A stretch of 64,000 nt of DNA from Bacteroidota bacterium. Lineage in GTDB: Bacteria > Bacteroidota > Ignavibacteria > Ignavibacteriales > Ignavibacteriaceae. The translations under genes and the position numbers were made by a program. Location of the stretch: the NCBI GenBank assembly GCA_021815405.1, contig JAKAGV010000004.1, forward strand, positions 227,363 to 291,362, read 5' to 3'. Below are positions 1 through 64,000 of the stretch, in pieces (the stretch's first letter is position 1; the number at the start of each line of letters is the position of its first letter). The notes under the pieces are model-generated. The model saw only the letters and a program-made list of their open reading frames with translations, ran no database searches and was not told the origin of the DNA.

Positions 1-960
1 TTCTAAGTAATCTAAGAAATAAATATCTTTAACTCCAAGTCTAAATTTATGAATGTCATTTAACCAAATAATTATCATGCTAATTAATAACTTCAATGTT
101 TCGGAATCATTATCCGAGAGTATTTGATTAAATTGTTCTAATGCAGAATGGAACTTTCTCCCAAAAGAATATCGCAATACAAAAATCGTTTTTTCAAGTA
201 ATTCTTCGAAGTCATTTGCAATTAGATTAATAGCATTTGTAATTGAACCGGAGGCAAAAGGAGAAATCTTTTCAGCTAACTTTGATTCTACTTTGAAATA
301 ATCGACTAAAATATTTTTTATATTCTGATTATTTAACGGCTGAAAATTGATCATGCTGCAACGAGAGCGAATTGTCTCCCTAAGCATTGAAGGAAATGCC
401 GTTGTGAGAATAAAAATAACTCCATTTGGCGGCTCTTCTAATGATTTTAATAATGCATTCTGGGCTTCTTCATTCATTAAATGAGCTTGAGAAATAAGGA
501 CTATGCGGTAGGCAATATCAGAATAATTATACGATAAGAATTTCTTTATATCGCGTATACTATTAATTTTTATATTATTAGCTTTTGGAATTGAAATCTT
601 ATAATAAGGATTTTCAGATTTATGTTTTAGCTCTTCTTGAAGTAGTTGGATTTCATCAGAGTTTAGCTTTTCTGTAGGATTGCTACCGTCGTTTTCATTC
701 TTTCCTCTTGGCAACGGAATAATATATTTAATATATGGTTCAGAAAAGCTGGCAATTAAATTAGTTATTTGTTCAACTTTTTCCGAAGCAGTAAATTTTA
801 AGTTTAGCGCCTCAGTAAATTTTAAGGCAGCAAAATCTTTTCCTACACCTTCATTCCCAATAAATAAAAAAGAGTGCGGAATTTTATTTGAGTCGATTAT
901 GCGATCAAGAGCTTGTTTTGCAGATTCTTGACCGTATATCCCTTTCCAAATATTTTGCAT
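1..960 (-). CDS. holB: DNA polymerase III delta' subunit, partial (C-terminus beyond window)
   Basis: The frame starts at the ATG at 958-960 and stays open for 320 codons to the left edge, so the C-terminus is missing. This clamp-loader subunit belongs to the AAA+ complex that loads the sliding clamp. The start reads MQNIWKGIYGQESAKQAL, followed by a P-loop-like GNEGVGKD near residues 35-42 and a strand ending in HLMNEEAQNALLKSLEEPP, then the family SRC motif (RSRC). No cysteine cluster follows the P-loop, so the zinc module of some DnaX/delta' proteins seems absent. A Rho-independent terminator separates it from the upstream DUF2795 gene. DnaX is the main alternative, but the short N-terminus and degenerate P-loop favour delta'. 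Confidence 0.85.
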   Translation of the reverse strand, partial: MQNIWKGIYGQESAKQALDRIIDSNKIPHSFLFIGNEGVGKDFAALKFTEALNLKFTASEKVEQITNLIASFSEPYIKYIIPLPRGKNENDGSNPTEKLNSDEIQLLQEELKHKSENPYYKISIPKANNIKINSIRDIKKFLSYNYSDIAYRIVLISQAHLMNEEAQNALLKSLEEPPNGVIFILTTAFPSMLRETIRSRCSMINFQPLNNQNIKNILVDYFKVESKLAEKISPFASGSITNAINLIANDFEELLEKTIFVLRYSFGRKFHSALEQFNQILSDNDSETLKLLISMIIIWLNDIHKFRLGVKDIYFLDYLE

Positions 961-965
961 AAATC

Positions 966-985
966 AAAAAGGCGCCGTAGCGCCT
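966..985 (-). terminator. Rho-independent terminator after the DUF2795 gene
   Basis: A perfect 6-bp GC-rich stem (AGGCGC/GCGCCT, arms 970-975 and 980-985) has a 4-nt loop. Read on the minus strand it is followed directly by a run of five T. It sits 5 bp past the stop of the DUF2795 gene and just before the holB start, so it should limit read-through into holB. Confidence 0.7.
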
Positions 986-989
986 CAAT

Positions 990-1211
990 TTAATAATCAT
1001 CTTCATTATAGAAGAAATCTTCGTCCGATGGATAGTCTGGCCAGATATCTTCAATAGATTCGTATGGTTCATCCGAATCTTCTAATTCAATTAAGTTTTC
1101 AACAACTTCATATGGAGCCCCAATTCTCTCGGCATAATCAATCAACTCTTCCTTTGTCGCTGGCCAAGGTGCATCATCCAAATATGAAGCCAGTTCAACA
1201 GTCCAAATCAT
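990..1211 (-). CDS. DUF2795 family small acidic protein
   Basis: A 73-residue, very acidic protein. Its middle (residues about 17-45, with PATKEELIDYAERIGAP and a following VVENL helix) matches the small helical DUF2795 family, in which a repeated helix reads fPAtKeeLi.yA...gAp..v...L. The C-terminus is mostly Asp, Glu and Tyr. No enzymatic residues are evident and the family has no settled function. It lies 14 bp downstream of the M23 peptidase gene on the same strand and is closed by a terminator hairpin, so it is probably the last gene of that transcript. Confidence 0.75.
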   Translation of the reverse strand: MIWTVELASYLDDAPWPATKEELIDYAERIGAPYEVVENLIELEDSDEPYESIEDIWPDYPSDEDFFYNEDDY

Positions 1212-1225
1212 AAGTAAAATCTCCC

Positions 1226-2158
1226 TTAATTATTTGTTCTTTTTGTTAATTCAAAGAATCCTAAGTTACCAAAGAAAAATTCTTGCGGATCTAGCGCAAC
1301 TCCATCATGATGAACTTCATAATGCAAATGTGGACCCGTGGATAATCCGGTATCGCCTGTAAGAGCAATTTCCTGTCCTCGCTTAACTTTTTGCCCATCT
1401 TTAACAAGTATTTTTGACAAATGAGCATAAACTGTGGTGTAGCCAAATCCATGATTTACTTCCACCACAATTCCAAAGCCTTCTTTTACCCCTGTAAAAT
1501 CAACTGTTCCATCACCAGTAACATAAACTGGAGTTCCTTCATTTGTAACAAAGTCTATCCCGTCATGCATTCTTTCAATATGTAAAATTGGATGCATCCT
1601 CATACCGAAACCATCTCCAATTGTTCCGTTGCATGGTTCAATAGCAGGTATATCTTCATATAACTTTTTATTTTCTTTTAATTTATTTGATATTTCTATG
1701 AATTGATTCTTTTCAAAATCAATTTTTCTTGATATTTCATCAACGAATGAAATGGCAGATTTTAATTTCTCTTCATCTGGATTCGTTAAAAAATCCATTG
1801 AGTTATCAAATGAACCGCCACCAATACCTACTTGACTTACATCTCCTGAAACAGGATCCAAGTTGGCAGCTAATCTTAGAACGTTATTTGATTTAGCCAA
1901 CTTGTTAAGTTCGATATTTAGTTTTTTATATTGCCCTATCATCTTATCTAAATTCGATTTCAATTCCTTATTTTCGGCTTTAAGGGCAGTATATGATTGT
2001 GAAGAATTTACCACGGAGTTAATCACGTAAAAGGAACCAAAAATAATGGAACTAATTACTAAAACAGACGCGGCGAAATAAATTACCAGTTTACTTTTGT
2101 AATTTGTTATTTCAACAAACTGTAATTTTGGCTTAGAAAAGTAGTACAATTTTTTCAT
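1226..2158 (-). CDS. M23 family metallopeptidase (LytM/peptidoglycan endopeptidase)
   Basis: A 310-residue membrane-anchored cell-wall peptidase. Residues 1-22 are cytoplasmic, 23-47 form one transmembrane helix, and about 55-165 are coiled-coil and linker. The LytM/M23 domain occupies about 175-295. Zinc ligands are visible as H198 and D202 (MHDGID) and H279 in the HLHYE motif, with H246 as the additional catalytic histidine, so the enzyme appears active rather than an EnvC-type activator. The family cleaves peptide cross-links in peptidoglycan during growth or division. It lies 61 bp downstream of hprK on the same strand, with DUF2795 following. Confidence 0.9.
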   Translation of the reverse strand: MKKLYYFSKPKLQFVEITNYKSKLVIYFAASVLVISSIIFGSFYVINSVVNSSQSYTALKAENKELKSNLDKMIGQYKKLNIELNKLAKSNNVLRLAANLDPVSGDVSQVGIGGGSFDNSMDFLTNPDEEKLKSAISFVDEISRKIDFEKNQFIEISNKLKENKKLYEDIPAIEPCNGTIGDGFGMRMHPILHIERMHDGIDFVTNEGTPVYVTGDGTVDFTGVKEGFGIVVEVNHGFGYTTVYAHLSKILVKDGQKVKRGQEIALTGDTGLSTGPHLHYEVHHDGVALDPQEFFFGNLGFFELTKRTNN

Positions 2159-2219
2159 AATCAGTGGGCGGAATCTAAATAATTAAGTCCTATTTGTCAA
2201 TAGGAATTTCTATTAATCT

Positions 2220-3236
2220 TCATTCAAAATCATGTTCAAAATAATCAACACCCCGAACGCTGTCTTTTTCTTTGGTCTTGCTTATTAACCTTTTGTTTAG
2301 CTTTTGCTGAAAATGACTTGCTGCATCATATCCATAATGTTTTAAAAGATAATTTAAGCAAATTACTTCTGAGATGACAGTAATATTTTTGCCAGGTAAA
2401 ATTGGCAATTTTATATATGGAATTTCGACGTCGGAAATAGTTAAATAGTTCCCGTCGAGACCAGTTCTTGTATAGTCAGCTTGGTCATCCCATACTTCAA
2501 GTTCAACTATTATCTCCAAACGTTTTTGATAACGTATTGCTCTAATACCGAACATCCTTTCAACATCAATTAAGCCCAGACCGCGAATTTCCATAAAATG
2601 TTTTACAAGATTTGTTCCTGAACCAATTAGAATTCCTTCGCCTTTTTTTGTAAGAATAATTATATCGTCAGCAACTAATCTATGACCTCGTTCAATTAAG
2701 TCCAACGCAACTTCACTTTTCCCTATCCCGGATTTACCAACGAAAAGCATTCCAACTCCGTATACATCCACAAAAGAACCATGGACAGAAATTCTAGGTG
2801 CAAACTGATCGTCAAGAAAATCACCTACTAGATAAATCAATTTCGTGGTTGCAAATTCAGAGCTAAAAAGCGGAATGTGATGAGAATTAGCTAGTTCAAT
2901 TAATAAAGGAAAAGGCGCATTGTTATCTGTTAGAATAATGCACGGAATATTAAATGAGAACAGCCTGTCAAGTGTTTCGCGTTGAGCTGCATCGTTTAAT
3001 TGAGCCAGATACCGCATCTCGGTGTTTCCAAAAACCTGCACGCGCGAATAAGTGAAAAGATCAACGAAGCCGGCTAAAGCAAGTCCGGGACGATAAAGAT
3101 TCTGATCATGAATTTTTTTTTCGAAACCGGATTTATCAGAGTGGAGTTTTATTTTAAACTTATCTTTAATAGAATCATAAAGAAACTCCACCGTGATATA
3201 TTCTTTTCTTGAAATTGATTTTTGATCAATTTTCAT
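2220..3236 (-). CDS. hprK: HPr kinase/phosphorylase
   Basis: A 338-residue, full-length bifunctional enzyme that phosphorylates and dephosphorylates the regulatory serine of HPr. The N-terminal domain covers about residues 1-130. The kinase domain has the P-loop GKSGIGKS at 167-174, preceded by the conserved HGSFVDVYGVG segment (152-162), then ADDII and the HprK signature EIRGLGLIDV near 217-226. Its start overlaps the hpf stop by 4 bp, so the two are translationally coupled. The partner HPr (56072-56341) and enzyme I (54309-56075) are in this window about 50 kb away, and HPr carries the matching serine. Confidence 0.95.
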   Translation of the reverse strand: MKIDQKSISRKEYITVEFLYDSIKDKFKIKLHSDKSGFEKKIHDQNLYRPGLALAGFVDLFTYSRVQVFGNTEMRYLAQLNDAAQRETLDRLFSFNIPCIILTDNNAPFPLLIELANSHHIPLFSSEFATTKLIYLVGDFLDDQFAPRISVHGSFVDVYGVGMLFVGKSGIGKSEVALDLIERGHRLVADDIIILTKKGEGILIGSGTNLVKHFMEIRGLGLIDVERMFGIRAIRYQKRLEIIVELEVWDDQADYTRTGLDGNYLTISDVEIPYIKLPILPGKNITVISEVICLNYLLKHYGYDAASHFQQKLNKRLISKTKEKDSVRGVDYFEHDFE

Positions 3237-3541
3237 TTTTTAGTCCGAGTAGTTGTCTTTTTTGATTTCAATTTCTTTAACTGACTTGCCAATTTTTCAA
3301 CTGAGGAACTAACAGATTTCTTAAAATCATCACTAGATTCTGTAGCAGTTAAGGTTTGTCCCGGAACTTTCAGAATTATTTCAGCACTCTTTGTGCTTAT
3401 ATTTGAATTCAAGTAACTTAGTATTACATCTACGTCCAAAATATTATCGTAAAATTTATTTAGCGAATCAACTTCCGCATTGATAAATTCCTTCAAAGTA
3501 TCGTGTGCTTTGAATTTCCTAGCTGTTATAGTTACGTTCAT
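3233..3541 (-). CDS. hpf: Ribosome hibernation-promoting factor, short form
   Basis: A 102-residue member of the HPF/YfiA (RaiA) family, which binds the 30S decoding region and stabilises inactive ribosomes. The beta-alpha-beta-beta-beta-alpha pattern is visible, starting MNVTITARKFKAHDTLKEFI, with a basic Lys/Arg/Thr-rich tail from residue 88. At this length it lacks the C-terminal dimerisation domain of long HPF, so it is the short type. It lies between the Xer recombinase and hprK, with a 4-bp overlap into hprK. A Xer-HPF neighbour pair also occurs in Bacteroidetes. Confidence 0.9.
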   Translation of the reverse strand: MNVTITARKFKAHDTLKEFINAEVDSLNKFYDNILDVDVILSYLNSNISTKSAEIILKVPGQTLTATESSDDFKKSVSSSVEKLASQLKKLKSKKTTTRTKK

Positions 3542-3556
3542 AGTTACCTCCCTTAA

Positions 3557-4438
3557 TCAAGATTTAGGATGTGCTTTTTTATATGTTTGTTTAAGTCGCT
3601 CAATACTTACATGCGTATAAATTTGAGTTGTAGAAAGATTTTCATGACCAAGTATTTCCTTAACTGCCCGCAAATCTGCTCCTTTATCCAGCATATGAGT
3701 TGCTGCACTATGCCGTAATATATGCGGACTCTTTTTCTTAATGTCTGTTACCTTTGATAAATATTTGAAAACAATTCTGTGAACGAAACGGGTATAAAGC
3801 CTCTTTCCTACCTTATCGGTAAGAAGCGCTGAGTTAGCACTCGGCTTTGGCTTTCCTTTCAAATAATCCAAAATTATCGGTAAGGATTTATCTCCAACCG
3901 GGACAATTCGCATCTTATTCCCTTTACCTGTTATCCGAACAATCTTCTCGTTCAAATCTAAATCAATAAAATTTAAACTGCAAAGTTCGGATACACGCAA
4001 GGCACAACCATAAAGAAGTTCAAAAATGATTTTGACTAGTGCCGGATATTTGTCTTCTTTGTCAGCAAGTTCATAAATTTTAAGGATTAAATCTGTAGAA
4101 ACAATTTCAGGCAGTTTCCTTTTGGATTTTGGATTAGATATAATTGCCACTGGATTTGCTTCAATATAATTCCGCTGGTAAGAAAATTTGAACAATCCTC
4201 GCAGTGTGGAAAGCTTTCTTGATATTGATTTTTTATCGAGACGTTTCTCACTTAATGTCATCATAAAAATTTTTATGAACTTTTCTGTTACAGCAGTAAT
4301 TTCGAGTTTTGAATTGTCTTCGCAATATTTAATAAACTCATTTAAATCTTCAGAATAAGATTTTACAGTGTTCAGCGAGTAACGCTTAACATTCTTCAAT
4401 TCTTCCAGATATTCTTCTGCAGTTTGGTCGATATTCAT
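3557..4438 (-). CDS. xerC: Tyrosine recombinase XerC/XerD
   Basis: A 293-residue site-specific recombinase of Xer length, expected to resolve chromosome dimers at dif. The SAM-like core-binding domain spans about residues 5-90 and the catalytic domain 110-290. The full active-site set is visible: R148, K172, H239, R242, H265 and nucleophile Y274 (THV follows). It overlaps the topA stop by one base and precedes hpf by 15 bp, so it belongs to the topA transcript and is a housekeeping Xer, not a phage integrase. The choice between XerC and XerD is from context only. Confidence 0.88.
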   Translation of the reverse strand: MNIDQTAEEYLEELKNVKRYSLNTVKSYSEDLNEFIKYCEDNSKLEITAVTEKFIKIFMMTLSEKRLDKKSISRKLSTLRGLFKFSYQRNYIEANPVAIISNPKSKRKLPEIVSTDLILKIYELADKEDKYPALVKIIFELLYGCALRVSELCSLNFIDLDLNEKIVRITGKGNKMRIVPVGDKSLPIILDYLKGKPKPSANSALLTDKVGKRLYTRFVHRIVFKYLSKVTDIKKKSPHILRHSAATHMLDKGADLRAVKEILGHENLSTTQIYTHVSIERLKQTYKKAHPKS

Positions 4439-6768
4439 TAATCTTCTTCTACTTGTTCTACTTCTTCAACTAATGATTCTTCGCCGCACTTCGGACATTT
4501 CAGATAATTACCTTTTTTAACCGAATACCTTTGTTCCATATAGACCGAGTCTCCATTGACGCAGGCTTGCGGAACAGGCTTGTACCAGCTTACAAAATCG
4601 CAATCCGGGAATCTTGAACATCCATAAAATAGTTTTCCTCGTTTTGATTTTCTTTCAACGATTTCGCCTTCGACACATTTGGGACACTTAACACCAAGCG
4701 TAATATTTTTTACATAATCGCAGTCGGGATATCTTTCGCATCCAATAAACCTGCCAAATTTTCCATTGCGATAAACAAGTCTTGAACCACATTTTTCGCA
4801 GGTCTCGCCAGTATATTCGGGTTCCTGGTTTTGTGCAAATACATCTTTGAATGATTTGATATTTTTGCATTCCGGGTAATTACTGCAAGCTAAATATCTT
4901 CCGAATCTTCCGACTTTGATTATCATTTCACCACCGCATTGATCGCAAATAATCTTCTCCACATTGTTCTCAACTTTTTTGAGAGATTCAGAAAACGGCA
5001 CATAAAAATCATTCAATACTTTTACATAATCATTTTCGCCTTGTGCTATTTGGTCAAGTTCATTTTCCATCGATGCAGTGAAATCTTCATTAATTATTCT
5101 CGGGAAATTTTTAACCAAAATAACATTTACTTCCCTGCCTAGTTTTGTAGGAAATAACTTTCTGTCTTCCAAATTTACATATTTTCTATCCTGTATGGTT
5201 CCAACGATAAGTGAATACGTGCTAGGTCTGCCAATGCCACGGCTTTCTAATTCCTTTATCAAGGAGCTTTCTGTGAATCTTGCAGGTGGCTTTGTAAAGT
5301 GTTGCGTCTTCTGCAAGTCCTGTAAGCTCAGTGCATTTCCTTTTTCAAGACCAATTGGAATACTATCATTCCTGTATTCTTCTTTCTCCTCGGCATTTTC
5401 TTTCTTTTCTACAATTTCTTCATAAATTTTTAGGAAACCATTAAATTTAACAGCAGTACCGAATGCTTTGAATAAAAATTCATCCGCAGAAATTTCAATT
5501 ACGGTAGTCTCCATTAGTGCGGGATTCATTTGCGAAGCAATAAACCGGTTCCAGATTAATTCATACAGTTTGAGTGATTTATTATCCAGATATTGCTTAA
5601 CAAACTGCGGAGTATATTTCAAAGAAGTTGGTCTAATCGCTTCGTGCGCATCCTGAACATTTGTTTTGTCTTTTTTTTCATGGTTGTTCGGAACATTAGG
5701 TAAATATTCTTTCCCGAAAGAATCGCCGATAAAATCTCTAACTGCAGAAATCATTTCTTCGCTGATTCTAGTTGAGTCTGTTCTCATGTAAGTAATCAAA
5801 CCAACCAGGCCTTCTTTACCAAGCTCAATTCCTTCATAAAGTTTCTGTGCAATCATCATGGTTTGTTTAGGACGCATTTTTAATCGTTTAGATGCTTCAG
5901 CTTGAAGTGCGCTAGTAATAAATGGTGCGGGAGGATTTCTTTTAGTATTTCGCTTTGAAATGTTTGAAATTATAAAATGTTCTTTTGCCTTTATACTATC
6001 AAAGAATTCGGTTGCCTGTTTTTCATTGGCTAAAGGAATAAATTGTTCTAAAAATTCTTTCCAATCTTCTTCAGTCATTACCGGTTTAGGCTGCACTTTT
6101 ATATCTTTTCCATTTACACTGAAAAGCTTCGCTCGGAAAGTTTCTCCTTTGTCAGTCTTAAACTCAGCCCAGATTGACCAGTACTCTGTCGGAATAAATT
6201 TTTCAATCTCAACTTCTCTATCACAAATTAATTTCAGTGCTACAGATTGAACTCTTCCAGCTGAAAGTGCACTGCTGCCTGACATTTCAATAATCGCTTT
6301 CCAGAGAAAAGGACTAATCTTATATCCGATAATTCTATCCATAACTCTACGTGCCCGTTGAGAGCTTACAAGATACCCATCAATGCTTCGAGGTTCCTTC
6401 ATCGCTCTTTCAACACCGGTTTTTGTAATTTCATTAAAGAGAACTCTGGATATTTTCGAGCTTGAGTCTGAATTCAAAATGTCGGCAATATCTTGTGCAA
6501 TTGCCTCTCCTTCACGGTCAGGGTCAGTCGCGATATAAATTTTTTTACTTTTTGCAGCCAGCGTCTTAATCTTTTTTATTATATCGCCTTTACCGCGTAT
6601 TGTTACAAATTGAGGCTCAAAATCCTTATCTACTTCAACGCCAAGTTTAGTCTTAGGTAAATTCCTAACATGACCAACTGTTGCTTCAACAATAAAATCT
6701 TTACCTAAGTATTTATTTATGGTTTTTGCCTTTGCAGGTGATTCCACCAAAACTAGATTCTTACTCAT
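4438..6768 (-). CDS. topA: DNA topoisomerase I
   Basis: A 776-residue type IA topoisomerase that relaxes negative supercoils. The N-terminal Toprim domain begins NLVLVESPAKAKTI, with the acidic DPDREGEA motif near residues 82-89. The active-site tyrosine lies in LITYMRTDS (around residue 324). The C-terminus carries three complete C4 zinc ribbons (CDQCGG...CSNYPEC, CEKCGS...CERYPDC, CPKCVEG...CSRFPDC) and a fourth half ribbon CPKCGEE before an acidic tail. The smg-like gene lies 18 bp upstream and xerC overlaps by 1 bp downstream, consistent with one operon. Confidence 0.96.
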   Translation of the reverse strand: MSKNLVLVESPAKAKTINKYLGKDFIVEATVGHVRNLPKTKLGVEVDKDFEPQFVTIRGKGDIIKKIKTLAAKSKKIYIATDPDREGEAIAQDIADILNSDSSSKISRVLFNEITKTGVERAMKEPRSIDGYLVSSQRARRVMDRIIGYKISPFLWKAIIEMSGSSALSAGRVQSVALKLICDREVEIEKFIPTEYWSIWAEFKTDKGETFRAKLFSVNGKDIKVQPKPVMTEEDWKEFLEQFIPLANEKQATEFFDSIKAKEHFIISNISKRNTKRNPPAPFITSALQAEASKRLKMRPKQTMMIAQKLYEGIELGKEGLVGLITYMRTDSTRISEEMISAVRDFIGDSFGKEYLPNVPNNHEKKDKTNVQDAHEAIRPTSLKYTPQFVKQYLDNKSLKLYELIWNRFIASQMNPALMETTVIEISADEFLFKAFGTAVKFNGFLKIYEEIVEKKENAEEKEEYRNDSIPIGLEKGNALSLQDLQKTQHFTKPPARFTESSLIKELESRGIGRPSTYSLIVGTIQDRKYVNLEDRKLFPTKLGREVNVILVKNFPRIINEDFTASMENELDQIAQGENDYVKVLNDFYVPFSESLKKVENNVEKIICDQCGGEMIIKVGRFGRYLACSNYPECKNIKSFKDVFAQNQEPEYTGETCEKCGSRLVYRNGKFGRFIGCERYPDCDYVKNITLGVKCPKCVEGEIVERKSKRGKLFYGCSRFPDCDFVSWYKPVPQACVNGDSVYMEQRYSVKKGNYLKCPKCGEESLVEEVEQVEED

Positions 6769-6786
6769 CCTTAATTTCCGTTTTTC

Positions 6787-7245
6787 TTAATTAATAGTGT
6801 CGGACGAATATAACAAATATCTGCTTCCCGGAGTCGTTGTTCTATCAAGGTCGAGAAATATTGACAGAACAAATAGATTTATATTATCTATCGTTCTTTC
6901 ATCTTCCGGAAACATATTTATTTGGTCGATTATCAATTCAAGTTCACTGTTATCCAGCAAACCGATATTCCGCAAATGTAAAAGATAATTGTAATTATTC
7001 AATCCTATAGTTGATACCTCATCTTCGGAAAAAATTCTTATTCCTTTGCTTCTTTCCGGCTCCATTTCTTTGAGGCGGTACATTTCCCGTAATTTTTTTT
7101 CATATATCCAGCTGTATGCAGCTGCTAAAGTGTTGCGTCCAAGTTTGTTCCCTTTTTGAATAAATTTTTCAACTTCTTCAAATGTATATTCTTTGTCTAT
7201 TGCTTGCGCTATATTTTCTAATACTTTAACAATTTCCGACGACAT
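6787..7245 (-). CDS. smg: Smg/DUF494 family protein
   Basis: A 152-residue soluble helical protein. Its second half (IRIFSEDEVSTIGLNNYNYL, then a helix with GLLDNSELELIIDQI and a late hydrophobic NLFVLSIFLD) follows the DUF494/Smg pattern: a short beta element RIF..eE...l....l.fl..l...g.ld...rE.vi. In proteobacteria smg also lies beside a topA-like gene, and here it is 18 bp upstream of topA, which supports the call. The molecular role of Smg is not established. It abuts ybeY, sharing base 7245. Confidence 0.7.
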   Translation of the reverse strand: MSSEIVKVLENIAQAIDKEYTFEEVEKFIQKGNKLGRNTLAAAYSWIYEKKLREMYRLKEMEPERSKGIRIFSEDEVSTIGLNNYNYLLHLRNIGLLDNSELELIIDQINMFPEDERTIDNINLFVLSIFLDLDRTTTPGSRYLLYSSDTIN

Positions 7246-7691
7246 TAAATTTTCCGAATCCTATAATGTTGAGAAGTAAATTTTTTTAAGAGACTATTCT
7301 CCTTCCGTTTCATCTCTTTTTTATCTTTTTTATCCTGATCATCATAATCCATCAAATGTAAAAAACCATGAATAACAAGACGAAAATATTCATCATTTTC
7401 TGAAACTCCAAATTTTCTTGCATTTAAGACGGCTTCTTCATAAGAAATAAAGATTTCCCCATCTAAATTTTTATTATCGCCGGAATAATTGAAGGTGATT
7501 ATGTCAGTCTCAAAATTGTGATTTAAATATTTTCTGTTAATTTCTAGCATGTAAGATGCATTTACAAAATTAACAACCAGCGAAATTAATTCGCAGTCTA
7601 GTTCCTTCTTTAGGAAAAGAATTAGTCTATGAATCAATTCCTTTTGAAATTTAAAATTTTTGTCAAAATTTACTTGTAAGTTTTTAACCAC
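7245..7691 (-). CDS. ybeY: Endoribonuclease YbeY (rRNA maturation factor)
   Basis: A 148-residue metal-dependent RNase involved in 16S rRNA 3'-end maturation. The family motif H-x3-H-x5-H appears as HGFLHLMDYDD, with H108 and H112 present but Asp at the third ligand (D118), followed by the usual basic-acidic helix KKEMKRKEN. I recall Asp here in Bacteroidetes YbeY, so I read it as a lineage variant and not a loss. The N-terminal half has the expected NRKYL and TDIITFNY segments. It is co-directional with smg and topA and shares one base with smg. Confidence 0.9.
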   Translation of the reverse strand: MVKNLQVNFDKNFKFQKELIHRLILFLKKELDCELISLVVNFVNASYMLEINRKYLNHNFETDIITFNYSGDNKNLDGEIFISYEEAVLNARKFGVSENDEYFRLVIHGFLHLMDYDDQDKKDKKEMKRKENSLLKKFTSQHYRIRKI

Positions 7692-7726
7692 GGTGTAAAT
7701 ATATCAATTCATGGAAAACTAACAAA

Positions 7727-8593
7727 CTAAAAATTAATGCTTAATCCTTCATAGGAAGCAATGCAGTTTATGCTGGATTTTTCCTTTTTAAATACTGCGA
7801 GTGTATCCTTTAGCTGCTCATCCACTTTGGAATCAATAAAGTCCGGATTATAATGGAATAAAATTATATTCTTTACTTTAGCAATAATGCTGAAATACGC
7901 CAGCGTAACATTGCATGAGTGCCCCCAGCCTTTCTTTTCTATAACGGAAGTTTCATCGTACATTGAATCATGAATCAAGTAATCGCAGCCTGAGACAAAT
8001 TCAACCAGGTCTTTGTTCAATTCTAGAATATCATCTGCTGAATTATGACCGGAATCGTTAAGTTTCAATTCGTTGTCGGTCATATAAACAAGGCATTTAT
8101 TCCCTTCTGTTATTTTAAATGAAATTGTTGGTGAAGAATGGTTTGCACGGAATGTTTCAATTTTAATATTATCTATCTCATAAGTGCAATCAGGATTTAT
8201 TTCCTTAAAAGTAGTATGGGCGCTCATTTCTCCAATCTTAACTGGGAAATAGTTGAATGCCATCTGATCACTTAGTATCTGTTCTACTCTTTTGCCGTCG
8301 CTGGTTTCACCATAAAAAGTAATCTCATTGCCTTTTTTATAAAGCGGTAAGAAGAATGGAATGCCCTGGATGTGATCCCAATGATAATGGCTGACAAAAA
8401 TATCAATCTTCTTATCCTTATCGGTTTTTGCTAATACTTTTCCTAACTCGCGCAGACCGCTGCCTGCATCAAGAATAATTAAATTATCGTTTGAAGTCCT
8501 CAATTCGATACAAGGAGTGTTACCGCCATATTTAATGGTATTCTTACCCGGAACAGGTATGGAACCTCTTGTACCCCAAAACCTAAAATACAT
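7727..8593 (-). CDS. MBL-fold metallo-hydrolase
   Basis: A 288-residue stand-alone metallo-beta-lactamase-fold enzyme. It begins MYFRFWGTRGSIPVPG, a start typical of PhnP/RNase Z-like MBL proteins, then LDAGSGLRELG and the dinuclear metal motif H-x-H-x-D-H at 69-74 (HYHWDH). Further candidate ligands are ANHSSP near 155, a C-terminal DSMYDE segment and FHYNPD. Substrate cannot be read from sequence; cyclic-nucleotide or cyclic-phosphate phosphodiesterases are close relatives. Its start lies inside the end of the gamma-carbonic-anhydrase-like gene (11-bp overlap). Confidence 0.8.
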   Translation of the reverse strand: MYFRFWGTRGSIPVPGKNTIKYGGNTPCIELRTSNDNLIILDAGSGLRELGKVLAKTDKDKKIDIFVSHYHWDHIQGIPFFLPLYKKGNEITFYGETSDGKRVEQILSDQMAFNYFPVKIGEMSAHTTFKEINPDCTYEIDNIKIETFRANHSSPTISFKITEGNKCLVYMTDNELKLNDSGHNSADDILELNKDLVEFVSGCDYLIHDSMYDETSVIEKKGWGHSCNVTLAYFSIIAKVKNIILFHYNPDFIDSKVDEQLKDTLAVFKKEKSSINCIASYEGLSINF

Positions 8594-9179
8594 CTTTCAA
8601 TTTAAATTTATTTAGTGATTCAATAGTTAATTCTGTGTACTTAACATACCTCTGCGCAGATTTTTCAAACTCTTCCATTTCTTGAGCATTAAGTTCTCTT
8701 ACGATTTTTGCAGGAACCCCCGCAGCAAGAGTACCTGTAGGTACAATGAAGTTCGGTTTAACTACAGAACCGGCAGCAACCATAGATTTCTCTTCGACTA
8801 CAGCACCGTCAAGAATTACGGCTCCCATGCCGATAAGACTTAAATCTTTTATAGTGCATCCGTGTAATGTAACCGAGTGTCCGATTGTTACCTTACTCCC
8901 AATATTTAGTGGGAATTTTCCGTTTGTAACATGCAGCATGGAACAATCCTGCACATTAGTCATTTTACCAATTCTAATATAGTGAACATCGCCGCGAATT
9001 ACTGTGTTGTACCAAACACTTGAGGTCTCTCCAATTTCAACATCACCGATTATTTTAACTCCGGAAGCTAGAAAAACGCTTGAGTGAAGCTTAGGAAATG
9101 CATCCAGGTAAGGAAAAAGTTTTATTTCTTCATCTAACTTTTGTTGTATCTTGGCGGTATCCATCCGGGTCTCTTCCAT
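8583..9179 (-). CDS. Gamma carbonic anhydrase family protein
   Basis: A 198-residue left-handed beta-helix protein with hexapeptide repeats across residues 40-150 (IGDVEIGETSSVWYNTVIRG, later IGHSVTLHGCTI and IGMGAVILDGAVV). The three zinc histidines expected in this family are present as H83, H101 and H106, and the R62-G-D64 turn is conserved. Members include true carbonic anhydrases and acyltransferase-like relatives such as YrdA/PaaY. The ORF start at 9179 overlaps the upstream DUF3108 gene by 46 bp; a second Met at codon 6 (9164) is equally plausible. It overlaps the MBL hydrolase downstream. Confidence 0.85.
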   Translation of the reverse strand: MEETRMDTAKIQQKLDEEIKLFPYLDAFPKLHSSVFLASGVKIIGDVEIGETSSVWYNTVIRGDVHYIRIGKMTNVQDCSMLHVTNGKFPLNIGSKVTIGHSVTLHGCTIKDLSLIGMGAVILDGAVVEEKSMVAAGSVVKPNFIVPTGTLAAGVPAKIVRELNAQEMEEFEKSAQRYVKYTELTIESLNKFKLKDVF

Positions 9180-9961
9180 GATTTTAATTCAATCCTAACA
9201 TTGCCAATTATTACTTTCATTTTTGCTACAATAGGAACCGAGGCTGTATCGTCTGAAAACCAACCCTCAAAATAACCGGTTAAACCAAAAACGCTTATAA
9301 AATTCATTTCACCGTCAATACGTTGGCATGCAATGTCATATTTTACAGCATCGATTGAAACACCTGTTACTTGTTTGTAAGAGTTAATTGTGGTAAGTGA
9401 TTTTTTTTCATTTACAAAGCAAGGAATGGTTATAGATTTTCCGCTTCCACTGAACATTCTTGCGAAATATAAAATTGATAGCCCGTCTTCATATTCATGA
9501 TTTGCCGTACCTGTCGAGTCAGTCCATAATTGATAAGGCTCTAATTTCCCTTTTTTAATCTGAATGATTTTTTTATTGTAATTAAATTTATACTCCGTAA
9601 AGGTTGTGTATTCTTCCTTCTTAACAATTCCTCTGAAGAAATCGGAGTAATAATCCGGATTTAATGTTGATTGATAAATCATATGGAGGTTAACGAAAGG
9701 AATTCCGGAATATGAATCCATGTAAGCAATTGTATTGTAGTAAGTTTTCCCGTCAATTTCTTTTTTATTTCGGACGATGATTTTTATTTCACCAAGCTTT
9801 ATAAATGTGAAGCTGACAACGTAAGTAAGTTCTTCTCCAACTTCTAATTGCTTGTCTGATGAAAAATTAATTTCATAAGATTTAACGGGCTGCCTGTCAA
9901 ATGCAAGAAGCAGTAAAATCGTTGTCGATATGAATAGTAATATAATTACCCGTTTGATCAT
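9134..9961 (-). CDS. DUF3108 domain-containing secreted protein
   Basis: A 275-residue protein with an N-terminal signal or anchor helix (residues 3-22, VIILLFISTTILLLLAF). The body matches DUF3108: an opening LEVGEELTYVVSF and LGEIKI, then DGKTYYNTIAYMDSYSGIPF, then paired beta strands with a SGSGKSITIPCFV segment. These are predicted periplasmic beta-rich proteins of unknown function. It overlaps the upstream protease stop by 4 bp, implying coupled translation, so a role in the same envelope quality-control transcript is likely but unproven. Confidence 0.78.
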   Translation of the reverse strand: MIKRVIILLFISTTILLLLAFDRQPVKSYEINFSSDKQLEVGEELTYVVSFTFIKLGEIKIIVRNKKEIDGKTYYNTIAYMDSYSGIPFVNLHMIYQSTLNPDYYSDFFRGIVKKEEYTTFTEYKFNYNKKIIQIKKGKLEPYQLWTDSTGTANHEYEDGLSILYFARMFSGSGKSITIPCFVNEKKSLTTINSYKQVTGVSIDAVKYDIACQRIDGEMNFISVFGLTGYFEGWFSDDTASVPIVAKMKVIIGNVRIELKSWKRPGWIPPRYNKS

Positions 9962-11577
9962 TTAAGCTTAGCCAAGTCTTTGGCTTCGCCGAACAAAGTA
10001 ACAGCTTTTTGAAATTGATTATCTTCTTTAAGCATAACTTTGTACCAACCATCATTATTCCAAAACGTCCTTGCAATTTCAGCTTTCAATCTATCGGCAA
10101 TGTAATCTTTATCTTTGTTATAATCTTTTTCAACAAACTTAACGCCCTTTGCATCGGCAAAGTTTATAAAATTCTTCATCTCTTGATCAGTAAATGAAAA
10201 TTCGGTATTAAATTTATTTAAATCGTTTCCGAATTTTTCTTCAATTCTTTTTTTATTAGCATCAAGATAATTCAAAATGAATTGATAGAAAAGATTCTTC
10301 TTGAGCAAATCCATACTGTATTCAGTTAAATTCACAGAAGGTATAATATAATCAGGAGTGATTCCACCGCCGCCGTAAACAGTCCGTCCATCTGCAGTTT
10401 TAAATTTTGGAAGTGCAGAATCTTTCTCGGCAGTGTGTTCAAGATTATTTCCTGTCGGTTCATCGTTCTTTCCGGCATCAGCGTAATATTCATTCCAATT
10501 CTTCAAGCCTTTATAGCTACGCTGAATCAATCTGCCCGAAGGAGTATAGTATCGTGCAATTGTTAAACGAAGTGCGGAATTATCCGGCAAAGTAAATTGT
10601 CTTTGCACTAAGCCTTTTCCAAAAGTTGTCTCACCTACAATCAAAGCCCTGTCCCAATCTTGCATTGCTCCTGAAACAATCTCACTTGCCGATGCACTTC
10701 CTTTATTAACAAGAATTATCAACGGAAGATCTTTGTATGGTGCCGGTTCTGAGGCATCATATTCTTCATCAAATTCCGAACGCCTTCCTTTAGTATAAAC
10801 AATTTTTTTACCACTTCCGATAAAAAGATTTGCAACTTTAACTGCCTGGTCTAACAAACCTCCAGGATTCCCTCTCAAATCCAGAATAAGCTGCTGCATT
10901 CCTTGTTTTTTCAGATTTGCTAAAGCTCTGCTCATTTCATTGTAAGAAGTTTCGGAAAATCTAGAAAGACTTATGTATCCGGTATTCGAATTGTACATAA
11001 CGGAAGCATCAACAGAATAAAGAGGAATTTTTGCGCGTGTAATTTCATAGTTAATTGGATTCTTAATTCCATATCTAACAATTGAAATATTAACTTTGGT
11101 ACCTGCTCTGCCTCGAAGCTTTGCACGTACCAGATCATCTGTAATGCCGATAGCACTTGAATCGTTTATAGCAACAATTTTATCTCCAGGCTGAATGCCA
11201 AGTTTTGCACTAGGTCCGCCGATGATGGGTGAAACCACGGTAAGTGTATCATTTATTATTTGAAATTCAATTCCGATTCCTTCAAAGTCACCTTTGAAAG
11301 ATTCTTCAATGTCCTGCATTTGTTTAGCGGGGATGTAAACAGAGTGAGGATCCAGCTTGTCCAGCATTCCATTGATCGCAGCCGAAACAAGCTTTTGTGT
11401 ATCAACTTTGTCGACATAATATTTTTCTGTGTAGTTTAATACATCGCCAAACTTGAGAATTCCCTCCTGAACGCTATCATCTGAAAATACTTTTTCAATT
11501 TGAGTTCCCAGAACTATTCCGAGAACAAGTATAAGAATTACGAACGATATTTTTATTTTACCGGATTTCATATTCAA
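9958..11577 (-). CDS. S41 family C-terminal processing peptidase (CtpA/Prc)
   Basis: A 539-residue periplasmic tail-specific protease. An uncleaved signal or anchor helix covers residues 8-25. A PDZ domain follows (about 95-185, GIGIEFQI and GIQPGDKIVAIND). The S41 core has LDLRGNPGGLLDQAV, then the catalytic serine in GSASASE (S296) and lysine in FGKG (K321), with the usual 25-residue spacing. The C-terminal domain of about 150 residues is helical and Lys-rich. It lies 8 bp downstream of a beta-barrel gene and overlaps the DUF3108 gene by 4 bp. Confidence 0.93.
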   Translation of the reverse strand: MNMKSGKIKISFVILILVLGIVLGTQIEKVFSDDSVQEGILKFGDVLNYTEKYYVDKVDTQKLVSAAINGMLDKLDPHSVYIPAKQMQDIEESFKGDFEGIGIEFQIINDTLTVVSPIIGGPSAKLGIQPGDKIVAINDSSAIGITDDLVRAKLRGRAGTKVNISIVRYGIKNPINYEITRAKIPLYSVDASVMYNSNTGYISLSRFSETSYNEMSRALANLKKQGMQQLILDLRGNPGGLLDQAVKVANLFIGSGKKIVYTKGRRSEFDEEYDASEPAPYKDLPLIILVNKGSASASEIVSGAMQDWDRALIVGETTFGKGLVQRQFTLPDNSALRLTIARYYTPSGRLIQRSYKGLKNWNEYYADAGKNDEPTGNNLEHTAEKDSALPKFKTADGRTVYGGGGITPDYIIPSVNLTEYSMDLLKKNLFYQFILNYLDANKKRIEEKFGNDLNKFNTEFSFTDQEMKNFINFADAKGVKFVEKDYNKDKDYIADRLKAEIARTFWNNDGWYKVMLKEDNQFQKAVTLFGEAKDLAKLK

Positions 11578-11585
11578 TCCCGCAA

Positions 11586-13238
11586 TTAAAATTTAACGGA
11601 AACAGTGAAGAAACTTTGAAGCTGATTTATCTTTACCGAATTCTGCAGCGACTCATTCAAATAACTTAAATTCAATGTAACAAAATATTGTTTTATTGGT
11701 TCATAAGTTATTAACAAGCTTGTAATTCTTGAGTATTCCAAATCACCCTCAAGCAAGCGTGCAAAGTTAGAATCAAAAGTGCGGTGACCAAGTGCCTCAT
11801 CACCGCCGACATTTATAATAGTTCCGTTCGGTAAAACCGGATTAGCACCGTGAATAATATACTGGAAGCGGGCGTTAATAGAAAGTCTGTAATTCAATCT
11901 GTAATCAATTTCTCCAAGTAACAATACGCTGTTTGGCTGTAATCCCGAACCAAGATCGTATCCGTTATTTGTGAAGTTTGTATTGCCGGTCCTATGAGTA
12001 TGGACGTAAGGATCGATTGTGGTAAACTCCAATTTTAAATCAGCAGGAATTATTTTATAAAGATTTGATGAGAAGATCCCAAGATCAAACAAAGTTTCAT
12101 TTGCATACCAGCCGGTCCCAAGCTTAGAGAAATCCATGTCGTCTATTAATAATGTGCTGTATATTTTTAATCCTTCAATTGACTTATTGGCAAAATCGAA
12201 AAATAAAAATGAATTGTCTCTATCTTGATTTGCATGCTCGACTGATTTATAAAATGCAAATGGATTTAAGTATGATAAATCCAATCCTCTGTCGCCATAG
12301 ATTATCATTTCGCCAACACCAAAATTTACTGCATCAGAAATATCAAAACCAATTCTATGATAACCGATATATTTTTCGTGCACATAATTTATTCCACCGT
12401 TTATGGAATCAGGCTGGAATTCAGTATCACCTAACAGTTTACCGTGAAAATATGAGAAATCAAAAAACTTATAATGAATATCGAATGAAAGGAAATCAAA
12501 AGGCGGAGCGTTATCGTCAATTATAGAACGGCGCGGACCGTATCCAATCCGCATTCTATCCCTTCCAAACTTTAATCTGAACATATCATAATCAGCAGTT
12601 AAATATCCGGAAGTCTCATCAAAAAATGCGGCAGAAGTATCGAGATTATATTTAAAATTATCACGAATGTCAGTGCGCAGCCTTGCAACTTCTTTGTTGC
12701 CCATTACAAGCCCGTCGGTACCGGTAAGTGAAAATCCGAAATGATCAAGGAATGTTCCTCTAATCTGTCCGCCGATTACACCAACAGTGGTTGATAGATT
12801 ACTTTTATTTTGAAAATCATTTTCACCAATGATCTGTCCTTGCCCAAGAAGGTTTACAAAAAGGTTTGCCTTGTGCGGTTCATTGTAGTAATAAAGATAT
12901 TTCCCTTCCTGCGAAAATAAATTATATCCATTCCCGCCAATCATCGACTGCTGGTGTTTAAGAGTGCCGTATAAATCGAATTCAAATTCAACTTCTAAGT
13001 CTTTTAATATTTTCTTATCAATTTTATCCAGCTTATCTTGATTGGCGATTACTTGCTTTATATATCCAGCAATGTCTTTTCTCGGCTTTGGAATTTCAAA
13101 TGAATTATATCCCTTTATTATGTGAAGCACCTCCATTCGCTGAAGAAAATTATAGACCTGATTATCAACGCTTACATAATCATCTTGAGCGAACGCTGCA
13201 ACAGAAAGAAGAAAGAGTAGTACCGCAAGCTTTTTCAA
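11586..13238 (-). CDS. Outer-membrane beta-barrel protein, capsule-assembly Wzi-like
   Basis: A 550-residue protein with a cleavable signal peptide (MKKLAVLLFLLSVAAFAQ). A short helical N-terminal segment follows (DYVSVDNQVYNFLQRM), then many amphipathic strands ending in Phe (FFTVSVKF), as in outer-membrane barrels. An FGRDRMRIGYGPRRSI segment and its paired strands resemble the Wzi/capsule-assembly family. In enterobacteria Wzi tethers capsule polysaccharide, but no capsule locus is visible here apart from the glycosyltransferase 1 bp upstream. I am sure of a barrel and less sure of Wzi. Confidence 0.7.
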   Translation of the reverse strand: MKKLAVLLFLLSVAAFAQDDYVSVDNQVYNFLQRMEVLHIIKGYNSFEIPKPRKDIAGYIKQVIANQDKLDKIDKKILKDLEVEFEFDLYGTLKHQQSMIGGNGYNLFSQEGKYLYYYNEPHKANLFVNLLGQGQIIGENDFQNKSNLSTTVGVIGGQIRGTFLDHFGFSLTGTDGLVMGNKEVARLRTDIRDNFKYNLDTSAAFFDETSGYLTADYDMFRLKFGRDRMRIGYGPRRSIIDDNAPPFDFLSFDIHYKFFDFSYFHGKLLGDTEFQPDSINGGINYVHEKYIGYHRIGFDISDAVNFGVGEMIIYGDRGLDLSYLNPFAFYKSVEHANQDRDNSFLFFDFANKSIEGLKIYSTLLIDDMDFSKLGTGWYANETLFDLGIFSSNLYKIIPADLKLEFTTIDPYVHTHRTGNTNFTNNGYDLGSGLQPNSVLLLGEIDYRLNYRLSINARFQYIIHGANPVLPNGTIINVGGDEALGHRTFDSNFARLLEGDLEYSRITSLLITYEPIKQYFVTLNLSYLNESLQNSVKINQLQSFFTVSVKF

Positions 13239-13239
13239 A

Positions 13240-13974
13240 TTACCTCACTTGTTCCCATTCTTTCGAAATGGATTTATTTCTTATAAAGACCGAAATCCCG
13301 TTCCGCAGCCAGGATAACGATACTCCGGAATATCCGAGCTTTCTAAATCGACGCGGCGATTCATAAACACAGATGTCAGTAGTAAACAATATTTTTCCCT
13401 GCCTTCTTATTTTTCTAAACAAATCAAAATCTTCGCCGGCAGCAAGAGATTCGTTGTACCCGCCGGCTTGCTTGAAAATTTCTTTTCGAATTACCTGGCA
13501 CTCGCCTCTTCCCATCCCGACTCCAAGATTGTTGAGCAGCCTGAAATAAGTATTATAGAATCCGTGAAAAAGTTTATCAGAAAAAATTTCTTCTTCCGGA
13601 AAGACTTTCACTTTGCAAGTCATCGCAAGGTAATTGCTGTTTATAAATTTTGAATTTAGATAATTAAAGAAATCATTAATATCAGGAATTCTAACATCAC
13701 CGTTCATAAAAATTAGTATGTCTCCTGAGGCTTGTTTTGCGCCAAGATTTCTTCCGCCTGCGATATTCTGTTTGAGCTTTTTATCATGAATCTTAATTTT
13801 ATCGGTAAACTTGCACGCAATATCGATCGTTTTATCGCAGCTTCCGCCGTCCGAGATTACAATTTCAAAATCAAATTTGTTTTTATAATTGTTCTCTGTT
13901 AAAGATTTAAGAAGTCCCGGAAGAAGTTTCTCTTCATTTAGCGTTGGGATAATAACGCTGTATCTCAAAACCAA
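13240..13974 (-). CDS. Glycosyltransferase family 2
   Basis: A 244-residue GT-A fold enzyme. It opens with the GT2 nucleotide-binding strand YSVIIPTLNEEKLLPGLLKS, then EIVISDGGSCDKT and the GRNLGAKQASGDILIFMNGD region, where the NGD replaces the usual DxD. A GGYNESLAAGEDFDLFRKIR segment supplies the acceptor-side ED motif. There is no membrane helix. It resembles the TIGR04283-type single-domain transferases, but the acceptor is unknown. The gene lies between lysS (4 bp away) and the barrel gene. Confidence 0.85.
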   Translation of the reverse strand: MVLRYSVIIPTLNEEKLLPGLLKSLTENNYKNKFDFEIVISDGGSCDKTIDIACKFTDKIKIHDKKLKQNIAGGRNLGAKQASGDILIFMNGDVRIPDINDFFNYLNSKFINSNYLAMTCKVKVFPEEEIFSDKLFHGFYNTYFRLLNNLGVGMGRGECQVIRKEIFKQAGGYNESLAAGEDFDLFRKIRRQGKILFTTDICVYESPRRFRKLGYSGVSLSWLRNGISVFIRNKSISKEWEQVR

Positions 13975-13978
13975 GACC

Positions 13979-15487
13979 TCACTTCACTTCAGGTTTCATC
14001 TGAGGGAAGAAAATAACATCACGAATTGAAGATTGATTCGTCAGCAGCATTACAAGTCTGTCGATTCCAATTCCTAACCCGGCAGTCGGCGGCATGCCAT
14101 ATTCAAGCGCTCTGATAAAATCTTCGTCAATTTGGTGAGCTTCTTCATCACCTGCTTCCCTAGCTTTAACTTGTCCTTCAAATCTTTCTCTTTGATCGAT
14201 CGGGTCATTCAATTCCGAAAAAGCATTGCATATTTCTCTGCCGGCAACATAACCTTCAAACCGCTCAACCAATCCCGGCTTTGAGCGGTGTTTTTTTGCA
14301 AGCGGAGAAAGCTCAAGCGGATAATCAATTACAAACGTAGGTTGAATTAATTCCGGCTGTACAACCGCGCTGAATATCTCATCAATTAATTTCCCTTTTG
14401 CTTCAAGACCTTTGATATCAATACCTAATCTTTTAGCGGTCGATTTAAGATCATCAACCGATACTTCCAAAATATCGAGACCAGTCTTTTCTTTCAGCGC
14501 ATCAACCATTGAGACTCTTTTCCAAGGCGGATTAAAGTTGATTTGCCTTTCTTCATATTCAAAATCAACCTTATTAAAAACCTTTGTACAAATTTGATGA
14601 ATCATCTTTTCCACGAACTGCATCATCCATTCATAATCCTTATAAGGCACGTAAAGTTCCATCATAGTAAATTCAGGATTATGAGTTCTATCCATTCCTT
14701 CATTTCTAAAATCTTTTGAGATTTCGTAAACTCCGTTAAATCCGCCAACAATTAATCTTTTAAGATAAAGCTCATCTGCAATTCTAAGATACAAAGTCGT
14801 ATCCAGCGCATTATGATGTGTTGTGAATGGCTTTGCAGCAGCACCGCCGTATAGCGGTTGAAGTATCGGTGTCTCAACTTCAAGATAGCCGTTTGAATCT
14901 AGGAAGCTTCTCATGGTTGAAACTATTTTGCTTCGTTTAATGAAGGTAGCTTGGATTTCCGAATTCACAACTAGATCGACATATCTTTGACGGTAACGGA
15001 GCTCTTTATCTGTAAATTGATCATGGACTATTTTGTTGCCTTGCTCATCAACGGTTTCTTTTGCAATCGGAAGTGGACGCAATGTTTTGGAAAGCAGAGA
15101 CATTGAAGTTGTATGAACAGAAATCTCACCAGACTTTGTCTTGAAAACAAAACCTTCAATGCCAATTATGTCGCCAATATCAAGTAATTTAAATGCATCA
15201 TAAGAATCTCCTATGTCATCCTTACGGAGATAAATTTGAATTCTACCGGTATGGTCTTGAAGATGTGCAAATGAAGCTTTGCCCATTCTTCTTATTGCCA
15301 TTATCCTTCCGGCAATTCTAACAACTCGCTTTTCATCTTCTTTAAAATTTTTCTTTACATCTTCCGCACTTGAATTAACATCATAAGAATATGCAAACGG
15401 CTCAAAGCCTTTTGCCTTTAATTCATTTAATTCTTCAAAGCGTCTTTTAATCAGAACATTTATATCCTGCTGAAAATTCTCTTCCAC
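13979..15487 (-). CDS. lysS: Lysyl-tRNA synthetase, class II
   Basis: A 502-residue enzyme that charges tRNA-Lys. An N-terminal OB-fold anticodon-binding domain (about 55-175, [18 protein letters not shown]) precedes the class II core. Motif 2 appears as [19 protein letters not shown] and motif 3 as [14 protein letters not shown] near the C-terminus. The [14 protein letters not shown] segment is typical of LysRS. Length matches bacterial LysS. dacB lies 11 bp upstream on the same strand. Confidence 0.97.
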
Positions 15488-15498
15488 TAATCCTCCGG

Positions 15499-17004
15499 TT
15501 ATTTTCTCTTAAAATTTGCGAGACGCAAACATACTAAATCTTGAATATTTTCCGCCAGCTTTACCGGCACGTTATAATTGTTAACAATAATTGAAAAAGC
15601 GACTGGTTCGTTGTCTCCGGTATAAGCATATCCGGAAAGACTTCTTACTCCTTCTAGAAATCCGGGCTTTGCACGAATTCTTCCCTGAGCTTTAGTATTC
15701 TGCATCCTATCCCCGAGTGAGCCGTCAACTCCTGCAATTGGAAGCGAATTAAAGAAAGGAATAAAATCCTTACTTTTATACATATAACTCAAAAGAGTAA
15801 CTACCTGCCTTGGAGTAACTAAATCCAATCTAGATAAACCGCTGCCATCAACTATATTCATCCCTTCAGGATTTATTCCCATATCCTTGAATAATTTGTA
15901 CTCGGCGCTTATTCCGTTTGCAGCCGTTCCATAGCCTTTAAGTTCTAATCCAATAGTTTTCAAAAGCTGCTCTGCATATAGATTGATGCTAAGCTTATTA
16001 ATTGCTTTAACAATTTCTTTCAACGGCGGTGAATATTGAGTAAATAAAAATTTCATTTTAGAATAATCCAGCGTCGTTGTCATATCGTTTACATCAATCG
16101 GGTAACCGTCAATTACAATTCCTTTTCTTCTCAAAACATCTTTAAGAACAACCATTGCATATTGAGTTGGATTATTTACCGTTACATAAGTCTTAACAGA
16201 ATCAGAATTGTCGCGGATAGTTCCGAAGACAGTAATTACATTGGTACCTAGTTCACGGTATGCTTGAATCGAAGTTGAAGAATCTTTAGGAACGGTCATC
16301 ACTTTGTTCAATACAATAATGTACTTTGTATCCGGCATGACTGAAATGACAGGTTGGTGATTCTTCTTATTTACAGTTACGGTTATATTAACGCAGTTAT
16401 CATTAAAGCATATCGCACTTGTTGGAGCTGCAAACCAGCTGCTCTCATAATCCCATGCCCAGCCGGCACCTAATCCAACTCCATCAAAAGCATTGTCATC
16501 GCCTATTATATTTCCGGTAATTTCATCAATGCCCATATCAAGAAGCGAATCTGCCCAGTTCTCATAGACCTTGAACATATTGCCGTCGTAAAATCTGCTG
16601 GAAATAGTCGGATCACCTCTGCCTTGAATAACGAGGTCGCCTTTTAGTACGGAACCGTCAATTGTTCCGTTCATATAAACATTTGTTTTAAATTTGTAAT
16701 CACTACCAAGTAAAATTAAACCCGCTGAAGTTGTAAAAAGTTTTAAATTGGAGGCGGGCATAAAAAGTTTGTCTTCGTTTCTCTTATAAAAATACTCTCC
16801 TGTTTCAAGCGATTGGATAACTACACCCCACTGCGCATTACTGAAATTAGGATCATTAAATATGTCGTTCATCTGAGACCAGAATTCCGGTATCGTCGAG
16901 TACGCATATCTAGGTATAGTTGTATCCCGCTGGATTTCCTGTGAGAAATCTACTGTTGTTAATAAAAGGATTAATGAAATAATAACTGAGAATTTAATTG
17001 CCAT
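15499..17004 (-). CDS. dacB: D-Ala-D-Ala carboxypeptidase/endopeptidase (PBP4/DacB family)
   Basis: A 501-residue periplasmic penicillin-binding protein, peptidase S13. A signal peptide covers residues 1-20. The SxxK motif is S85-N-L-K88 (MPASNLKLF), the second motif SxN is S339-I-N341, and the large inserted domain sits between them, as in PBP4. The third motif, normally K-T/S-G, reads K446-P-G ([15 protein letters not shown]), an unusual proline substitution confirmed in the DNA (AAG CCC GGA). It overlaps the pseudouridine synthase stop by 11 bp. The enzyme trims or cleaves peptidoglycan cross-links. Confidence 0.88.
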
Positions 17005-17698
17005 AATTTTGAATTACTCCGGAAATTTCCTCTCTTGTTAAAACTCTATGCATCCCTACCGGAATGTTGCAAACAATGCCTGCAAAACTTTTTCTATTAA
17101 GAGCAATCACTGTATAACTTAAAGCGCCAAACATGTTTTTAACAAAATGATTTCTGCCTTCAACCGCAGTAACTATAACGTGTTTTTTATCTTTCTTATT
17201 TGAAAAAACTGCTTTGATGAACTTTCCTTTCTTTCCTTTAATATATACTCCTGTGCAAAGCTTTTCTTTATCATCATCAGTTAATGGTTTGTCAAGCTTG
17301 ACTTCATATTCTCTTGGAATATTATTTTTAGGATGTGTTAACATATTTGAAAATTCGCCGTCATTAGTTAAAATCAATACTCCGGTAGTATCGTAATCAA
17401 GTCTGCCTACAGGGAATATTTTTTCTTTCGTCTTAATTAAATCGATGACCGTCTTCCGGTTTTTCTCATCATCAGTTGTGGTTACAACGCCTTTCGGCTT
17501 GTTTAGAAGAAAATAAACATGCCGTTTCGGTCTAAGCTTTTCACCATCTAGCAGGACAATGTCTTTTTCCGTGTCAATCTTTTGCGAAAGCTCCATGACA
17601 ATCTTATCATTTACACTTAATCTTCCTTGCAGTATTAACTCTTCAGCTTTTCTTCTTGAGGTTACTCCGCAATCCGAAATAAATTTATTCAATCTCAT
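16994..17698 (-). CDS. rluB: Pseudouridine synthase, RluB/RsuA family
   Basis: A 234-residue enzyme in the chosen frame. The S4 RNA-binding domain begins MRLNKFISDCGVTSRRKAEE, the canonical RluB/RsuA N-terminus, so I place the start at 17698. The open frame extends to an ATG at 17746, but that adds only a basic stretch overlapping scpB. The catalytic motif GRLDYDTTGVLILTNDG contains the nucleophile Asp. LLNKPKGVVTT is also typical. It modifies a uridine in 23S or 16S rRNA; family placement is clear, the exact site is inferred. It is coupled to scpB upstream and dacB downstream. Confidence 0.88.
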   Translation of the reverse strand: MRLNKFISDCGVTSRRKAEELILQGRLSVNDKIVMELSQKIDTEKDIVLLDGEKLRPKRHVYFLLNKPKGVVTTTDDEKNRKTVIDLIKTKEKIFPVGRLDYDTTGVLILTNDGEFSNMLTHPKNNIPREYEVKLDKPLTDDDKEKLCTGVYIKGKKGKFIKAVFSNKKDKKHVIVTAVEGRNHFVKNMFGALSYTVIALNRKSFAGIVCNIPVGMHRVLTREEISGVIQNYGN

Positions 17699-18338
17699 CG
17701 TTGCCATTAGATTCTGTTTCCGTTTCCTTCTCGACATTTTCTTCAATCATGTTCATCATGATTTTCTGTTTTTGCTCTAGAAAATCTTCATCCTTCATTA
17801 TCTCTTCTATTTCACGCGGCTTGGGCAAATCATTTATTTGATTTAATCCAAAATATTTCAGAAACTCGGTTGTAGTGTTGTAGAGCAGCGGTCTGCCGAT
17901 TGTTTCTGCCCTTCCGGAAATAGCGATTAAATTCTTTTCAAGAAGAGTTTGAAGAATATAATCGGAATTAACTCCTCTTATCGTTTCAAGCTCGGGCTTA
18001 GTAATAGGCTGCTTGTAAGCAATAATAGCCAATGTTTCAAGCGCTGCCTGGCTTAGCCGCCGCTTACTCTTTTCAGACGATAAGAAGCCGACGTACTTTG
18101 CATATTCAGGTTTAGTTGCAAAAAGATATCCGCCTGCTATTTTAACAATTTGGAATGCTATTCCTTTTTCAATATAAGATGCATTAAGTTCGTTAACGCA
18201 GTTCTCTATCTCTTCCTCAGAAATTTGAACATCCTCACCGTCAATTCCTTTGATTGCCTTAGTCAATTCTGATGATGAAATTGGCTCATCGGACGAAAAT
18301 ATTAATGCTTCTATTACCGAGTTATATATATTATCCAT
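17685..18338 (-). CDS. scpB: Segregation and condensation protein B
   Basis: A 217-residue winged-helix protein, partner of SMC-ScpA in chromosome condensation. The conserved core includes VIEALIFSSDEPIS at the start, SQAALETLAIIAYKQPITKPE near residues 95-115 (the ScpB signature) and GRAETIGRPLLYNTTTEFL. The acidic C-terminal tail of about 50 residues is low complexity. It overlaps scpA by 8 bp upstream and the pseudouridine synthase by about 14 bp downstream, the common scpA-scpB-rluB order. Confidence 0.95.
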   Translation of the reverse strand: MDNIYNSVIEALIFSSDEPISSSELTKAIKGIDGEDVQISEEEIENCVNELNASYIEKGIAFQIVKIAGGYLFATKPEYAKYVGFLSSEKSKRRLSQAALETLAIIAYKQPITKPELETIRGVNSDYILQTLLEKNLIAISGRAETIGRPLLYNTTTEFLKYFGLNQINDLPKPREIEEIMKDEDFLEQKQKIMMNMIEENVEKETETESNGNDEIE

Positions 18339-19050
18339 TACTCAATTTGTAAATTACAAAATCATTAAATTCCGGTGATTCTTTTATGCCAATCATCCCC
18401 GACTTGGTTAGTTCAAGTAATGCTATAAATGTAATCACTATTCTAATCTTTTCATGCATACTTTCTACTAGAATTAGAAATGACAGTTCATTCATCTCTT
18501 CAAGCTTTTGTAATATGTAAGCTATCTGCTCATCAATTGTAATATTAATCTTTTTAACTTCATGAAAGACTTCCGGCTTTATTTTATCCAATGCCTTCTT
18601 AAAAGCCTTTGCAAGATCGTAAATAGTAACATTCCTTAGAAGTGTTTCATATTCCGGTGGAGCTATCTTAGTGTCTTCTGAAAAATTTCCTCTAAAGTTA
18701 AGTTTCCTCTGGCTTGATTCAAAGAAAGCAAGCTCTTCCGACATCTCTTTGTACTTCTTATACTCCAGCAAAGCTTGAATAAGTTCAGCGCGGGGATCAA
18801 TCTCTTCGCCTTTTTCATCAACTTCTCTAGGCAAAAGCATCCTGGCTTTTATATGCATGAGTGTCGATGCCATTAATATAAAATCACCGGCTACTTCAAG
18901 GTCGAGAAGTTTTATCAAATTAACGTAATCTAAAAACTCTTTAGTTATTTTAGAAATCGGAATGTCATAAATATTCAGTTCATCCCGCTTAATAAAAAAC
19001 AGGAGAAGATCTAATGGTCCTTCAAACTGATCTAACTTTATCTTGTACAA
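18331..19050 (-). CDS. scpA: Segregation and condensation protein A
   Basis: A 239-residue kleisin that bridges SMC heads. The N-terminus YKIKLDQFEGPLDLLLFFI is diagnostic for ScpA, followed by DIPISKITKEFLDYV and ASTLMHIKARMLLPRE. The C-terminal winged helix ends FIALLELTKSGMIGIKES. Its stop overlaps the scpB start by 8 bp. About 158 bp of AT-rich non-coding sequence separates it from trpS, and I see no strong promoter there. Confidence 0.95.
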   Translation of the reverse strand: MYKIKLDQFEGPLDLLLFFIKRDELNIYDIPISKITKEFLDYVNLIKLLDLEVAGDFILMASTLMHIKARMLLPREVDEKGEEIDPRAELIQALLEYKKYKEMSEELAFFESSQRKLNFRGNFSEDTKIAPPEYETLLRNVTIYDLAKAFKKALDKIKPEVFHEVKKINITIDEQIAYILQKLEEMNELSFLILVESMHEKIRIVITFIALLELTKSGMIGIKESPEFNDFVIYKLSNG

Positions 19051-19208
19051 TTCTAATCTAACTTTTACTTATATATGGCGTTCTTAATATTAATAATCTT
19101 AATTTGAAATATCATAAAAAGATGCTGGATGCTCGATCCATGATTCTGAATATCTTATCTAATACATAGTATACAATATCCAATATTTTACATCAACTTT
19201 CCAAATTA

Positions 19209-20189
19209 TCAACCAAGGTTCATCTTCTTTCTCACTTCGCTCATTGTTGCTTCAGCCGTGGCTTTAGCTCTTTTTTCACCGTCGTTCAGAATATCTGTTA
19301 TTTCATTGAGTCTCTGCTCATAATATTTTCTTTTTTCTATTATTGGTGCAAGAACTTCAGAGATTTTGGATGCACATCTCATTTTACAATCAACACAGCC
19401 AAGAGCGCCTGAACGACAGTTAGTATCTATTTCGGGTACTTCATTAAGATTAAATTTTTTATGATATGCAAATACCAAACAAATGTCCGGATTTCCCGGA
19501 TCGCCTTTCCTAATTTTATTCGGATCGGTTACAGCCTTCTTTAATTTTGCTTTTACTGTTTCAGGATTATCAGAAAGAAGTATCGTGTTATTTAACGACT
19601 TACTCATCTTGGCGCCGCCATCCAAACCGGGAAGTCTGGCAAAATTTGTTAGTAATGGTTCAGGTTCGGGGAAAACCTCTCCGTACTGATTGTTAAACTT
19701 GCGGGCTATTTCTCTTGATATTTCAACATGAGGAACCTGGTCCTCACCAACAGGAACAGCGTTTCCTTTGTATAGAAGAATATCTGCTGCCTGCAATACC
19801 GGATAACCCAGATGTCCGTATATTACCTGTTCAATATTCAGATCACGCATCTGATCTTTTAAAGTCGGATTTCTTTCAAGACGATTTACAGTAATCAGCA
19901 TGCTGAAAAGTAAATGCAGTTCGGTGTGTTCTTTAATCTGCGACTGACGGAACATCGGGCTTTTAACCGGATCCAGCCCGCACGCCAGCCAATCGATAAG
20001 CATATCTATTGAGTCTTGATAAATCTCTCCCGTTTCCAATTTTGTTGTTAAAACATGGTAATCAGCAATTAAATGGTAGCTTTCATATTCATTTTGAAGC
20101 TTTATCCAGTTTTCCAGAGCGCCTACATAGTGACCGATATGCAGCTTGCCTGTAGGTCTCATTCCGCTAAGTATTCTTTTTTTCGGCAT
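19209..20189 (-). CDS. trpS: Tryptophanyl-tRNA synthetase
   Basis: A 326-residue class I synthetase of normal length that charges tRNA-Trp. The HIGH motif appears in GKLHIGHYVGAL (residues about 13-24) and KMSKS in GGAKMSKSLNN near residue 196. An insertion with a CxxxxxLGCVDCKMRC cysteine cluster lies near residues 259-273 and may bind a metal, as seen in some bacterial TrpRS. It appears monocistronic, with 158 bp downstream and 227 bp upstream free of genes. I see no T-box or trp leader in the upstream gap. Confidence 0.96.
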   Translation of the reverse strand: MPKKRILSGMRPTGKLHIGHYVGALENWIKLQNEYESYHLIADYHVLTTKLETGEIYQDSIDMLIDWLACGLDPVKSPMFRQSQIKEHTELHLLFSMLITVNRLERNPTLKDQMRDLNIEQVIYGHLGYPVLQAADILLYKGNAVPVGEDQVPHVEISREIARKFNNQYGEVFPEPEPLLTNFARLPGLDGGAKMSKSLNNTILLSDNPETVKAKLKKAVTDPNKIRKGDPGNPDICLVFAYHKKFNLNEVPEIDTNCRSGALGCVDCKMRCASKISEVLAPIIEKRKYYEQRLNEITDILNDGEKRAKATAEATMSEVRKKMNLG

Positions 20190-20416
20190 GAAGTAAGATA
20201 TTGTTTTTAATAATGAGTTGAAAAATAATAATAATACCGTTAATTATCTTGACAATTCAAATGAAAATTTAAGATTTGAAATTTATTTTGATCTGGCTTA
20301 ACGTTCAATTTACAAATTGTAAAATTGCTTGATTGTTAAATAGTTTTAAAACGAGGTAACAATTTGACAATTTTTCTTTTTATACAGTAAAATTTTCAAA
20401 AGTTATATCATATACC

Positions 20417-20908
20417 CTACGACAGATACAAGTACGGCTTCCAATTATCATCCAGTTTACCAACAACATGCTTAATAAACATTATATGGCTCGGTTTGAA
20501 AGGTCGGTTAAGAAGCTGCATCTTTGCTTCCTCAGGTGTGCGGTCGCCTTTTTTATTATTGCAGAAAGTGCAGGCACAAACTAAGTTTTCCCATGAATCG
20601 CTCCCGCCTTTAGACTTTGGGACAATATGGTCTATTGTTAATGGTAAATCGCTTCTGCCGCAGTAAGAACACTTGTAAGCGTCTCTCCTCAATATATTCT
20701 TACGTGTTAATACTACCTTCTTGTACGGTACGTTAATAAAGTGGTTAAGCCTTATTATGCTGGGCCATGGAATCCTGGCAGTTACACTCCGGACTTCCTT
20801 CCTATTGTCATTCAACACCAATTCGGCTTTACCGAGGTAAATTAAAATTACCGCTTTCTTTATGTTGCAGACTGTTAACGGCTCGTAACTCTGATTTAGA
20901 ATTAGCAC
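20417..20908 (-). CDS. HNH endonuclease family protein
   Basis: About 163 residues. The start used is GTG at 20908 (N-terminus MLILNQSYEPLTVCNIKKA); there is no good Shine-Dalgarno at it and no ATG upstream in frame. The HNH/zinc region spans about 85-130: CSYCGRSDLPLTIDHIVPKS and later CTFCNNKKGDRT give two CxxC pairs, DH and N residues. This small HNH type, with an N-terminal LNQSYEPL domain, is widespread and often chromosomal and single copy, so it need not be mobile. Its biological substrate is unknown. Confidence 0.82.
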   Translation of the reverse strand: MLILNQSYEPLTVCNIKKAVILIYLGKAELVLNDNRKEVRSVTARIPWPSIIRLNHFINVPYKKVVLTRKNILRRDAYKCSYCGRSDLPLTIDHIVPKSKGGSDSWENLVCACTFCNNKKGDRTPEEAKMQLLNRPFKPSHIMFIKHVVGKLDDNWKPYLYLS

Positions 20909-20951
20909 TTTAGCGTTTAATTTGCCGTTAACTCTCTTCGCAGTTTCGAAG

Positions 20952-21236
20952 TCAGCCTCCGTTATCTATTTTTCTATTCTGTTTATAATAAAATATTCTG
21001 ATAAATATTCTAGATACAAAAAGTAAAATTGTAACAACTGCAAAATAAATGAATGACTCTTCGGGCGCAATGCGTGTAATAATCAACAAAACAAATAATA
21101 TCACAAGAATCAATGAGCCGTAATTAAATACATTGAAATATGTTTTAGATATAGACAACGAGCCAATCCTTATATAAAAACAAAAATGAAAATTTTTTGT
21201 TGGATTAATATAAATAAAGGAATGAGGATTTACCAA
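20952..21236 (-). CDS. Hypothetical small membrane protein
   Basis: An open frame of 94 codons with two hydrophobic segments in its C-terminal two thirds: about residues 42-55 (LILVILFVLLIITR) and 62-78 (FIYFAVVTILLFVSRIF). A basic tail (YYKQNRKIDNGG) follows. The N-terminal 25 residues look unlike protein and the true start may be internal. Its last codons, GGA GGC TGA, also form the only Shine-Dalgarno-like sequence upstream of the HNH gene. No family recognised; it could be a chance frame. Confidence 0.4.
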   Translation of the reverse strand: MVNPHSFIYINPTKNFHFCFYIRIGSLSISKTYFNVFNYGSLILVILFVLLIITRIAPEESFIYFAVVTILLFVSRIFIRIFYYKQNRKIDNGG

Positions 21237-21284
21237 TGTGAAATGCCTCTTCTTCTTGAAACTTGTTCCATCCCCTTTGTCCTT

Positions 21285-21322
21285 GGCTTTAGCCGCATTG
21301 ACTTTCTTAAGCGGCTGAAGCC
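21285..21322. repeat. Hairpin element (12-bp stem, REP-like)
   Basis: GGCTTTAGCCGC (21285-21296) pairs with GCGGCTGAAGCC (21311-21322) across a 14-nt loop; 11 pairs are Watson-Crick and one is a G-T wobble. It sits between the T9SS protein gene and the small membrane protein gene. A T-rich stretch starts about 8 nt after it on the plus strand, so it is a poor intrinsic terminator for the minus-strand genes. The self-complementary GGCTNNAGCC cores suggest a REP-type repeat unit. Confidence 0.55.
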
Positions 21323-21422
21323 TTAATCATTTTTTTCAGCTTCATTTCGAAGAATATGGTATGCAAGCATAATAAATATTACAAGCACTGCAACTTTATA
21401 CCTTATACCATATTCCCAAATT

Positions 21423-22859
21423 TCATTTCAGCAGCAAAAGCTTTTTAGTTTCAATAAATTCTCCAGCACTTCCCCCATTTTGCGGTACTGCCTTTAGCTG
21501 ATAGAAATAAACTCCGCTCGAAAGCTTTGATGCATCGAATTCAACTTTATAAGTTCCCGCTGGCTTTGCATCATTAACTAATTCGGCAACCTCCCTTCCA
21601 AGTACATCATAAACTTTTAGTTTAACATGGCTAAGCGCCGAAAGCTGATAACTGATTACTGTGCTTGGATTGAACGGATTGGGATAGTTCTGAAAGAGAT
21701 TAAAATTCTTTATTTGATTATTTGAAGATTCAACAGCTCCGACTAGAGGATTGAAAACAGTCTTTGCCATCCAGATATCTTTTTTTCCGTTTTCGTCATG
21801 TATCCATAGTATAGCTATATACATTGTGTCTGCTGGTTTTTCAAAACAAATACGCGGATAATAGTTATCACTCGAAGAATCCGAAAGCGTAATTGATGTA
21901 TCCGGTACGAATGCAAGTGTTTTTAAATAAATTTGTCTGTTGCTGCCTAAAGAATCTGAATCATAAACAATAAAATATGGAGTCCATCGCCAAGAGGTTT
22001 CCTTTTTACCTAAAACCATATACGAATATGACTCAGAGTATTCACAATTATACGATTGATTATCGGTAGTGTCCAGCTTGCCGAAATTCTGATATACCGT
22101 ATGCCACTTGCCGTTTATTAATGTCTGGAAAGTTAAAGCTGGCTCACCGCTTAGAGAAAAATGCGGATTTATATTATCCGATCCATTCGATATTTTTTGA
22201 ATTGACCATTGGGGAGAGTTATATGAATTATAACTAACTTCATAGATTTGTCTTTCCGGCTGCTGTCCTTTTTCATAAGCAATACTTATAAAATTATAAG
22301 AAGAAAATTTTACGATATCCGGATTTGAACAATCTGCGCTATCTAATAACTTAGGCGGTGTGGATAATGTATCAAAACTTTTATAGTATAAATTTCCGTT
22401 ATTAATCCATACAACATTATATTGACTTATTGCAGGAGTGATGTTATCGCTTAAAGAATCAGTAATATCGGTTATATCGGATAGTGAATCGCCAATTAAT
22501 TCTCTGGATAAAATTTGCCAATGATTGTTTACCATCATCTGCCAGACTATTCTCATATTAGGAGTATTTCCGGCAACTGCAATTTTAGGTTTTGATATCT
22601 GTTCTGTACTAGAATATATAAGAATATTTTTTGAAGAGTCAGGAACTGTTCTTCTTAAATAAATTGAATAAGTGGAATCAATCTGATTAACCCAGCAAAG
22701 ATATGCCCCCGATGAACCGAAATATCCGTAGTTAAATACGTCAAATTCGTTGTTGTTACCAGGTAAAGTAATATACGAAGCTGTAACAAAATTCTGTGCA
22801 TTCAGAGTTAAGCAAACTAAGGGAGGAAATAATAATGACTTTAGTATATATCTTTTCAT
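21423..22859 (-). CDS. Secreted protein with type IX secretion sorting domain
   Basis: A 478-residue exported protein. The signal peptide is residues 1-21 (LKSLLFPPLVCLTLNAQ). The middle (about 30-380) is beta-rich with repeating segments such as IYLRRTVPDSS, IYLKTLAF and several W/Y-bearing blades, probably a propeller of six-bladed type. The C-terminal domain (about 395-478) starts NLFQNYPNPFNPSTVISYQL and ends in KLLLLK, the type IX sorting signal of Ignavibacteria. It should cross the outer membrane by T9SS and be anchored or released at the surface. No T9SS machinery gene is in the window. Confidence 0.85.
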   Translation of the reverse strand: MKRYILKSLLFPPLVCLTLNAQNFVTASYITLPGNNNEFDVFNYGYFGSSGAYLCWVNQIDSTYSIYLRRTVPDSSKNILIYSSTEQISKPKIAVAGNTPNMRIVWQMMVNNHWQILSRELIGDSLSDITDITDSLSDNITPAISQYNVVWINNGNLYYKSFDTLSTPPKLLDSADCSNPDIVKFSSYNFISIAYEKGQQPERQIYEVSYNSYNSPQWSIQKISNGSDNINPHFSLSGEPALTFQTLINGKWHTVYQNFGKLDTTDNQSYNCEYSESYSYMVLGKKETSWRWTPYFIVYDSDSLGSNRQIYLKTLAFVPDTSITLSDSSSDNYYPRICFEKPADTMYIAILWIHDENGKKDIWMAKTVFNPLVGAVESSNNQIKNFNLFQNYPNPFNPSTVISYQLSALSHVKLKVYDVLGREVAELVNDAKPAGTYKVEFDASKLSSGVYFYQLKAVPQNGGSAGEFIETKKLLLLK

Positions 22860-23069
22860 AACTATCCTGTAAAGATTAGTTCAAAGATAATCTATTAAAT
22901 AAAAAAATGATATTTCCCTTTATGTAATTCGCATTCAATTGTCTAATCAATTATTCATTTCATGTTTCCAATTCTATGCATCGAAAACCTATAATCGATG
23001 AATAAAAATATTTTTTCTATGGATCATAATTTGAGAGGACTAATTCTTGAAAAGGTAAATGAGGCAAAT

Positions 23070-23467
23070 ATGAAAAAAATGTTTAGAGTTTTGTTATTGT
23101 TTCCATTCTTAATATTGTGTGGATGAAATCCTGATTCTCCGCTCTCAGTTTTATTTTCTCCACCTAAAGTCGATTTAATAAGTACTCAAAATATTAATGC
23201 AACAAGCTCTTCATTTTTTCAAATTGTAGTTACGGTTAAGAATGATGGCGGCGGAGCTACTGCTAATAATGTAAGCTGTTCTATTAAATTGAAAAACGGA
23301 AGTTACATTGTAGAAAGCGAAACAGGTTATTTTGGATCGCTTAATGAAGGCGAATCTCTACCAGCGATGCAGTCTGGTTCTCTAATGTTAAATCTACTTC
23401 AGACTTTCAATTTGCTGATATAAAAATATATTGGTGGGACAGTCAGGGAGACTATTACCACAATTAG
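23070..23467 (+). pseudogene. Decayed CARDB-like lipoprotein gene
   Basis: A frame begins at ATG 23070 (MKKMFRVLLLFPFLILCG) and hits TGA at 23124-23126, exactly where the lipobox Cys would be (L-C-G-stop). It then continues in frame with NPDSPLSVLF and a CARDB/FxLYD-like beta domain containing VTVKNDGGGATANNVSC. Near 23355-23361 the reading frame shifts, and the other frame supplies a natural ending (DAVWFSNV, then IYWWDSQGDYYHN) to a TAG at 23465-23467. One nonsense and one frameshift indicate a recently inactivated surface lipoprotein gene. Confidence 0.7.
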
Positions 23468-23536
23468 AAGCAATATGATCGCTTTGCAGAATTAATGCAT
23501 GGCTGCATGCAATCATGCAGCCATCTAACTAACATT

Positions 23537-24445
23537 TTAGAATAACGCTCTCGCCTGCTGATCTGCATGGTAAGAACTTCTTACAAGCGGACCGGATTCG
23601 ACAATCTTGAATCCCATCTTCAAACCTTCATCTTTGTAGAATTTGAATTCGTCAAGAGTAACAAACCGGTCAACCGGCAAATGCATTTTAGTAGGCTGCA
23701 GATATTGACCGATAGTTAAAATATCAACTCCATGCTTCTGAAGATCGTGCATTGTTTCAATTACTTCTTCTTTTGTTTCGCCAATGCCGACCATAATTCC
23801 ACTTTTCGTTTTCAGGAATCTGTTCTTAAACCACTGAAGCAAATCAAGGCTGCGCTGGTATTTTGCCTGAGGTCTTACAACATGATAAAGTCTCGGTACT
23901 GTTTCAAGATTATGGTTAAGAATGTCCGGAGGATTTTTCATTATAATTTGAAATGCTTCCTCAACTCCTCTGAAGTCGGGAATTAAAATCTCAACTGTTG
24001 TATCCGGCATGCTTTCATTTATCAGTCTAACTGTTTCCTTAAAGATGGAAGCTCCGCCGTCTTTAAGCTCATCGCGATCAACTGAGGTTATCACTACATG
24101 TCTAAGTTTCAGTTCTTTAACAGATTCAGCAACACGTCTGGGTTCATCAAGATCAAGTATATTCGGTGTACCGGTCTTAATATTGCAGAAGCCGCAGCTT
24201 CGCGTGCATGTATCGCCGAGTATCATAAATGTGGCTGTACGGTGATTCCAGCATTCACCCATATTTGGACATCTTGCCTCTTCACATACAGTGTGAAGAT
24301 GCTGATTCCTCATCAAATTTTTTACGTCAGAATAATTATCTCCGTTTGGAAGTTTTACTTTAAGCCACTCCGGCCTTTTTCCCAACGGTACTTTTTCCTT
24401 CTCAACAATTTCTTTATATTCTCTTTGATGCTGATTGATTACCAC
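23537..24445 (-). CDS. lipA: Lipoyl synthase
   Basis: A 302-residue radical SAM enzyme that inserts two sulfurs into protein-bound octanoyl groups. The auxiliary cluster motif is C54-x4-C59-x5-C65 (CEEARCPNMGEC) and the radical SAM motif C80-x3-C84-x2-C87 (CTRSCGFC). The C-terminal GPLVRSSYHAD provides the serine ligand of the auxiliary cluster. Length and all motifs are normal. It is the last gene of the lpdA-lipB-E1-E2-lipA run, separated from E2 by 154 bp that contain a hairpin, so it may have its own promoter or be attenuated. Confidence 0.97.
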   Translation of the reverse strand: MVINQHQREYKEIVEKEKVPLGKRPEWLKVKLPNGDNYSDVKNLMRNQHLHTVCEEARCPNMGECWNHRTATFMILGDTCTRSCGFCNIKTGTPNILDLDEPRRVAESVKELKLRHVVITSVDRDELKDGGASIFKETVRLINESMPDTTVEILIPDFRGVEEAFQIIMKNPPDILNHNLETVPRLYHVVRPQAKYQRSLDLLQWFKNRFLKTKSGIMVGIGETKEEVIETMHDLQKHGVDILTIGQYLQPTKMHLPVDRFVTLDEFKFYKDEGLKMGFKIVESGPLVRSSYHADQQARALF

Positions 24446-24534
24446 TGTCTATCCTTCTGCTTCCTGTATGTCTGATTGTAAATCACATTCGTAATTAATT
24501 TCCTTCATGCTTTGGTATAATGATATATATATAT

Positions 24535-24576
24535 AAGGTATAGAGGCAGATAACCGGGGTTGTCTTTTTATACCTT
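24535..24576. promoter_or_regulatory. Two-part hairpin between E2 gene and lipA
   Basis: Outer arms AAGGTATA (24535-24542) and TATACCTT (24569-24576) pair perfectly. Inner arms AGATAACC (24548-24555) and GGTTGTCT (24558-24565) pair with one G-T wobble around a 2-nt loop. It lies 24 bp past the E2 stop and about 90 bp before lipA. On the minus strand the helix is followed by TATATATA and not by a T-run, so it may be a processing or attenuation structure and is a weak terminator. A partial GGTATA-like repeat follows at 24580-24598. Confidence 0.4.
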
Positions 24577-24599
24577 TAAACCGTATAACCATATACCGT

Positions 24600-26408
24600 T
24601 TAAATTTCATTCTCGCTAAAACTCTCAAGCGTATCTTTAATTGATTTTAAGAACCTGCCGCCAAGCATACCATCAACTAAGCGGTGGTCATGTGTTAATG
24701 TTAATGCCATTGTCGGTTTGATTGCAATTGTATCAACTCCTTCAACTTCTACAACAACAGGCTTTTTAACAACTGTTCCTACGCCGAGTATCGCAACTTC
24801 AGGCTGATTTATAATCGGCGTTCCAAATATAGTTCCAAAGATACCATAGTTTGTAATTGAAAATGTGCCGTTGGTAATGTCGTCAGGAGTTAGTCTTTTC
24901 GTTCTTGCTCTTTCGGCAATATCGTTTATTGCACGTGCAAGCCCAATGATATTTTTCTCGTCGGCATTTTTAATATTCGGTACAATCAATCCATTAGGTT
25001 CAACTGCAACTGCAATTCCGAGATTTATAAATTTCTTTTTAACAATTGTGTAACCGTCAACCGTTGCATTAACAAGCGGAAATTCTTTAAGAGCTTTAAT
25101 ACATGCATGAGCAACAAACGGCATGTAAGTAAGCTTAATGCCTTGCTTCCTTTGTATTTCATCTCTGTTAGCTTTGAGAAACCTATAGATTCTTGTTACA
25201 TCCGCTTCAATCATAGCCGAAACATGAACTGAAGTGTCCCGGCTGTTTATCATGTGCTGCATTATCTTCTGACGGACATTGTCCATCGGTATTCTCTCAA
25301 CTTCATGAGAAGAATAAACCGGCTGCACTCCTGACGCTGTATATGAAGCTGGAACTGCTTTAACAGCTTCATAAGATTGTTCGTGAGGAGTTTCTTTTTT
25401 TATTTCTTCAACACTGGATTGATTCTGTGGTGGTTTAGTTTTGCTTCTGGTTTCAATATAGCTAAGAATATCTTTTTTGGTTACTCTGCCGTCAAGTCCG
25501 GTCCCATTTATTTTTTCCAATTCTTCAAAGCTAATGTTTTCTTTTCTTGCTATATTCATAACTAGCGGAGACAAAAACCTACTTCCATTATTACTGCCCG
25601 ATTTTTCACTACCTTCGGCTTTAACTTCCTCATACTCGGTTATACTGGTGCGTGCAAAGTTATCATGCATTGCCGCTGGTTGAGCAATTCCTTCTTTTAC
25701 AAATACCGGCTCTTTCTTTTGAGATCCGGATAGATCTTCAGTTTTAGTAATTATTTCGTCTTTAGATATTACTGTGCCGCTTACAGAAAGTTTCGCAACG
25801 ACTGTTCCAACTTCAACCGTTTCCTGCTCACCAATTAATATTTGAGCAAGTACTCCATTTGCTGGTGAAGGTACTTCTGTATCAACTTTATCGGTACTAA
25901 TTTCAAAAACAGTTTCATCTTTCTTAACAGTATCTCCAACTTTCTTATGCCATTTAATGATAGTACCTTCCATTACAGATTCGCCCATTTTAGGCATAGT
26001 CAGTTCAATAAGATCATTTGAACCTGATTTAATTTCAGCAGCAGCCGGCATTGAAACTACTTCTGCATGAACAGTTTCATCAACCTGCTTCTTCACTTCA
26101 TGATATTCAGTTTTAATTTCTTCCTCATGATGAGCAGGTTCGGATATTGTTTCTTTATTCTTAGTCGATGCTTCTCCGGATGTATTCAATATTGCAACAA
26201 CAGTTCCTACCGCAACTGTATCACCTTCATTAAATTTAACTTCAGACAGCACACCATCTGCAGGTGAAGGTATCTCCGTATCCACTTTGTCGGTGCTGAT
26301 TTCAAAAATGACTTCGTCTCTTTTAACAGCATCGCCTTTATTCTTATGCCATTTTATTATCGTGCCTTCATTAACACTCTCGCCCATCTTGGGCATTATA
26401 ATATCCAT
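24600..26408 (-). CDS. 2-oxo acid dehydrogenase E2, two lipoyl domains
   Basis: A 602-residue dihydrolipoamide acyltransferase. Two lipoyl domains span about residues 1-77 and 134-209, with lipoylation lysines K41 and K174 in the same TDKVDTE context. An E3-binding domain (RFLSPLVMNIARKENISF, about 277-318) is followed by a linker and the catalytic domain (about 370-600), with H575 and D579 in the HDHRLVDG motif. Pro/Ala/Lys/Glu-rich linkers separate the domains. The duplicated lipoyl domains are also similar at DNA level, indicating internal duplication. It is 17 bp downstream of E1. Pyruvate and branched-chain substrates cannot be told apart here. Confidence 0.93.
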   Translation of the reverse strand: MDIIMPKMGESVNEGTIIKWHKNKGDAVKRDEVIFEISTDKVDTEIPSPADGVLSEVKFNEGDTVAVGTVVAILNTSGEASTKNKETISEPAHHEEEIKTEYHEVKKQVDETVHAEVVSMPAAAEIKSGSNDLIELTMPKMGESVMEGTIIKWHKKVGDTVKKDETVFEISTDKVDTEVPSPANGVLAQILIGEQETVEVGTVVAKLSVSGTVISKDEIITKTEDLSGSQKKEPVFVKEGIAQPAAMHDNFARTSITEYEEVKAEGSEKSGSNNGSRFLSPLVMNIARKENISFEELEKINGTGLDGRVTKKDILSYIETRSKTKPPQNQSSVEEIKKETPHEQSYEAVKAVPASYTASGVQPVYSSHEVERIPMDNVRQKIMQHMINSRDTSVHVSAMIEADVTRIYRFLKANRDEIQRKQGIKLTYMPFVAHACIKALKEFPLVNATVDGYTIVKKKFINLGIAVAVEPNGLIVPNIKNADEKNIIGLARAINDIAERARTKRLTPDDITNGTFSITNYGIFGTIFGTPIINQPEVAILGVGTVVKKPVVVEVEGVDTIAIKPTMALTLTHDHRLVDGMLGGRFLKSIKDTLESFSENEI

Positions 26409-26424
26409 TATAAAACTCCGATTA

Positions 26425-28557
26425 TTAAAATTCTAATAATTCCTTAATTCCTTTATAAATTTGCTCTCTACTTGGCAGAACTGCATTTTCCAATATTGGC
26501 GAATACGGAATGTGCGAATCCTTTGCCGCAACTCTTTTCACAGGTCCGTCTAGATGTTGGAAACAATTTTCTGCAACTTTTGCGGCTATCTCCGCTCCAT
26601 ACCCTGCTGTCAAAGTATCTTCATGTACAACGATAACCTTGTTAGTCTTCTTTACAGAATTATAAATCGTCTCTTCATCTAGTGGAATAATCGTTCTGAT
26701 ATCGATAACTTCTACCGAGTATCCTTCATCTTCAAGTTTCCGAGCAGCAAAGACTGAATCCCAGAATGACACCCCATATGAAACAACCGTTATATCGGTT
26801 CCTTCCCGAACAACTTTAGCTTTACCAAACGGGATTAGATAATCTGCATCTGGCGAAGGAGACATTGCAAAGCTCTGTCTATAGAGTCCTTTATGCTCAC
26901 AGAATAAAACAGGATCATCGATTCTACAAGCAGTTTTAAGTAGACCTTGTGCATCAGCAGCATTTGAAGGATAAGCGATATAAATTCCCGGAACATGTGC
27001 AAAGATTGATTCAATATTCTGGCTGTGATAAAGACCGCCGTGAATATATCCACCGACAGCAACACGCGTTACTACCGGCGCTGCCCATGTATTGTTGGAA
27101 CGATAACGCATCGTAGCAACTTCGGATTTAAACTGCATAAATGCAGGCCAGATATAATCGCCGAATTGAATTTCAACAACTGGCTTTAATCCTGCAAGTG
27201 CCATTCCTGTTGCAACTCCGATTATGCTTGCTTCAGCTAAAGGAGAATTAAAAACTCTGTCTGTTCCAAACTTTGTGGATAAACCTTTAGTTGCTGTAAA
27301 CACTCCGCCTTTTGCATCAGCAATATCTTCTCCGAAAACATATATTTTTTCGTTACGCTCCATTTCTTCATGAAGAGCGTGGTTAATTGCATCAACCATT
27401 ACAACCGGTTTGCCTGAAGGCATAGACTTTTCATACTCCAGAGTATCTTTCAGTCCGCTTTCATCAAAAACATTTTTAGCGGCTTCTTCGGGAGTTGGAT
27501 CTTTTGCTAGTGAGGCTTCATCTGATGCTTTATTAATCTCCTCAAGTACTTCTTTCTTTAAATTTTCATATTCTTCTTTCGAAATCATTCCATCATTAAT
27601 TAATTTTTTCGAAAGCTTGTCAATCGGACATCGTTTTACATCTTCAACAAGTTCTTTTGCGTCACGGTATTTTTTCTGGTCATCGGATGAAGAATGAGAT
27701 AGTAGTCTTACAACATCGGCTTCAATTAAAGCTGGTCCGTTTCCTTCTTTTATATATTGAATAGCTTTCTGAACTGTATTAAAAGATTCAAAGAAATCTG
27801 TGCCGTCAATTCTAGAATGAAAGAGGTTATCGTAACCACTCATCATTGCGGCTATTGAATGATCTTTACCACCGCTTTGCTGCTGAACTTTTACTGATAT
27901 AGCATATTTATTATTTTCAATTACAAAAAGGACTGGAATCTTTTCACGGCTTGCCCAGTTTACTGCTTCGTGAAATTCACCTTGGCTTGTCGTACCTTCT
28001 CCACTGCTTACGTACGTAACATTTTTTTCGCCTTTCTTAACACTGGCAAGTGCAGTACCAACTGCATTTAAAAATTGCGTACCGGTAGGACTTGATTGAG
28101 TCGGAAGATTGATGTCTCTCTTACCCCAATGACCGGGAAGTTGTTTTGCACCTGTTGAAGGGTCGTCAACTTTAGCAAAACATTGAAGGAAAAAATCGTA
28201 AGGTGTTACTTCGGTTGAGAGCACTACAGCAAGATCACGATAATAAGGAAACAGCCAATCTTTTTTCGGATTCAAAGACAAACCAACCGCAACTTGAATT
28301 GCTTCGTGCCCTGATCCTGCAATGTGAAAAAATGTTTTTCCTTGACGTAGTAAATTCATCGCTTTGTTGTCGATGTAACGTGCGGTCAGCATTACCTTCA
28401 ATGCTTTTAACAAAAACTCTTTATTAAGCTGAATCGGCTCTAACCTTTCTTCTTCAGTATAAACTTTGGATTTGCCATTGCTGCCTTCATCAGCGTTTAT
28501 CACTTTAAGAGGTTGGTAAATCGTTTCATTTTTTGATGAATTCTTTTTAGGCATCAT
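26425..28557 (-). CDS. 2-oxo acid dehydrogenase E1, fused alpha and beta subunits
   Basis: A 710-residue thiamine-diphosphate enzyme that decarboxylates a 2-oxo acid and passes the acyl group to E2. The alpha half (about 40-340) has the TPP motif GEGTTSQGEFHEAVNWAS ending in ENNKYAI. The beta half (about 380-710) begins VMVDAINHALHEEMERN with VFGEDIADAKGG. In many bacteria these are separate genes; the single fused chain is the form seen in Bacteroidetes relatives. It lies directly between lipB (7 bp) and E2 (17 bp). Likely 2-oxoisovalerate or pyruvate dehydrogenase; the substrate is unassigned. Confidence 0.92.
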   Translation of the reverse strand: MMPKKNSSKNETIYQPLKVINADEGSNGKSKVYTEEERLEPIQLNKEFLLKALKVMLTARYIDNKAMNLLRQGKTFFHIAGSGHEAIQVAVGLSLNPKKDWLFPYYRDLAVVLSTEVTPYDFFLQCFAKVDDPSTGAKQLPGHWGKRDINLPTQSSPTGTQFLNAVGTALASVKKGEKNVTYVSSGEGTTSQGEFHEAVNWASREKIPVLFVIENNKYAISVKVQQQSGGKDHSIAAMMSGYDNLFHSRIDGTDFFESFNTVQKAIQYIKEGNGPALIEADVVRLLSHSSSDDQKKYRDAKELVEDVKRCPIDKLSKKLINDGMISKEEYENLKKEVLEEINKASDEASLAKDPTPEEAAKNVFDESGLKDTLEYEKSMPSGKPVVMVDAINHALHEEMERNEKIYVFGEDIADAKGGVFTATKGLSTKFGTDRVFNSPLAEASIIGVATGMALAGLKPVVEIQFGDYIWPAFMQFKSEVATMRYRSNNTWAAPVVTRVAVGGYIHGGLYHSQNIESIFAHVPGIYIAYPSNAADAQGLLKTACRIDDPVLFCEHKGLYRQSFAMSPSPDADYLIPFGKAKVVREGTDITVVSYGVSFWDSVFAARKLEDEGYSVEVIDIRTIIPLDEETIYNSVKKTNKVIVVHEDTLTAGYGAEIAAKVAENCFQHLDGPVKRVAAKDSHIPYSPILENAVLPSREQIYKGIKELLEF

Positions 28558-28564
28558 AAACCTT

Positions 28565-29311
28565 TCATGAATTAGCTTGGGTTAATTTGATAGATGCATT
28601 TTCTGTGATTAATTCTCTTATTTCTTCTTGTGGAAGCACGTTTATTTTTTTATAGCTGAAAACCTCTTGAAAGTTTTTGACTAAAAGAGATTTTACTTCT
28701 TCTATAGTTATTTTTCTGCCGGTTTCTTTTTCAAGCGATGTCACTTCTTTATCTGAGATACCACATGGAATAATTCCGGAAAAAAGTGCAAGGTTTGTGT
28801 TAATATTAAACGCAAAGCCGTGCATTGTTATCCATCGGCTAACTTTAATACCGATGGCTGCAATTTTTCTATTCTCTACCCAAACGCCGGTATATTTTGG
28901 ATCTCTAATTCCGGTAATCCCATAAAAGCTGCAAGTTCTAGTTATTACTTCTTCAAGTGCTCTTAGGTATTTATGCGTATCGTTCTGCCATTCATTCAAA
29001 TCGATTATAGGGTATCCAACAATTTGTCCTGGACCGTGATAAGTAATATCTCCACCGCGATCAATATCATAAACGGATATTTTATTTTCTTTTAAGTACT
29101 CTGCCGAGCCAATCAGGTTATTTTTATCAGCAACTTTTCCAAGTGTATAAGTATGGGGATGCTCAAGTAAAAATAAAACATCTGTAATCTTTTTAATGTG
29201 CCTTAATTCAAAAATTTGCTTCTGCAAATCCCAGGCTTCTTTATAATCTATCAAGCCAAGGTCGCAATAACTTAATTCTCGTTCATTATTCATATTAATG
29301 TCATTCTTCAC
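28565..29311 (-). CDS. lipB: Octanoyl-[acyl-carrier protein]:protein transferase
   Basis: A 248-residue LipB that transfers octanoyl from ACP to lipoyl-domain lysines, the step before LipA. RGGDITYHGPGQIVGYPIID (about 85-104), catalytic K156 (IGIKVSRW) and C183 (IIPCGIS) are all present, as is MHGFAFNIN. The length is slightly longer than typical because of a C-terminal extension. It lies 7 bp upstream of E1 and 44 bp downstream of lpdA, so lipoylation and its targets are encoded together. Confidence 0.96.
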   Translation of the reverse strand: MKNDINMNNERELSYCDLGLIDYKEAWDLQKQIFELRHIKKITDVLFLLEHPHTYTLGKVADKNNLIGSAEYLKENKISVYDIDRGGDITYHGPGQIVGYPIIDLNEWQNDTHKYLRALEEVITRTCSFYGITGIRDPKYTGVWVENRKIAAIGIKVSRWITMHGFAFNINTNLALFSGIIPCGISDKEVTSLEKETGRKITIEEVKSLLVKNFQEVFSYKKINVLPQEEIRELITENASIKLTQANS

Positions 29312-29355
29312 ATGATTGCATGATTACTTTAATATCCTATTCATAATCATGGATT

Positions 29356-30759
29356 CTATATGTGGATTGCTTCGCCGTAAGCTTGTGCGGCGGCTTCCAT
29401 TATTGATTCCGCAAGTGTTGGGTGTGCGTGTATGGTTTTAATTATTGATTCACCGGTTGCCTCAAGGGATTTTGCCAAGCCAGCTTCTGCAATCATCTCT
29501 GTTGCTTCAGAACCGATGATATGAACTCCTAAAATCTCACCATATTTTGCATCAAAAATAAATTTTACAAAACCTTCCCTCTCTCCAATTGCAAACGCTT
29601 TGCCGCTTGCCATAAACGGAAACTTTCCTACTTTGATTTCATATCCGGCTTCTTTTGCTTTTGCTTCAGTCAATCCGATGCTTGCGACTTGAGGCTGGCA
29701 GAACGTACAGCCTGGAATATTGTTATAATCTATATCGGGGATACGCAATCCTTTTATCTTTTCTACACAATGAATTCCTTCATGAGAAGCAACATGCGCT
29801 AGCCATGGCGGACCGATAACATCTCCGATTGCATAGATGCCTTTTATGTTTGTCTCGTAAGTTGATTTGTTTACTTTAATATGATTCTTGAAAAGCTCAA
29901 CACCAAGTTCTTCAAGTCCAAATCCTTCAACATTTCCGGTAACACCGATTGCATTTAATACAATATCGGCAGATAATTCTTTCTTTTGTCCTTCAGAAGT
30001 AATTGTAACCGAAACTTTATTTCCTTTTACAATTGCTTTTTCTACAGAAGATTTAGTGAAAATATCAATGCCGCGTTTTTTAAAGCTCTTAGCTAAGGTC
30101 TCGGAAACTTCTCTATCCTCAATTGGAAGAATTGTATCCATCATCTCAATAATTGTTACCCTGGTTCCAAGCACGGAATAAAAATATGCAAACTCAACAC
30201 CGATTGCACCCGCACCAATGATAATCATTTCTTTAGGAAGCTCTGGAAGAATCATTGCTTCTGTACTTGTAATAATTCTTTTCTTATCAACTGGAATGGA
30301 TGGCAATACTTTTGGACGTGCACCAGTTGCGATTAAAATATTATCCGCAGTAATTGAATTGGTTTTCTGCCCTTCTTCATTAAAAATATCAATTTGATTT
30401 TTAGAAGAAAGCTTTCCAAACCCTTTAATTCTATCAACTTTATTTTTCTTAACAAGAATTTCAACGTTTTTTGTAATCCTGTCAGATATTTCCCGGCTGC
30501 GTTTGATTATTCTTTCAAAGTCAAAATCCAATCCTTGAATTTTAATTCCAAAATCAGAGGAATGATTTTTCATTAAATCGTATATCTCAGCATTTTTTAG
30601 CAGTGATTTAGTTGGAATGCAGCCCCAGTTAAGGCAGATTCCGCCTAGCTTATCTTTATCAATAACAGCAGTTTTAAATCCAAGTTGAGCGGCTCTAATG
30701 GCAGCAACGTATCCGCCAGGACCACCGCCGAGCACAACAATTTCATATTGATTTGCCAT
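29356..30759 (-). CDS. lpdA: Dihydrolipoyl dehydrogenase (E3)
   Basis: A 467-residue FAD-dependent disulfide oxidoreductase that reoxidises the lipoyl groups of E2. The FAD GxGxxG motif is GGGPGG (11-16), the redox pair is C42-x4-C47 in GGICLNWGCIPTKSLL, and the NAD motif GAGAIGVEF lies near residue 182. The C-terminal interface has the catalytic AHPTLAESIMEAA segment (His-Pro-Thr with Glu). It begins the cassette; the 290 bp upstream form the divergent region with the MerR-type regulator gene. Confidence 0.97.
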   Translation of the reverse strand: MANQYEIVVLGGGPGGYVAAIRAAQLGFKTAVIDKDKLGGICLNWGCIPTKSLLKNAEIYDLMKNHSSDFGIKIQGLDFDFERIIKRSREISDRITKNVEILVKKNKVDRIKGFGKLSSKNQIDIFNEEGQKTNSITADNILIATGARPKVLPSIPVDKKRIITSTEAMILPELPKEMIIIGAGAIGVEFAYFYSVLGTRVTIIEMMDTILPIEDREVSETLAKSFKKRGIDIFTKSSVEKAIVKGNKVSVTITSEGQKKELSADIVLNAIGVTGNVEGFGLEELGVELFKNHIKVNKSTYETNIKGIYAIGDVIGPPWLAHVASHEGIHCVEKIKGLRIPDIDYNNIPGCTFCQPQVASIGLTEAKAKEAGYEIKVGKFPFMASGKAFAIGEREGFVKFIFDAKYGEILGVHIIGSEATEMIAEAGLAKSLEATGESIIKTIHAHPTLAESIMEAAAQAYGEAIHI

Positions 30760-30998
30760 AAAAGAAAGGAATCCTTCGATTTTATATTAGTTTAACAAAT
30801 ATAAAGAAGCATATATAAAAATGAAAACTAAAGTTGTTTAATTCAATCACACTTATGACTCACAGGTCAATGAACTGATTTGTCTATATATAATAATTGC
30901 GTCCTGTTCATTAGTCACCTAAAATGAAAAACATTTTTTCCTATTTCTCTGCTTTAGAAATAAGAGTTAACAAAAACGAATATTTTCAAAGAATAAAT

Positions 30999-31035
30999 GG
31001 TAATTATAATTGGCAAATAATTTGGTAATTATAAA
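30999..31035 (+). promoter_or_regulatory. Direct repeat upstream of MerR-type gene, possible operator
   Basis: GGTAATTATAA occurs twice (30999-31009 and 31024-31034), 25 bp apart, just before the regulator start at 31050. The AATTATAATT within the first copy is itself palindromic. MerR proteins usually bind dyads between -35 and -10, so this could be an autoregulatory site. The spacing of about 2.5 helical turns places the copies on nearly opposite faces, which weakens the case. Confidence 0.3.
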
Positions 31036-31049
31036 TATCAACTTTTTAA

Positions 31050-31502
31050 ATGATTACTGAATTGAACGAAACTGAAAATATAAATTTACCATTATTCCCG
31101 ATAAGCAGTGCGGCTAAGATACTTGATATTTCCGTACATACTTTACGGATGTATGAAAAAGAAGGTCTGATTATTCCATTTAAAAAAGAATCAAGTCATA
31201 GGCTTTATTCTAAAGCGGATATCGATAGATTAATATGCATACGCAAAGCGATCAACGAAAGCAAGATTAGTATTGCCGGCATTAAATCAATTTATTCTCT
31301 TATACCATGCTGGGAAATTACAAAATGCACTAAGAATGATAGAGAAATTTGCGAAGCCTTCAATTCTCATACAAAACCATGCTGGACGTTCGAACATTCA
31401 AACAATCCCTGTGGAGAAAAAGATTGTCGTCTTTGTGACGTTTACAGTTTATATTCAGAATGCGGTAAGATTAAAGAGTTGATAACTAATTGTGTAAAAT
31501 AA
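31050..31502 (+). CDS. MerR-family regulator fused to Cys-rich two-CW-like domain
   Basis: A 150-residue protein. A MerR winged helix occupies about residues 15-80, with the landmark segments HTLRMYEKEGLIIPF and HRLYSKADIDRLICI. The C-terminal 65 residues contain nine of the ten cysteines: two Cys-Trp pairs (C87-W and C111-W) and C93, C101, C121, C126, C129, C138 and C148. This spacing fits the two-CW domain I know from small proteins near respiratory genes, here joined to a DNA-binding head. It probably senses metal, Fe-S or redox state. It starts the plus-strand cytochrome cluster and lies 28 bp before the seven-heme gene. Confidence 0.82.
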   Translation: MITELNETENINLPLFPISSAAKILDISVHTLRMYEKEGLIIPFKKESSHRLYSKADIDRLICIRKAINESKISIAGIKSIYSLIPCWEITKCTKNDREICEAFNSHTKPCWTFEHSNNPCGEKDCRLCDVYSLYSECGKIKELITNCVK

Positions 31503-31530
31503 TAGTTGAAAAAACTCTTTTTTCTTAAGT

Positions 31531-32460
31531 ATGAAATTTTTAATCACAGCGTTAAGCTTATTTATTTTAGTATCGGTCAAACCGGCAGCAAAACAAAATT
31601 CTCTCTCAACCAAGGATGAGAATCAAAATTGTCTTCGATGCCATTCAATGGCAACTCTTTCTTACCGGGATACAACGACCGGAATTATAAAAAGTTTGGC
31701 AGTATCTCCAAAAGAATTTTATAATTCAAATCATAAAGATCTTGCTTGCATCGATTGCCATTCAAAAGATTTCCAAACTTTTCCTCACAATGCAAAGTTG
31801 AAGAATGAAAATCTTTACTGCCTCAATTGTCATAAAGATGAACCAAAGTTTAAACAATTTCATTTCCAATCAATTGAAAAAGAATTTAAACAGAGTGTTC
31901 ACTATAAGAAACTTGGTAACAAATTTACCTGCTTCGATTGCCATGACCCGCATAGTTTTGAAATACATGCGAGGGTAAGTAAAGATATTAAGGAAACAGT
32001 TCTTTATGATAATATGATTTGCTTAAACTGTCATGAAAATAATTCTAAGATAAAATATTTGTCTGGCGTTATTCTTCCATCTCTGACTACTTCACACTCA
32101 TGGCTGCCGCATATGGATCTTCATTGGAAATCAGTCAGATGCATTGATTGTCATACTTCTCCAAATGCACCTGGTGTAAGCCATATAATTCTACCTAAAG
32201 ATAAAGCAGTAAAAAACTGCGTAGAATGTCATTCAAGGAATTCTTTGCTGCTTCAAACACTTTACAAGTTTGAATCGAAACAGTCGAGGAATAAAGAAGG
32301 CTTTTTAAATGCAGTTATTTTGAATAATTCATATGTCATCGGCGCTACAAGAAACTATTACCTCAATCTTTTAAGCTTTATAATTTTTGGTCTAACCCTG
32401 ATTGCTCTTTCAGTACATGGAATTTTAAGAACGATAGCAAAGAAAAGAAAATTGAAATGA
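31531..32460 (+). CDS. Seven-heme c-type cytochrome with C-terminal membrane anchor
   Basis: A 309-residue exported protein. The signal peptide covers residues 1-20. Seven CXXCH heme sites lie at C34, C73, C97, C134, C164, C204 and C230, and a single transmembrane helix lies at about 277-299, followed by a basic cytoplasmic tail. The pattern resembles the cytochrome c3/nitrate reductase small-subunit superfamily, but I cannot assign a named subfamily. Its stop overlaps the cytochrome b gene by 4 bp, so the two are translationally coupled. Its heme domain would face the periplasm. Confidence 0.88.
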   Translation: MKFLITALSLFILVSVKPAAKQNSLSTKDENQNCLRCHSMATLSYRDTTTGIIKSLAVSPKEFYNSNHKDLACIDCHSKDFQTFPHNAKLKNENLYCLNCHKDEPKFKQFHFQSIEKEFKQSVHYKKLGNKFTCFDCHDPHSFEIHARVSKDIKETVLYDNMICLNCHENNSKIKYLSGVILPSLTTSHSWLPHMDLHWKSVRCIDCHTSPNAPGVSHIILPKDKAVKNCVECHSRNSLLLQTLYKFESKQSRNKEGFLNAVILNNSYVIGATRNYYLNLLSFIIFGLTLIALSVHGILRTIAKKRKLK

Positions 32461-33143
32461 AGAATGAATCACTTTATTTGTATCCTGTCTGGCTCAGAAT
32501 TTGGCATTGGCTTAATGCACTGCTGTTTCTTTCATTAATTTTTACCGGACTTAATCTTCAATACGCCAAAATTAATTCACCGATAATTGATTTTCACACA
32601 GCAATTTTAATCCATAATATTTCAGGAATAACTCTTACTTTGAATTATTTGTTCTTCTTTATTCTGAACATAATATCCGGAAATTACAAACATTATCTTC
32701 CAAAGCTGAAAAACTTCGCAAAGAATATGCTTCTTCAGTTAAAATTTTATTTAAGTGGAATTTTTAAGAATGAAGAGCATCCTTTTGAAACCTCAGCAAA
32801 TCAAAAGTTCAATCCGCTTCAGCAAATTACTTATCTGAATATTATGTATGCGCTGTTCCCTCTTCTCCTGATTACCGGCTGGGCTTTGCTTTTTCCTGAA
32901 TTTATTTTAAACAAACTTTTCGAAACTTCGGGACTGCTACTTACCGCAGTCTTCCATACTACAATAGGATTTTTATTATCAATCTTTATGATTGGACATA
33001 TTTATTTAGCAACAACAGGAACTACCATCCTCAGCAATTTTAAATCCATGCTTACCGGATGGCACGTCCATGAAAATCATATAGTCAAATCTCAATTAAC
33101 TGAAATTACAATTCAGCAGGTGAAAAATGAAAATGAAAATTAA
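32457..33143 (+). CDS. Cytochrome b-type membrane subunit, formate dehydrogenase-gamma-like
   Basis: A 228-residue polytopic protein with four transmembrane segments (about 14-33, 49-74, 128-148, 160-186). Candidate heme b ligands are H17 (RIWHWLNA), H47, H53, H167 (FHTTIG) and H181 (GHIYLA), placed as in FdnI/thiosulfate-reductase cytochrome b (Ni/Fe hydrogenase-type b561). It should exchange electrons with the quinone pool and pass them to the neighbouring multiheme proteins. Its coding end overlaps the start of the eight-heme gene by 17 bp. Confidence 0.82.
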   Translation: MKNESLYLYPVWLRIWHWLNALLFLSLIFTGLNLQYAKINSPIIDFHTAILIHNISGITLTLNYLFFFILNIISGNYKHYLPKLKNFAKNMLLQLKFYLSGIFKNEEHPFETSANQKFNPLQQITYLNIMYALFPLLLITGWALLFPEFILNKLFETSGLLLTAVFHTTIGFLLSIFMIGHIYLATTGTTILSNFKSMLTGWHVHENHIVKSQLTEITIQQVKNENEN

Positions 33144-35292
33144 CTTAAAACCTTTCCTCAAAAAATGGTACGGGAAAATTACGGCAGTAATAGTCGGGCT
33201 TGCCTTAATTCTTTTTGTCGGAATGATGGCAATGCCATCGTTTTTTGAATGGTACACAGGAGTTAAAAACGCTCCTTTAACATATAACAGCAGCAAAAAA
33301 CTTACTGATGAACAATTCGAAGAAACTGCAAGGAAGATAACTTATAATGAACGTCTGGAAAAAGCGGAAGAGATAACAAAAGACGAAAAGAATGATTTCA
33401 CTCGAAGTGTCAAGATACAGATGCTGATGAATACGCCGTCATTCATGCGCGATACTAAATTCAAGCATATCGAATATTTCCGTAAGGCAGGAATCAAGCA
33501 GTACAAAGGACCAGAAACTTGTCTTGAATGTCATAAAACAATGAAGGTTCATGAAGCAGATGGTTCAATAAAAAAAGTTAACACACTAAGTGATGTCATT
33601 AATTCTGTTCATTTTGAATTCCAAAGAATGGCTCCAGGATTTTCAACTTACGGTTTCAACGGGAAGCAGGTAAATGCAAAAGGAAGACCCATACCAGTCG
33701 GGAAGATTGATAGAGCTTGCGGCATTCCGGGAAGCTTTTCATGGACCGGTTGGGCAGTTCTTGTTAAAACATACCCGAATGGAAAAGACAAGCCGGCTGT
33801 AATGAGAAGTGAAGGATGCGGGCAATGTCATATTGGCGGAAGCTATGATCCGGCAACAGAGAAAATGATGCCGGGCGGTGTAATTCCTGCAGAAACAAAA
33901 GAAGGAATTGACTGCTTAATTTGTCATTCTCAAAATTATGACATGAATTATAAGTACGTAATTAAAGACAAAGTTGGTTATCGATGGAACCAGGATAGGA
34001 CAATGGAAGCGGCAATGTCTGTAACTATTCCAACCAATAAGAATTGTCTTAACTGTCATCAGCATAATATGGGCGGAGATGTTTACCAATATAATGTTGC
34101 AGCAAAAAGTTTAGGATATAAGAACCAAAGAATTATTCATGGCGGTTCCAAACGAGGCAATCCATTTAGTTCGGAAGATGATGTGCATGCTGCAGCCGGA
34201 TTGCAGTGCCTCGATTGCCACGTTCCCGAAGGTCATAAAATTCCGAGAGGTGTTAAAGGAACAGATTTAGTCGCAAATGATTTGCCGAATAGAAAAGTTG
34301 ATTGCGAAAATTGCCATACATCGGCACCGCATACAAAAAATAAATTAGAAGATGTCATTCTTAACGGACATGTAAATAGAATTGCTTGCGAGACATGCCA
34401 TATTCCAAGTCTCCAAAGCAGCAGCGTGGTCTTGAGAGATTGGGTTCATCCTACATGGGATAAAGAAGATGGAATGTACGTCCCCACTGATATTTTACGT
34501 TCAGGCAAACCCGATGTTGGAATCACTTATCTTTGGTTTAATGGCAATGGAACTTTCTTAGCAAATGCAATGGGCAATAATCCAAATCATACGGATAAGT
34601 ACAATCCATTAATGAATCAATTGGTGACTTTGAATGATCCGGAAGCTTTGAAAGAAGTAAAGCAAAATATTATGAGCGATTTCGGAATGACTTCACAGCA
34701 AGCTGATAATTACATGAAAACTTTCACAAATACTCTTTCACAATTAAGCCCAAAAATGATTGAAAAGAGAAAGGAAGTAATTAAAACCTTTATTGTAAAA
34801 CTCGAGAACATGGGACAAAGTAAAATTTATCCGTTCAAGCTTTTTAATGCTTACATGTATGAAGATATGTCGAATCAAGGACCTTTCGGCGCAATGATTT
34901 TACCGTTTGACTATCCGACATATTATGAAACCGGTAATTCACTTGCGTCAATGAAGAAGGCTATTGAAAATCCAATAGTTAAAAGAATGTACCAGTTCCC
35001 ATTCAAAGAATATATGATGGATGATTTTATGCATTACTTTGGTGTAAGCACTTGGTCTGATGTTTACCCGATTGATAGTAAGGGAAATCTTAGAAATATT
35101 GAACCACACTGGATGCGGCAATATGGTACTTTAATGATCAACCACGGAATAAAGAAGGACGGATTAAGCTGCGAGAACTGTCATTCACCTAATGGAATAC
35201 TGGATTTTGCAAAACTCGGTTACTCGCCCCAAAGAGTAAAAGACTTAACACATCTAAAAGATTTAAAGTATTTTACATCGAATAAGAAGTAG
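33127..35292 (+). CDS. Eight-heme c-type cytochrome, octaheme tetrathionate reductase-like
   Basis: A 721-residue protein. One N-terminal hydrophobic helix (about 17-37, uncleaved anchor or signal) precedes eight CXXCH sites at C132, C231, C263, C307, C361, C393, C421 and C682. The GIDCLICHSQNYD segment and the order of heme sites, including a final one far from the rest, resemble the octaheme tetrathionate reductase (OTR) family. It is longer than the Shewanella enzyme, with a C-terminal part of about 300 residues holding only one heme. Substrate unproven: tetrathionate, nitrite, hydroxylamine or metals are candidates. It is coupled to the cytochrome b gene. Confidence 0.82.
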   Translation: MKMKINLKPFLKKWYGKITAVIVGLALILFVGMMAMPSFFEWYTGVKNAPLTYNSSKKLTDEQFEETARKITYNERLEKAEEITKDEKNDFTRSVKIQMLMNTPSFMRDTKFKHIEYFRKAGIKQYKGPETCLECHKTMKVHEADGSIKKVNTLSDVINSVHFEFQRMAPGFSTYGFNGKQVNAKGRPIPVGKIDRACGIPGSFSWTGWAVLVKTYPNGKDKPAVMRSEGCGQCHIGGSYDPATEKMMPGGVIPAETKEGIDCLICHSQNYDMNYKYVIKDKVGYRWNQDRTMEAAMSVTIPTNKNCLNCHQHNMGGDVYQYNVAAKSLGYKNQRIIHGGSKRGNPFSSEDDVHAAAGLQCLDCHVPEGHKIPRGVKGTDLVANDLPNRKVDCENCHTSAPHTKNKLEDVILNGHVNRIACETCHIPSLQSSSVVLRDWVHPTWDKEDGMYVPTDILRSGKPDVGITYLWFNGNGTFLANAMGNNPNHTDKYNPLMNQLVTLNDPEALKEVKQNIMSDFGMTSQQADNYMKTFTNTLSQLSPKMIEKRKEVIKTFIVKLENMGQSKIYPFKLFNAYMYEDMSNQGPFGAMILPFDYPTYYETGNSLASMKKAIENPIVKRMYQFPFKEYMMDDFMHYFGVSTWSDVYPIDSKGNLRNIEPHWMRQYGTLMINHGIKKDGLSCENCHSPNGILDFAKLGYSPQRVKDLTHLKDLKYFTSNKK

Positions 35293-35301
35293 TATTTACT
35301 A

Positions 35302-35332
35302 AAAGAGACTCACTTTAAAAGTGAGTCTCTTT
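35302..35332. terminator. Bidirectional terminator between octaheme gene and cydB
   Basis: AAAGAGACTCAC (35302-35313) pairs perfectly with GTGAGTCTCTTT (35321-35332), a 12-bp stem around a 7-nt TTTAAAA loop. The plus-strand arm is followed by T-rich sequence and the minus-strand reading ends in TTTTA. It separates convergent genes, ending about 10 bp after the octaheme stop and 15 bp before the cydB stop. Confidence 0.85.
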
Positions 35333-35346
35333 CCTTTATTAAATTT

Positions 35347-36369
35347 TCAATAACTTTCTTTCCCTAATACTACTTTCCCCTTAAACACGCGGTAAATAAA
35401 AATTGTATAAATTATTACTAACGGCATTCCTATAAGAGCGATTATAAGCATTGTTAAAAGCGTTCGATCTGATGAAGATGAATTATAAATCGTAAGACTG
35501 AAATTCAAATCAATGTTTGAAGGAACAAGTCTTGGAAATAAACTTAACGCCGCAAGACCTATCACTGATGCAATAGTTATTGCTGATGAAAGGAATGTGA
35601 CAAAATATTTATTTGCCTTTAATGCAACCGGCTGATATAGAACCGATGCAAGTAAAAGAATAAACAATATCCAGAACAATGGACTTGACATTATTCCATC
35701 AAACAAATATCCGGCTTCAAACATTGTCAGAAATGTTGCGATAACATAGAGAACAACAAATAGTATCCAGAACTTATTGCTTAATTTTTCAAATCTTTCT
35801 CTCAGCACTCCTTCGGATTTATTTGTCATATAGTTAGCACCATGCATTATGAATAAAGCAAGGCTGAGCACTCCAATTAAGATAGAATAAGGATTTAATA
35901 GTTCAATGAATGAACCAACAAAATTTCCATTCGCATCGACTGGAATTCCTCTCAAGATATTTCCGAATGCAACTCCGAATAGAATTGCAGGCAGAAGACT
36001 TCCAATTCCAAAAGCAGCATCCCAAAATTTTCTCCAAGTCGCCGACTCAACCTTTCCTCGAAATTCAAAAGAAACTGCTCTAAAAATTAAAGCAGCAAGT
36101 AAAAGAATAAGAGCAATATAAAATCCACTGAATACGGTAGCATAGACAGGTGGAAAAGCAGCAAATAATGCACCTCCTCCAGTTAGAAGCCAAACTTCAT
36201 TTCCGTCCCACACCGGTCCAATTGCGTTCATCATTATTCTTTTATCGTCTTCATTCTTTGTAAAAAGATGAATAACACCAACACCGAAATCGAAGCCGTC
36301 AAGAATTGCATATCCAATAATTAAAACTCCGACTAACAAAAACCAAACTGTGTTCAAATCCATTTTCAA
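35347..36369 (-). CDS. cydB: Cytochrome bd oxidase subunit II
   Basis: A 340-residue integral membrane protein with about eight to nine helices. It begins with the CydB-type N-terminus (WFLLVGVLIIGYAILDGFDFG) and continues with GPVWDGNEVWLLTGGGALFAAFP, a conserved CydB element. It forms the terminal bd-type quinol oxidase with CydA. Its start overlaps cydA by 4 bp. I see no CydX-like small gene after it, and the bidirectional terminator follows directly. It would allow respiration at low oxygen. Confidence 0.96.
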   Translation of the reverse strand: MKMDLNTVWFLLVGVLIIGYAILDGFDFGVGVIHLFTKNEDDKRIMMNAIGPVWDGNEVWLLTGGGALFAAFPPVYATVFSGFYIALILLLAALIFRAVSFEFRGKVESATWRKFWDAAFGIGSLLPAILFGVAFGNILRGIPVDANGNFVGSFIELLNPYSILIGVLSLALFIMHGANYMTNKSEGVLRERFEKLSNKFWILFVVLYVIATFLTMFEAGYLFDGIMSSPLFWILFILLLASVLYQPVALKANKYFVTFLSSAITIASVIGLAALSLFPRLVPSNIDLNFSLTIYNSSSSDRTLLTMLIIALIGMPLVIIYTIFIYRVFKGKVVLGKESY

Positions 36370-37694
36370 TTTACCTCCTTTACTTCAGGTTCGGGTCCAT
36401 GCTTTATTTCTTTCACCAAAAGATAGATATATAATATACCAATCAATGCATAGATTAAGAAGAAAACAATAATTGAAAATAAAACATCGCCAGGAACTAG
36501 AGATGTTGAAACCGCATCTTGAGTCCTCATAACATGATAAACTATCCAAGGCTGTCTTCCCACTTCTGCGGAAATCCATCCAAGCTCACAAGCCAGAACC
36601 GGAAATGGAATAGCCCAAATAAAAACTCTGAGAAGTTTTTTACTATCCCACAATTTTTTTCGATAAAGCTGAATCGTACCTAACGCAGTTAAAAGGATAA
36701 ACAGCATTCCAAGTGCAACCATATTATGGTAAGAAACGAAAGTAATAAATAAAGGCGGAAGGTCGTTTGATGGAAATTCATTTATTCCTTGCACACGTGC
36801 ATTAGCATCACCAAATGCAAGATAACTTAGCAAATTTGGAATTTCAATTTTCGCTTTGAGTTCAGGCGGCGGCATAACCGGAACAGCAAAAACAGCCATT
36901 GGTGCGCCAGTCTGTGAAGTATAAAGACCTTGAATTGCAGCAAACTTTTCAGGTTGTAAATGAGCTACTTCCCTTCCGCTTTCATGTCCAAAAGGAAAAA
37001 GCTCTAATAGAGAAACTACCAATCCAAAAATTACTGCAATCCTCATTGATTTCTTTGCGAGCTCTGCATGTTTTTCTTTTAAAATTAAATATGCAGAAAC
37101 TCCAGCCATCATAAATGAGCCGGTAATCAAAGCTGCGTCAAATGTGTGCAAAAATCTGATAATAGTAGAAGGATTAAATACAGCCTCCCAAAAATCAGTT
37201 AGAACTGCCCTTCCATTCTGAATAACATAACCTGCGGGTGTTTGCATCCAGGAGCCTGCAACAATAATCCAGAACGCCGAAATAGTCGCTCCAACTGCTA
37301 CCATTAATATTGAAAACCAGTGAATGCCTTTTGACACTCTCTTTCTTCCAAAGATATAGAGACCAAGAAAACCAGATTCAAGGAAAAATGCGAACACACC
37401 TTCCGCAGCCAGAGGTGCACCAAAAATATCACCAACAAATTTTGAATACTGAGCCCAGTTGGTTCCAAATTGAAATTCCATAACAATTCCGGAAGCAACT
37501 CCAACGGCAAAAGTTAAAGCAAGAATCTTTGAAAAGAATTTTCCAATTCTCTCATACACTTCATCTTTCCGTTTCCATCCAAGTGTTTCTACAATAACAA
37601 GCATCCATGCTAAGCCAATTGATATTGGAGGAAAGACAAAGTGGAACATTATTGTCATAGCAAATTGAAGCCTAGACAGTAAGACAACATCCAT
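36366..37694 (-). CDS. cydA: Cytochrome bd oxidase subunit I
   Basis: A 442-residue subunit with nine or so helices. The heme-bearing N-terminus has H18 in IMFHFVFPPISIG, then EGVFAFFLESGFLGLYIFG and the quinol-loop segment GHESGREVAHLQPEKFAAIQGLY. Its length fits the short Q-loop class of CydA. It lies 44 bp downstream of a STAS-domain gene and is coupled to cydB. The enzyme is expected to be microaerobic or protective against oxygen. Confidence 0.95.
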   Translation of the reverse strand: MDVVLLSRLQFAMTIMFHFVFPPISIGLAWMLVIVETLGWKRKDEVYERIGKFFSKILALTFAVGVASGIVMEFQFGTNWAQYSKFVGDIFGAPLAAEGVFAFFLESGFLGLYIFGRKRVSKGIHWFSILMVAVGATISAFWIIVAGSWMQTPAGYVIQNGRAVLTDFWEAVFNPSTIIRFLHTFDAALITGSFMMAGVSAYLILKEKHAELAKKSMRIAVIFGLVVSLLELFPFGHESGREVAHLQPEKFAAIQGLYTSQTGAPMAVFAVPVMPPPELKAKIEIPNLLSYLAFGDANARVQGINEFPSNDLPPLFITFVSYHNMVALGMLFILLTALGTIQLYRKKLWDSKKLLRVFIWAIPFPVLACELGWISAEVGRQPWIVYHVMRTQDAVSTSLVPGDVLFSIIVFFLIYALIGILYIYLLVKEIKHGPEPEVKEVN

Positions 37695-37738
37695 AAATTA
37701 TCTCCAAAAATTTTCTAATTTTTCTATTTAACTTGATA

Positions 37739-38083
37739 TTATATTTTAAAGCTATTTATAGCAGCCTCCCTGTTTTTAAATATTTTGAATACTCTTGAAG
37801 TACCCGTAAATTCAAATATTGCTTTTGTATCACCACTAACTCCGGCAATCCTTAAATCCCCGCCAAGTTTCGATACAGTTTTTAAAGATGTAATAAGAGA
37901 ACCGAGAAAAGTTGAGTCCATGAACGAATTATATTTTAGATCAACAATAATTTTTCTCCAGCCATCTTCAAAATCCTTTTTTAATCTATTTCTGAAATCA
38001 TCCGTTTCTTTATAGGTAGCTCTTTCAATATTTACTACTTCTATAAGAATATCTTCCAATATTTCTCTGGAAAAGCTTTGCAT
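37739..38083 (-). CDS. STAS domain protein, anti-sigma factor antagonist-like
   Basis: A 114-residue single STAS domain. The typical strand-helix pattern has IIVDLKYNSFMDSTFLGSLIT with the candidate phosphoacceptor S57, and a C-terminal GGDLRIAG then IFEFTGTSRVFKIF. The phosphorylatable serine suggests SpoIIAA/RsbV-type control by a serine kinase, but no kinase or sigma gene is next to it. It lies 44 bp upstream of cydA on the same strand, so a regulatory link to the oxidase is possible but only by position. Confidence 0.85.
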   Translation of the reverse strand: MQSFSREILEDILIEVVNIERATYKETDDFRNRLKKDFEDGWRKIIVDLKYNSFMDSTFLGSLITSLKTVSKLGGDLRIAGVSGDTKAIFEFTGTSRVFKIFKNREAAINSFKI

Positions 38084-38266
38084 AATTTTCCCTATTGAAT
38101 TTTTTATTCATTGAAAATTTAATAAAAATTATGAAAGATACACAATTCCAAGGCTTTTAAAGTATACAGGATGTTGTTGCCAAATTGATTTGACAGTCAG
38201 TGAGAAAATAAACTCAAAAATTGTTTTAAAGTTCGAAAGCTTTTTAATTTATTGCTAACACCTAAG

Positions 38267-38716
38267 TTAGAAAACAAGTTCGTTTGTCTCTTTAACTGTC
38301 TCAAGGACAATTGTTGTGTTTGTTGTTCGGATTGACTTGATAGAAGCAAACTTGGTTCTTAAAAGTTGTGTCAGAGCCTCAGTATTTTTTACACGTACTT
38401 TTACAAGATAACAATCTTCTCCGGCAACAATATGAACTTCCTGAACTTCATCAATCTTTGCCAATTCTTTTGCTGTTTTTTGATCGACAACAGGACCATT
38501 TGCTTTTACCTCAATAAAAGCAAGCAGTCCTCTTTCAACATGAACCGGATCGATATGCACTGCATATCTTTTAACGATTTTTTTTTTTTCTAACTTGCGG
38601 ATTCTCTCTAAAACTGCTGATGGTGCCATATTGATTTGCCGGGCAATTTCAGCATTTGATGTCCTGGAATTTTTCTGAAGTATATTTAGAATCTTTGCAT
38701 CTGTTTCGTTAATCAT
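38267..38716 (-). CDS. Lrp/AsnC family transcriptional regulator
   Basis: A 149-residue regulator. The N-terminal HTH (about 1-60) starts INETDAKILNILQKNSRTSN and has SAVLERIRKLEKK. The C-terminal RAM effector-binding domain runs about 65-145 with HIVAGEDCYLVKVRV, the glycine-rich amino-acid binding loop. It lies about 285 bp downstream of the tyrosine phenol-lyase gene, separated by the repeat element at 38763, so a local role in amino-acid response is plausible but not shown. Confidence 0.92.
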   Translation of the reverse strand: MINETDAKILNILQKNSRTSNAEIARQINMAPSAVLERIRKLEKKKIVKRYAVHIDPVHVERGLLAFIEVKANGPVVDQKTAKELAKIDEVQEVHIVAGEDCYLVKVRVKNTEALTQLLRTKFASIKSIRTTNTTIVLETVKETNELVF

Positions 38717-38762
38717 GTAATAATTATTTTATTTTTAGAAGGTTCAGAAAATTTAATTAGTT

Positions 38763-38886
38763 ACTGAAGTTATGCAATTGTCATGCTGAACTTGTTTCAG
38801 CATCTGAAAACAACTTAGAAATAAAGATTCCGAATTAAGTTCATAATGATAAAAGAACCATTTTATTCGTTTTGCGTAACTTCAGT
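38763..38886. repeat. Nested inverted-repeat element, copy A (124 bp)
   Basis: Outer arms 38763-38777 (ACTGAAGTTATGCAA) and 38872-38886 (TTGCGTAACTTCAGT) pair with one G-T mismatch. The inner element spans 38780-38850 (71 bp), with arms GTCATGCTGAACTTGTTTC and an imperfect partner ending at 38850. The inner element sits 17 nt from the left end and 36 nt from the right. The same geometry recurs at 61775 and 63751. It lies between the Lrp gene and tpl. Confidence 0.7.
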
Positions 38887-38908
38887 CAGTTAGTAATTTC
38901 ATAAATCT

Positions 38909-38963
38909 GGATTCTCAATTCCGAACTAAGCACCAATTATCAAGTTTTCAGAATCGAGAATCC
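38909..38963. repeat. Stem-loop after tyrosine phenol-lyase gene
   Basis: GGATTCTC (38909-38916) pairs perfectly with GAGAATCC (38956-38963) around a 39-nt loop that also contains an ATTCCGAAC stretch like the inner arm of the neighbouring repeats. It lies 39-93 bp past the tpl stop. The minus-strand reading has no T-run after it, so it is a weak terminator candidate or a remnant of the repeat family. Confidence 0.35.
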
Positions 38964-39001
38964 AAAAAGAAATTCAAATTATTTATTCAATCAAAAAGAA
39001 T

Positions 39002-40390
39002 TTAGAGCTTATCAAATCTTGCCTGGAAAAATCTCAAGTACTTAGGTTCATAAACCATTTTCAAACCTTTTATCTTCTTCCGGTTTTCATAAACAGAAAC
39101 TATCGATTCAAAAGTTACATCAATATGAGCTTGAGTATAAACTCTTCTCGGTAAGGTAAGACGGACAAGTTCAAGCTTTGGATAATTATGGTCGCCAGTA
39201 ATTTTATTTCTTCCGGCGGAAACAATGCCTCTTTCCATAGCACGAACTCCGGAATCAATATAAACTTCGATTGCTAAGGTCTGAGCCGGAAATTCAATTT
39301 GTTTTAAGTGAGGTAAGAATTTTTTTGCGTCAAGGAAGATTGCATGCCCGCCGATTGGCTGTACAATCGGAATATCGTATTCCATCAGTCTTTTCCCAAA
39401 ATATTCTATTTGACCAATTCTAGATCTTATATAATCGAAGTTGGTCATCTCTTCTATGCCGCGAGCCATTGCTTCCATATCTCTTCCGGCAAGTCCGCCA
39501 TAAGTATGAAGCCCTTCATAAACTACAACCATGTTACGGGCTTCTTCATAAACATGTTTATTTCTTGTTGCTAAGAAACCGCCAATGTTTACAAGCAAAT
39601 CTTTTTTCGCACTAACCCAAATGCCGTCAAAGTGAGAGCACATTTCTTTTAAGATTTGAGCGATTGTCTTTTTCTCATATCCTTTTTCTCTTTGCATAAT
39701 GAAATAAGCGTTTTCAACCGCACGAGTTGCATCAAGCCAAAGTTTTATTCCATGTTTATTGGCATATTTTTCAAGTTCAATCATATTTGCCATTGATACC
39801 GGCTGACCGCCAGCCATATTTACCGGTGCTGCCAAACTTATATACGGAATTTTTTTAGCGCCTACTTCTTTTACAAGTTTATCAAGTTTGTTCAAATCAA
39901 CATTGCCTTTAAAAGGATGAGTGTTCTGCGGTTCATTGGCTTCATTTATAATTACATCAACAAAAGTACCTCCGGCTAATTCCTGGTGTTGCCTTGTTGT
40001 GGTGAAATACATATTTCCAGGAATAAAATCTCCCGGTTTAATTAAGATTTTTGATATTAAGTGTTCGGCAGCTCTACCTTGATGAGTCGGGACGAAATAA
40101 GGAAAGCCGTAATATTTCTTAATGTTGTCCCAGAGGTTGTAAAAATTTTTACTACCTGCATAAGCTTCGTCTCCAAGCATCATTCCAGCCCATTGATAAT
40201 CGCTCATTGCATTTGTGCCGCTGTCGGTAAGCAAATCAATATATACATCTTCTGATTTTAATAGAAAAGTATTATAACCTGCCTCTTTAGCAGCCTTTTC
40301 TCTGTATTCTCTAGTTGTCATTTTAATCGGCTCAACCACTTTCACTTTGAAAGGTTCAGCCCAGGACTTGGAGGTGAGTTTCTTTGCCAT
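39002..40390 (-). CDS. tpl: Tyrosine phenol-lyase (beta-tyrosinase)
   Basis: A 462-residue PLP enzyme that splits tyrosine to phenol, pyruvate and ammonia. PLP lysine is K263 in SAKKD. The residues that separate TPL from tryptophanase, offset by +6 from the Citrobacter numbering, are all the TPL type: Y77, T130 (FTTTR), R387 (AMERG) and F454. Tryptophanases have a Val/Ile-type residue at the Arg site. It is monocistronic, with a 27-bp dyad upstream. It would let the cell use tyrosine as carbon and nitrogen, or make tyrosine from phenol in reverse. Confidence 0.9.
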   Translation of the reverse strand: MAKKLTSKSWAEPFKVKVVEPIKMTTREYREKAAKEAGYNTFLLKSEDVYIDLLTDSGTNAMSDYQWAGMMLGDEAYAGSKNFYNLWDNIKKYYGFPYFVPTHQGRAAEHLISKILIKPGDFIPGNMYFTTTRQHQELAGGTFVDVIINEANEPQNTHPFKGNVDLNKLDKLVKEVGAKKIPYISLAAPVNMAGGQPVSMANMIELEKYANKHGIKLWLDATRAVENAYFIMQREKGYEKKTIAQILKEMCSHFDGIWVSAKKDLLVNIGGFLATRNKHVYEEARNMVVVYEGLHTYGGLAGRDMEAMARGIEEMTNFDYIRSRIGQIEYFGKRLMEYDIPIVQPIGGHAIFLDAKKFLPHLKQIEFPAQTLAIEVYIDSGVRAMERGIVSAGRNKITGDHNYPKLELVRLTLPRRVYTQAHIDVTFESIVSVYENRKKIKGLKMVYEPKYLRFFQARFDKL

Positions 40391-40484
40391 TTCTTTTCCT
40401 TCGAGATTTTATTTTGTTGATTATTCCAGTGACTTAATTTTCTACCGGCAATTATTCAGAAATTAATATAATTAGCCGAATTAT

Positions 40485-40511
40485 ATTCGTAATATTATAA
40501 ATAATACGAAT
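40485..40511. promoter_or_regulatory. Dyad upstream of tpl, possible operator
   Basis: ATTCGTA (40485-40491) and TACGAAT (40505-40511) form perfect 7-bp arms around a 13-nt AT-rich centre, with a 27-bp total length. It lies 95-121 bp upstream of the tpl start. The symmetry and position suit a dimeric regulator. The nearby Lrp-type protein is a candidate, but no consensus is recognisable. It may also reflect AT-rich chance symmetry. Confidence 0.35.
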
Positions 40512-40565
40512 TCTTGTCAATAGATAAGAATAAACTTTTAGGAACATATTATAAGATGGTTGGTA

Positions 40566-41285
40566 TTATTTTATTCTGTCAAGAAGGAGAAAATCATTTT
40601 TCTTGTATTTAATTTCACCATTAAGATTTTTCTTATCATATTCGCAGACCTTTAACAAAGGACAAATTAAACAACTAGGTTTCGAAGGTCGACAAATTTC
40701 TCTTCCAAGCCTTATAAGATTAGTGTGAAAGGAATGAGCAACTTCTTCCGGTAAATCAGAATTAATCATTTCAAATGTTTTGTCAGGGGTTTTTGTCTTT
40801 ACAATTCCTATTCTGTTTGTAGTTCTATGGACATGTGTATCTACGGGACAAACATTCCGTCTCAGCGAAAACAATAAAACACAGCTAGCTGTTTTCACTC
40901 CAATACCGTTGAATGAGGTAAGTTCATTTAGAATTTTCTCGTTATCGGCTTTTCTAAAATGTTCAAGCGAGATACTTCCCTTTTCTTTTTTTAATGATGA
41001 TAAAAATTCTTTGATAGCACCAGATTTCTGTTTACCCAATCCTGCAATTTTAATTTTCGTTTCGATTTGGGTTCTGGTCAATTGTTCTACTTCATTCCAA
41101 TCTTTATAGCTTTCCTTCAAATTCTGGAAGGCTTTATATGAATTCTTATCATTTGTATTTTGAGAAAGTATTGTTCCGATTAAAAGATCAATTGGATTTG
41201 GCGGTACTTTAGAGCGCGGCGGAATGCCGTATTTCTCAATCAATAATTTATTTACCAGCTCTATCTTTTTTCTCATTTGCTTCAT
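40566..41285 (-). CDS. nth: Endonuclease III-like DNA glycosylase
   Basis: A 239-residue enzyme from the chosen start at 41285 (MKQMRKKIELVNKLL). Upstream codons to 41582 would overlap the plus-strand GlmM gene and encode low-complexity, unrelated sequence. The HhH motif contains the catalytic lysine (GIGVKTASCVL) and the aspartate follows in VDTHVHRTTNR. The C-terminal [4Fe-4S] motif has the exact Nth spacing C-x6-C-x2-C-x5-C (CRPSKPSCLICPLLKVC). It removes oxidised pyrimidines. Confidence 0.9.
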   Translation of the reverse strand: MKQMRKKIELVNKLLIEKYGIPPRSKVPPNPIDLLIGTILSQNTNDKNSYKAFQNLKESYKDWNEVEQLTRTQIETKIKIAGLGKQKSGAIKEFLSSLKKEKGSISLEHFRKADNEKILNELTSFNGIGVKTASCVLLFSLRRNVCPVDTHVHRTTNRIGIVKTKTPDKTFEMINSDLPEEVAHSFHTNLIRLGREICRPSKPSCLICPLLKVCEYDKKNLNGEIKYKKNDFLLLDRIK

Positions 41286-41505
41286 ATAATGATTTCCAAA
41301 ATTGGTTTTTAAAATAGATAATTTCGCTGAAATAAATATTAACATATTTATTTTTTCTAAAAAGAGTTGTTTATTTTTATTGAAAGAAATTTTAATCTTA
41401 ATTCTAATCTTGCTATTCTTAATCATAATCTTTCTCTTACTCGAAAGAATCTGATCAAGGATAAGAGTAATAATTAAATTATCAAATAATTTTTTGGGAG
41501 GATAA

Positions 41506-42876
41506 ATGCCAACTTTAATGGTAAGTGTTTCAGGGATCAGAGGGATTGTCGGCGACGGACTCGATCCGGATATTTTAGTCAAATATACTTCAGCATACGC
41601 TGATTTTATAAAAGAAGGAAAAGTCGTAGTAGGACGAGATGCTAGAATTACCGGTGAGATGGTGCTTTCAATTGTTACCGGAACATTAGCTGCAAAGGGC
41701 TTGGACGTAATTGAAATTGGAATTTGTCCAACGCCAACAGTTCAATACACGGTCAAAACATTAAAAGCTAATGGGGGCATTGCAATTTCAGCGAGTCACA
41801 ATCCGAACCAATGGAATGCTTTAAAACTTCTTAACGGCACTGGTCAATTTATGACTCCGGAAGAAAACATCGAGATGTTAAAACTGCTAGATTATAAAAA
41901 TGCGAATTACCAAAGCTGGGATAAAATTGGAAAGGTCACTCATACTGATGAAGGATTGAAAAGACATGTTAATGATGTTCGGTCATTAAAATATATTAAT
42001 TTAAATGAAATTAGAAAAAGAAAATTTAAAGTTTTACTTGATTGCGTTAACGGCGCCGGAGTTTATGTAATGCCTGCTTTGTTGAGAGAATTCGGATGCG
42101 AAGTAATCGAAATGAATTGCGAGAAAACAGGAATTTTCCCAAGACCTCCGGAACCTCTTCCTGAAAATTTAACAGAGACAATGAAAGCTGTCAAAGCTAA
42201 TAAAGCTGATTTGGGAGTTGTCGTTGACCCGGATGTTGATCGTCTTGTTTTAATTACGGATAAGGGAGAACCTTTCGGAGAAGAAAATACAATTACCCAA
42301 GCAGTAAAATTTATTTTATCGAAAGAGAAAGGAAATGTTGTGGTTAACCTTTCCACAACTCGCGGAGTTGATGATGTTGCCGCTGTGTTAGGACAAAAAG
42401 TTTTTCGATCTCCGGTTGGTGAAGCAAATGTTGTTAAGAAGATGAAAGAGGTAAATGCAGTTATCGGCGGTGAAGGAAGCGGCGGTGTAATTTATCCGAC
42501 TCTTCATTACGGAAGAGATGCGCTTGTCGGTGTGACAATAACGCTTCAACACATGCTTGAGTTTGGTGGTTCTTTATCTGATTTGAAAAAGTCTTTGCCG
42601 CATTATTTTATTGCAAAAAAGAAAATTGAATTAGGGAAAGCTAAACCTGATGAAATTATTTCTAAGTTGGTTCAGAAGTACGGTAAAGAAAAAATTAACA
42701 CCGACGACGGCTTGAGAATAGATTTTCCTGATCATTGGGTCCATTTCAGAAAATCTAATACTGAACCGATAATAAGGGCAATCGTTGAAGCGAAGGAGGA
42801 AACTCTTGCTGAAAGCTTTGCTATTAAATATTTGGATGAAATAAAGGCATTGATTGACTCGACACTCAAATCTTGA
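41506..42876 (+). CDS. glmM: Phosphoglucosamine mutase / phosphohexomutase
   Basis: A 456-residue alpha-D-phosphohexomutase. It starts VSVSGIRGIVGDGL, with the phosphoserine at S97 in ISASHNP. The metal loop DPDVDRLVL lies near 243, and the substrate loop GEGSGGVI near residue 323 is typical of GlmM or phosphoglucomutase/PMM. The C-terminal phosphate-binding segment is KSNTEPIIRAI. The GEGSGG motif and length favour GlmM for UDP-GlcNAc, but phosphomannomutase/PGM activity is possible. It ends at a clear terminator. Confidence 0.82.
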   Translation: MPTLMVSVSGIRGIVGDGLDPDILVKYTSAYADFIKEGKVVVGRDARITGEMVLSIVTGTLAAKGLDVIEIGICPTPTVQYTVKTLKANGGIAISASHNPNQWNALKLLNGTGQFMTPEENIEMLKLLDYKNANYQSWDKIGKVTHTDEGLKRHVNDVRSLKYINLNEIRKRKFKVLLDCVNGAGVYVMPALLREFGCEVIEMNCEKTGIFPRPPEPLPENLTETMKAVKANKADLGVVVDPDVDRLVLITDKGEPFGEENTITQAVKFILSKEKGNVVVNLSTTRGVDDVAAVLGQKVFRSPVGEANVVKKMKEVNAVIGGEGSGGVIYPTLHYGRDALVGVTITLQHMLEFGGSLSDLKKSLPHYFIAKKKIELGKAKPDEIISKLVQKYGKEKINTDDGLRIDFPDHWVHFRKSNTEPIIRAIVEAKEETLAESFAIKYLDEIKALIDSTLKS

Positions 42877-42881
42877 AACGG

Positions 42882-42906
42882 GATGCTCGATATTAATTCG
42901 AGCATC
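42882..42906. terminator. Hairpin between convergent glmM and DUF58 genes
   Basis: GATGCTCGA (42882-42890) pairs perfectly with TCGAGCATC (42898-42906), a 9-bp stem with a 7-nt loop. It lies 6 bp after the glmM stop and 15 bp before the DUF58 stop, so it could serve both strands. Neither side has a strong T-run. Confidence 0.55.
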
Positions 42907-42920
42907 AATATCTAGAATCC

Positions 42921-43829
42921 TTAATAAAGTCTGCTCCTTTTCTGAACATAACTGAATAGTGCTTTATCAAATGGAACTGATGTTTCGATGAGATTATATT
43001 CTATGTTTGAGTTGAGGCATTCAGTTTTAATTTTATTGAGAAATACATTCATCGCCTCTACGTAAGCTTTTTGGATTTGATACGGCTGAGTAGTCATTTC
43101 ATCGGCTGTTTCAAGATCTCTGAATACTGCATCGCTGCCAAAGGCAAAGTTTCGTTCAAGCGGATCCAATATCTGGAAGACAATCACTTCATTGTTCTGA
43201 TAACGAAAATGCTTGAGCGCACTTAGTATTGAATTTATGTCGTCAAAGAAATCAGAAACAATAATAACCAAACCTCTTCTTTTTATTTTTTCCGCAATAG
43301 AATTTAAACAAGATGCAGTGTTTGTTTTGTCGGAAGCTGTAACATCGCTTAGTTGCTTTAACAGTTCCTGCAGATAAGCTTTACTTGCCTTAGGCGGTAA
43401 ATACTTATTTATCTTTTCTGAATACAAAGTTAATCCCACTGCATCCTGCTGCTTTGTCATCAGGTAGCCCAAAGCAGCTACAAGCGTTGAGGCATATTCA
43501 AGCTTGGAAATATTTCCTTCCGAAGCGTATTGCATTGAGCGGCTTGTATCAAGCAGAATGTAACTTCTTAAATTGGTCTCCTCTTCATACTGTTTTATGA
43601 AAAATTTTTCAGTTTTGCCGTAAACGTTCCAGTCAATATCTTTTGGTGCATCGCCTTGCATATAAGGTCGATGTTCGGTAAACTCAACACTGAAGCCGTG
43701 GTAAGGGCTACGGTGAAGTCCTACCATAAATCCTTCAACAACAAGCCTTGCTCTAAGCTCAAGCGAATTTAATTTTGATATTACCGACGGAGTTAAATAC
43801 TTCCGGTAATCTACATTCTGTTCCGGCAT
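42921..43829 (-). CDS. DUF58 domain protein (vWA-like)
   Basis: A 302-residue soluble protein. It has the DUF58 signature near residues 50-80 (FTEHRPYMQGDAPKDIDWNVYGK), followed by a von Willebrand A-type fold. The metal site DxSxS is LLDTSRSM, and IVSDFFDD supplies a later acidic strand. In many genomes it pairs with a MoxR AAA+ ATPase and a BatA/BatB group; here no such gene is adjacent. Its start shares a base with the stop of the TPR lipoprotein gene, so they are probably co-transcribed. Confidence 0.85.
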   Translation of the reverse strand: MPEQNVDYRKYLTPSVISKLNSLELRARLVVEGFMVGLHRSPYHGFSVEFTEHRPYMQGDAPKDIDWNVYGKTEKFFIKQYEEETNLRSYILLDTSRSMQYASEGNISKLEYASTLVAALGYLMTKQQDAVGLTLYSEKINKYLPPKASKAYLQELLKQLSDVTASDKTNTASCLNSIAEKIKRRGLVIIVSDFFDDINSILSALKHFRYQNNEVIVFQILDPLERNFAFGSDAVFRDLETADEMTTQPYQIQKAYVEAMNVFLNKIKTECLNSNIEYNLIETSVPFDKALFSYVQKRSRLY

Positions 43830-44341
43830 TAATTTTTCATGGTTACTTTATTCTTAAGAATTTGTTCCGGTGTTAGTCCCATGTTGTTTAATTCTTCTTT
43901 TGCAGAAGAAGCTAAATCGTTATTAGGAAATTTTTGAAGAAATAAATTGAAAGTCGAGGTCGCTTCCGGATATTGTTTGAGTTCATTTGATTGAATAAAA
44001 CCGGACATAAAAAGAGCTTTTGCAGCTAAATCGCTTTGCGGATATTTATCATAAATGGATCTGAACATTTCAACTGCTTTTTCAAGAGATTGAGTACCGG
44101 TAAGAGTGTCTTCTTTTATCATTTTATTTTGATAAAGAGTAGCTAATTGAAATAAGGCTTCTGGTGCTTTTGGACTTTCCGGATATTCCTTTATGAGATT
44201 TTGATAAGCTGTAACTGCTTCTTGAATATTATTTTTCTCGGCTGCTGACTTAGCTTGTTCCAAATAATATTCATCAGATTTTTTGCTGCAACCTGCAAAT
44301 GCTAACGCGATCAATAGAAGTGAAATAAATTTTAAATTCAT
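43829..44341 (-). CDS. TPR-repeat lipoprotein, BamD/YfiO-like
   Basis: A 170-residue protein with a lipobox (LAFAGC, Cys18) and about three tetratricopeptide units (residues 25-160) such as AVTAYQNLIKEYPESPKAPEA, AVEMFRSIYDKYPQSDLA and ATSTFNLFLQKFPNNDLA. The repeat style matches BamD-type outer-membrane assembly lipoproteins, but it is short and BamD identity cannot be claimed. It overlaps the DUF58 gene by one base. Confidence 0.75.
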   Translation of the reverse strand: MNLKFISLLLIALAFAGCSKKSDEYYLEQAKSAAEKNNIQEAVTAYQNLIKEYPESPKAPEALFQLATLYQNKMIKEDTLTGTQSLEKAVEMFRSIYDKYPQSDLAAKALFMSGFIQSNELKQYPEATSTFNLFLQKFPNNDLASSAKEELNNMGLTPEQILKNKVTMKN

Positions 44342-44395
44342 AATAGATTAAAGTTGTTTTTAAATTTGCCGGCTAAGTTATCAAAATTAACTGCA

Positions 44396-44887
44396 TTAGG
44401 CAATGATAGATTTATTCTTATTCATCGACTCCTCAGCCATCTTCTTCTTGTAATCAACTAATTTCTTTTGAATATCAATATCCCCAGTCGCGATAATTTG
44501 TATGGCAAGAATAGCCGCATTTTTAGCACCATCTATCGCAACAGTTGCTACCGGAACGCCAGAAGGCATTTGGACTATTGATAACAATGAATCCATACCG
44601 TTTAACGATTTACTGTAAATCGGTACTCCAATAACAGGAAGAACAGTGTTTGCAGCTGTGACACCGGGAAGATGTGCAGCGCCTCCAGCAGCAGCTATAA
44701 TAACCTTCAAACCCCTTGAAGCAGCTGTCTTAGAATATTCTCCATGCTGTTCAGGTGTTCGATGCGCTGATAAAATTTTTACTTCGTATGAGATATCAAA
44801 TTCCTTAAAAACATCGGTAGCTTTTTGCATAACTCCTAAATCAGAATCGCTTCCCATAATTATTCCAACTAATGGTTTAGTATCCAT
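44396..44887 (-). CDS. purE: 5-(carboxyamino)imidazole ribonucleotide mutase
   Basis: A 163-residue class I PurE in de novo purine synthesis. [17 protein letters not shown] and [10 protein letters not shown] hold the substrate-binding serine, aspartates and catalytic histidine. [11 protein letters not shown] and GVPVATVAI are also family features. purK is not adjacent, unlike in many bacteria. It is followed on the same strand by the TPR lipoprotein gene 54 bp away and preceded by comEC 21 bp upstream. Confidence 0.96.
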
Positions 44888-44908
44888 GTCATCTCCTTAA
44901 TTTTTTTG

Positions 44909-47305
44909 TTAATCATTTTTCCAATCCACTGCAAATATAGAGTCTCCATCCGAACTAAACAAAACACTACCTAAATTATCCGTTCTAAATATTTTTGAGC
45001 CTGCATATTTTAATTTATACAAAGTTTCTGCTGCAGGATGTCCGAATCTGTTTTGAATACCGGCACTGATAAGGCTAAGCTTTGGTTTAATGGTGGAAAG
45101 GAATTCAACCGATGAGCCGGTCTTACTGCCATGATGAGATACTTTTAATATATCCGATGTCAAAAATCTTTTGTAATAGATTAGATATTTCTTTTCATAT
45201 TTTTTCTCTAGATCACCAGTAAATAATATGCTGGTATTTCCATAAACAAATTTTAAAACACCACTTCGGTTATTAGATGTTGTTTTCAGATCATTATCTA
45301 AAAAGTTAAGAATATAAATTCTACCTTCCTTTAACTTGATGATTTTCTTTTCATAATATTGAATCGAAAGTTTTTTCGAGCGAACAAATTTCTCAAATCT
45401 TAAATCTTTACTGAATGAAGAATCGAGTTTGGGTTTAACAACTCTTTCAATTTTATCTTCATTAATTAGAGATACAAATCCGCCATAATGGTCAAGATCA
45501 ATGTGCGAAATAAATCCGTAATTTATTTTATTTATATTCAAATAATCTAACAGCGGAAGGATTATCCTTTTACCATTATCAAAATTAGATGTTGTTAAGC
45601 CCGCGTCAACAAGGGCTGTTTCACCGCCTGGAAATTTTACAAGAAATGAATCTCCTTGACCGACATCTATCATCATAATGTTAAACTTGCTGTTCAGGAT
45701 AAGATTCCTGTCATCTATCGAACAAAAAATAAGAATGTTTACAATGGACAGAACAGCAATAGCAAGTTTTGCCAATCTCGATCTAAAATATCTGACTGAA
45801 TATAAAAGCAGTAGAAGAAAAAAATAAAAGATTATTGAGTCCGTTAATGAAAAATCTCTAATCCACAAAAATGCGTACTTTAAGCTCCCGGAAAAATGAA
45901 TTATAAAATACAGCAGCGTGGTAAGTAGACCATTTATTGAAGCATAATAAAATGAAAGTGCCGGTACAACGGCATTTATTATCAATGTTAAAATTGAAAT
46001 GGCAACAATGATCCCATCCAAGGGGATTACAATTAAGTTAGTGAATAACGAAACGATAGATAATTTGCCAAAGTAGCTAAGAGTTACCGGCAAGGTTCCA
46101 ATTTGAGCGCTTAGTGATACTCCCGCATACAACAATATATTTTTTATAATCAGAAAATTTTTCCATGATGAGTTGATTATTTCCTGAAAGATAGGATAAA
46201 TTGCTGCAATAGATAAAACCGCTGTAAATGAAAGCTGAAATCCTGCGTCAAACAATTGTTCAGGTTTTAACAACAAGATAATCAGTGCAGCCACAGCTAA
46301 TGAATTAAAAATATTTGTCGAACGGTTTGAAATAAAGCCTATAACTATCACTCCCGACATTATCGTGGCTCTGATAACTGATGCCGGAGAATTTGTCATT
46401 ATCATAAAAGCGGTAAGACCTGCAAGCATCAAGGCTGAACGAAAATATAGATTAAACCTTCCAAATAAAATTAAAATGATTAGGACAATAAAACCGACAT
46501 GCAGACCGGAGACTGCAAGTATGTGTGCAACACCTGAATTTATGAACTCAATTCTCGTATCGTACTCAATATTGTTTCTCTCAGCTAAAAGTTGTCCGCG
46601 AATAAAAGCGGCATTCTTTTCATTATAAAGTTTGGAAATTTGCCTGTCAATTTCCTTCCTGATATTGAAAACAGCAGCCTTGAACGGAGAAACTCTGTTG
46701 TCTAATATTTTAATCTCAGTTACTGAATTAGCAATAACTGCACCGCTAATACCATGCTCGTGCAGGTATTTGTTATAATCGAATTCGCCCGGATTCCTTC
46801 TTTCACGTCCTTTTACAAATGTTCCTGATATTCCAACTTTATTGCCAGGAAGAATTTTGTTATACAATAAATATAGTTTAGGTTTGCTTGAATCTTTTAC
46901 ACTGCAAATTATATTGAAGTGCTCATAAAGCTTAATACGGGCATATAAAACTGAATCTGTCTCAAGATTAAAATTTATTTCATCTTTCTTAATTAGATTG
47001 ATCTCTGTTATTTTACCGTACGCCTTAAAATCTTTTTGAATATAAATCTGTTCCGGTAAATATTTATATTCCGGCGTTTGATAAGCAGAAACAAATACAC
47101 CGGCAATTATTACAAATAGACATATTGAAAGCCAATAGGTTAGACTCTTACTTTTGACTTTTATGTGAAAGACAACAAAAAATAAAGTTATCAGAAGCAG
47201 AGGAAAATAGAGAAAGAAATTCTGAACATTAATTCCGGTCAAGCGGTAAATTATAATTCCGATAATAAACAGAATAGTGCACCAAATTGCCGGATAATTT
47301 TTCAT
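44909..47305 (-). CDS. comEC: ComEC/Rec2 DNA-internalisation protein
   Basis: A 798-residue polytopic protein. An OB-like extracellular domain (about 50-210) precedes the Competence domain with AVSGLHVGFIVLIILI and SVIRATIMSGVIVI, a transmembrane core of about eight helices. A C-terminal MBL-fold domain (about 540-790) has FISHIDLDHYGGF and VSHHGSKTGSS. All three modules of full-length ComEC are present, so DNA uptake is plausible. It is coupled by 4 bp to the phosphatase-superfamily gene upstream. Confidence 0.92.
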   Translation of the reverse strand: MKNYPAIWCTILFIIGIIIYRLTGINVQNFFLYFPLLLITLFFVVFHIKVKSKSLTYWLSICLFVIIAGVFVSAYQTPEYKYLPEQIYIQKDFKAYGKITEINLIKKDEINFNLETDSVLYARIKLYEHFNIICSVKDSSKPKLYLLYNKILPGNKVGISGTFVKGRERRNPGEFDYNKYLHEHGISGAVIANSVTEIKILDNRVSPFKAAVFNIRKEIDRQISKLYNEKNAAFIRGQLLAERNNIEYDTRIEFINSGVAHILAVSGLHVGFIVLIILILFGRFNLYFRSALMLAGLTAFMIMTNSPASVIRATIMSGVIVIGFISNRSTNIFNSLAVAALIILLLKPEQLFDAGFQLSFTAVLSIAAIYPIFQEIINSSWKNFLIIKNILLYAGVSLSAQIGTLPVTLSYFGKLSIVSLFTNLIVIPLDGIIVAISILTLIINAVVPALSFYYASINGLLTTLLYFIIHFSGSLKYAFLWIRDFSLTDSIIFYFFLLLLLYSVRYFRSRLAKLAIAVLSIVNILIFCSIDDRNLILNSKFNIMMIDVGQGDSFLVKFPGGETALVDAGLTTSNFDNGKRIILPLLDYLNINKINYGFISHIDLDHYGGFVSLINEDKIERVVKPKLDSSFSKDLRFEKFVRSKKLSIQYYEKKIIKLKEGRIYILNFLDNDLKTTSNNRSGVLKFVYGNTSILFTGDLEKKYEKKYLIYYKRFLTSDILKVSHHGSKTGSSVEFLSTIKPKLSLISAGIQNRFGHPAAETLYKLKYAGSKIFRTDNLGSVLFSSDGDSIFAVDWKND

Positions 47306-48204
47306 TTTAATATTTTCATTATTGCCGGTTTTATTTGAGTTAGATCTTTTATTTCATTAGATAATTCTTCTGCATAATTTCCGGAAGCTATTGCTAGAGA
47401 CGGATTCAGTGTATGAGTCTTAATAGATATATCTTCAATATTGCCATGGTCTGAGCAAATTATCAAAGTCATGTTATCTTTTAATTCATTTATGACTGTA
47501 AAAATAAACTCATCAAGAATATTCAATAGCAATTGAGCATCGCCATCATATCTGCCATGCCCTAAATGGTCAGTTAAAAAATATTCATAAAGAGTAAAAC
47601 TGTTTTTCGCAGAAATATTCAATAATCTTTTAGCAGCGGTTTGAGGTTTTATCTCTCTAAGTTTGTACCCTAATTTAACATTCCATCGTTCGTTAGTAAT
47701 CTCTGCGGTTAAAGCATGACCTCTACGAACATCAGAAGCGGTATTCAATCTTAGTCCGCTGAGCATACAGCTTAATGAAGTTACGCTTAATCTTGATCTG
47801 CCAGAGTTTATATAATCAAAAAATATTTTGGGATAAGCATTAGCAAAAAATGATTTTTTACCAAGTGAAAGAACTTCCTTAAAAATATTTTGCTCGCGAA
47901 TTACCGGAATTAAAGTTGAATATGGATAAGGTCCGAAATGTTTTCCGATGAACTTTGAAGCGTTCATGCCGCAGAAAATAGAAGTCTGTCCTGTTCCGCT
48001 TTGTGGAAAACCTTCAACTCCGAGCCTTGCATCTACTGGGAATAAATACGAGCCGTTTCTTTTCAAATATTGATTTTGAAGCGATGGAATTTCCCCAAAT
48101 ATTTCAGTAAATGTTTTAAATCCATACTTAATGAAAGGATTGCTTTGATAATCTTCATTACCGATGCCCACACCATCTAAAAATATCATTAGTACGGATT
48201 GCAT
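47302..48204 (-). CDS. Alkaline phosphatase superfamily metalloenzyme
   Basis: A 300-residue protein with the metal-binding motifs of the alkaline-phosphatase/phosphopentomutase/iPGM superfamily: MIFLDGVGIG near the start, GFPQSGTGQTSIFCG with the likely catalytic Thr, TDHLGHGRY and ICSDHGNIED. It is shorter than typical phosphopentomutase or phosphoglycerate mutase, and the substrate is unknown. It overlaps comEC by 4 bp and lies 5 bp after dtd, but nothing links it to either function. Confidence 0.75.
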   Translation of the reverse strand: MQSVLMIFLDGVGIGNEDYQSNPFIKYGFKTFTEIFGEIPSLQNQYLKRNGSYLFPVDARLGVEGFPQSGTGQTSIFCGMNASKFIGKHFGPYPYSTLIPVIREQNIFKEVLSLGKKSFFANAYPKIFFDYINSGRSRLSVTSLSCMLSGLRLNTASDVRRGHALTAEITNERWNVKLGYKLREIKPQTAAKRLLNISAKNSFTLYEYFLTDHLGHGRYDGDAQLLLNILDEFIFTVINELKDNMTLIICSDHGNIEDISIKTHTLNPSLAIASGNYAEELSNEIKDLTQIKPAIMKILK

Positions 48205-48209
48205 AGTGT

Positions 48210-48659
48210 TTACTTTGATTCAACTATGATAGTTACTGGTCCATCATTTATAATTTTTACTTCCATCATAGCACCAAAAATGCCGGTTTTAACTTTTGAT
48301 TCACGGAGATTAAGTTTTAATCTTTCGATAAATTTTTCATAAAGCGGAATCGCTTCTTGCGGTTTTGCTGCTTCAATGAAGCTTGGTCTGTTTCCTTTCC
48401 TTGCATCACCATATAAAGTGAATTGAGAAATTATAAGCACTTCGCCGTTAATATCCTTAATTGAAAGATTCATCTTTTCATTTTCATCTTCAAAGATTCT
48501 TAAGTTGCTGCATTTATCGGCAACAAAATTGACTTCATCTTCCTTATCTCCGGTTTTAATTCCAAGAAGAATAACCATTCCTTTCCCAATCTCAGCAGAA
48601 TAGTTTTTATCTTTAATGAATACACCACCTTTTGAAACCCGCTGCACTATTGCTCTCAA
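48210..48659 (-). CDS. dtd: D-aminoacyl-tRNA deacylase
   Basis: A 149-residue DTD that removes D-amino acids and glycine from mischarged tRNA. The conserved motifs are ISQFTLYGDARKGNRPSF near 78-95 and NDGPVTIIVES at the C-terminus (the GP motif). It begins MRAIVQRVSKGGVFI as in the family. Its start overlaps prmC by 4 bp and the phosphatase-superfamily gene follows, so these genes form a transcript. Confidence 0.95.
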   Translation of the reverse strand: MRAIVQRVSKGGVFIKDKNYSAEIGKGMVILLGIKTGDKEDEVNFVADKCSNLRIFEDENEKMNLSIKDINGEVLIISQFTLYGDARKGNRPSFIEAAKPQEAIPLYEKFIERLKLNLRESKVKTGIFGAMMEVKIINDGPVTIIVESK

Positions 48660-49543
48660 ATTTCCTCCAATGGTAGATGAGCCTCCGGCTCAATTTCTCC
48701 GGAAACAACTCGTTCAATGTTAAGATAATCTTTTTGAAATTTAATATTTTTAAATTCTTCTTTATCCAAGATAATTCTGACTTTTTCAGATTGGTTCTGG
48801 GCGACTTCAAAAAATATTTTTCCGCCTTTTTTCAATTTCTTCTTTCCAATTTTTGTAATTGCTCTATAAAAACTTAAGCCGTCGGATTCATCCGTCAATG
48901 CTTCTTTCGGTTCGTAATTTCTTAGCTCAGGCTGAAGTGAAGGAAATTCCTCGTTTGAAATGTATGGCGGATTGGAAACGATGATATCAAATTCATCCTC
49001 CGGGATTTCATCTTTTAAAATATCAGCTTGATAAAATTTTATTTTATTTTCAACAGAATTGATAACCGCATTCTCTTTAGCAGTCGTTAAAGCTTCTTCG
49101 CTTACATCTACTCCAGTTATATTTGAATCGATTAAATATTTTGCTAAACATATTGCGATAATACCGCTGCCTGTGCCGATGTCTAATATTTTCAAACCGG
49201 ATTTTTCTTTATGAGTTTCAATGATTTTTTCAACTAATATTTCAGTTTCCGGACGAGGAATCAGCACAGATGGATTTACTTTAAATTCAAATCCGTAAAA
49301 TTCGACTGAGCCAACAATATACTGAAGCGGCTCAAACTTACTCCGTCTTATTATAAACTCACGATATTGATTTTTCTCGCTTTCACTTAGTGGACGATCA
49401 AAAGAGAGATATAAATCAAGTCTTTTGCAGTTTAGTATCTTCGCTAATAGCAGCTCTGCATTTATTCTAGGGGATTCAATCCCTTTATTATTTAAAAATT
49501 CTGTTGAAAGATTTATCGATTCTAATACAGTAAGCATTATCAA
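48656..49543 (-). CDS. prmC: Release factor glutamine methyltransferase
   Basis: A 295-residue SAM-dependent enzyme that methylates the GGQ glutamine of RF1 and RF2. It has the SAM motif ILDIGTGSGIIAICLA, and the NPPY catalytic motif in DIIVSNPPYISNEEF. The N-terminal helical domain (about 1-95) is typical. It is coupled by 4 bp to dtd downstream. Upstream is the 73-bp gap after the PEGA-domain gene. Confidence 0.93.
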   Translation of the reverse strand: MIMLTVLESINLSTEFLNNKGIESPRINAELLLAKILNCKRLDLYLSFDRPLSESEKNQYREFIIRRSKFEPLQYIVGSVEFYGFEFKVNPSVLIPRPETEILVEKIIETHKEKSGLKILDIGTGSGIIAICLAKYLIDSNITGVDVSEEALTTAKENAVINSVENKIKFYQADILKDEIPEDEFDIIVSNPPYISNEEFPSLQPELRNYEPKEALTDESDGLSFYRAITKIGKKKLKKGGKIFFEVAQNQSEKVRIILDKEEFKNIKFQKDYLNIERVVSGEIEPEAHLPLEEI

Positions 49544-49616
49544 AACAAAATATTATTAACTATAAATTTAAATTGATGAAATTTTCCTTGAGATAAAATA
49601 GCTGTAAAATATTTAT

Positions 49617-50348
49617 TTAATCAGTAAGGAAGTAATACATCAAAATCCCGAAGTTTATTTCCAGTGCACCCATTGTAATCCCGCTTATCAAATCGTTCGT
49701 CCTCGTATTGTTTAGAAAAGATTGGTCACCGGTATTTTGGTACTGGCTAAATTGGTTGTCAGCTTTCAGCTTAAAATAAGCAGTAGCCGCGCCAAATACT
49801 ATAATACTTCCGACAAGGATTTTGAAAGTTGGTCCGGTAAAAAAATTAGTATGCTTTGTTTTAGAAATTGCATCCAATTTTATATTATCATCGGAATATT
49901 TCTGAGTAACCGGCAGTGAGATAGAAAGATACCCAGGTTTCTTTAATGTAAGTGAATCATCTTTCAATGGAACAAACATTGGAGTAAATCCAATCAGCGA
50001 ATCCTGCTTGTAAACATAAGCATCCTGAGGTGTGGAATTCAGATAAATATCTGTTGTAAAATTAAAACTAATCGAAGTATCTTCTCCGCAGTCGTTAATT
50101 GATAATGTATCCGAGATGGTTTTTGCATCCCAAATAATTGGAGATTCTTTTGCAGAAATTTCATACTTCCCTTTTGCCAGTTCAACTTTAGCAAAACCTT
50201 TTCCTATAAAACTATTATTCAGAAAAATATTTATACTGTCCGGAATTGTTTTAATTATTACTTTTGACTTGCAATTTTGTGAAAATGCAGATCTGCTTAC
50301 CATTCCTATCAATAAAAATATAAATAATATTTTATTTGATAATCTCAT
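49617..50348 (-). CDS. PEGA-domain envelope protein
   Basis: A 243-residue protein with a signal peptide (residues 1-23). The body holds PEGA-like beta repeats: VIIKTIPDSINIFLNNSFIG and IYLNSTPQDAYVYKQDSLIG followed by TP. Hydrophobic C-terminal segments (about 172-190 and 223-240) indicate a membrane-associated end. PEGA domains are found in surface or cell-wall-associated proteins. It overlaps the PQQ propeller gene by 17 bp. Function unknown. Confidence 0.7.
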   Translation of the reverse strand: MRLSNKILFIFLLIGMVSRSAFSQNCKSKVIIKTIPDSINIFLNNSFIGKGFAKVELAKGKYEISAKESPIIWDAKTISDTLSINDCGEDTSISFNFTTDIYLNSTPQDAYVYKQDSLIGFTPMFVPLKDDSLTLKKPGYLSISLPVTQKYSDDNIKLDAISKTKHTNFFTGPTFKILVGSIIVFGAATAYFKLKADNQFSQYQNTGDQSFLNNTRTNDLISGITMGALEINFGILMYYFLTD

Positions 50349-51480
50349 ACGCTTTAATTATTCCATTATCGTAACCGGTAAAAAGAGTATTGCCGAAAAT
50401 TAAAGGTGAAATCCTAACATGACTCGGCAGAGTAAATCTTTTAGCAATCTTTCCGGTATTCGGATTTAAAAATAGCATCTCATCTTCCAGATTTGGAACC
50501 AATAAAAAATTATTCGTTAAAAACGGTGTTGCGTTTATAACTCCACCCGTGTTTGTCTTCCATATCTCTTTACCGTCACTTTTTTTAAGTGAAAAGACCG
50601 AACCGCCAAGATTGCAGACAAATATATTTTTATCATTGAAAACCGGTGTTGAAATTATTCTCGTCCCAGTATTGAATTTCCATTTTAAATTCCCATTGAT
50701 TAGTCCGACTGCGTAAATGTTTCCGTCATAACTCCCTAAGAAAGCAACGGAATCCGAAATTGCAGCACAGCCTAAAAACAAATGACCGATTTTCTTTCTA
50801 TAAATTATTTTCCCATCGTTTGAATTAAGAGCAATTACTTCGCCCTTATCATTTCCAAAGATAATCTTTCCATTATCCATTGCAGGTGAACAATGGATTG
50901 GGACCATGGTGTTCGTATTCCAGAGCGTATCACCCAGCTGATTAAAACAATAAACTCTTCCTTCTTCTGAGTTAAAAATTATTTTATTCCCAGACTTCAA
51001 TATTTCAGATAATACCTTGCCTTCAATTTTAATTTTTGATCTGGTCTTTCCATTATTAAAATCGTAGAAATATAAATCCGAATGTTCGGCATCGTTTAAC
51101 GTAACTGCAAAAATCAAAAGGCTATTATCAATAACCGGAGAAGAATAAACCGCTCCTTTATTTTTTAACCTGCCTAATTCTTTTCCAGTCCTTAAGTCTA
51201 AACATGTAACCCAGCCGGATAAATCGTTAATAAACACATAAGGATTAAAGACAGTCACTGATGAGTTTGTCAAACCTCCGTTAACTTCCGCCTTCCATGT
51301 TTCTTTGAGCGAATCTCCAATAGTTTCCGGTAGATAAAAATTCCTGCTCGGAGAACGCCCAAACATTTCATAAGATTTCTCATTTTTGAAAACCTGGACT
51401 TTAATGATTGAAGGAAGACAGCCACTCAGCATTAAAGCAAAAGGAATTAATATGTAAAAAATCCTTTTCAAAAATCCCAT
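50332..51480 (-). CDS. PQQ-like beta-propeller lipoprotein, BamB-like
   Basis: A 382-residue protein with a lipobox (LMLSGC, Cys21) and seven or so repeated blades such as GWVTCLDLRTGKELG, GEVIALNSNDGKIIYRKK and GNIYAVGLINGNLKWKF. These are PQQ/BamB-type repeats. It could be a BamB-like outer-membrane assembly factor, but the location beside a PEGA protein and an Omp85 fusion leaves other roles open. It overlaps the following PEGA gene by 17 bp and the upstream fusion gene by 13 bp. Confidence 0.78.
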   Translation of the reverse strand: MGFLKRIFYILIPFALMLSGCLPSIIKVQVFKNEKSYEMFGRSPSRNFYLPETIGDSLKETWKAEVNGGLTNSSVTVFNPYVFINDLSGWVTCLDLRTGKELGRLKNKGAVYSSPVIDNSLLIFAVTLNDAEHSDLYFYDFNNGKTRSKIKIEGKVLSEILKSGNKIIFNSEEGRVYCFNQLGDTLWNTNTMVPIHCSPAMDNGKIIFGNDKGEVIALNSNDGKIIYRKKIGHLFLGCAAISDSVAFLGSYDGNIYAVGLINGNLKWKFNTGTRIISTPVFNDKNIFVCNLGGSVFSLKKSDGKEIWKTNTGGVINATPFLTNNFLLVPNLEDEMLFLNPNTGKIAKRFTLPSHVRISPLIFGNTLFTGYDNGIIKAYEIIK

Positions 51481-54284
51481 CCGAAAAAAAATTGATAAAA
51501 CAATTTTGGTTGCAGCCTTGCAAAATTATTTTCTATCCTTTTGCCAATGTCATATCTTAGCACAAGAACGCCAAATAAATTAAATCTGATTCCGACACCT
51601 ATATCACCCAAAGTTTCGGTATAAGTATTATCCCATGCACTTCCGGCATCAAAAAAAGCGGCACCTCTAATTCCCGAAAATCCAAGACCAAGAAAAGGAA
51701 ATCTAACGTTTATCTCATCAATTAAAGGAAAACGTAATTCTGTGGACGTGAGCCACATTTTCTGTCCTCGAATTGACCAGAGAGGCCATCCGCGCAGGTC
51801 CCAGCTTCCTCCCATAAAATATCTTCTTGGATCTGTGCCTTGGTTATAAAAAATTGCAGCCCTAAAAGCAAGCGCAGTTGTGTATGCCAAACGAAAATAT
51901 TGGCGGTAATCACCGATGATAGAAAAATAATCTACATTGCTGTATTTGACGTCTCCAGTGTAGCCTAATAAAAACCTCGCTCTAATTCCGTCGATTGGAC
52001 CGGTCGGTCCCCAAAGCGAGTTATCAAACACATAAGAGAGTGTATTGCTTACCATTAAAGATTTTTGTTCAATTATACCGTTTATATCTTGCTTATCGGA
52101 ATTTATTACGGAAACGTCTGCTTCAATTCTTGCAAAGACTGAAAGCGGATAATACAGGAGGAAGAAACCGCCGAAGCTTCTCTCAAAGAAATATTCATCC
52201 GATTGCGAGAGATCGTATCTATCTCCGCTGAAATGAAAAACACCATAGCCGTAATTTGCTCTCTGCCCAAGATTGATTCTTTCTAATTCTACATTGAAGC
52301 TTTTCAAAATATCAGATTGAACCTGGGCGGTGTTATAAATTAAGAAGTAATAATTATCATTGCCTAATAAATCGCTTAAAGAAAAAACTGCGCCGCCCTG
52401 CGTGCCGAATACCGGGTCGGTAGTTACTTCACTTTGAGCATAGTCTAAGCTGTATTGCTTCTTATATTTTACTTCTCCTCTCTGAATATTTTCAGCAATG
52501 ATGCCTGGTTCCCATTTTCCGGCAGTAGAATCGAGCTTCATTGCAATCATTTTTGCGGTATCCAAGTTAGTCGTATCAATTTTATCTTCGTATAAATTGA
52601 AAGCAAATTTCTCGAAGCCCGAAAAGACAATACGGTTCGTATCAAGATAAACCGGATTAAAAGCACTTGTGATAAAGTAGGTAAGCTTCTGTACTTGGTG
52701 CGAAAATAAGCCGTCTTTAATCGGCATTTGGTAAATGTTTCTCACACCGTCGAGTTCAGCAGTAAATAAAAGTGTTTTCTTATTCGGAGAAATAATTGGC
52801 GAGTAACATCCTGCATCAAGGTAAGTTATATAATTTATTTTGTGAGTAATCAAATCATAAGAAAATAAATTGTATACGCCTTTATACTTACCGGCAGTTC
52901 TGTCTGAAGAAAAAATAATCTGATTGCTATTTAATCCGAATGCAGGATCTTCATCATCGTAAATATCATTTGTTAATCTCGTAAGCGAATCGGTAGCTAA
53001 ATCGTAAATAAAAATATCGCTGAATCCTTTTTGATCAACAGCATGGAAAACTACTTTATCACCCGAAGGAGAAAATTTAGGCGAAGCAATACTAATTAAA
53101 TCTGGATTCTGGTAGTCCTTGATAATTTTATTTTCTTTTATTGAAAAGAAGTGGATTGCATCGGTACCGCCTGCTTTAGTTACAAATGCAAGTATTCCCG
53201 CATTTGAAATGTCGATCGAAGATTGAAAGAGATGGAAGGATTCCAGTTCCTCAGATTTCTCACCACGCAAAACCAATTCCGGTTCAATTGGCTTCTTTGT
53301 CTTTTGGTCAACTTCAAGTCTATATACGGATGAATATCCGTCACGGTTGCCGACGAAGTAAAGATATTTCTTTCCGTTGATTGTATAAGGTACAGGCGAG
53401 AAATTAAATCCGAAGTCCGTTAATTTTTCAGATGACATTTCCGGCGGGGTATAATCTTTAAGCAGCGGATAATATTTCTGCTTAAGATAGAATGTCCAAT
53501 CTTCATCTATTTTGTTTATCGGCTCTCCCAGAGTATATTCCATTACTTTAGTGAAACTTGAATACATCCAAAAATTATCAACAAGCTGAAGAACTTTTTC
53601 TCTGCCGAAACGGTGTGCAACAAATTCTAGAAAATTTTGTCCTTCCTTGTACATTAAAAATGTACCGTTAATTCTGTATATGTTTGCAAGATCAAAAAAA
53701 TTGCCGTTAATAACTGCATCCCTCATTACCATTCTAGCCTGTGCATCAGGTTTAACTGAAATGTATTCGGCTAATCCTTCAGTGTACCAGAGCGGGGGGA
53801 AATAATCTGCTGCCAAACGGTGGTCGCGAAAGATGCGGAGTAATTTCAAAGTCATAAACACATGTACCAGTTCATGCCTTATTACGTGCCTGAATTCTTC
53901 AAGCGAGCCGGTATTTGGAATTACAACCCTGCCTTTTACATATTCAAAAAAGCCGCCCACGCCTTCCGGTATCAATCCAGGTGTAGTGTTCGTCTGTTCA
54001 AATTGATTAGAGGTGTTATAGAAAATGAGTGGAATTTTATTTGGTACCAGATAATTAAATCTTACTTTGTATTCTTCGTAAGTCTTTTCAGCAATCTCAG
54101 CACCTATACTTGCAACTTTTTCCATTTCACCATAATAGTAAATGTTGAAATGTTTAGTATGTAGTACCTTCCAGTCGAATTTCTCGTACTGGACTTTATT
54201 TCTTCCGAAGAAATAGTATTGTCCGAAAGTTGTTGTGTAAAATGTAACCAGAAGGATAAAAGAATATTTTAAAATTCTGTTCAA
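51468..54284 (-). CDS. Peptidase MA-like, TolB-like propeller and Omp85 barrel fusion
   Basis: A 938-residue outer-membrane protein. After a signal peptide (1-21) there is a gluzincin-type peptidase domain with H137-E138-x-x-H141 (RHELVHVF) and E169 (TEGLAEY) 28 residues later. A TolB/WD40-like (PD40) propeller follows at about 285-600 with blades such as SPSGDKVVFHAVDQKG and SSDRTAGKYKGVYNLF. The C-terminal region (about 630-938) is Omp85/BamA-like, with GGSWDLRGW and a terminal Phe. This combination puts a protease, a propeller and a barrel in one chain. Function unknown; surface proteolysis is likely. Confidence 0.8.
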   Translation of the reverse strand: MNRILKYSFILLVTFYTTTFGQYYFFGRNKVQYEKFDWKVLHTKHFNIYYYGEMEKVASIGAEIAEKTYEEYKVRFNYLVPNKIPLIFYNTSNQFEQTNTTPGLIPEGVGGFFEYVKGRVVIPNTGSLEEFRHVIRHELVHVFMTLKLLRIFRDHRLAADYFPPLWYTEGLAEYISVKPDAQARMVMRDAVINGNFFDLANIYRINGTFLMYKEGQNFLEFVAHRFGREKVLQLVDNFWMYSSFTKVMEYTLGEPINKIDEDWTFYLKQKYYPLLKDYTPPEMSSEKLTDFGFNFSPVPYTINGKKYLYFVGNRDGYSSVYRLEVDQKTKKPIEPELVLRGEKSEELESFHLFQSSIDISNAGILAFVTKAGGTDAIHFFSIKENKIIKDYQNPDLISIASPKFSPSGDKVVFHAVDQKGFSDIFIYDLATDSLTRLTNDIYDDEDPAFGLNSNQIIFSSDRTAGKYKGVYNLFSYDLITHKINYITYLDAGCYSPIISPNKKTLLFTAELDGVRNIYQMPIKDGLFSHQVQKLTYFITSAFNPVYLDTNRIVFSGFEKFAFNLYEDKIDTTNLDTAKMIAMKLDSTAGKWEPGIIAENIQRGEVKYKKQYSLDYAQSEVTTDPVFGTQGGAVFSLSDLLGNDNYYFLIYNTAQVQSDILKSFNVELERINLGQRANYGYGVFHFSGDRYDLSQSDEYFFERSFGGFFLLYYPLSVFARIEADVSVINSDKQDINGIIEQKSLMVSNTLSYVFDNSLWGPTGPIDGIRARFLLGYTGDVKYSNVDYFSIIGDYRQYFRLAYTTALAFRAAIFYNQGTDPRRYFMGGSWDLRGWPLWSIRGQKMWLTSTELRFPLIDEINVRFPFLGLGFSGIRGAAFFDAGSAWDNTYTETLGDIGVGIRFNLFGVLVLRYDIGKRIENNFARLQPKLFYQFFFGWDF

Positions 54285-54308
54285 AGAACTCCTTCATAAA
54301 ATCAAACA

Positions 54309-56075
54309 TTAAATTATATTTCTTGTCCTTGTAATAGAATTCTCAACAAAGAATCTTTCAAGCCTGTCGGTAATTTCTTTTTCAGAAGAACATGCAAGAC
54401 AATCATCCGCAAGTTTTTTAGCTTTCTGAAAAGAGATACTTCTGATTATTCTTTTTGCGTAAGGAATAGTTGCCGGGGCTAAACTTAAAATCGGCATTCC
54501 AAGCCCAATTAATAATGGTATTGCAAGCGTATCTGCCGCCATTTCTCCGCAGATGCTTATTGTTTTATTTGCGCGGATAGTTTCTTTTATTATGTGGCTA
54601 ACTGTTCTAACTACTGATGGATTAAATTCCTGGTAAAGATCCGAAACAAGATCATTGCCTCGGTCGACTGCCATTAAATATTGGATTAAGTCATTGGTTC
54701 CAATACTTACAAAATCGACTTCGCCAGCTAGTTCATAACTCATTACCGCTGCTGCCGGGACCTCAATCATTATTCCGATTCTAATATTTCTATCAAAAGA
54801 TATTTTCTCTGCCCTTAATTCTTCTTTGCATTTTGAAATTATGGCTAATGATTTTCTGATTTCACCCAGTGTAGTAACCATTGGAAGCATTAGTTGAATA
54901 TTTTTATTCTTGCTTGCTCTTAATACAGCTTTTATTTGTGTCTTAAATAATGTTTCATTCTCAAGTAGAAGGCGAATGCCTCTTAATCCAAGAAAAGGAT
55001 TGGGCTCAGCAAAGCTGAAGAATTTAAATTTGTCGCCGCCGATATCAAATGCGCGGATTGTCAGTGGCGCTGGATAAATTCTTGTAGCAAGCTTTTCATA
55101 AACTTCAGCTTGTTCTTGCTCTGACGGAAATCCTCCAAATTCTTCAAGGAGTTGTTCGGTACGGTATAGTCCAATTCCTTTAGCACCGTTAGTAACTACA
55201 ATTTCAATCTCACCAGTAACATCAACATTGGCAAGAAGAGTAATTTCTTTCCCGTCTATTGTCTGCGCAGGCTTATCTTTTAATTCTTCTAATCCGCGTT
55301 GAAGCTCTACAAGATGATCAGCTTTGGTTCTGAAGAAATTAGTTTGTTCTTCAGTAGGATTAATTAAAATATATCCATGAAAACCGTCTACAATTATTGT
55401 ATCTTCTTCTTTAATCTGCTTGGTAGCATTATGAGTTCCCACAACAGCAGGAATATTTAATGAACGCGAGATAATAGCTGCATGAGAAGTTATTCCGCCA
55501 TGGTCGGTGACAAATCCTTTAACATTGCTTCGTGAAAGTAAAATTGTATCTGCCGGAGTTAATGTATCTGCAACAACTATAATATCATTAGTTATTTTTG
55601 ATTGCCATCTTTTCTTCTGAAGATTCCGGATGATTCTATTCTTTATATCTTCAATATCGTTCGCTCTTTCGCTCATGTACTCTTCATTGGCTTTATTCAT
55701 GAGTTGCTGATATTTTGAAATCTCATCATTTACAATATATTCAGGCTGCTTCTTTTCGTTGATAATTCTATCCCTTATATTGTCAATCAGAAAAGGATCA
55801 TCAAGTATCATCACCTGAGCTTCAAAAATTGCTGCGCGGTTTGCTTCCATCTTTTCTTTTGCAATGGAAAATATTTTATTTAATTCCTTTTTGGATTTTT
55901 CGAGCGCTTCATTAAAATTCTGAATTGCTTCATCGATATTATCTACCGTACCATCTTTTATTTCAAGCTTCTCTTTTGAATAGAGATAAACTTTTCCTAT
56001 AACAATGCCAGGTGCCGCAGCAATTCCAGCAATCTTGTTTGCAGCTTCTTTAAATATTTGTTTAAAATTTTTCAA
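54309..56075 (-). CDS. ptsI: PTS enzyme I (phosphoenolpyruvate-protein phosphotransferase)
   Basis: A 588-residue enzyme I that takes phosphate from PEP to HPr. The active histidine H198 is in GGITSHAAIISRS. The PEP-binding domain has GIGLYRTEQLL, ALTIRAFDIGGDK-type and IGTNDLIQYLMAVDRGND motifs and the C-terminal CGEMAADTLAIPLLIG. Length is normal. It is coupled to ptsH by 4 bp. No EIIA/EIIB/EIIC genes are in the window, so a regulatory rather than transport role is likely when combined with hprK. Confidence 0.97.
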   Translation of the reverse strand: MKNFKQIFKEAANKIAGIAAAPGIVIGKVYLYSKEKLEIKDGTVDNIDEAIQNFNEALEKSKKELNKIFSIAKEKMEANRAAIFEAQVMILDDPFLIDNIRDRIINEKKQPEYIVNDEISKYQQLMNKANEEYMSERANDIEDIKNRIIRNLQKKRWQSKITNDIIVVADTLTPADTILLSRSNVKGFVTDHGGITSHAAIISRSLNIPAVVGTHNATKQIKEEDTIIVDGFHGYILINPTEEQTNFFRTKADHLVELQRGLEELKDKPAQTIDGKEITLLANVDVTGEIEIVVTNGAKGIGLYRTEQLLEEFGGFPSEQEQAEVYEKLATRIYPAPLTIRAFDIGGDKFKFFSFAEPNPFLGLRGIRLLLENETLFKTQIKAVLRASKNKNIQLMLPMVTTLGEIRKSLAIISKCKEELRAEKISFDRNIRIGIMIEVPAAAVMSYELAGEVDFVSIGTNDLIQYLMAVDRGNDLVSDLYQEFNPSVVRTVSHIIKETIRANKTISICGEMAADTLAIPLLIGLGMPILSLAPATIPYAKRIIRSISFQKAKKLADDCLACSSEKEITDRLERFFVENSITRTRNII

Positions 56076-56341
56076 AGTTCGTCAAATCCTCTATTGAAAT
56101 AGTCTGTAATTTCGTCTGCAGCCTGATTTTCATCTTCGCCATCAAATGTCAAGGTAATTTCAGAACCCATTTCAGCGGCTAATGTCATTACACCTATTAT
56201 GCTTTTGCCATTAATATTTAATCCGTCCTTGGAAATATTGAAATCGCATTTATATTTTGCTGCCAGCTTAACTATTGTTGCAGCGGGTCTTGTGTGCAGA
56301 CCAGCCTTATTTATAATTTTAACTTTTCTTTCAATCATCAT
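56072..56341 (-). CDS. ptsH: Phosphocarrier protein HPr
   Basis: An 89-residue HPr. Catalytic H16 lies in AGLHTRPAATIV and regulatory S47 in GKSIIGVMTLAA, the site phosphorylated by HprK. It retains both sites, so it can receive phosphate from enzyme I and be controlled by HprK (2220-3236). It is immediately upstream of ptsI (4-bp overlap) and adjoins the prenyl synthase upstream with no gap. Confidence 0.97.
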   Translation of the reverse strand: MMIERKVKIINKAGLHTRPAATIVKLAAKYKCDFNISKDGLNINGKSIIGVMTLAAEMGSEITLTFDGEDENQAADEITDYFNRGFDEL

Positions 56342-57334
56342 TTATTTATTTCTGTTAATTAAAGAATCCGCAAGCCAGTTAAACCACCGGCTGTAATTTT
56401 CTTCTTTTAAATATTTCAGAGAGTTCAAAGCTACTTGAGTGTATCTCTTTATCTCGCCGGATGCTGCATTTAAAACATTCAGCTTGATATATAAGTCTTT
56501 ATAAGTTTGAATTTCATCATGCTTAATTCCCTTGCCTTCAATCATCTTCAACAGCAACTGCCTCTCTTTACCTCTTGCTTTTTCAAATGCCTTTATAAAG
56601 AGAAATGTCTTTTTACCTTCGACTAAATCTCCACCTACAAATTTACCGAAATCATTTTCATTGCCGGTGATATCCAACAAATCATCATTTATTTGGAAAG
56701 CAATGCCGATGTTTTTTCCAAACCTTGCAAGAGCTTTGATTTCCGTTTTATTTCCTCCACCGAGAATGCCTCCGATTGCGCAACACATTTCCATCATTGC
56801 CGCTGTCTTTTTCTCAATCATCAGAATGTATTCCTCAATTGAAACCGTTTTCCGGTTCTCAAAATCTTTGTCCAGACTCTGACCTTCGCAAACCTCAATT
56901 AATCCTTTTGTAAATTCGCTTAATATGATCTTTGTATTTCCATTGCAGTCTCTCAACAAATATTCATATGCAACCGATAATAAGCTGTCACCGGCAAGTA
57001 TTGCAGTGCTAAGGTCATATTTCTTATGCAGAGTAAGCAAATTTCTTCTTTTATCTGCGTTGTCCATAATGTCATCGTGGACAAGAGTAAAATTATGAAG
57101 AAGCTCAACTGCTGCAGCGGCATTGTAAGCTTTGCTTAATTTACCACCCACAGCTTTAACAGAAAGCAGCACCAATATTGGGCGAAGTCTTTTTCCACCG
57201 CCATTAATTATATATGATCCCGGTCCATATAAAGATTGAGGTTGTCTTTCGTTAAGACTTTCATAGAGCTTATGCTCAATTTTTTTCCTTTCTCTTTCAA
57301 TGAACAATGAAAATTGTTTTTCACTTCCCCTCAT
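56342..57334 (-). CDS. Polyprenyl synthetase family protein
   Basis: A 330-residue trans-prenyltransferase. The first Asp-rich motif is in TLVHDDIMDNADKRR and the second in FQINDDLLDITG. It makes linear isoprenoid diphosphates (geranylgeranyl, farnesyl or longer). Chain length cannot be read with certainty. It shares one base with the type 2 IPP isomerase upstream and directly adjoins ptsH, linking isoprenoid supply to the HPr transcript by position only. Confidence 0.88.
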   Translation of the reverse strand: MRGSEKQFSLFIERERKKIEHKLYESLNERQPQSLYGPGSYIINGGGKRLRPILVLLSVKAVGGKLSKAYNAAAAVELLHNFTLVHDDIMDNADKRRNLLTLHKKYDLSTAILAGDSLLSVAYEYLLRDCNGNTKIILSEFTKGLIEVCEGQSLDKDFENRKTVSIEEYILMIEKKTAAMMEMCCAIGGILGGGNKTEIKALARFGKNIGIAFQINDDLLDITGNENDFGKFVGGDLVEGKKTFLFIKAFEKARGKERQLLLKMIEGKGIKHDEIQTYKDLYIKLNVLNAASGEIKRYTQVALNSLKYLKEENYSRWFNWLADSLINRNK

Positions 57335-58380
57335 TAGTATAATTTTTCCTTTCGTATCAATTTATTATTTTTCAATTCATTAATTGATGATGAACCGGTT
57401 AAGAACATTATCTTACGGACAATTTCAAACCAATCCTTTATTAATTTTTGAACACCTTCTGAACCTGCTTTATTTAACTCATGAAGAATAATTCGTGCTG
57501 TGGCTGTAATATCCGCTCCCATAGCAAGTGCTTTAGCTACATCTATTCCATTATTTATGCCTCCTGAACCGATAAGCATAAAATCAAATTTTGTTTTCAA
57601 ATCAGATACAGACTGAATGCAAAATGAAGTTGGTAATCCCCAATCCCAGAATTCATAATTTTGAATTATATTATTTCTTAATATTTCAACTCCAGCCCAG
57701 CTAGTCCCGCCTGCGCCTGCAACATCGATTCCTTTCACGCCCGCTTCAAGCAGCTTTTCAGCAGCATCTTTTGATATTCCTGCACCTACTTCTTTTACAA
57801 TTACAGGAACTTCCAGAAACTTAACTAGCTTCTCAATTGATTTGAGCAATCCTTTAAAATCCGGCTCGCCTCTTTTTTGCAAAAGTTCTTGAACTGGATT
57901 TGCATGGATAAATAATCCATCCGCTTCAATAAGTTCCGTAATATATTTTATGCCGTCATAATTTTTCAATTTAGAAATTTGCGACGCACCGATATTTCCT
58001 AGCACCGGTATTTTAGGAGCATTCTTTCTAATTATTTTATAAGATTCATTAAACTTCTTGTTTTCAAGTGCCTGTCTCTGGCTGCCGACACCCATTGCTA
58101 TGTTTAATTCATTGGCAGCTAATGAGAGTTGAGAATTAATGCTTTCTGTTTCTTTAGCTCCTCCGGTCATGCATGAAATTAGAAACGGGTAACTTATTTC
58201 TTTACCGAAGAAATTAGTTCTAAAATCAATTTTACTTATCTCAACCTCTGTAATTGCACAATGCATGAATTCGTAATTTTCGAATCCCGTCGTCTTCTGC
58301 TTAAAAGCGACATCGTTGGTAAGGCACAATTCAAGATGCTCTATCTTTCGCTGCGATATCGAATTTGGATTATCAGGCAT
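57334..58380 (-). CDS. fni: Type 2 isopentenyl-diphosphate delta-isomerase
   Basis: A 348-residue FMN-dependent isomerase that interconverts IPP and DMAPP. Characteristic segments are RKIEHLELCL at the N-terminus, FLISCMTGGAKETESIN, MGVGSQRQALEN and GSGGINNGIDVAKALAMGAD. It forms a two-gene unit with the prenyl synthase, overlapping by one base. Its start is 205 bp from the divergent membrane-protein gene. Confidence 0.95.
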   Translation of the reverse strand: MPDNPNSISQRKIEHLELCLTNDVAFKQKTTGFENYEFMHCAITEVEISKIDFRTNFFGKEISYPFLISCMTGGAKETESINSQLSLAANELNIAMGVGSQRQALENKKFNESYKIIRKNAPKIPVLGNIGASQISKLKNYDGIKYITELIEADGLFIHANPVQELLQKRGEPDFKGLLKSIEKLVKFLEVPVIVKEVGAGISKDAAEKLLEAGVKGIDVAGAGGTSWAGVEILRNNIIQNYEFWDWGLPTSFCIQSVSDLKTKFDFMLIGSGGINNGIDVAKALAMGADITATARIILHELNKAGSEGVQKLIKDWFEIVRKIMFLTGSSSINELKNNKLIRKEKLY

Positions 58381-58585
58381 AAATATGAATTACTAATTTA
58401 ATATTTGCTCGAAAAGATATTAAAATTTGTCGAAAAATCCTTAAAAGCATTTCCAGCATTTACTGATCTATAATCCAATCAAAATTCATCTCACATTTTT
58501 TTTGTAGTTTTAAATTAAAATATCTATTTTGATTTCGCGGATAGATTTAATTATTTCCATTTTTCCCCAAAAAATATGAAGTGCT

Positions 58586-59185
58586 ATGACAATAGAAAAC
58601 GTCGGAAGTATCGGCAATATTTCCTTTGATGAAACAATCCCCAAAATACTGATAAAAAAGCAATGGTGGGTTTTAATTGTGTTAGTGGTTCTTATTTCTT
58701 CAATTCAAATTCATTCTCTCTGGTTAATAAACTTTATTCATGTTTTGGGTGGCATATTGTGGACAGGAACTGATCTGTTCATGGGGTTTATGATTGGACC
58801 AATTTTGCGTAAAGTAGATTTTAACACAAGACGAAATATTTTAGTACGCTTGATGCCAAGAATGCTTTTTTATATGCCGACACTTTCAATAGTCACCGTA
58901 ACTGCAGGATGGTATATGGCTGAATGGCTAGGATACTTTTCGTTGTCACTTCCTTATCTCTGGTGGTTAATTGCTGCTTTAATTATTGTAACAATATTAA
59001 CTATTCAAGGTCTGGGATACTTACTTCCTACAAATCTCAAAATCTATTTTGAAATGAGAAAAGAAAGTCCAGATGGTCAAAGGATTGGTAAGCTGATGAA
59101 AAATTATGTTCGTATAGTTGCACTGCAAGGACTGCTTCAATTCGCAATAATAATTGTAATGTCGAGATTTGCTACTGGCATATAA
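58586..59185 (+). CDS. Integral membrane protein, DUF2269-like
   Basis: A 199-residue protein with about five hydrophobic segments (around 28-46, 50-72, 91-113, 123-144 and 174-193). The HVLGGILWTGTDLFMGFMIGP segment near residue 52 has the His-Val and Gly-rich helix of DUF2269/CopD-like families. A periplasmic loop has GWYMAEWLGYFSLSLPYLWW. Substrate or function is unknown. It stands alone between divergent fni and a convergent methyltransferase gene. Confidence 0.6.
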   Translation: MTIENVGSIGNISFDETIPKILIKKQWWVLIVLVVLISSIQIHSLWLINFIHVLGGILWTGTDLFMGFMIGPILRKVDFNTRRNILVRLMPRMLFYMPTLSIVTVTAGWYMAEWLGYFSLSLPYLWWLIAALIIVTILTIQGLGYLLPTNLKIYFEMRKESPDGQRIGKLMKNYVRIVALQGLLQFAIIIVMSRFATGI

Positions 59186-59191
59186 TATTAG

Positions 59192-60034
59192 CTAAACCAC
59201 TGCCTTTTTGCAAACGAATGTAGCAAACGGTATGCTTAATCTTATTTCATTTTCTTTTTCCGAAATCGCATTCAATCTGTTTTCTATTGAATTGAATATT
59301 TCTTCTAAGTTTTGAGCACCGACTATTTCCTTCCACAAAGGCAGGAACCAGTATTTGATAAATGAATGACTGAACATTGAAGCTGCATCAACAAATCGCA
59401 AATAAAAAATATCTTGTTTTATTTCCTTAACATTAAAACCATTTGATGCAACCAGGTCATTCATCTCTTTAAGAGGTTTTCTCTTATGATAGATATGTTC
59501 TTTCATCTTCCTTACAGCCGAATGCATTTCTCGTTTCTCAAGTTCATCTTTTAAAATCTGGTAAAATTCTATCATAGAATCATCCAGATTCATCGTAAAA
59601 ACAAACTGCGCACCGGGTTTGCTTACTCTCCAGCATTCACAAAAAGTTTTTTGAATATTTTCAACATTGTTTATCCCGTTGTTAGATATTATTAAGTCAA
59701 AGAAAGAATTTTCAAATGGAAGTCTCTCTGCAAAACCATCAATGATCTTTATATTTTTTAAACCATATTTTTTAATTTTCAAATTTGCTCTTTCGTTAGC
59801 ATCATTCCATGGATCAATTCCGTAAACGTAAGATGATTCACCAAGCCTCTGTGCAATTTCAATTGAAGGAAATCCCAGCCCGCTCCCGATATCCAGTACT
59901 TTTAAATTCTTAGCCATTTTTATAGTATTAAGAATGCTCATTCCAAACGGTGCTGACCAGAGAGGCAGTTCATCAGCAAAAGAAATTAATTTCCCATGTT
60001 CAAGGTTAAATTTATCAGTCAAATACTCTTTCAA
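59192..60034 (-). CDS. Class I SAM-dependent methyltransferase
   Basis: A 280-residue enzyme. Motif I is VLDIGSGLGFPSIEIAQRLG (residues about 45-64), followed by YGIDPWNDANERAN and a post-II FDLIISNNGINNVEN. It matches generic Methyltransf_11-type proteins that act on small molecules or lipids; no substrate can be given. It converges on the DUF2269-like gene with a 6-bp gap and is divergent from the MFS gene. Confidence 0.85.
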   Translation of the reverse strand: MKEYLTDKFNLEHGKLISFADELPLWSAPFGMSILNTIKMAKNLKVLDIGSGLGFPSIEIAQRLGESSYVYGIDPWNDANERANLKIKKYGLKNIKIIDGFAERLPFENSFFDLIISNNGINNVENIQKTFCECWRVSKPGAQFVFTMNLDDSMIEFYQILKDELEKREMHSAVRKMKEHIYHKRKPLKEMNDLVASNGFNVKEIKQDIFYLRFVDAASMFSHSFIKYWFLPLWKEIVGAQNLEEIFNSIENRLNAISEKENEIRLSIPFATFVCKKAVV

Positions 60035-60183
60035 TTCACTTACTCCATTATTTCTAAAATTAAATTAATTGACGTTTACCTATAATAATAATTTTAAAAT
60101 GTCAAAATGTTAAAAAAAATTTATTTGGACTTTGCAATCTATTATTTATTTTTTGCCAATAAAAATTTCAATATGGATTCTTA

Positions 60184-61695
60184 ATGAAAAAACCTCGACT
60201 GTCTTTCTGGCAAATCTGGAATATGAGCTTCGGTTTCCTTGGCATTCAATTCGGATTCGCACTTCAAAATGCTAATGTAAGCAGAATATTTGAAACACTT
60301 GGTGCAAGCGTTGACTCAATTCCAATTCTTTGGATTGCAGCACCGGTTACAGGACTTATTGTGCAGCCAATAATCGGGCACATGAGTGATAAAACCTGGG
60401 GGAAACTTGGAAGGCGAAGACCGTATTTCTTAAGCGGTGCAATTTTAGCATCTCTAGCTCTTCTTATTATGCCCAACTCACCGGTTCTCTGGGTTGCTGC
60501 CGGGATGTTATGGATTATGGACGCATCGATAAATATTTCTATGGAACCATTTAGAGCTTTTGTCGGTGATATGCTTCCATCAGAGCAAAGGACTACCGGG
60601 TTTTCTATGCAGAGTTTTTTCATCGGCACTGGTGCGGTCATCGCATCAGCGTTACCGTATATTATGACTAACTGGTTTGGAATTTCTAACACTGCAGCAA
60701 AAGGCGAAATACCGGAGTCTGTTAAACTTTCATTCTACATCGGCGGTGTTGTATTTCTTGCTGCTGTCAGCTGGACTGTCTTTTCAACAAAGGAATATCC
60801 ACCAGATGAATTACTAAAGTATAGTTCTGCAGATGATTCATCGAAACAAAATCATGCGGTAAATTCGGAAATTAGCGATAAATCAAATTTTATAAAAAAC
60901 GGTTTGATTTGGTTTCTATTCGGTACTGTGGTAACTATTTATCTCGCAATAAAAAATCTAGAGCTTGGGCTTTATGTTTTATTTGTTGGAGCTGCAATTT
61001 TCGGATTACTTCAAATTATAGTCGGCGTTTTAATTCATCAGAAAAAAACTAAGAACGGTTTTGTCGTTGTTATAAACGATTTCTACTCAATGCCGAAAAC
61101 AATGAGGCAATTAGCATTTGTTCAATTTTTTTCATGGTTTGCTTTGTTTTCCATGTGGATTTATACCACTCCAGCCGTTACTCATCATATTTACGGCGCT
61201 ACAGACACAACTTCAGCATTATATAACAAAGGTGCAGATTGGGTTGGCGTTTTGATGGCTGTTTATAATGGCTTTGCTGCGGTGATGGCTTTCGTTCTTA
61301 TGTGGCTGGCAAAGATTACAAGCAGAAAGACTGTTCACTTTATTAGTCTTGTAATTGGCGGATTAAGTCTGGCTTCTTTTTATGTAATTAAAAATCCTGA
61401 TATATTGTTGATCTCCGAACTAGGAATAGGATTAGCTTGGGCTTCAATATTAGCAATGCCCTATGCAATTTTAGCGGGCTCGCTTCCTGCGGAAAAGATG
61501 GGGGTGTACATGGGAATATTTAATTTCTTCATCGTTATTCCACAAATTACTGCCGCTTCTATTTTAGGATTCTTTGTTAAAAATCTTTTCGGAGATGAAG
61601 CTATTTATGCATTGCTGCTTGGAGGTGCATCAATGATTCTTGCGGGAATACTTGTAATGTTTGTTAGTGATGTGGATGAGGCGAAAGTATTATAA
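60184..61695 (+). CDS. MFS sugar transporter, SLC45/GPH-like
   Basis: A 503-residue transporter with twelve transmembrane helices. The loop 2-3 motif is GHMSDKTWGKLGRRRPYFLSGA, with the RRRP typical of sucrose/SLC45 and GPH-type H+ or Na+ sugar symporters. A central loop (about 215-240) is hydrophilic. No carbohydrate-processing gene is nearby, so the sugar is unknown. It begins about 150 bp from the divergent methyltransferase. Confidence 0.82.
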   Translation: MKKPRLSFWQIWNMSFGFLGIQFGFALQNANVSRIFETLGASVDSIPILWIAAPVTGLIVQPIIGHMSDKTWGKLGRRRPYFLSGAILASLALLIMPNSPVLWVAAGMLWIMDASINISMEPFRAFVGDMLPSEQRTTGFSMQSFFIGTGAVIASALPYIMTNWFGISNTAAKGEIPESVKLSFYIGGVVFLAAVSWTVFSTKEYPPDELLKYSSADDSSKQNHAVNSEISDKSNFIKNGLIWFLFGTVVTIYLAIKNLELGLYVLFVGAAIFGLLQIIVGVLIHQKKTKNGFVVVINDFYSMPKTMRQLAFVQFFSWFALFSMWIYTTPAVTHHIYGATDTTSALYNKGADWVGVLMAVYNGFAAVMAFVLMWLAKITSRKTVHFISLVIGGLSLASFYVIKNPDILLISELGIGLAWASILAMPYAILAGSLPAEKMGVYMGIFNFFIVIPQITAASILGFFVKNLFGDEAIYALLLGGASMILAGILVMFVSDVDEAKVL

Positions 61696-61774
61696 ATTCA
61701 ATTTTTTTATCACAGAGAAAACGAGGAATACTTAAAAGTTCTTTAGAAAAAAAAGAAGTTTGTAAGAAAAATGA

Positions 61775-61899
61775 ATGAGCCCACTCTAAAAAGCTAAAAA
61801 AGATGAAATGTCATTCCCACGGAAGTGGGAATCTATTCGATAATATAAATTTTTTAGGTTCTCATTTTCACAGGAATGACCTTTTTAAAGCGGACTCAT
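61775..61899. repeat. Nested inverted-repeat element, copy B (125 bp)
   Basis: Outer arms 61775-61793 and 61881-61899 (ATGAGCCCACTCTAAAAAG versus CTTTTTAAAGCGGACTCAT) pair at 16 of 19 positions. The inner element 61810-61880 (71 bp) starts GTCATTCC and ends GGAATGAC, and contains a perfect 8-bp hairpin ATTCCCAC/GTGGGAAT with a GGAA loop (61813-61832). Offsets (35 nt left, 19 nt right) match copy C and the reverse of copy A. Confidence 0.7.
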
Positions 61900-62603
61900 G
61901 AATGTTTCCATCGTAACAAGAGGTAGTTCTGTAAAAATGTTTATGATTTCAAAAAATTATTAATCTCTCTGTATAAACGCAAATAATTTTACAGAAGAAA
62001 CCGGAAATTCTGTAGAATTTCAGATGTTTCTGGAGAAATGTTGATGTTGCTAATTATTAGATTGCGCATTTGCCCACAAATACAAGGAAACGAGTTTCGA
62101 GAATAGTTTATAAATAATTATTTGCGAAAAGCTTGATTGAAGATTCGAACTTTGATATTAGTTTTTCATCGTTAAGAACCTTCTACCAACAAATCCCCTT
62201 GAAACCATTTTCACAAATGATTTCAATCATCTAAATCTTTTAAAAGATTGTCATCACCTGCTTTTTATTTATTGCCTGATTTATAATTTGTCTCCTCTTC
62301 ATTTATTCTTAATGACAGGCGGTTTCTTTTTTCTTCAATCATATTTTCGTTGATGATTGCTAAAAATTATTCGTTATGTTAAAAAAGTAGGCATTTAAAA
62401 TCCTATTGAGTTCTATCGATTCCATAAATTCCTTAGAAATATTTTTAATGAGTTTAATACATTTGAGATGAATTTTCTACTTCATCATTTTACCGCACTA
62501 AAATTTAGATTGAATTTATACTTTCCAATATGAATCACTTAGTTTAAACGTTTTATTTAGTAAGTTATTGCAATAATTTCTTATTTATTTGTAAGATGAA
62601 TAC

Positions 62604-62609
62604 AGGAGG
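62604..62609 (+). promoter_or_regulatory. Shine-Dalgarno that sets the isochorismatase-family start
   Basis: AGGAGG at 62604-62609 lies 7 nt before the ATG at 62617. It supports that start over the in-frame ATG at 62596, which has no such sequence. Strong Shine-Dalgarno sites like this are not seen before most genes in the window, except DUF3788. Confidence 0.75.
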
Positions 62610-62616
62610 TATAATT

Positions 62617-63201
62617 ATGTCACAAGATCTGAAAATAAATATCCAGAAAACTGCAATCGTCGTAATCGATCTTCAAAAAGGAATTACGCAAATGCCAACA
62701 GAGCCACATTCTACAAAAACTGTTATAGAAAATACAGTTAAGCTTGTTGAAGCTTCACGTAAAAATGAAATGCCGGTTTTTTTGGTTCACGTAACTCCTT
62801 CTCCTGATTTAAAAGATTCATTACATCCTATTTCAGATACTTCATTCCAGATGAAAAGCTATGATCCATCCTGGAGCGAATATGTTCCTGAGTTAAAAGT
62901 TCAGTCAGGAGATTTTCAGATTATTAAGCATCAATGGGGGGCATTTTATGGTACTGAACTGGATCTTCAATTGAAAAGACGTGCAATTGATACGATTATA
63001 TTATGTGGTATTTCAACAAACCTTGGAGTTGAAAGTACTGCTCGATTTGCATACGAATTTGGATTCAACCAAATATTTGTTAGCGATGCTATGGCTGCAC
63101 GCTCAAAAGAAGAGCATGAGCATCCGCTTAAATATATTTTTCCGAGACTTGGATTAGTACGCAGCACTATGGAAGTTTTATCGGCACTAAATAAAAATTA
63201 A
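62617..63201 (+). CDS. Isochorismatase family hydrolase lacking catalytic Cys
   Basis: A 194-residue cysteine-hydrolase-fold protein from the start at 62617. The acid residue D18 (VVIDLQKG) and lysine K104 (IIKHQWGAF) are present, but the nucleophile position reads Gly137 (GISTNLGVEST) where nicotinamidase-type enzymes have Cys. Gly at this site is also found in true isochorismatases, so the protein could be active on a non-amide substrate. A GVESTAR-type subgroup is widespread but uncharacterised. It converges on DUF3788 with a 4-bp overlap. Confidence 0.82.
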   Translation: MSQDLKINIQKTAIVVIDLQKGITQMPTEPHSTKTVIENTVKLVEASRKNEMPVFLVHVTPSPDLKDSLHPISDTSFQMKSYDPSWSEYVPELKVQSGDFQIIKHQWGAFYGTELDLQLKRRAIDTIILCGISTNLGVESTARFAYEFGFNQIFVSDAMAARSKEEHEHPLKYIFPRLGLVRSTMEVLSALNKN

Positions 63202-63617
63202 TGTTTTAATTTAATTGCCGCAATCTTTAGTACGTTCCTAACATCGCTTTGTACTTTAACATCCAAATGAAGACCTCTGCCTTCAACGAATTTTTTTGCA
63301 TTCTTCAACTCAGATATGAGTTCATTGGGCAGATCGCTCTGCTCAACAGCAGCAACAGCGTTATCACCTAGAATAAATGAAATTCTAAAATATTTATCAC
63401 ATGGAGTAAAATAAAATAAGTTCTTGTTCTTGATAATATACTTCATTACCCACCAAGTATTTTTACCATAGAATTTCCACTCCTCTTTTGAGGGTCCAAA
63501 ATCTTTTTCAAGATTCGATTTAATCTCCCTCCAATATTTATAAGTTCCTCCCAAGGCTTCTGTAAGCAAACGTCTATCAGGTTTAGTAGTACTACTGGTA
63601 AAAATTCCGCTTAGCAT
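63198..63617 (-). CDS. DUF3788 family protein
   Basis: A 139-residue soluble protein. Segments such as LGGTYKYWREIKSNLEKDFG, EEWKFYGKNTWWVMKYIIKN and the PCDKYFRISFILG strand match DUF3788, a small domain of unknown function. A Shine-Dalgarno AGGAGG lies 7 nt before its ATG. It may be an independent, late-acquired gene as it converges on and overlaps the isochorismatase-family stop by 4 bp. Confidence 0.8.
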   Translation of the reverse strand: MLSGIFTSSTTKPDRRLLTEALGGTYKYWREIKSNLEKDFGPSKEEWKFYGKNTWWVMKYIIKNKNLFYFTPCDKYFRISFILGDNAVAAVEQSDLPNELISELKNAKKFVEGRGLHLDVKVQSDVRNVLKIAAIKLKH

Positions 63618-63750
63618 TTTCTTTCCTCCTGTTCACTTTCATTGATATAAAATTACATTAGTTATTATAACTATCTGGAAATTAAGAATAATTTTGAAAA
63701 AGCACCAATGAATAATATTTAAATTTATATCACACATTGGACCATAAATA

Positions 63751-63874
63751 ACTTACGTTACGCACAATTAAGAATCTAATTTACTTTGTCATTCCGAACT
63801 TGAATCGGAATCTCATTTTTCAGCATTTTGGGGATGCTGAATCAAGTTCAGCATGACATGTGTGTAACGTGAGT
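63751..63874. repeat. Nested inverted-repeat element, copy C (124 bp)
   Basis: Outer arms 63751-63766 (ACTTACGTTACGCACA) and 63859-63874 (TGTGTGTAACGTGAGT) pair at 14 of 16 positions. The inner element 63788-63857 (70 bp) has arms GTCATTCCGAACTTG and CAAGTTCAGCATGAC (13 of 15). Inner offsets are 37 nt left and 17 nt right. It occupies most of the gap between DUF3788 and the right-edge frame. Confidence 0.7.
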
Positions 63875-63943
63875 AAATAAAGTAACCGAAGTCAGTTTGT
63901 AAAAAGGTTGTTGGGTCATAATATAGGTAACCAAGAATATTAA

Positions 63944-64000
63944 ATGTTATCAATAAGCAATTCAGCAAAGAAAGAGTATTTAGTTGAGATCAGGAAACTA
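63944..64000 (+). CDS. Possible start of a transposase, cut by right edge
   Basis: An ATG at 63944 opens a frame of 19 codons that is still open at the window end (MLSISNSAKKEYLVEIRKL). The KKEYL segment resembles the N-terminus of some IS transposases (an integrase-core type), which is why I note it, but 19 codons are too few to be sure. It lies 70 bp beyond repeat copy C. Confidence 0.3.
   Translation, partial: MLSISNSAKKEYLVEIRKL

Follow-up and report, generated by a model that had tools for sequence, protein, structure and literature searches.

The 7-heme cytochrome, cytochrome b and 8-heme cytochrome genes (the trio) encoded in an Ignavibacteriaceae genome make up a real module with a wide distribution. 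In the literature searched, neither the trio nor the Cys-rich MerR family linked to it was found described. The case for a sulfur role comes from regulon and exclusion evidence. On balance, we lean towards reading the module with its linked regulator as a quinol-driven, heme-only terminal reductase of a sulfur compound (probably tetrathionate-like) that replaces the PhsA-type enzyme in the regulon. This reading draws on gene order, heme counts, the octaheme tetrathionate reductase (OTR) fold of a predicted model, the regulator family, an upstream element and the mutual exclusion of the two enzymes (0/13 genomes).

Locus organization

The window is the whole stretch of DNA analysed, 64,000 nucleotides in length. 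Its features of interest are:

31011..31041, plus strand: promoter/operator element, TGGCA-N6-TTG running into a palindrome, consensus TTGATATTTATAAATATCAA, with 2 mismatches here
31050..31502, plus strand: MerR-type regulator with a C-terminal Cys-rich (two-CW-like) domain, 150-aa ORF
31308..31463, plus strand: Cys-rich domain, predicted sensor, with C87, C93, C101, C111, C121, C126, C129 and C138 invariant in 13/13 rows
31531..32460, plus strand: 7-heme c-type cytochrome, 309-aa ORF, with a signal-like N-terminus and a C-terminal membrane anchor
32457..33143, plus strand: cytochrome b561-type membrane subunit, 228-aa ORF, with a predicted di-heme quinol site
33127..35292, plus strand: 8-heme c-type cytochrome of OTR fold, 721-aa ORF, with an N-terminal anchor; predicted terminal reductase
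34138..34140, plus strand: H338 codon of the 8-heme protein (codon position checked), invariant in the 8-heme group and absent from OTR

The ORF listing places the four plus-strand genes between minus-strand ORFs, as an earlier note on this DNA had claimed; a 467-aa ORF lies before them, and cydB- and cydA-type ORFs follow. The overlaps it gave, 4 bp between the 7-heme and cytochrome b genes and 17 bp between the cytochrome b and 8-heme genes, are correct, and a 28 bp gap separates the end of the regulator gene from the 7-heme gene. Its protein assignments also held: the 7-heme protein carries 7 CXXCH motifs and a C-terminal hydrophobic stretch (280-298), the 8-heme protein 8 CXXCH motifs and an N-terminal one (18-36), and the membrane subunit scores over the cut-off of PF01292 (cytochrome b561). 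For the regulator, the MerR head stood (PF13411, MerR_1, 53.3 bits vs a cut-off of 21.6), whereas the tail was rejected as a plain two-CW domain (NF045718, 8 bits, E 3.7 vs a curated cut-off of 35), yet eight of its cysteines are invariant in the 13 aligned rows. The domain is a predicted sensor.

A conserved three-gene module

A protein search found 822 homologs of the 8-heme protein (best 120 of 822 listed). In species genomes, 381 stretches were confirmed by a scan; the best 80 of these served as trio loci. By record title, these span Bacteroidetes/Ignavibacteria, Calditrichota, Chlorobiota, Poribacteria, Latescibacterota and Armatimonadetes, and also come from Chromatiaceae (including Chromatium okenii DSM 169), Thiomargarita, Magnetococcales and others. 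Of the best 80 loci (of 381), 74 show the genes in the order 7-heme, cytochrome b, 8-heme. The exceptions comprise three loci that lack cytochrome b (L017, L021, L033), two with the 8-heme gene alone (L023, L040) and one at a contig end (L036); six loci with a fragmented 8-heme profile match (L039, L055, L058, L063, L068, L075) were scored intact by hand. Because this order recurs in relatives from several phyla, the three genes are, by comparative sequence evidence, one module, beyond chance. The joint synteny search proposed in the earlier note thus found the homologs adjacent, not scattered, and its view of one conserved electron-transfer module was upheld.

Trio relatives vary little in their heme counts of seven and eight, and the seven heme motifs of the 7-heme cytochrome align in 27 rows; the predicted model of that protein is weak (pTM 0.48). 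In the cytochrome b subunit, H17, H53, H167 and H181, which we take to be the ligands expected to hold two b hemes, are invariant in 56/56 rows. The subunit scores 180 bits against PRK15006 (thiosulfate reductase cytochrome B subunit; cut-off 204).

Neighbour clustering found no other gene conserved beside the trio in more than 11/80 loci. NiFe-hydrogenase subunit clusters lie near 8/80 loci (Pfam check made on one, L020). Sulfur-transport genes occur in 0/80 trio loci vs 19/19 and 14/14 for OTR and PhsA operons, a difference that speaks against the sulfur reading.

The 8-heme protein: a separate group on the OTR scaffold

The predicted model of the 8-heme protein has the OTR fold, matching 1sp3. 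Apart from 1sp3, the VIA-align list for this model contains short helical matches, mostly to residues 58-123. The window protein scores 86.8 bits vs the TIGR04315 curated cut-off of 375; its group scores 72-80 bits in the phylum and genus samples, whereas over-cut-off OTRs of the phylum reach 525-659. In the tree, the 13 OTR rows split off at 100/100 on a branch of 5.7, and 30 rows of the 8-heme group fall together at 90/91; a 496-aa intermediate (L010) has a long branch and an unsure position. On these alignments and scores, the 8-heme group is a separate group on the OTR scaffold. The protein is therefore no orphan: its fold is that of OTR, and it stands outside the OTR clade.

The distal lysine of OTR on heme 2, presumably Lys153, is present in 30/30 OTRs, and the same position is variable in the 8-heme group. 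H338 is invariant in 35/35 rows of the 8-heme group and falls in a gap in 13/13 OTR rows, which makes it a candidate heme-2 ligand or active-site residue.

Two family assignments were rejected. Membership in OTR fails on the score far below cut-off, the missing distal lysine and the separate position in the tree. NrfA fails on a PF02335 score below cut-off and on the CXXCK catalytic heme motif, found neither in the 8-heme protein nor in the 35 aligned rows.

The regulator family and its targets

The regulator profile was built from 13 proteins; neighbours of OTR and of the trio were used and are thus favoured, while the PhsA and SQR (sulfide:quinone reductase) classes were not. It matches 115/294 genomes of the class and 12/13 of the genus, giving 144 and 9 places respectively (153 distinct). 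At 105/153 places a sulfur-type module lies on the same strand within 500 bp downstream: a PhsA-type molybdoenzyme at 43, OTR at 34, SQR at 21 and a 7-heme gene at 7. The remaining places are followed by another gene (31), none (13) or a contig end (4). The association is strong among the 102 best-scoring places (85/102; 93 best class places plus the 9 genus places) and weak among the 51 others (20/51). Among other MerR genes of the class, used as a control, 0/30 had any such module within 1.5 kb. One control locus (L249) contains a truncated regulator relative. Two of the seven 7-heme neighbours are irregular: L352 (5 CXXCH, 58.9 bits) probably encodes a different multiheme protein, and L371 lies behind the decayed regulator of L016.

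Individual targets were inspected more closely. One PhsA-type operon, viewed in full, also holds iron-sulfur, NrfD, two sulfur-transport and one rhodanese gene. Three PhsA-type proteins reach 526-540 bits vs the PhsA cut-off of 694, so that "PhsA" names the type only. One regulator-linked SQR exceeds its curated cut-off (666 vs 525). DsrE2-like sulfur-relay genes account for 5 of the 31 "other" genes (two checked). The regulator also precedes a PhsA-type gene at 2.07 Mb in genome G056, and a window-type MerR stands before OTR in 7/30 of the OTR loci listed.

At the trio itself the regulator is intact in only 5/80 loci (L012-L015 and L020, the last from Calditrichota, where it precedes the trio) and decayed in L016. 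The idea that it is the module's own sensor was not sustained across the trio loci, since its kin stand more often before OTR, PhsA-type and SQR genes; exclusivity to the trio was rejected on the same grounds. The terminal acceptor had been left blank in the earlier note. Because the kin of the regulator precede OTR, PhsA-type and SQR genes, sulfur compounds are now a candidate class.

A shared promoter and operator

The element at 31011..31041 ends 8 nt before the regulator ATG. No second site was found in the window (shuffles: 0 in 100) or, allowing up to 3 mismatches, elsewhere in the 5-Mb genome. The TGGCA-N6-TTG part, which we take to be a sigma-54-like -24/-12 promoter, occurs upstream in 66/101 best-scoring regulator places vs 0.14% of shuffles and runs into the palindrome. 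By the module that follows the regulator at these best-scoring places, it is present at 5/5 7-heme, 28/33 PhsA-type, 13/15 SQR and 13/32 OTR places; among the lowest-scoring places it is present in 9/51. About half of the regulator kin carry the combined promoter-palindrome element.

Allowing up to 3 mismatches, the full 31-base pattern is present in 12/13 genomes of the genus and its reversed control in 0/13. Each of the five trio genomes carries a single site, located upstream of the regulator and trio. For the PhsA genomes, two to five sites are listed per genome, some of them a single palindrome read on both strands. A site precedes phsA even where the regulator lies elsewhere (G005, G006, G009, G011), and further sites lie upstream of a CMD gene accompanied by MoaA and in the interval separating Rieske from ModA-like genes; family searches, at one locus each, gave the names MoaA, ModA, Mop and Rieske/cytochrome b. 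Because sites adjoin MoaA and ModA-like genes in PhsA genomes, molybdenum supply seems to be part of the regulon only in genomes that use a molybdoenzyme.

A proposed exchange of the trio and the PhsA-type enzyme

Mutual exclusion was assessed post hoc in 13 related genomes of the genus, 79-99.98% complete, with statistics that ignore kinship. The trio 8-heme gene is present in five (G000, G003, G007, G008, G012) and the PhsA-type enzyme in six (G001, G004, G005, G006, G009, G011). None of the 13 holds both (Fisher p 0.021, post hoc and kinship ignored), and this suggests that the trio stands in for the molybdenum PhsA-type enzyme, the two substituting for one another. The window's own genome has no PhsA-type match at E 1e-60. 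Taken by octaheme type (6) vs PhsA type (6), the two again coincide in 0/13 genomes (p 0.0047, with the same post hoc and kinship limits).

MoaA follows the PhsA-type enzyme: it is found in 6/6 PhsA genomes and in one trio genome, G012, is absent from the other 4/5 trio genomes and occurs in no other of the 13. Its association with PhsA gives p 0.0047, and that with the trio alone p 0.10, which is not significant (both post hoc, kinship ignored). Two genomes speak against a clean exchange: G012 holds the trio together with three MoaA, and G008 holds OTR next to the trio (OTR is otherwise found in G002). In G006, G009 and G011, which lack the trio, the regulator occupies the corresponding position by itself, next to a gene judged lpd-like by eye. 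This arrangement suggests that the trio was gained or lost beside a resident regulator.

Proposed mechanism

In the favoured reductase reading, cytochrome b would oxidise quinol at the inner membrane and pass electrons to the tail-anchored 7-heme protein. From there they would reach the N-terminally anchored 8-heme protein, whose heme 2 would be catalytic and reduce the sulfur compound. The hydrogenase clusters near some trio loci would fit quinol supply. The signal sensed by the Cys-rich regulator may be a reactive sulfur species, or something related that reacts with thiols, and the regulator would switch on its own operon via the palindrome at 31011..31041.

Tetrathionate is favoured as substrate because, in the available text of one study, an OTR-type octaheme reduces tetrathionate in vitro, at 93 umol per min per mg, and also nitrite (PMC6449678). 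The octaheme gene described there, at 1748 bp, is too short for the 8-heme group. Polysulfide, thiosulfate or sulfite are also possible, since the surroundings of heme 2 are changed. A precedent for such replacement has been proposed in Dethiobacter, where the accessible part of the report has octahemes replacing molybdoenzymes in thiosulfate reduction (PMC10376724).

A more specific proposal is offered tentatively and falls somewhat short of probable. An all-heme, molybdenum-free quinol:sulfur-compound reductase, in which a histidine takes the place of the OTR heme-2 lysine, may have replaced a molybdoenzyme within an intact regulon, and a new Cys-rich MerR sensor family may govern molybdenum-type, OTR-type and trio modules alike.

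Alternative functions

Electrons could also run the other way, from sulfide, sulfur or a mineral through the 8-heme protein to quinone, or leave the cell along a wire. All hemes of the 8-heme protein would then be bis-His; since the OTR distal lysine is missing, heme 2 may indeed be bis-His and not catalytic, and the invariant H338 could be the eighth distal ligand. Relatives of the 8-heme protein are frequent among sulfur-oxidising Chromatiaceae and in Thiomargarita, and SQR genes come under the same regulator family. The sources, as far as available, report a b561/octaheme pair of purple sulfur bacteria that is up on sulfide (PMC6374484) and 7- or 8-heme cytochromes of Allochromatium vinosum enhanced on pyrite (PMC11267869), both probably trio kin. 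However, the regulated enzymes with quinone partners (PhsA-type/NrfD and OTR/cytochrome b) are reductase types, the nearby hydrogenases (8/80) fit quinol supply, and no outer-membrane partner is conserved beside the trio, where no other neighbour exceeds 11/80 loci. We consider this direction unlikely.

Ammonia-forming or detoxifying reduction of nitrite or hydroxylamine by the 8-heme protein, with electrons from the 7-heme protein and cytochrome b, appears more doubtful still. Several homologs among the matches listed are labelled nitrite reductase by their source, but such labels look automatic. The in vitro nitrite activity of the OTR-type enzyme, beside that on tetrathionate, would agree with such a role (PMC6449678, available text). 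In its favour, too, a clear NrfA is found in 0/13 genomes of the genus: PF02335 is over cut-off in 8/13, through partial matches of at most 37 bits singly, and the window's genome is below cut-off. However, sister genomes bearing PhsA also lack a clear NrfA, so the swap does not track nitrite reduction; CXXCK occurs in 0/35 8-heme rows, and the other targets of the regulator family are sulfur-type modules.

The least probable reading has the regulon answer arsenate/arsenite or general thiol stress, with the trio reducing arsenate or detoxifying; we know of no heme-only arsenate reductase, and the OTR, SQR, DsrE2-like, rhodanese and sulfur-transport genes under the regulator family point to sulfur. 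It draws on Melioribacter roseus, for which the available texts report that psr/phsA (MROS_1774), preceded by the MerR gene MROS_1773, is arsenate-induced and a proposed arsenate reductase, and that S0, thiosulfate and sulfite gave no growth stimulation (PMC5492636, PMC3534657).

Implications

If the favoured reductase reading is true, genomes of Ignavibacteria, Calditrichota, Magnetococcales and purple sulfur bacteria contain an overlooked reductase. Sulfur-compound respiration is usually assigned via molybdoenzymes, and the 8-heme homologs, where named, are mostly "nitrite reductase" or "hypothetical protein" among the matches listed. The operator motif would mark the modules that a genome uses for the same signal. 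The heme-for-molybdenum swap is directly testable, as the genus contains both versions, and the change of heme-2 ligand makes a specific prediction on octaheme catalysis.

Comparison with known systems

OTR is like the 8-heme group in its eight CXXCH motifs, which come in the same order (35/35 8-heme group rows and 13/13 OTR rows), in seven further conserved histidines and in the YPFK and heme-8 regions; a cytochrome b gene often adjoins OTR, as in the trio. The 8-heme group differs in being about 200 residues longer than the aligned OTRs, with an N-terminal anchor, and in the trio's dedicated 7-heme partner. An Ignavibacteriae Ch128a gene pair, named Otr plus cytochrome b561 in the text available, may be of OTR type (PMC7509429).

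The cytochrome c nitrite reductase systems NrfHA and NrfABCD share the logic of quinol to multiheme protein to multiheme enzyme, together with a short similarity near heme 5 (6v0a, 1.7e-5 over 54 positions), but the trio enzyme has eight hemes and the system has no CXXCK, NrfH or NrfD. PhsABC and PsrABC, reductases of thiosulfate or polysulfide, have the regulator and operator family in common with the trio within the class, and the trio cytochrome b is near the thiosulfate reductase cytochrome B model, whereas the trio has no molybdenum or iron-sulfur subunit. The psr/phs operon of Melioribacter roseus (MROS_1773-1776) likewise has a MerR gene before a PhsA-type operon, for which the text available describes neither the Cys-rich domain nor the operator; in contrast to the trio it encodes a molybdenum enzyme, and its authors, in the text available, link the operon to arsenate.

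Regulator and operator at other loci

The MerR-type regulator with a Cys-rich tail is also encoded ahead of other sulfur-type genes. In one genus of the class Ignavibacteria (g203), a DsrE2-like sulfur-relay gene follows the Cys-rich MerR gene at L328, L333, L334, L336 and L344, and the promoter element (TGGCA-N6-TTG running into a palindrome) is present at all five of these loci. Locus L181 (G595:C16) carries the Cys-rich MerR gene in three copies, all inside 14 kb, with the following targets:

SQR-type gene
gene for a 207-aa protein, then a PhsA-type gene
second PhsA-type operon

The regulator and the trio (7-heme cytochrome, cytochrome b and 8-heme cytochrome genes) also occur apart. The trio is able to outlive its own regulator, because at L016 (about 5800-6400) the regulator gene has lost its reading frame upstream of an intact trio. 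At L126, L130 and L155, in genomes without the trio, a lone regulator adjoins an lpd-like gene and retains the operator.

Possible quinone partners and neighboring genes

At three PhsA-type loci (L162, L163 and L166), a fused cytochrome b and 11-CXXCH protein of ~900 aa, an unusual quinol-oxidising unit, is encoded upstream of the regulator; a Rieske gene occurs in related loci. Cytochrome b is missing at L017, L021 and L033, where the 7-heme gene adjoins the 8-heme gene. The iron-sulfur and NrfD genes upstream of this pair at L021 are a possible substitute quinone partner, and a second, shorter 8-heme ORF lies downstream at L017. Beside the window's trio are:

35347-37694 (-), cydB- and cydA-type bd oxidase genes, convergent with the trio

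Similar ORFs are placed after the trio at L013.

Relation to octaheme tetrathionate reductase

With neither the heme-2 distal lysine of octaheme tetrathionate reductase (OTR) nor H338, the invariant histidine of the window's 8-heme group, the 496-aa octaheme protein of L010 (G051:C1:187876-189207) appears intermediate between OTR and that group.
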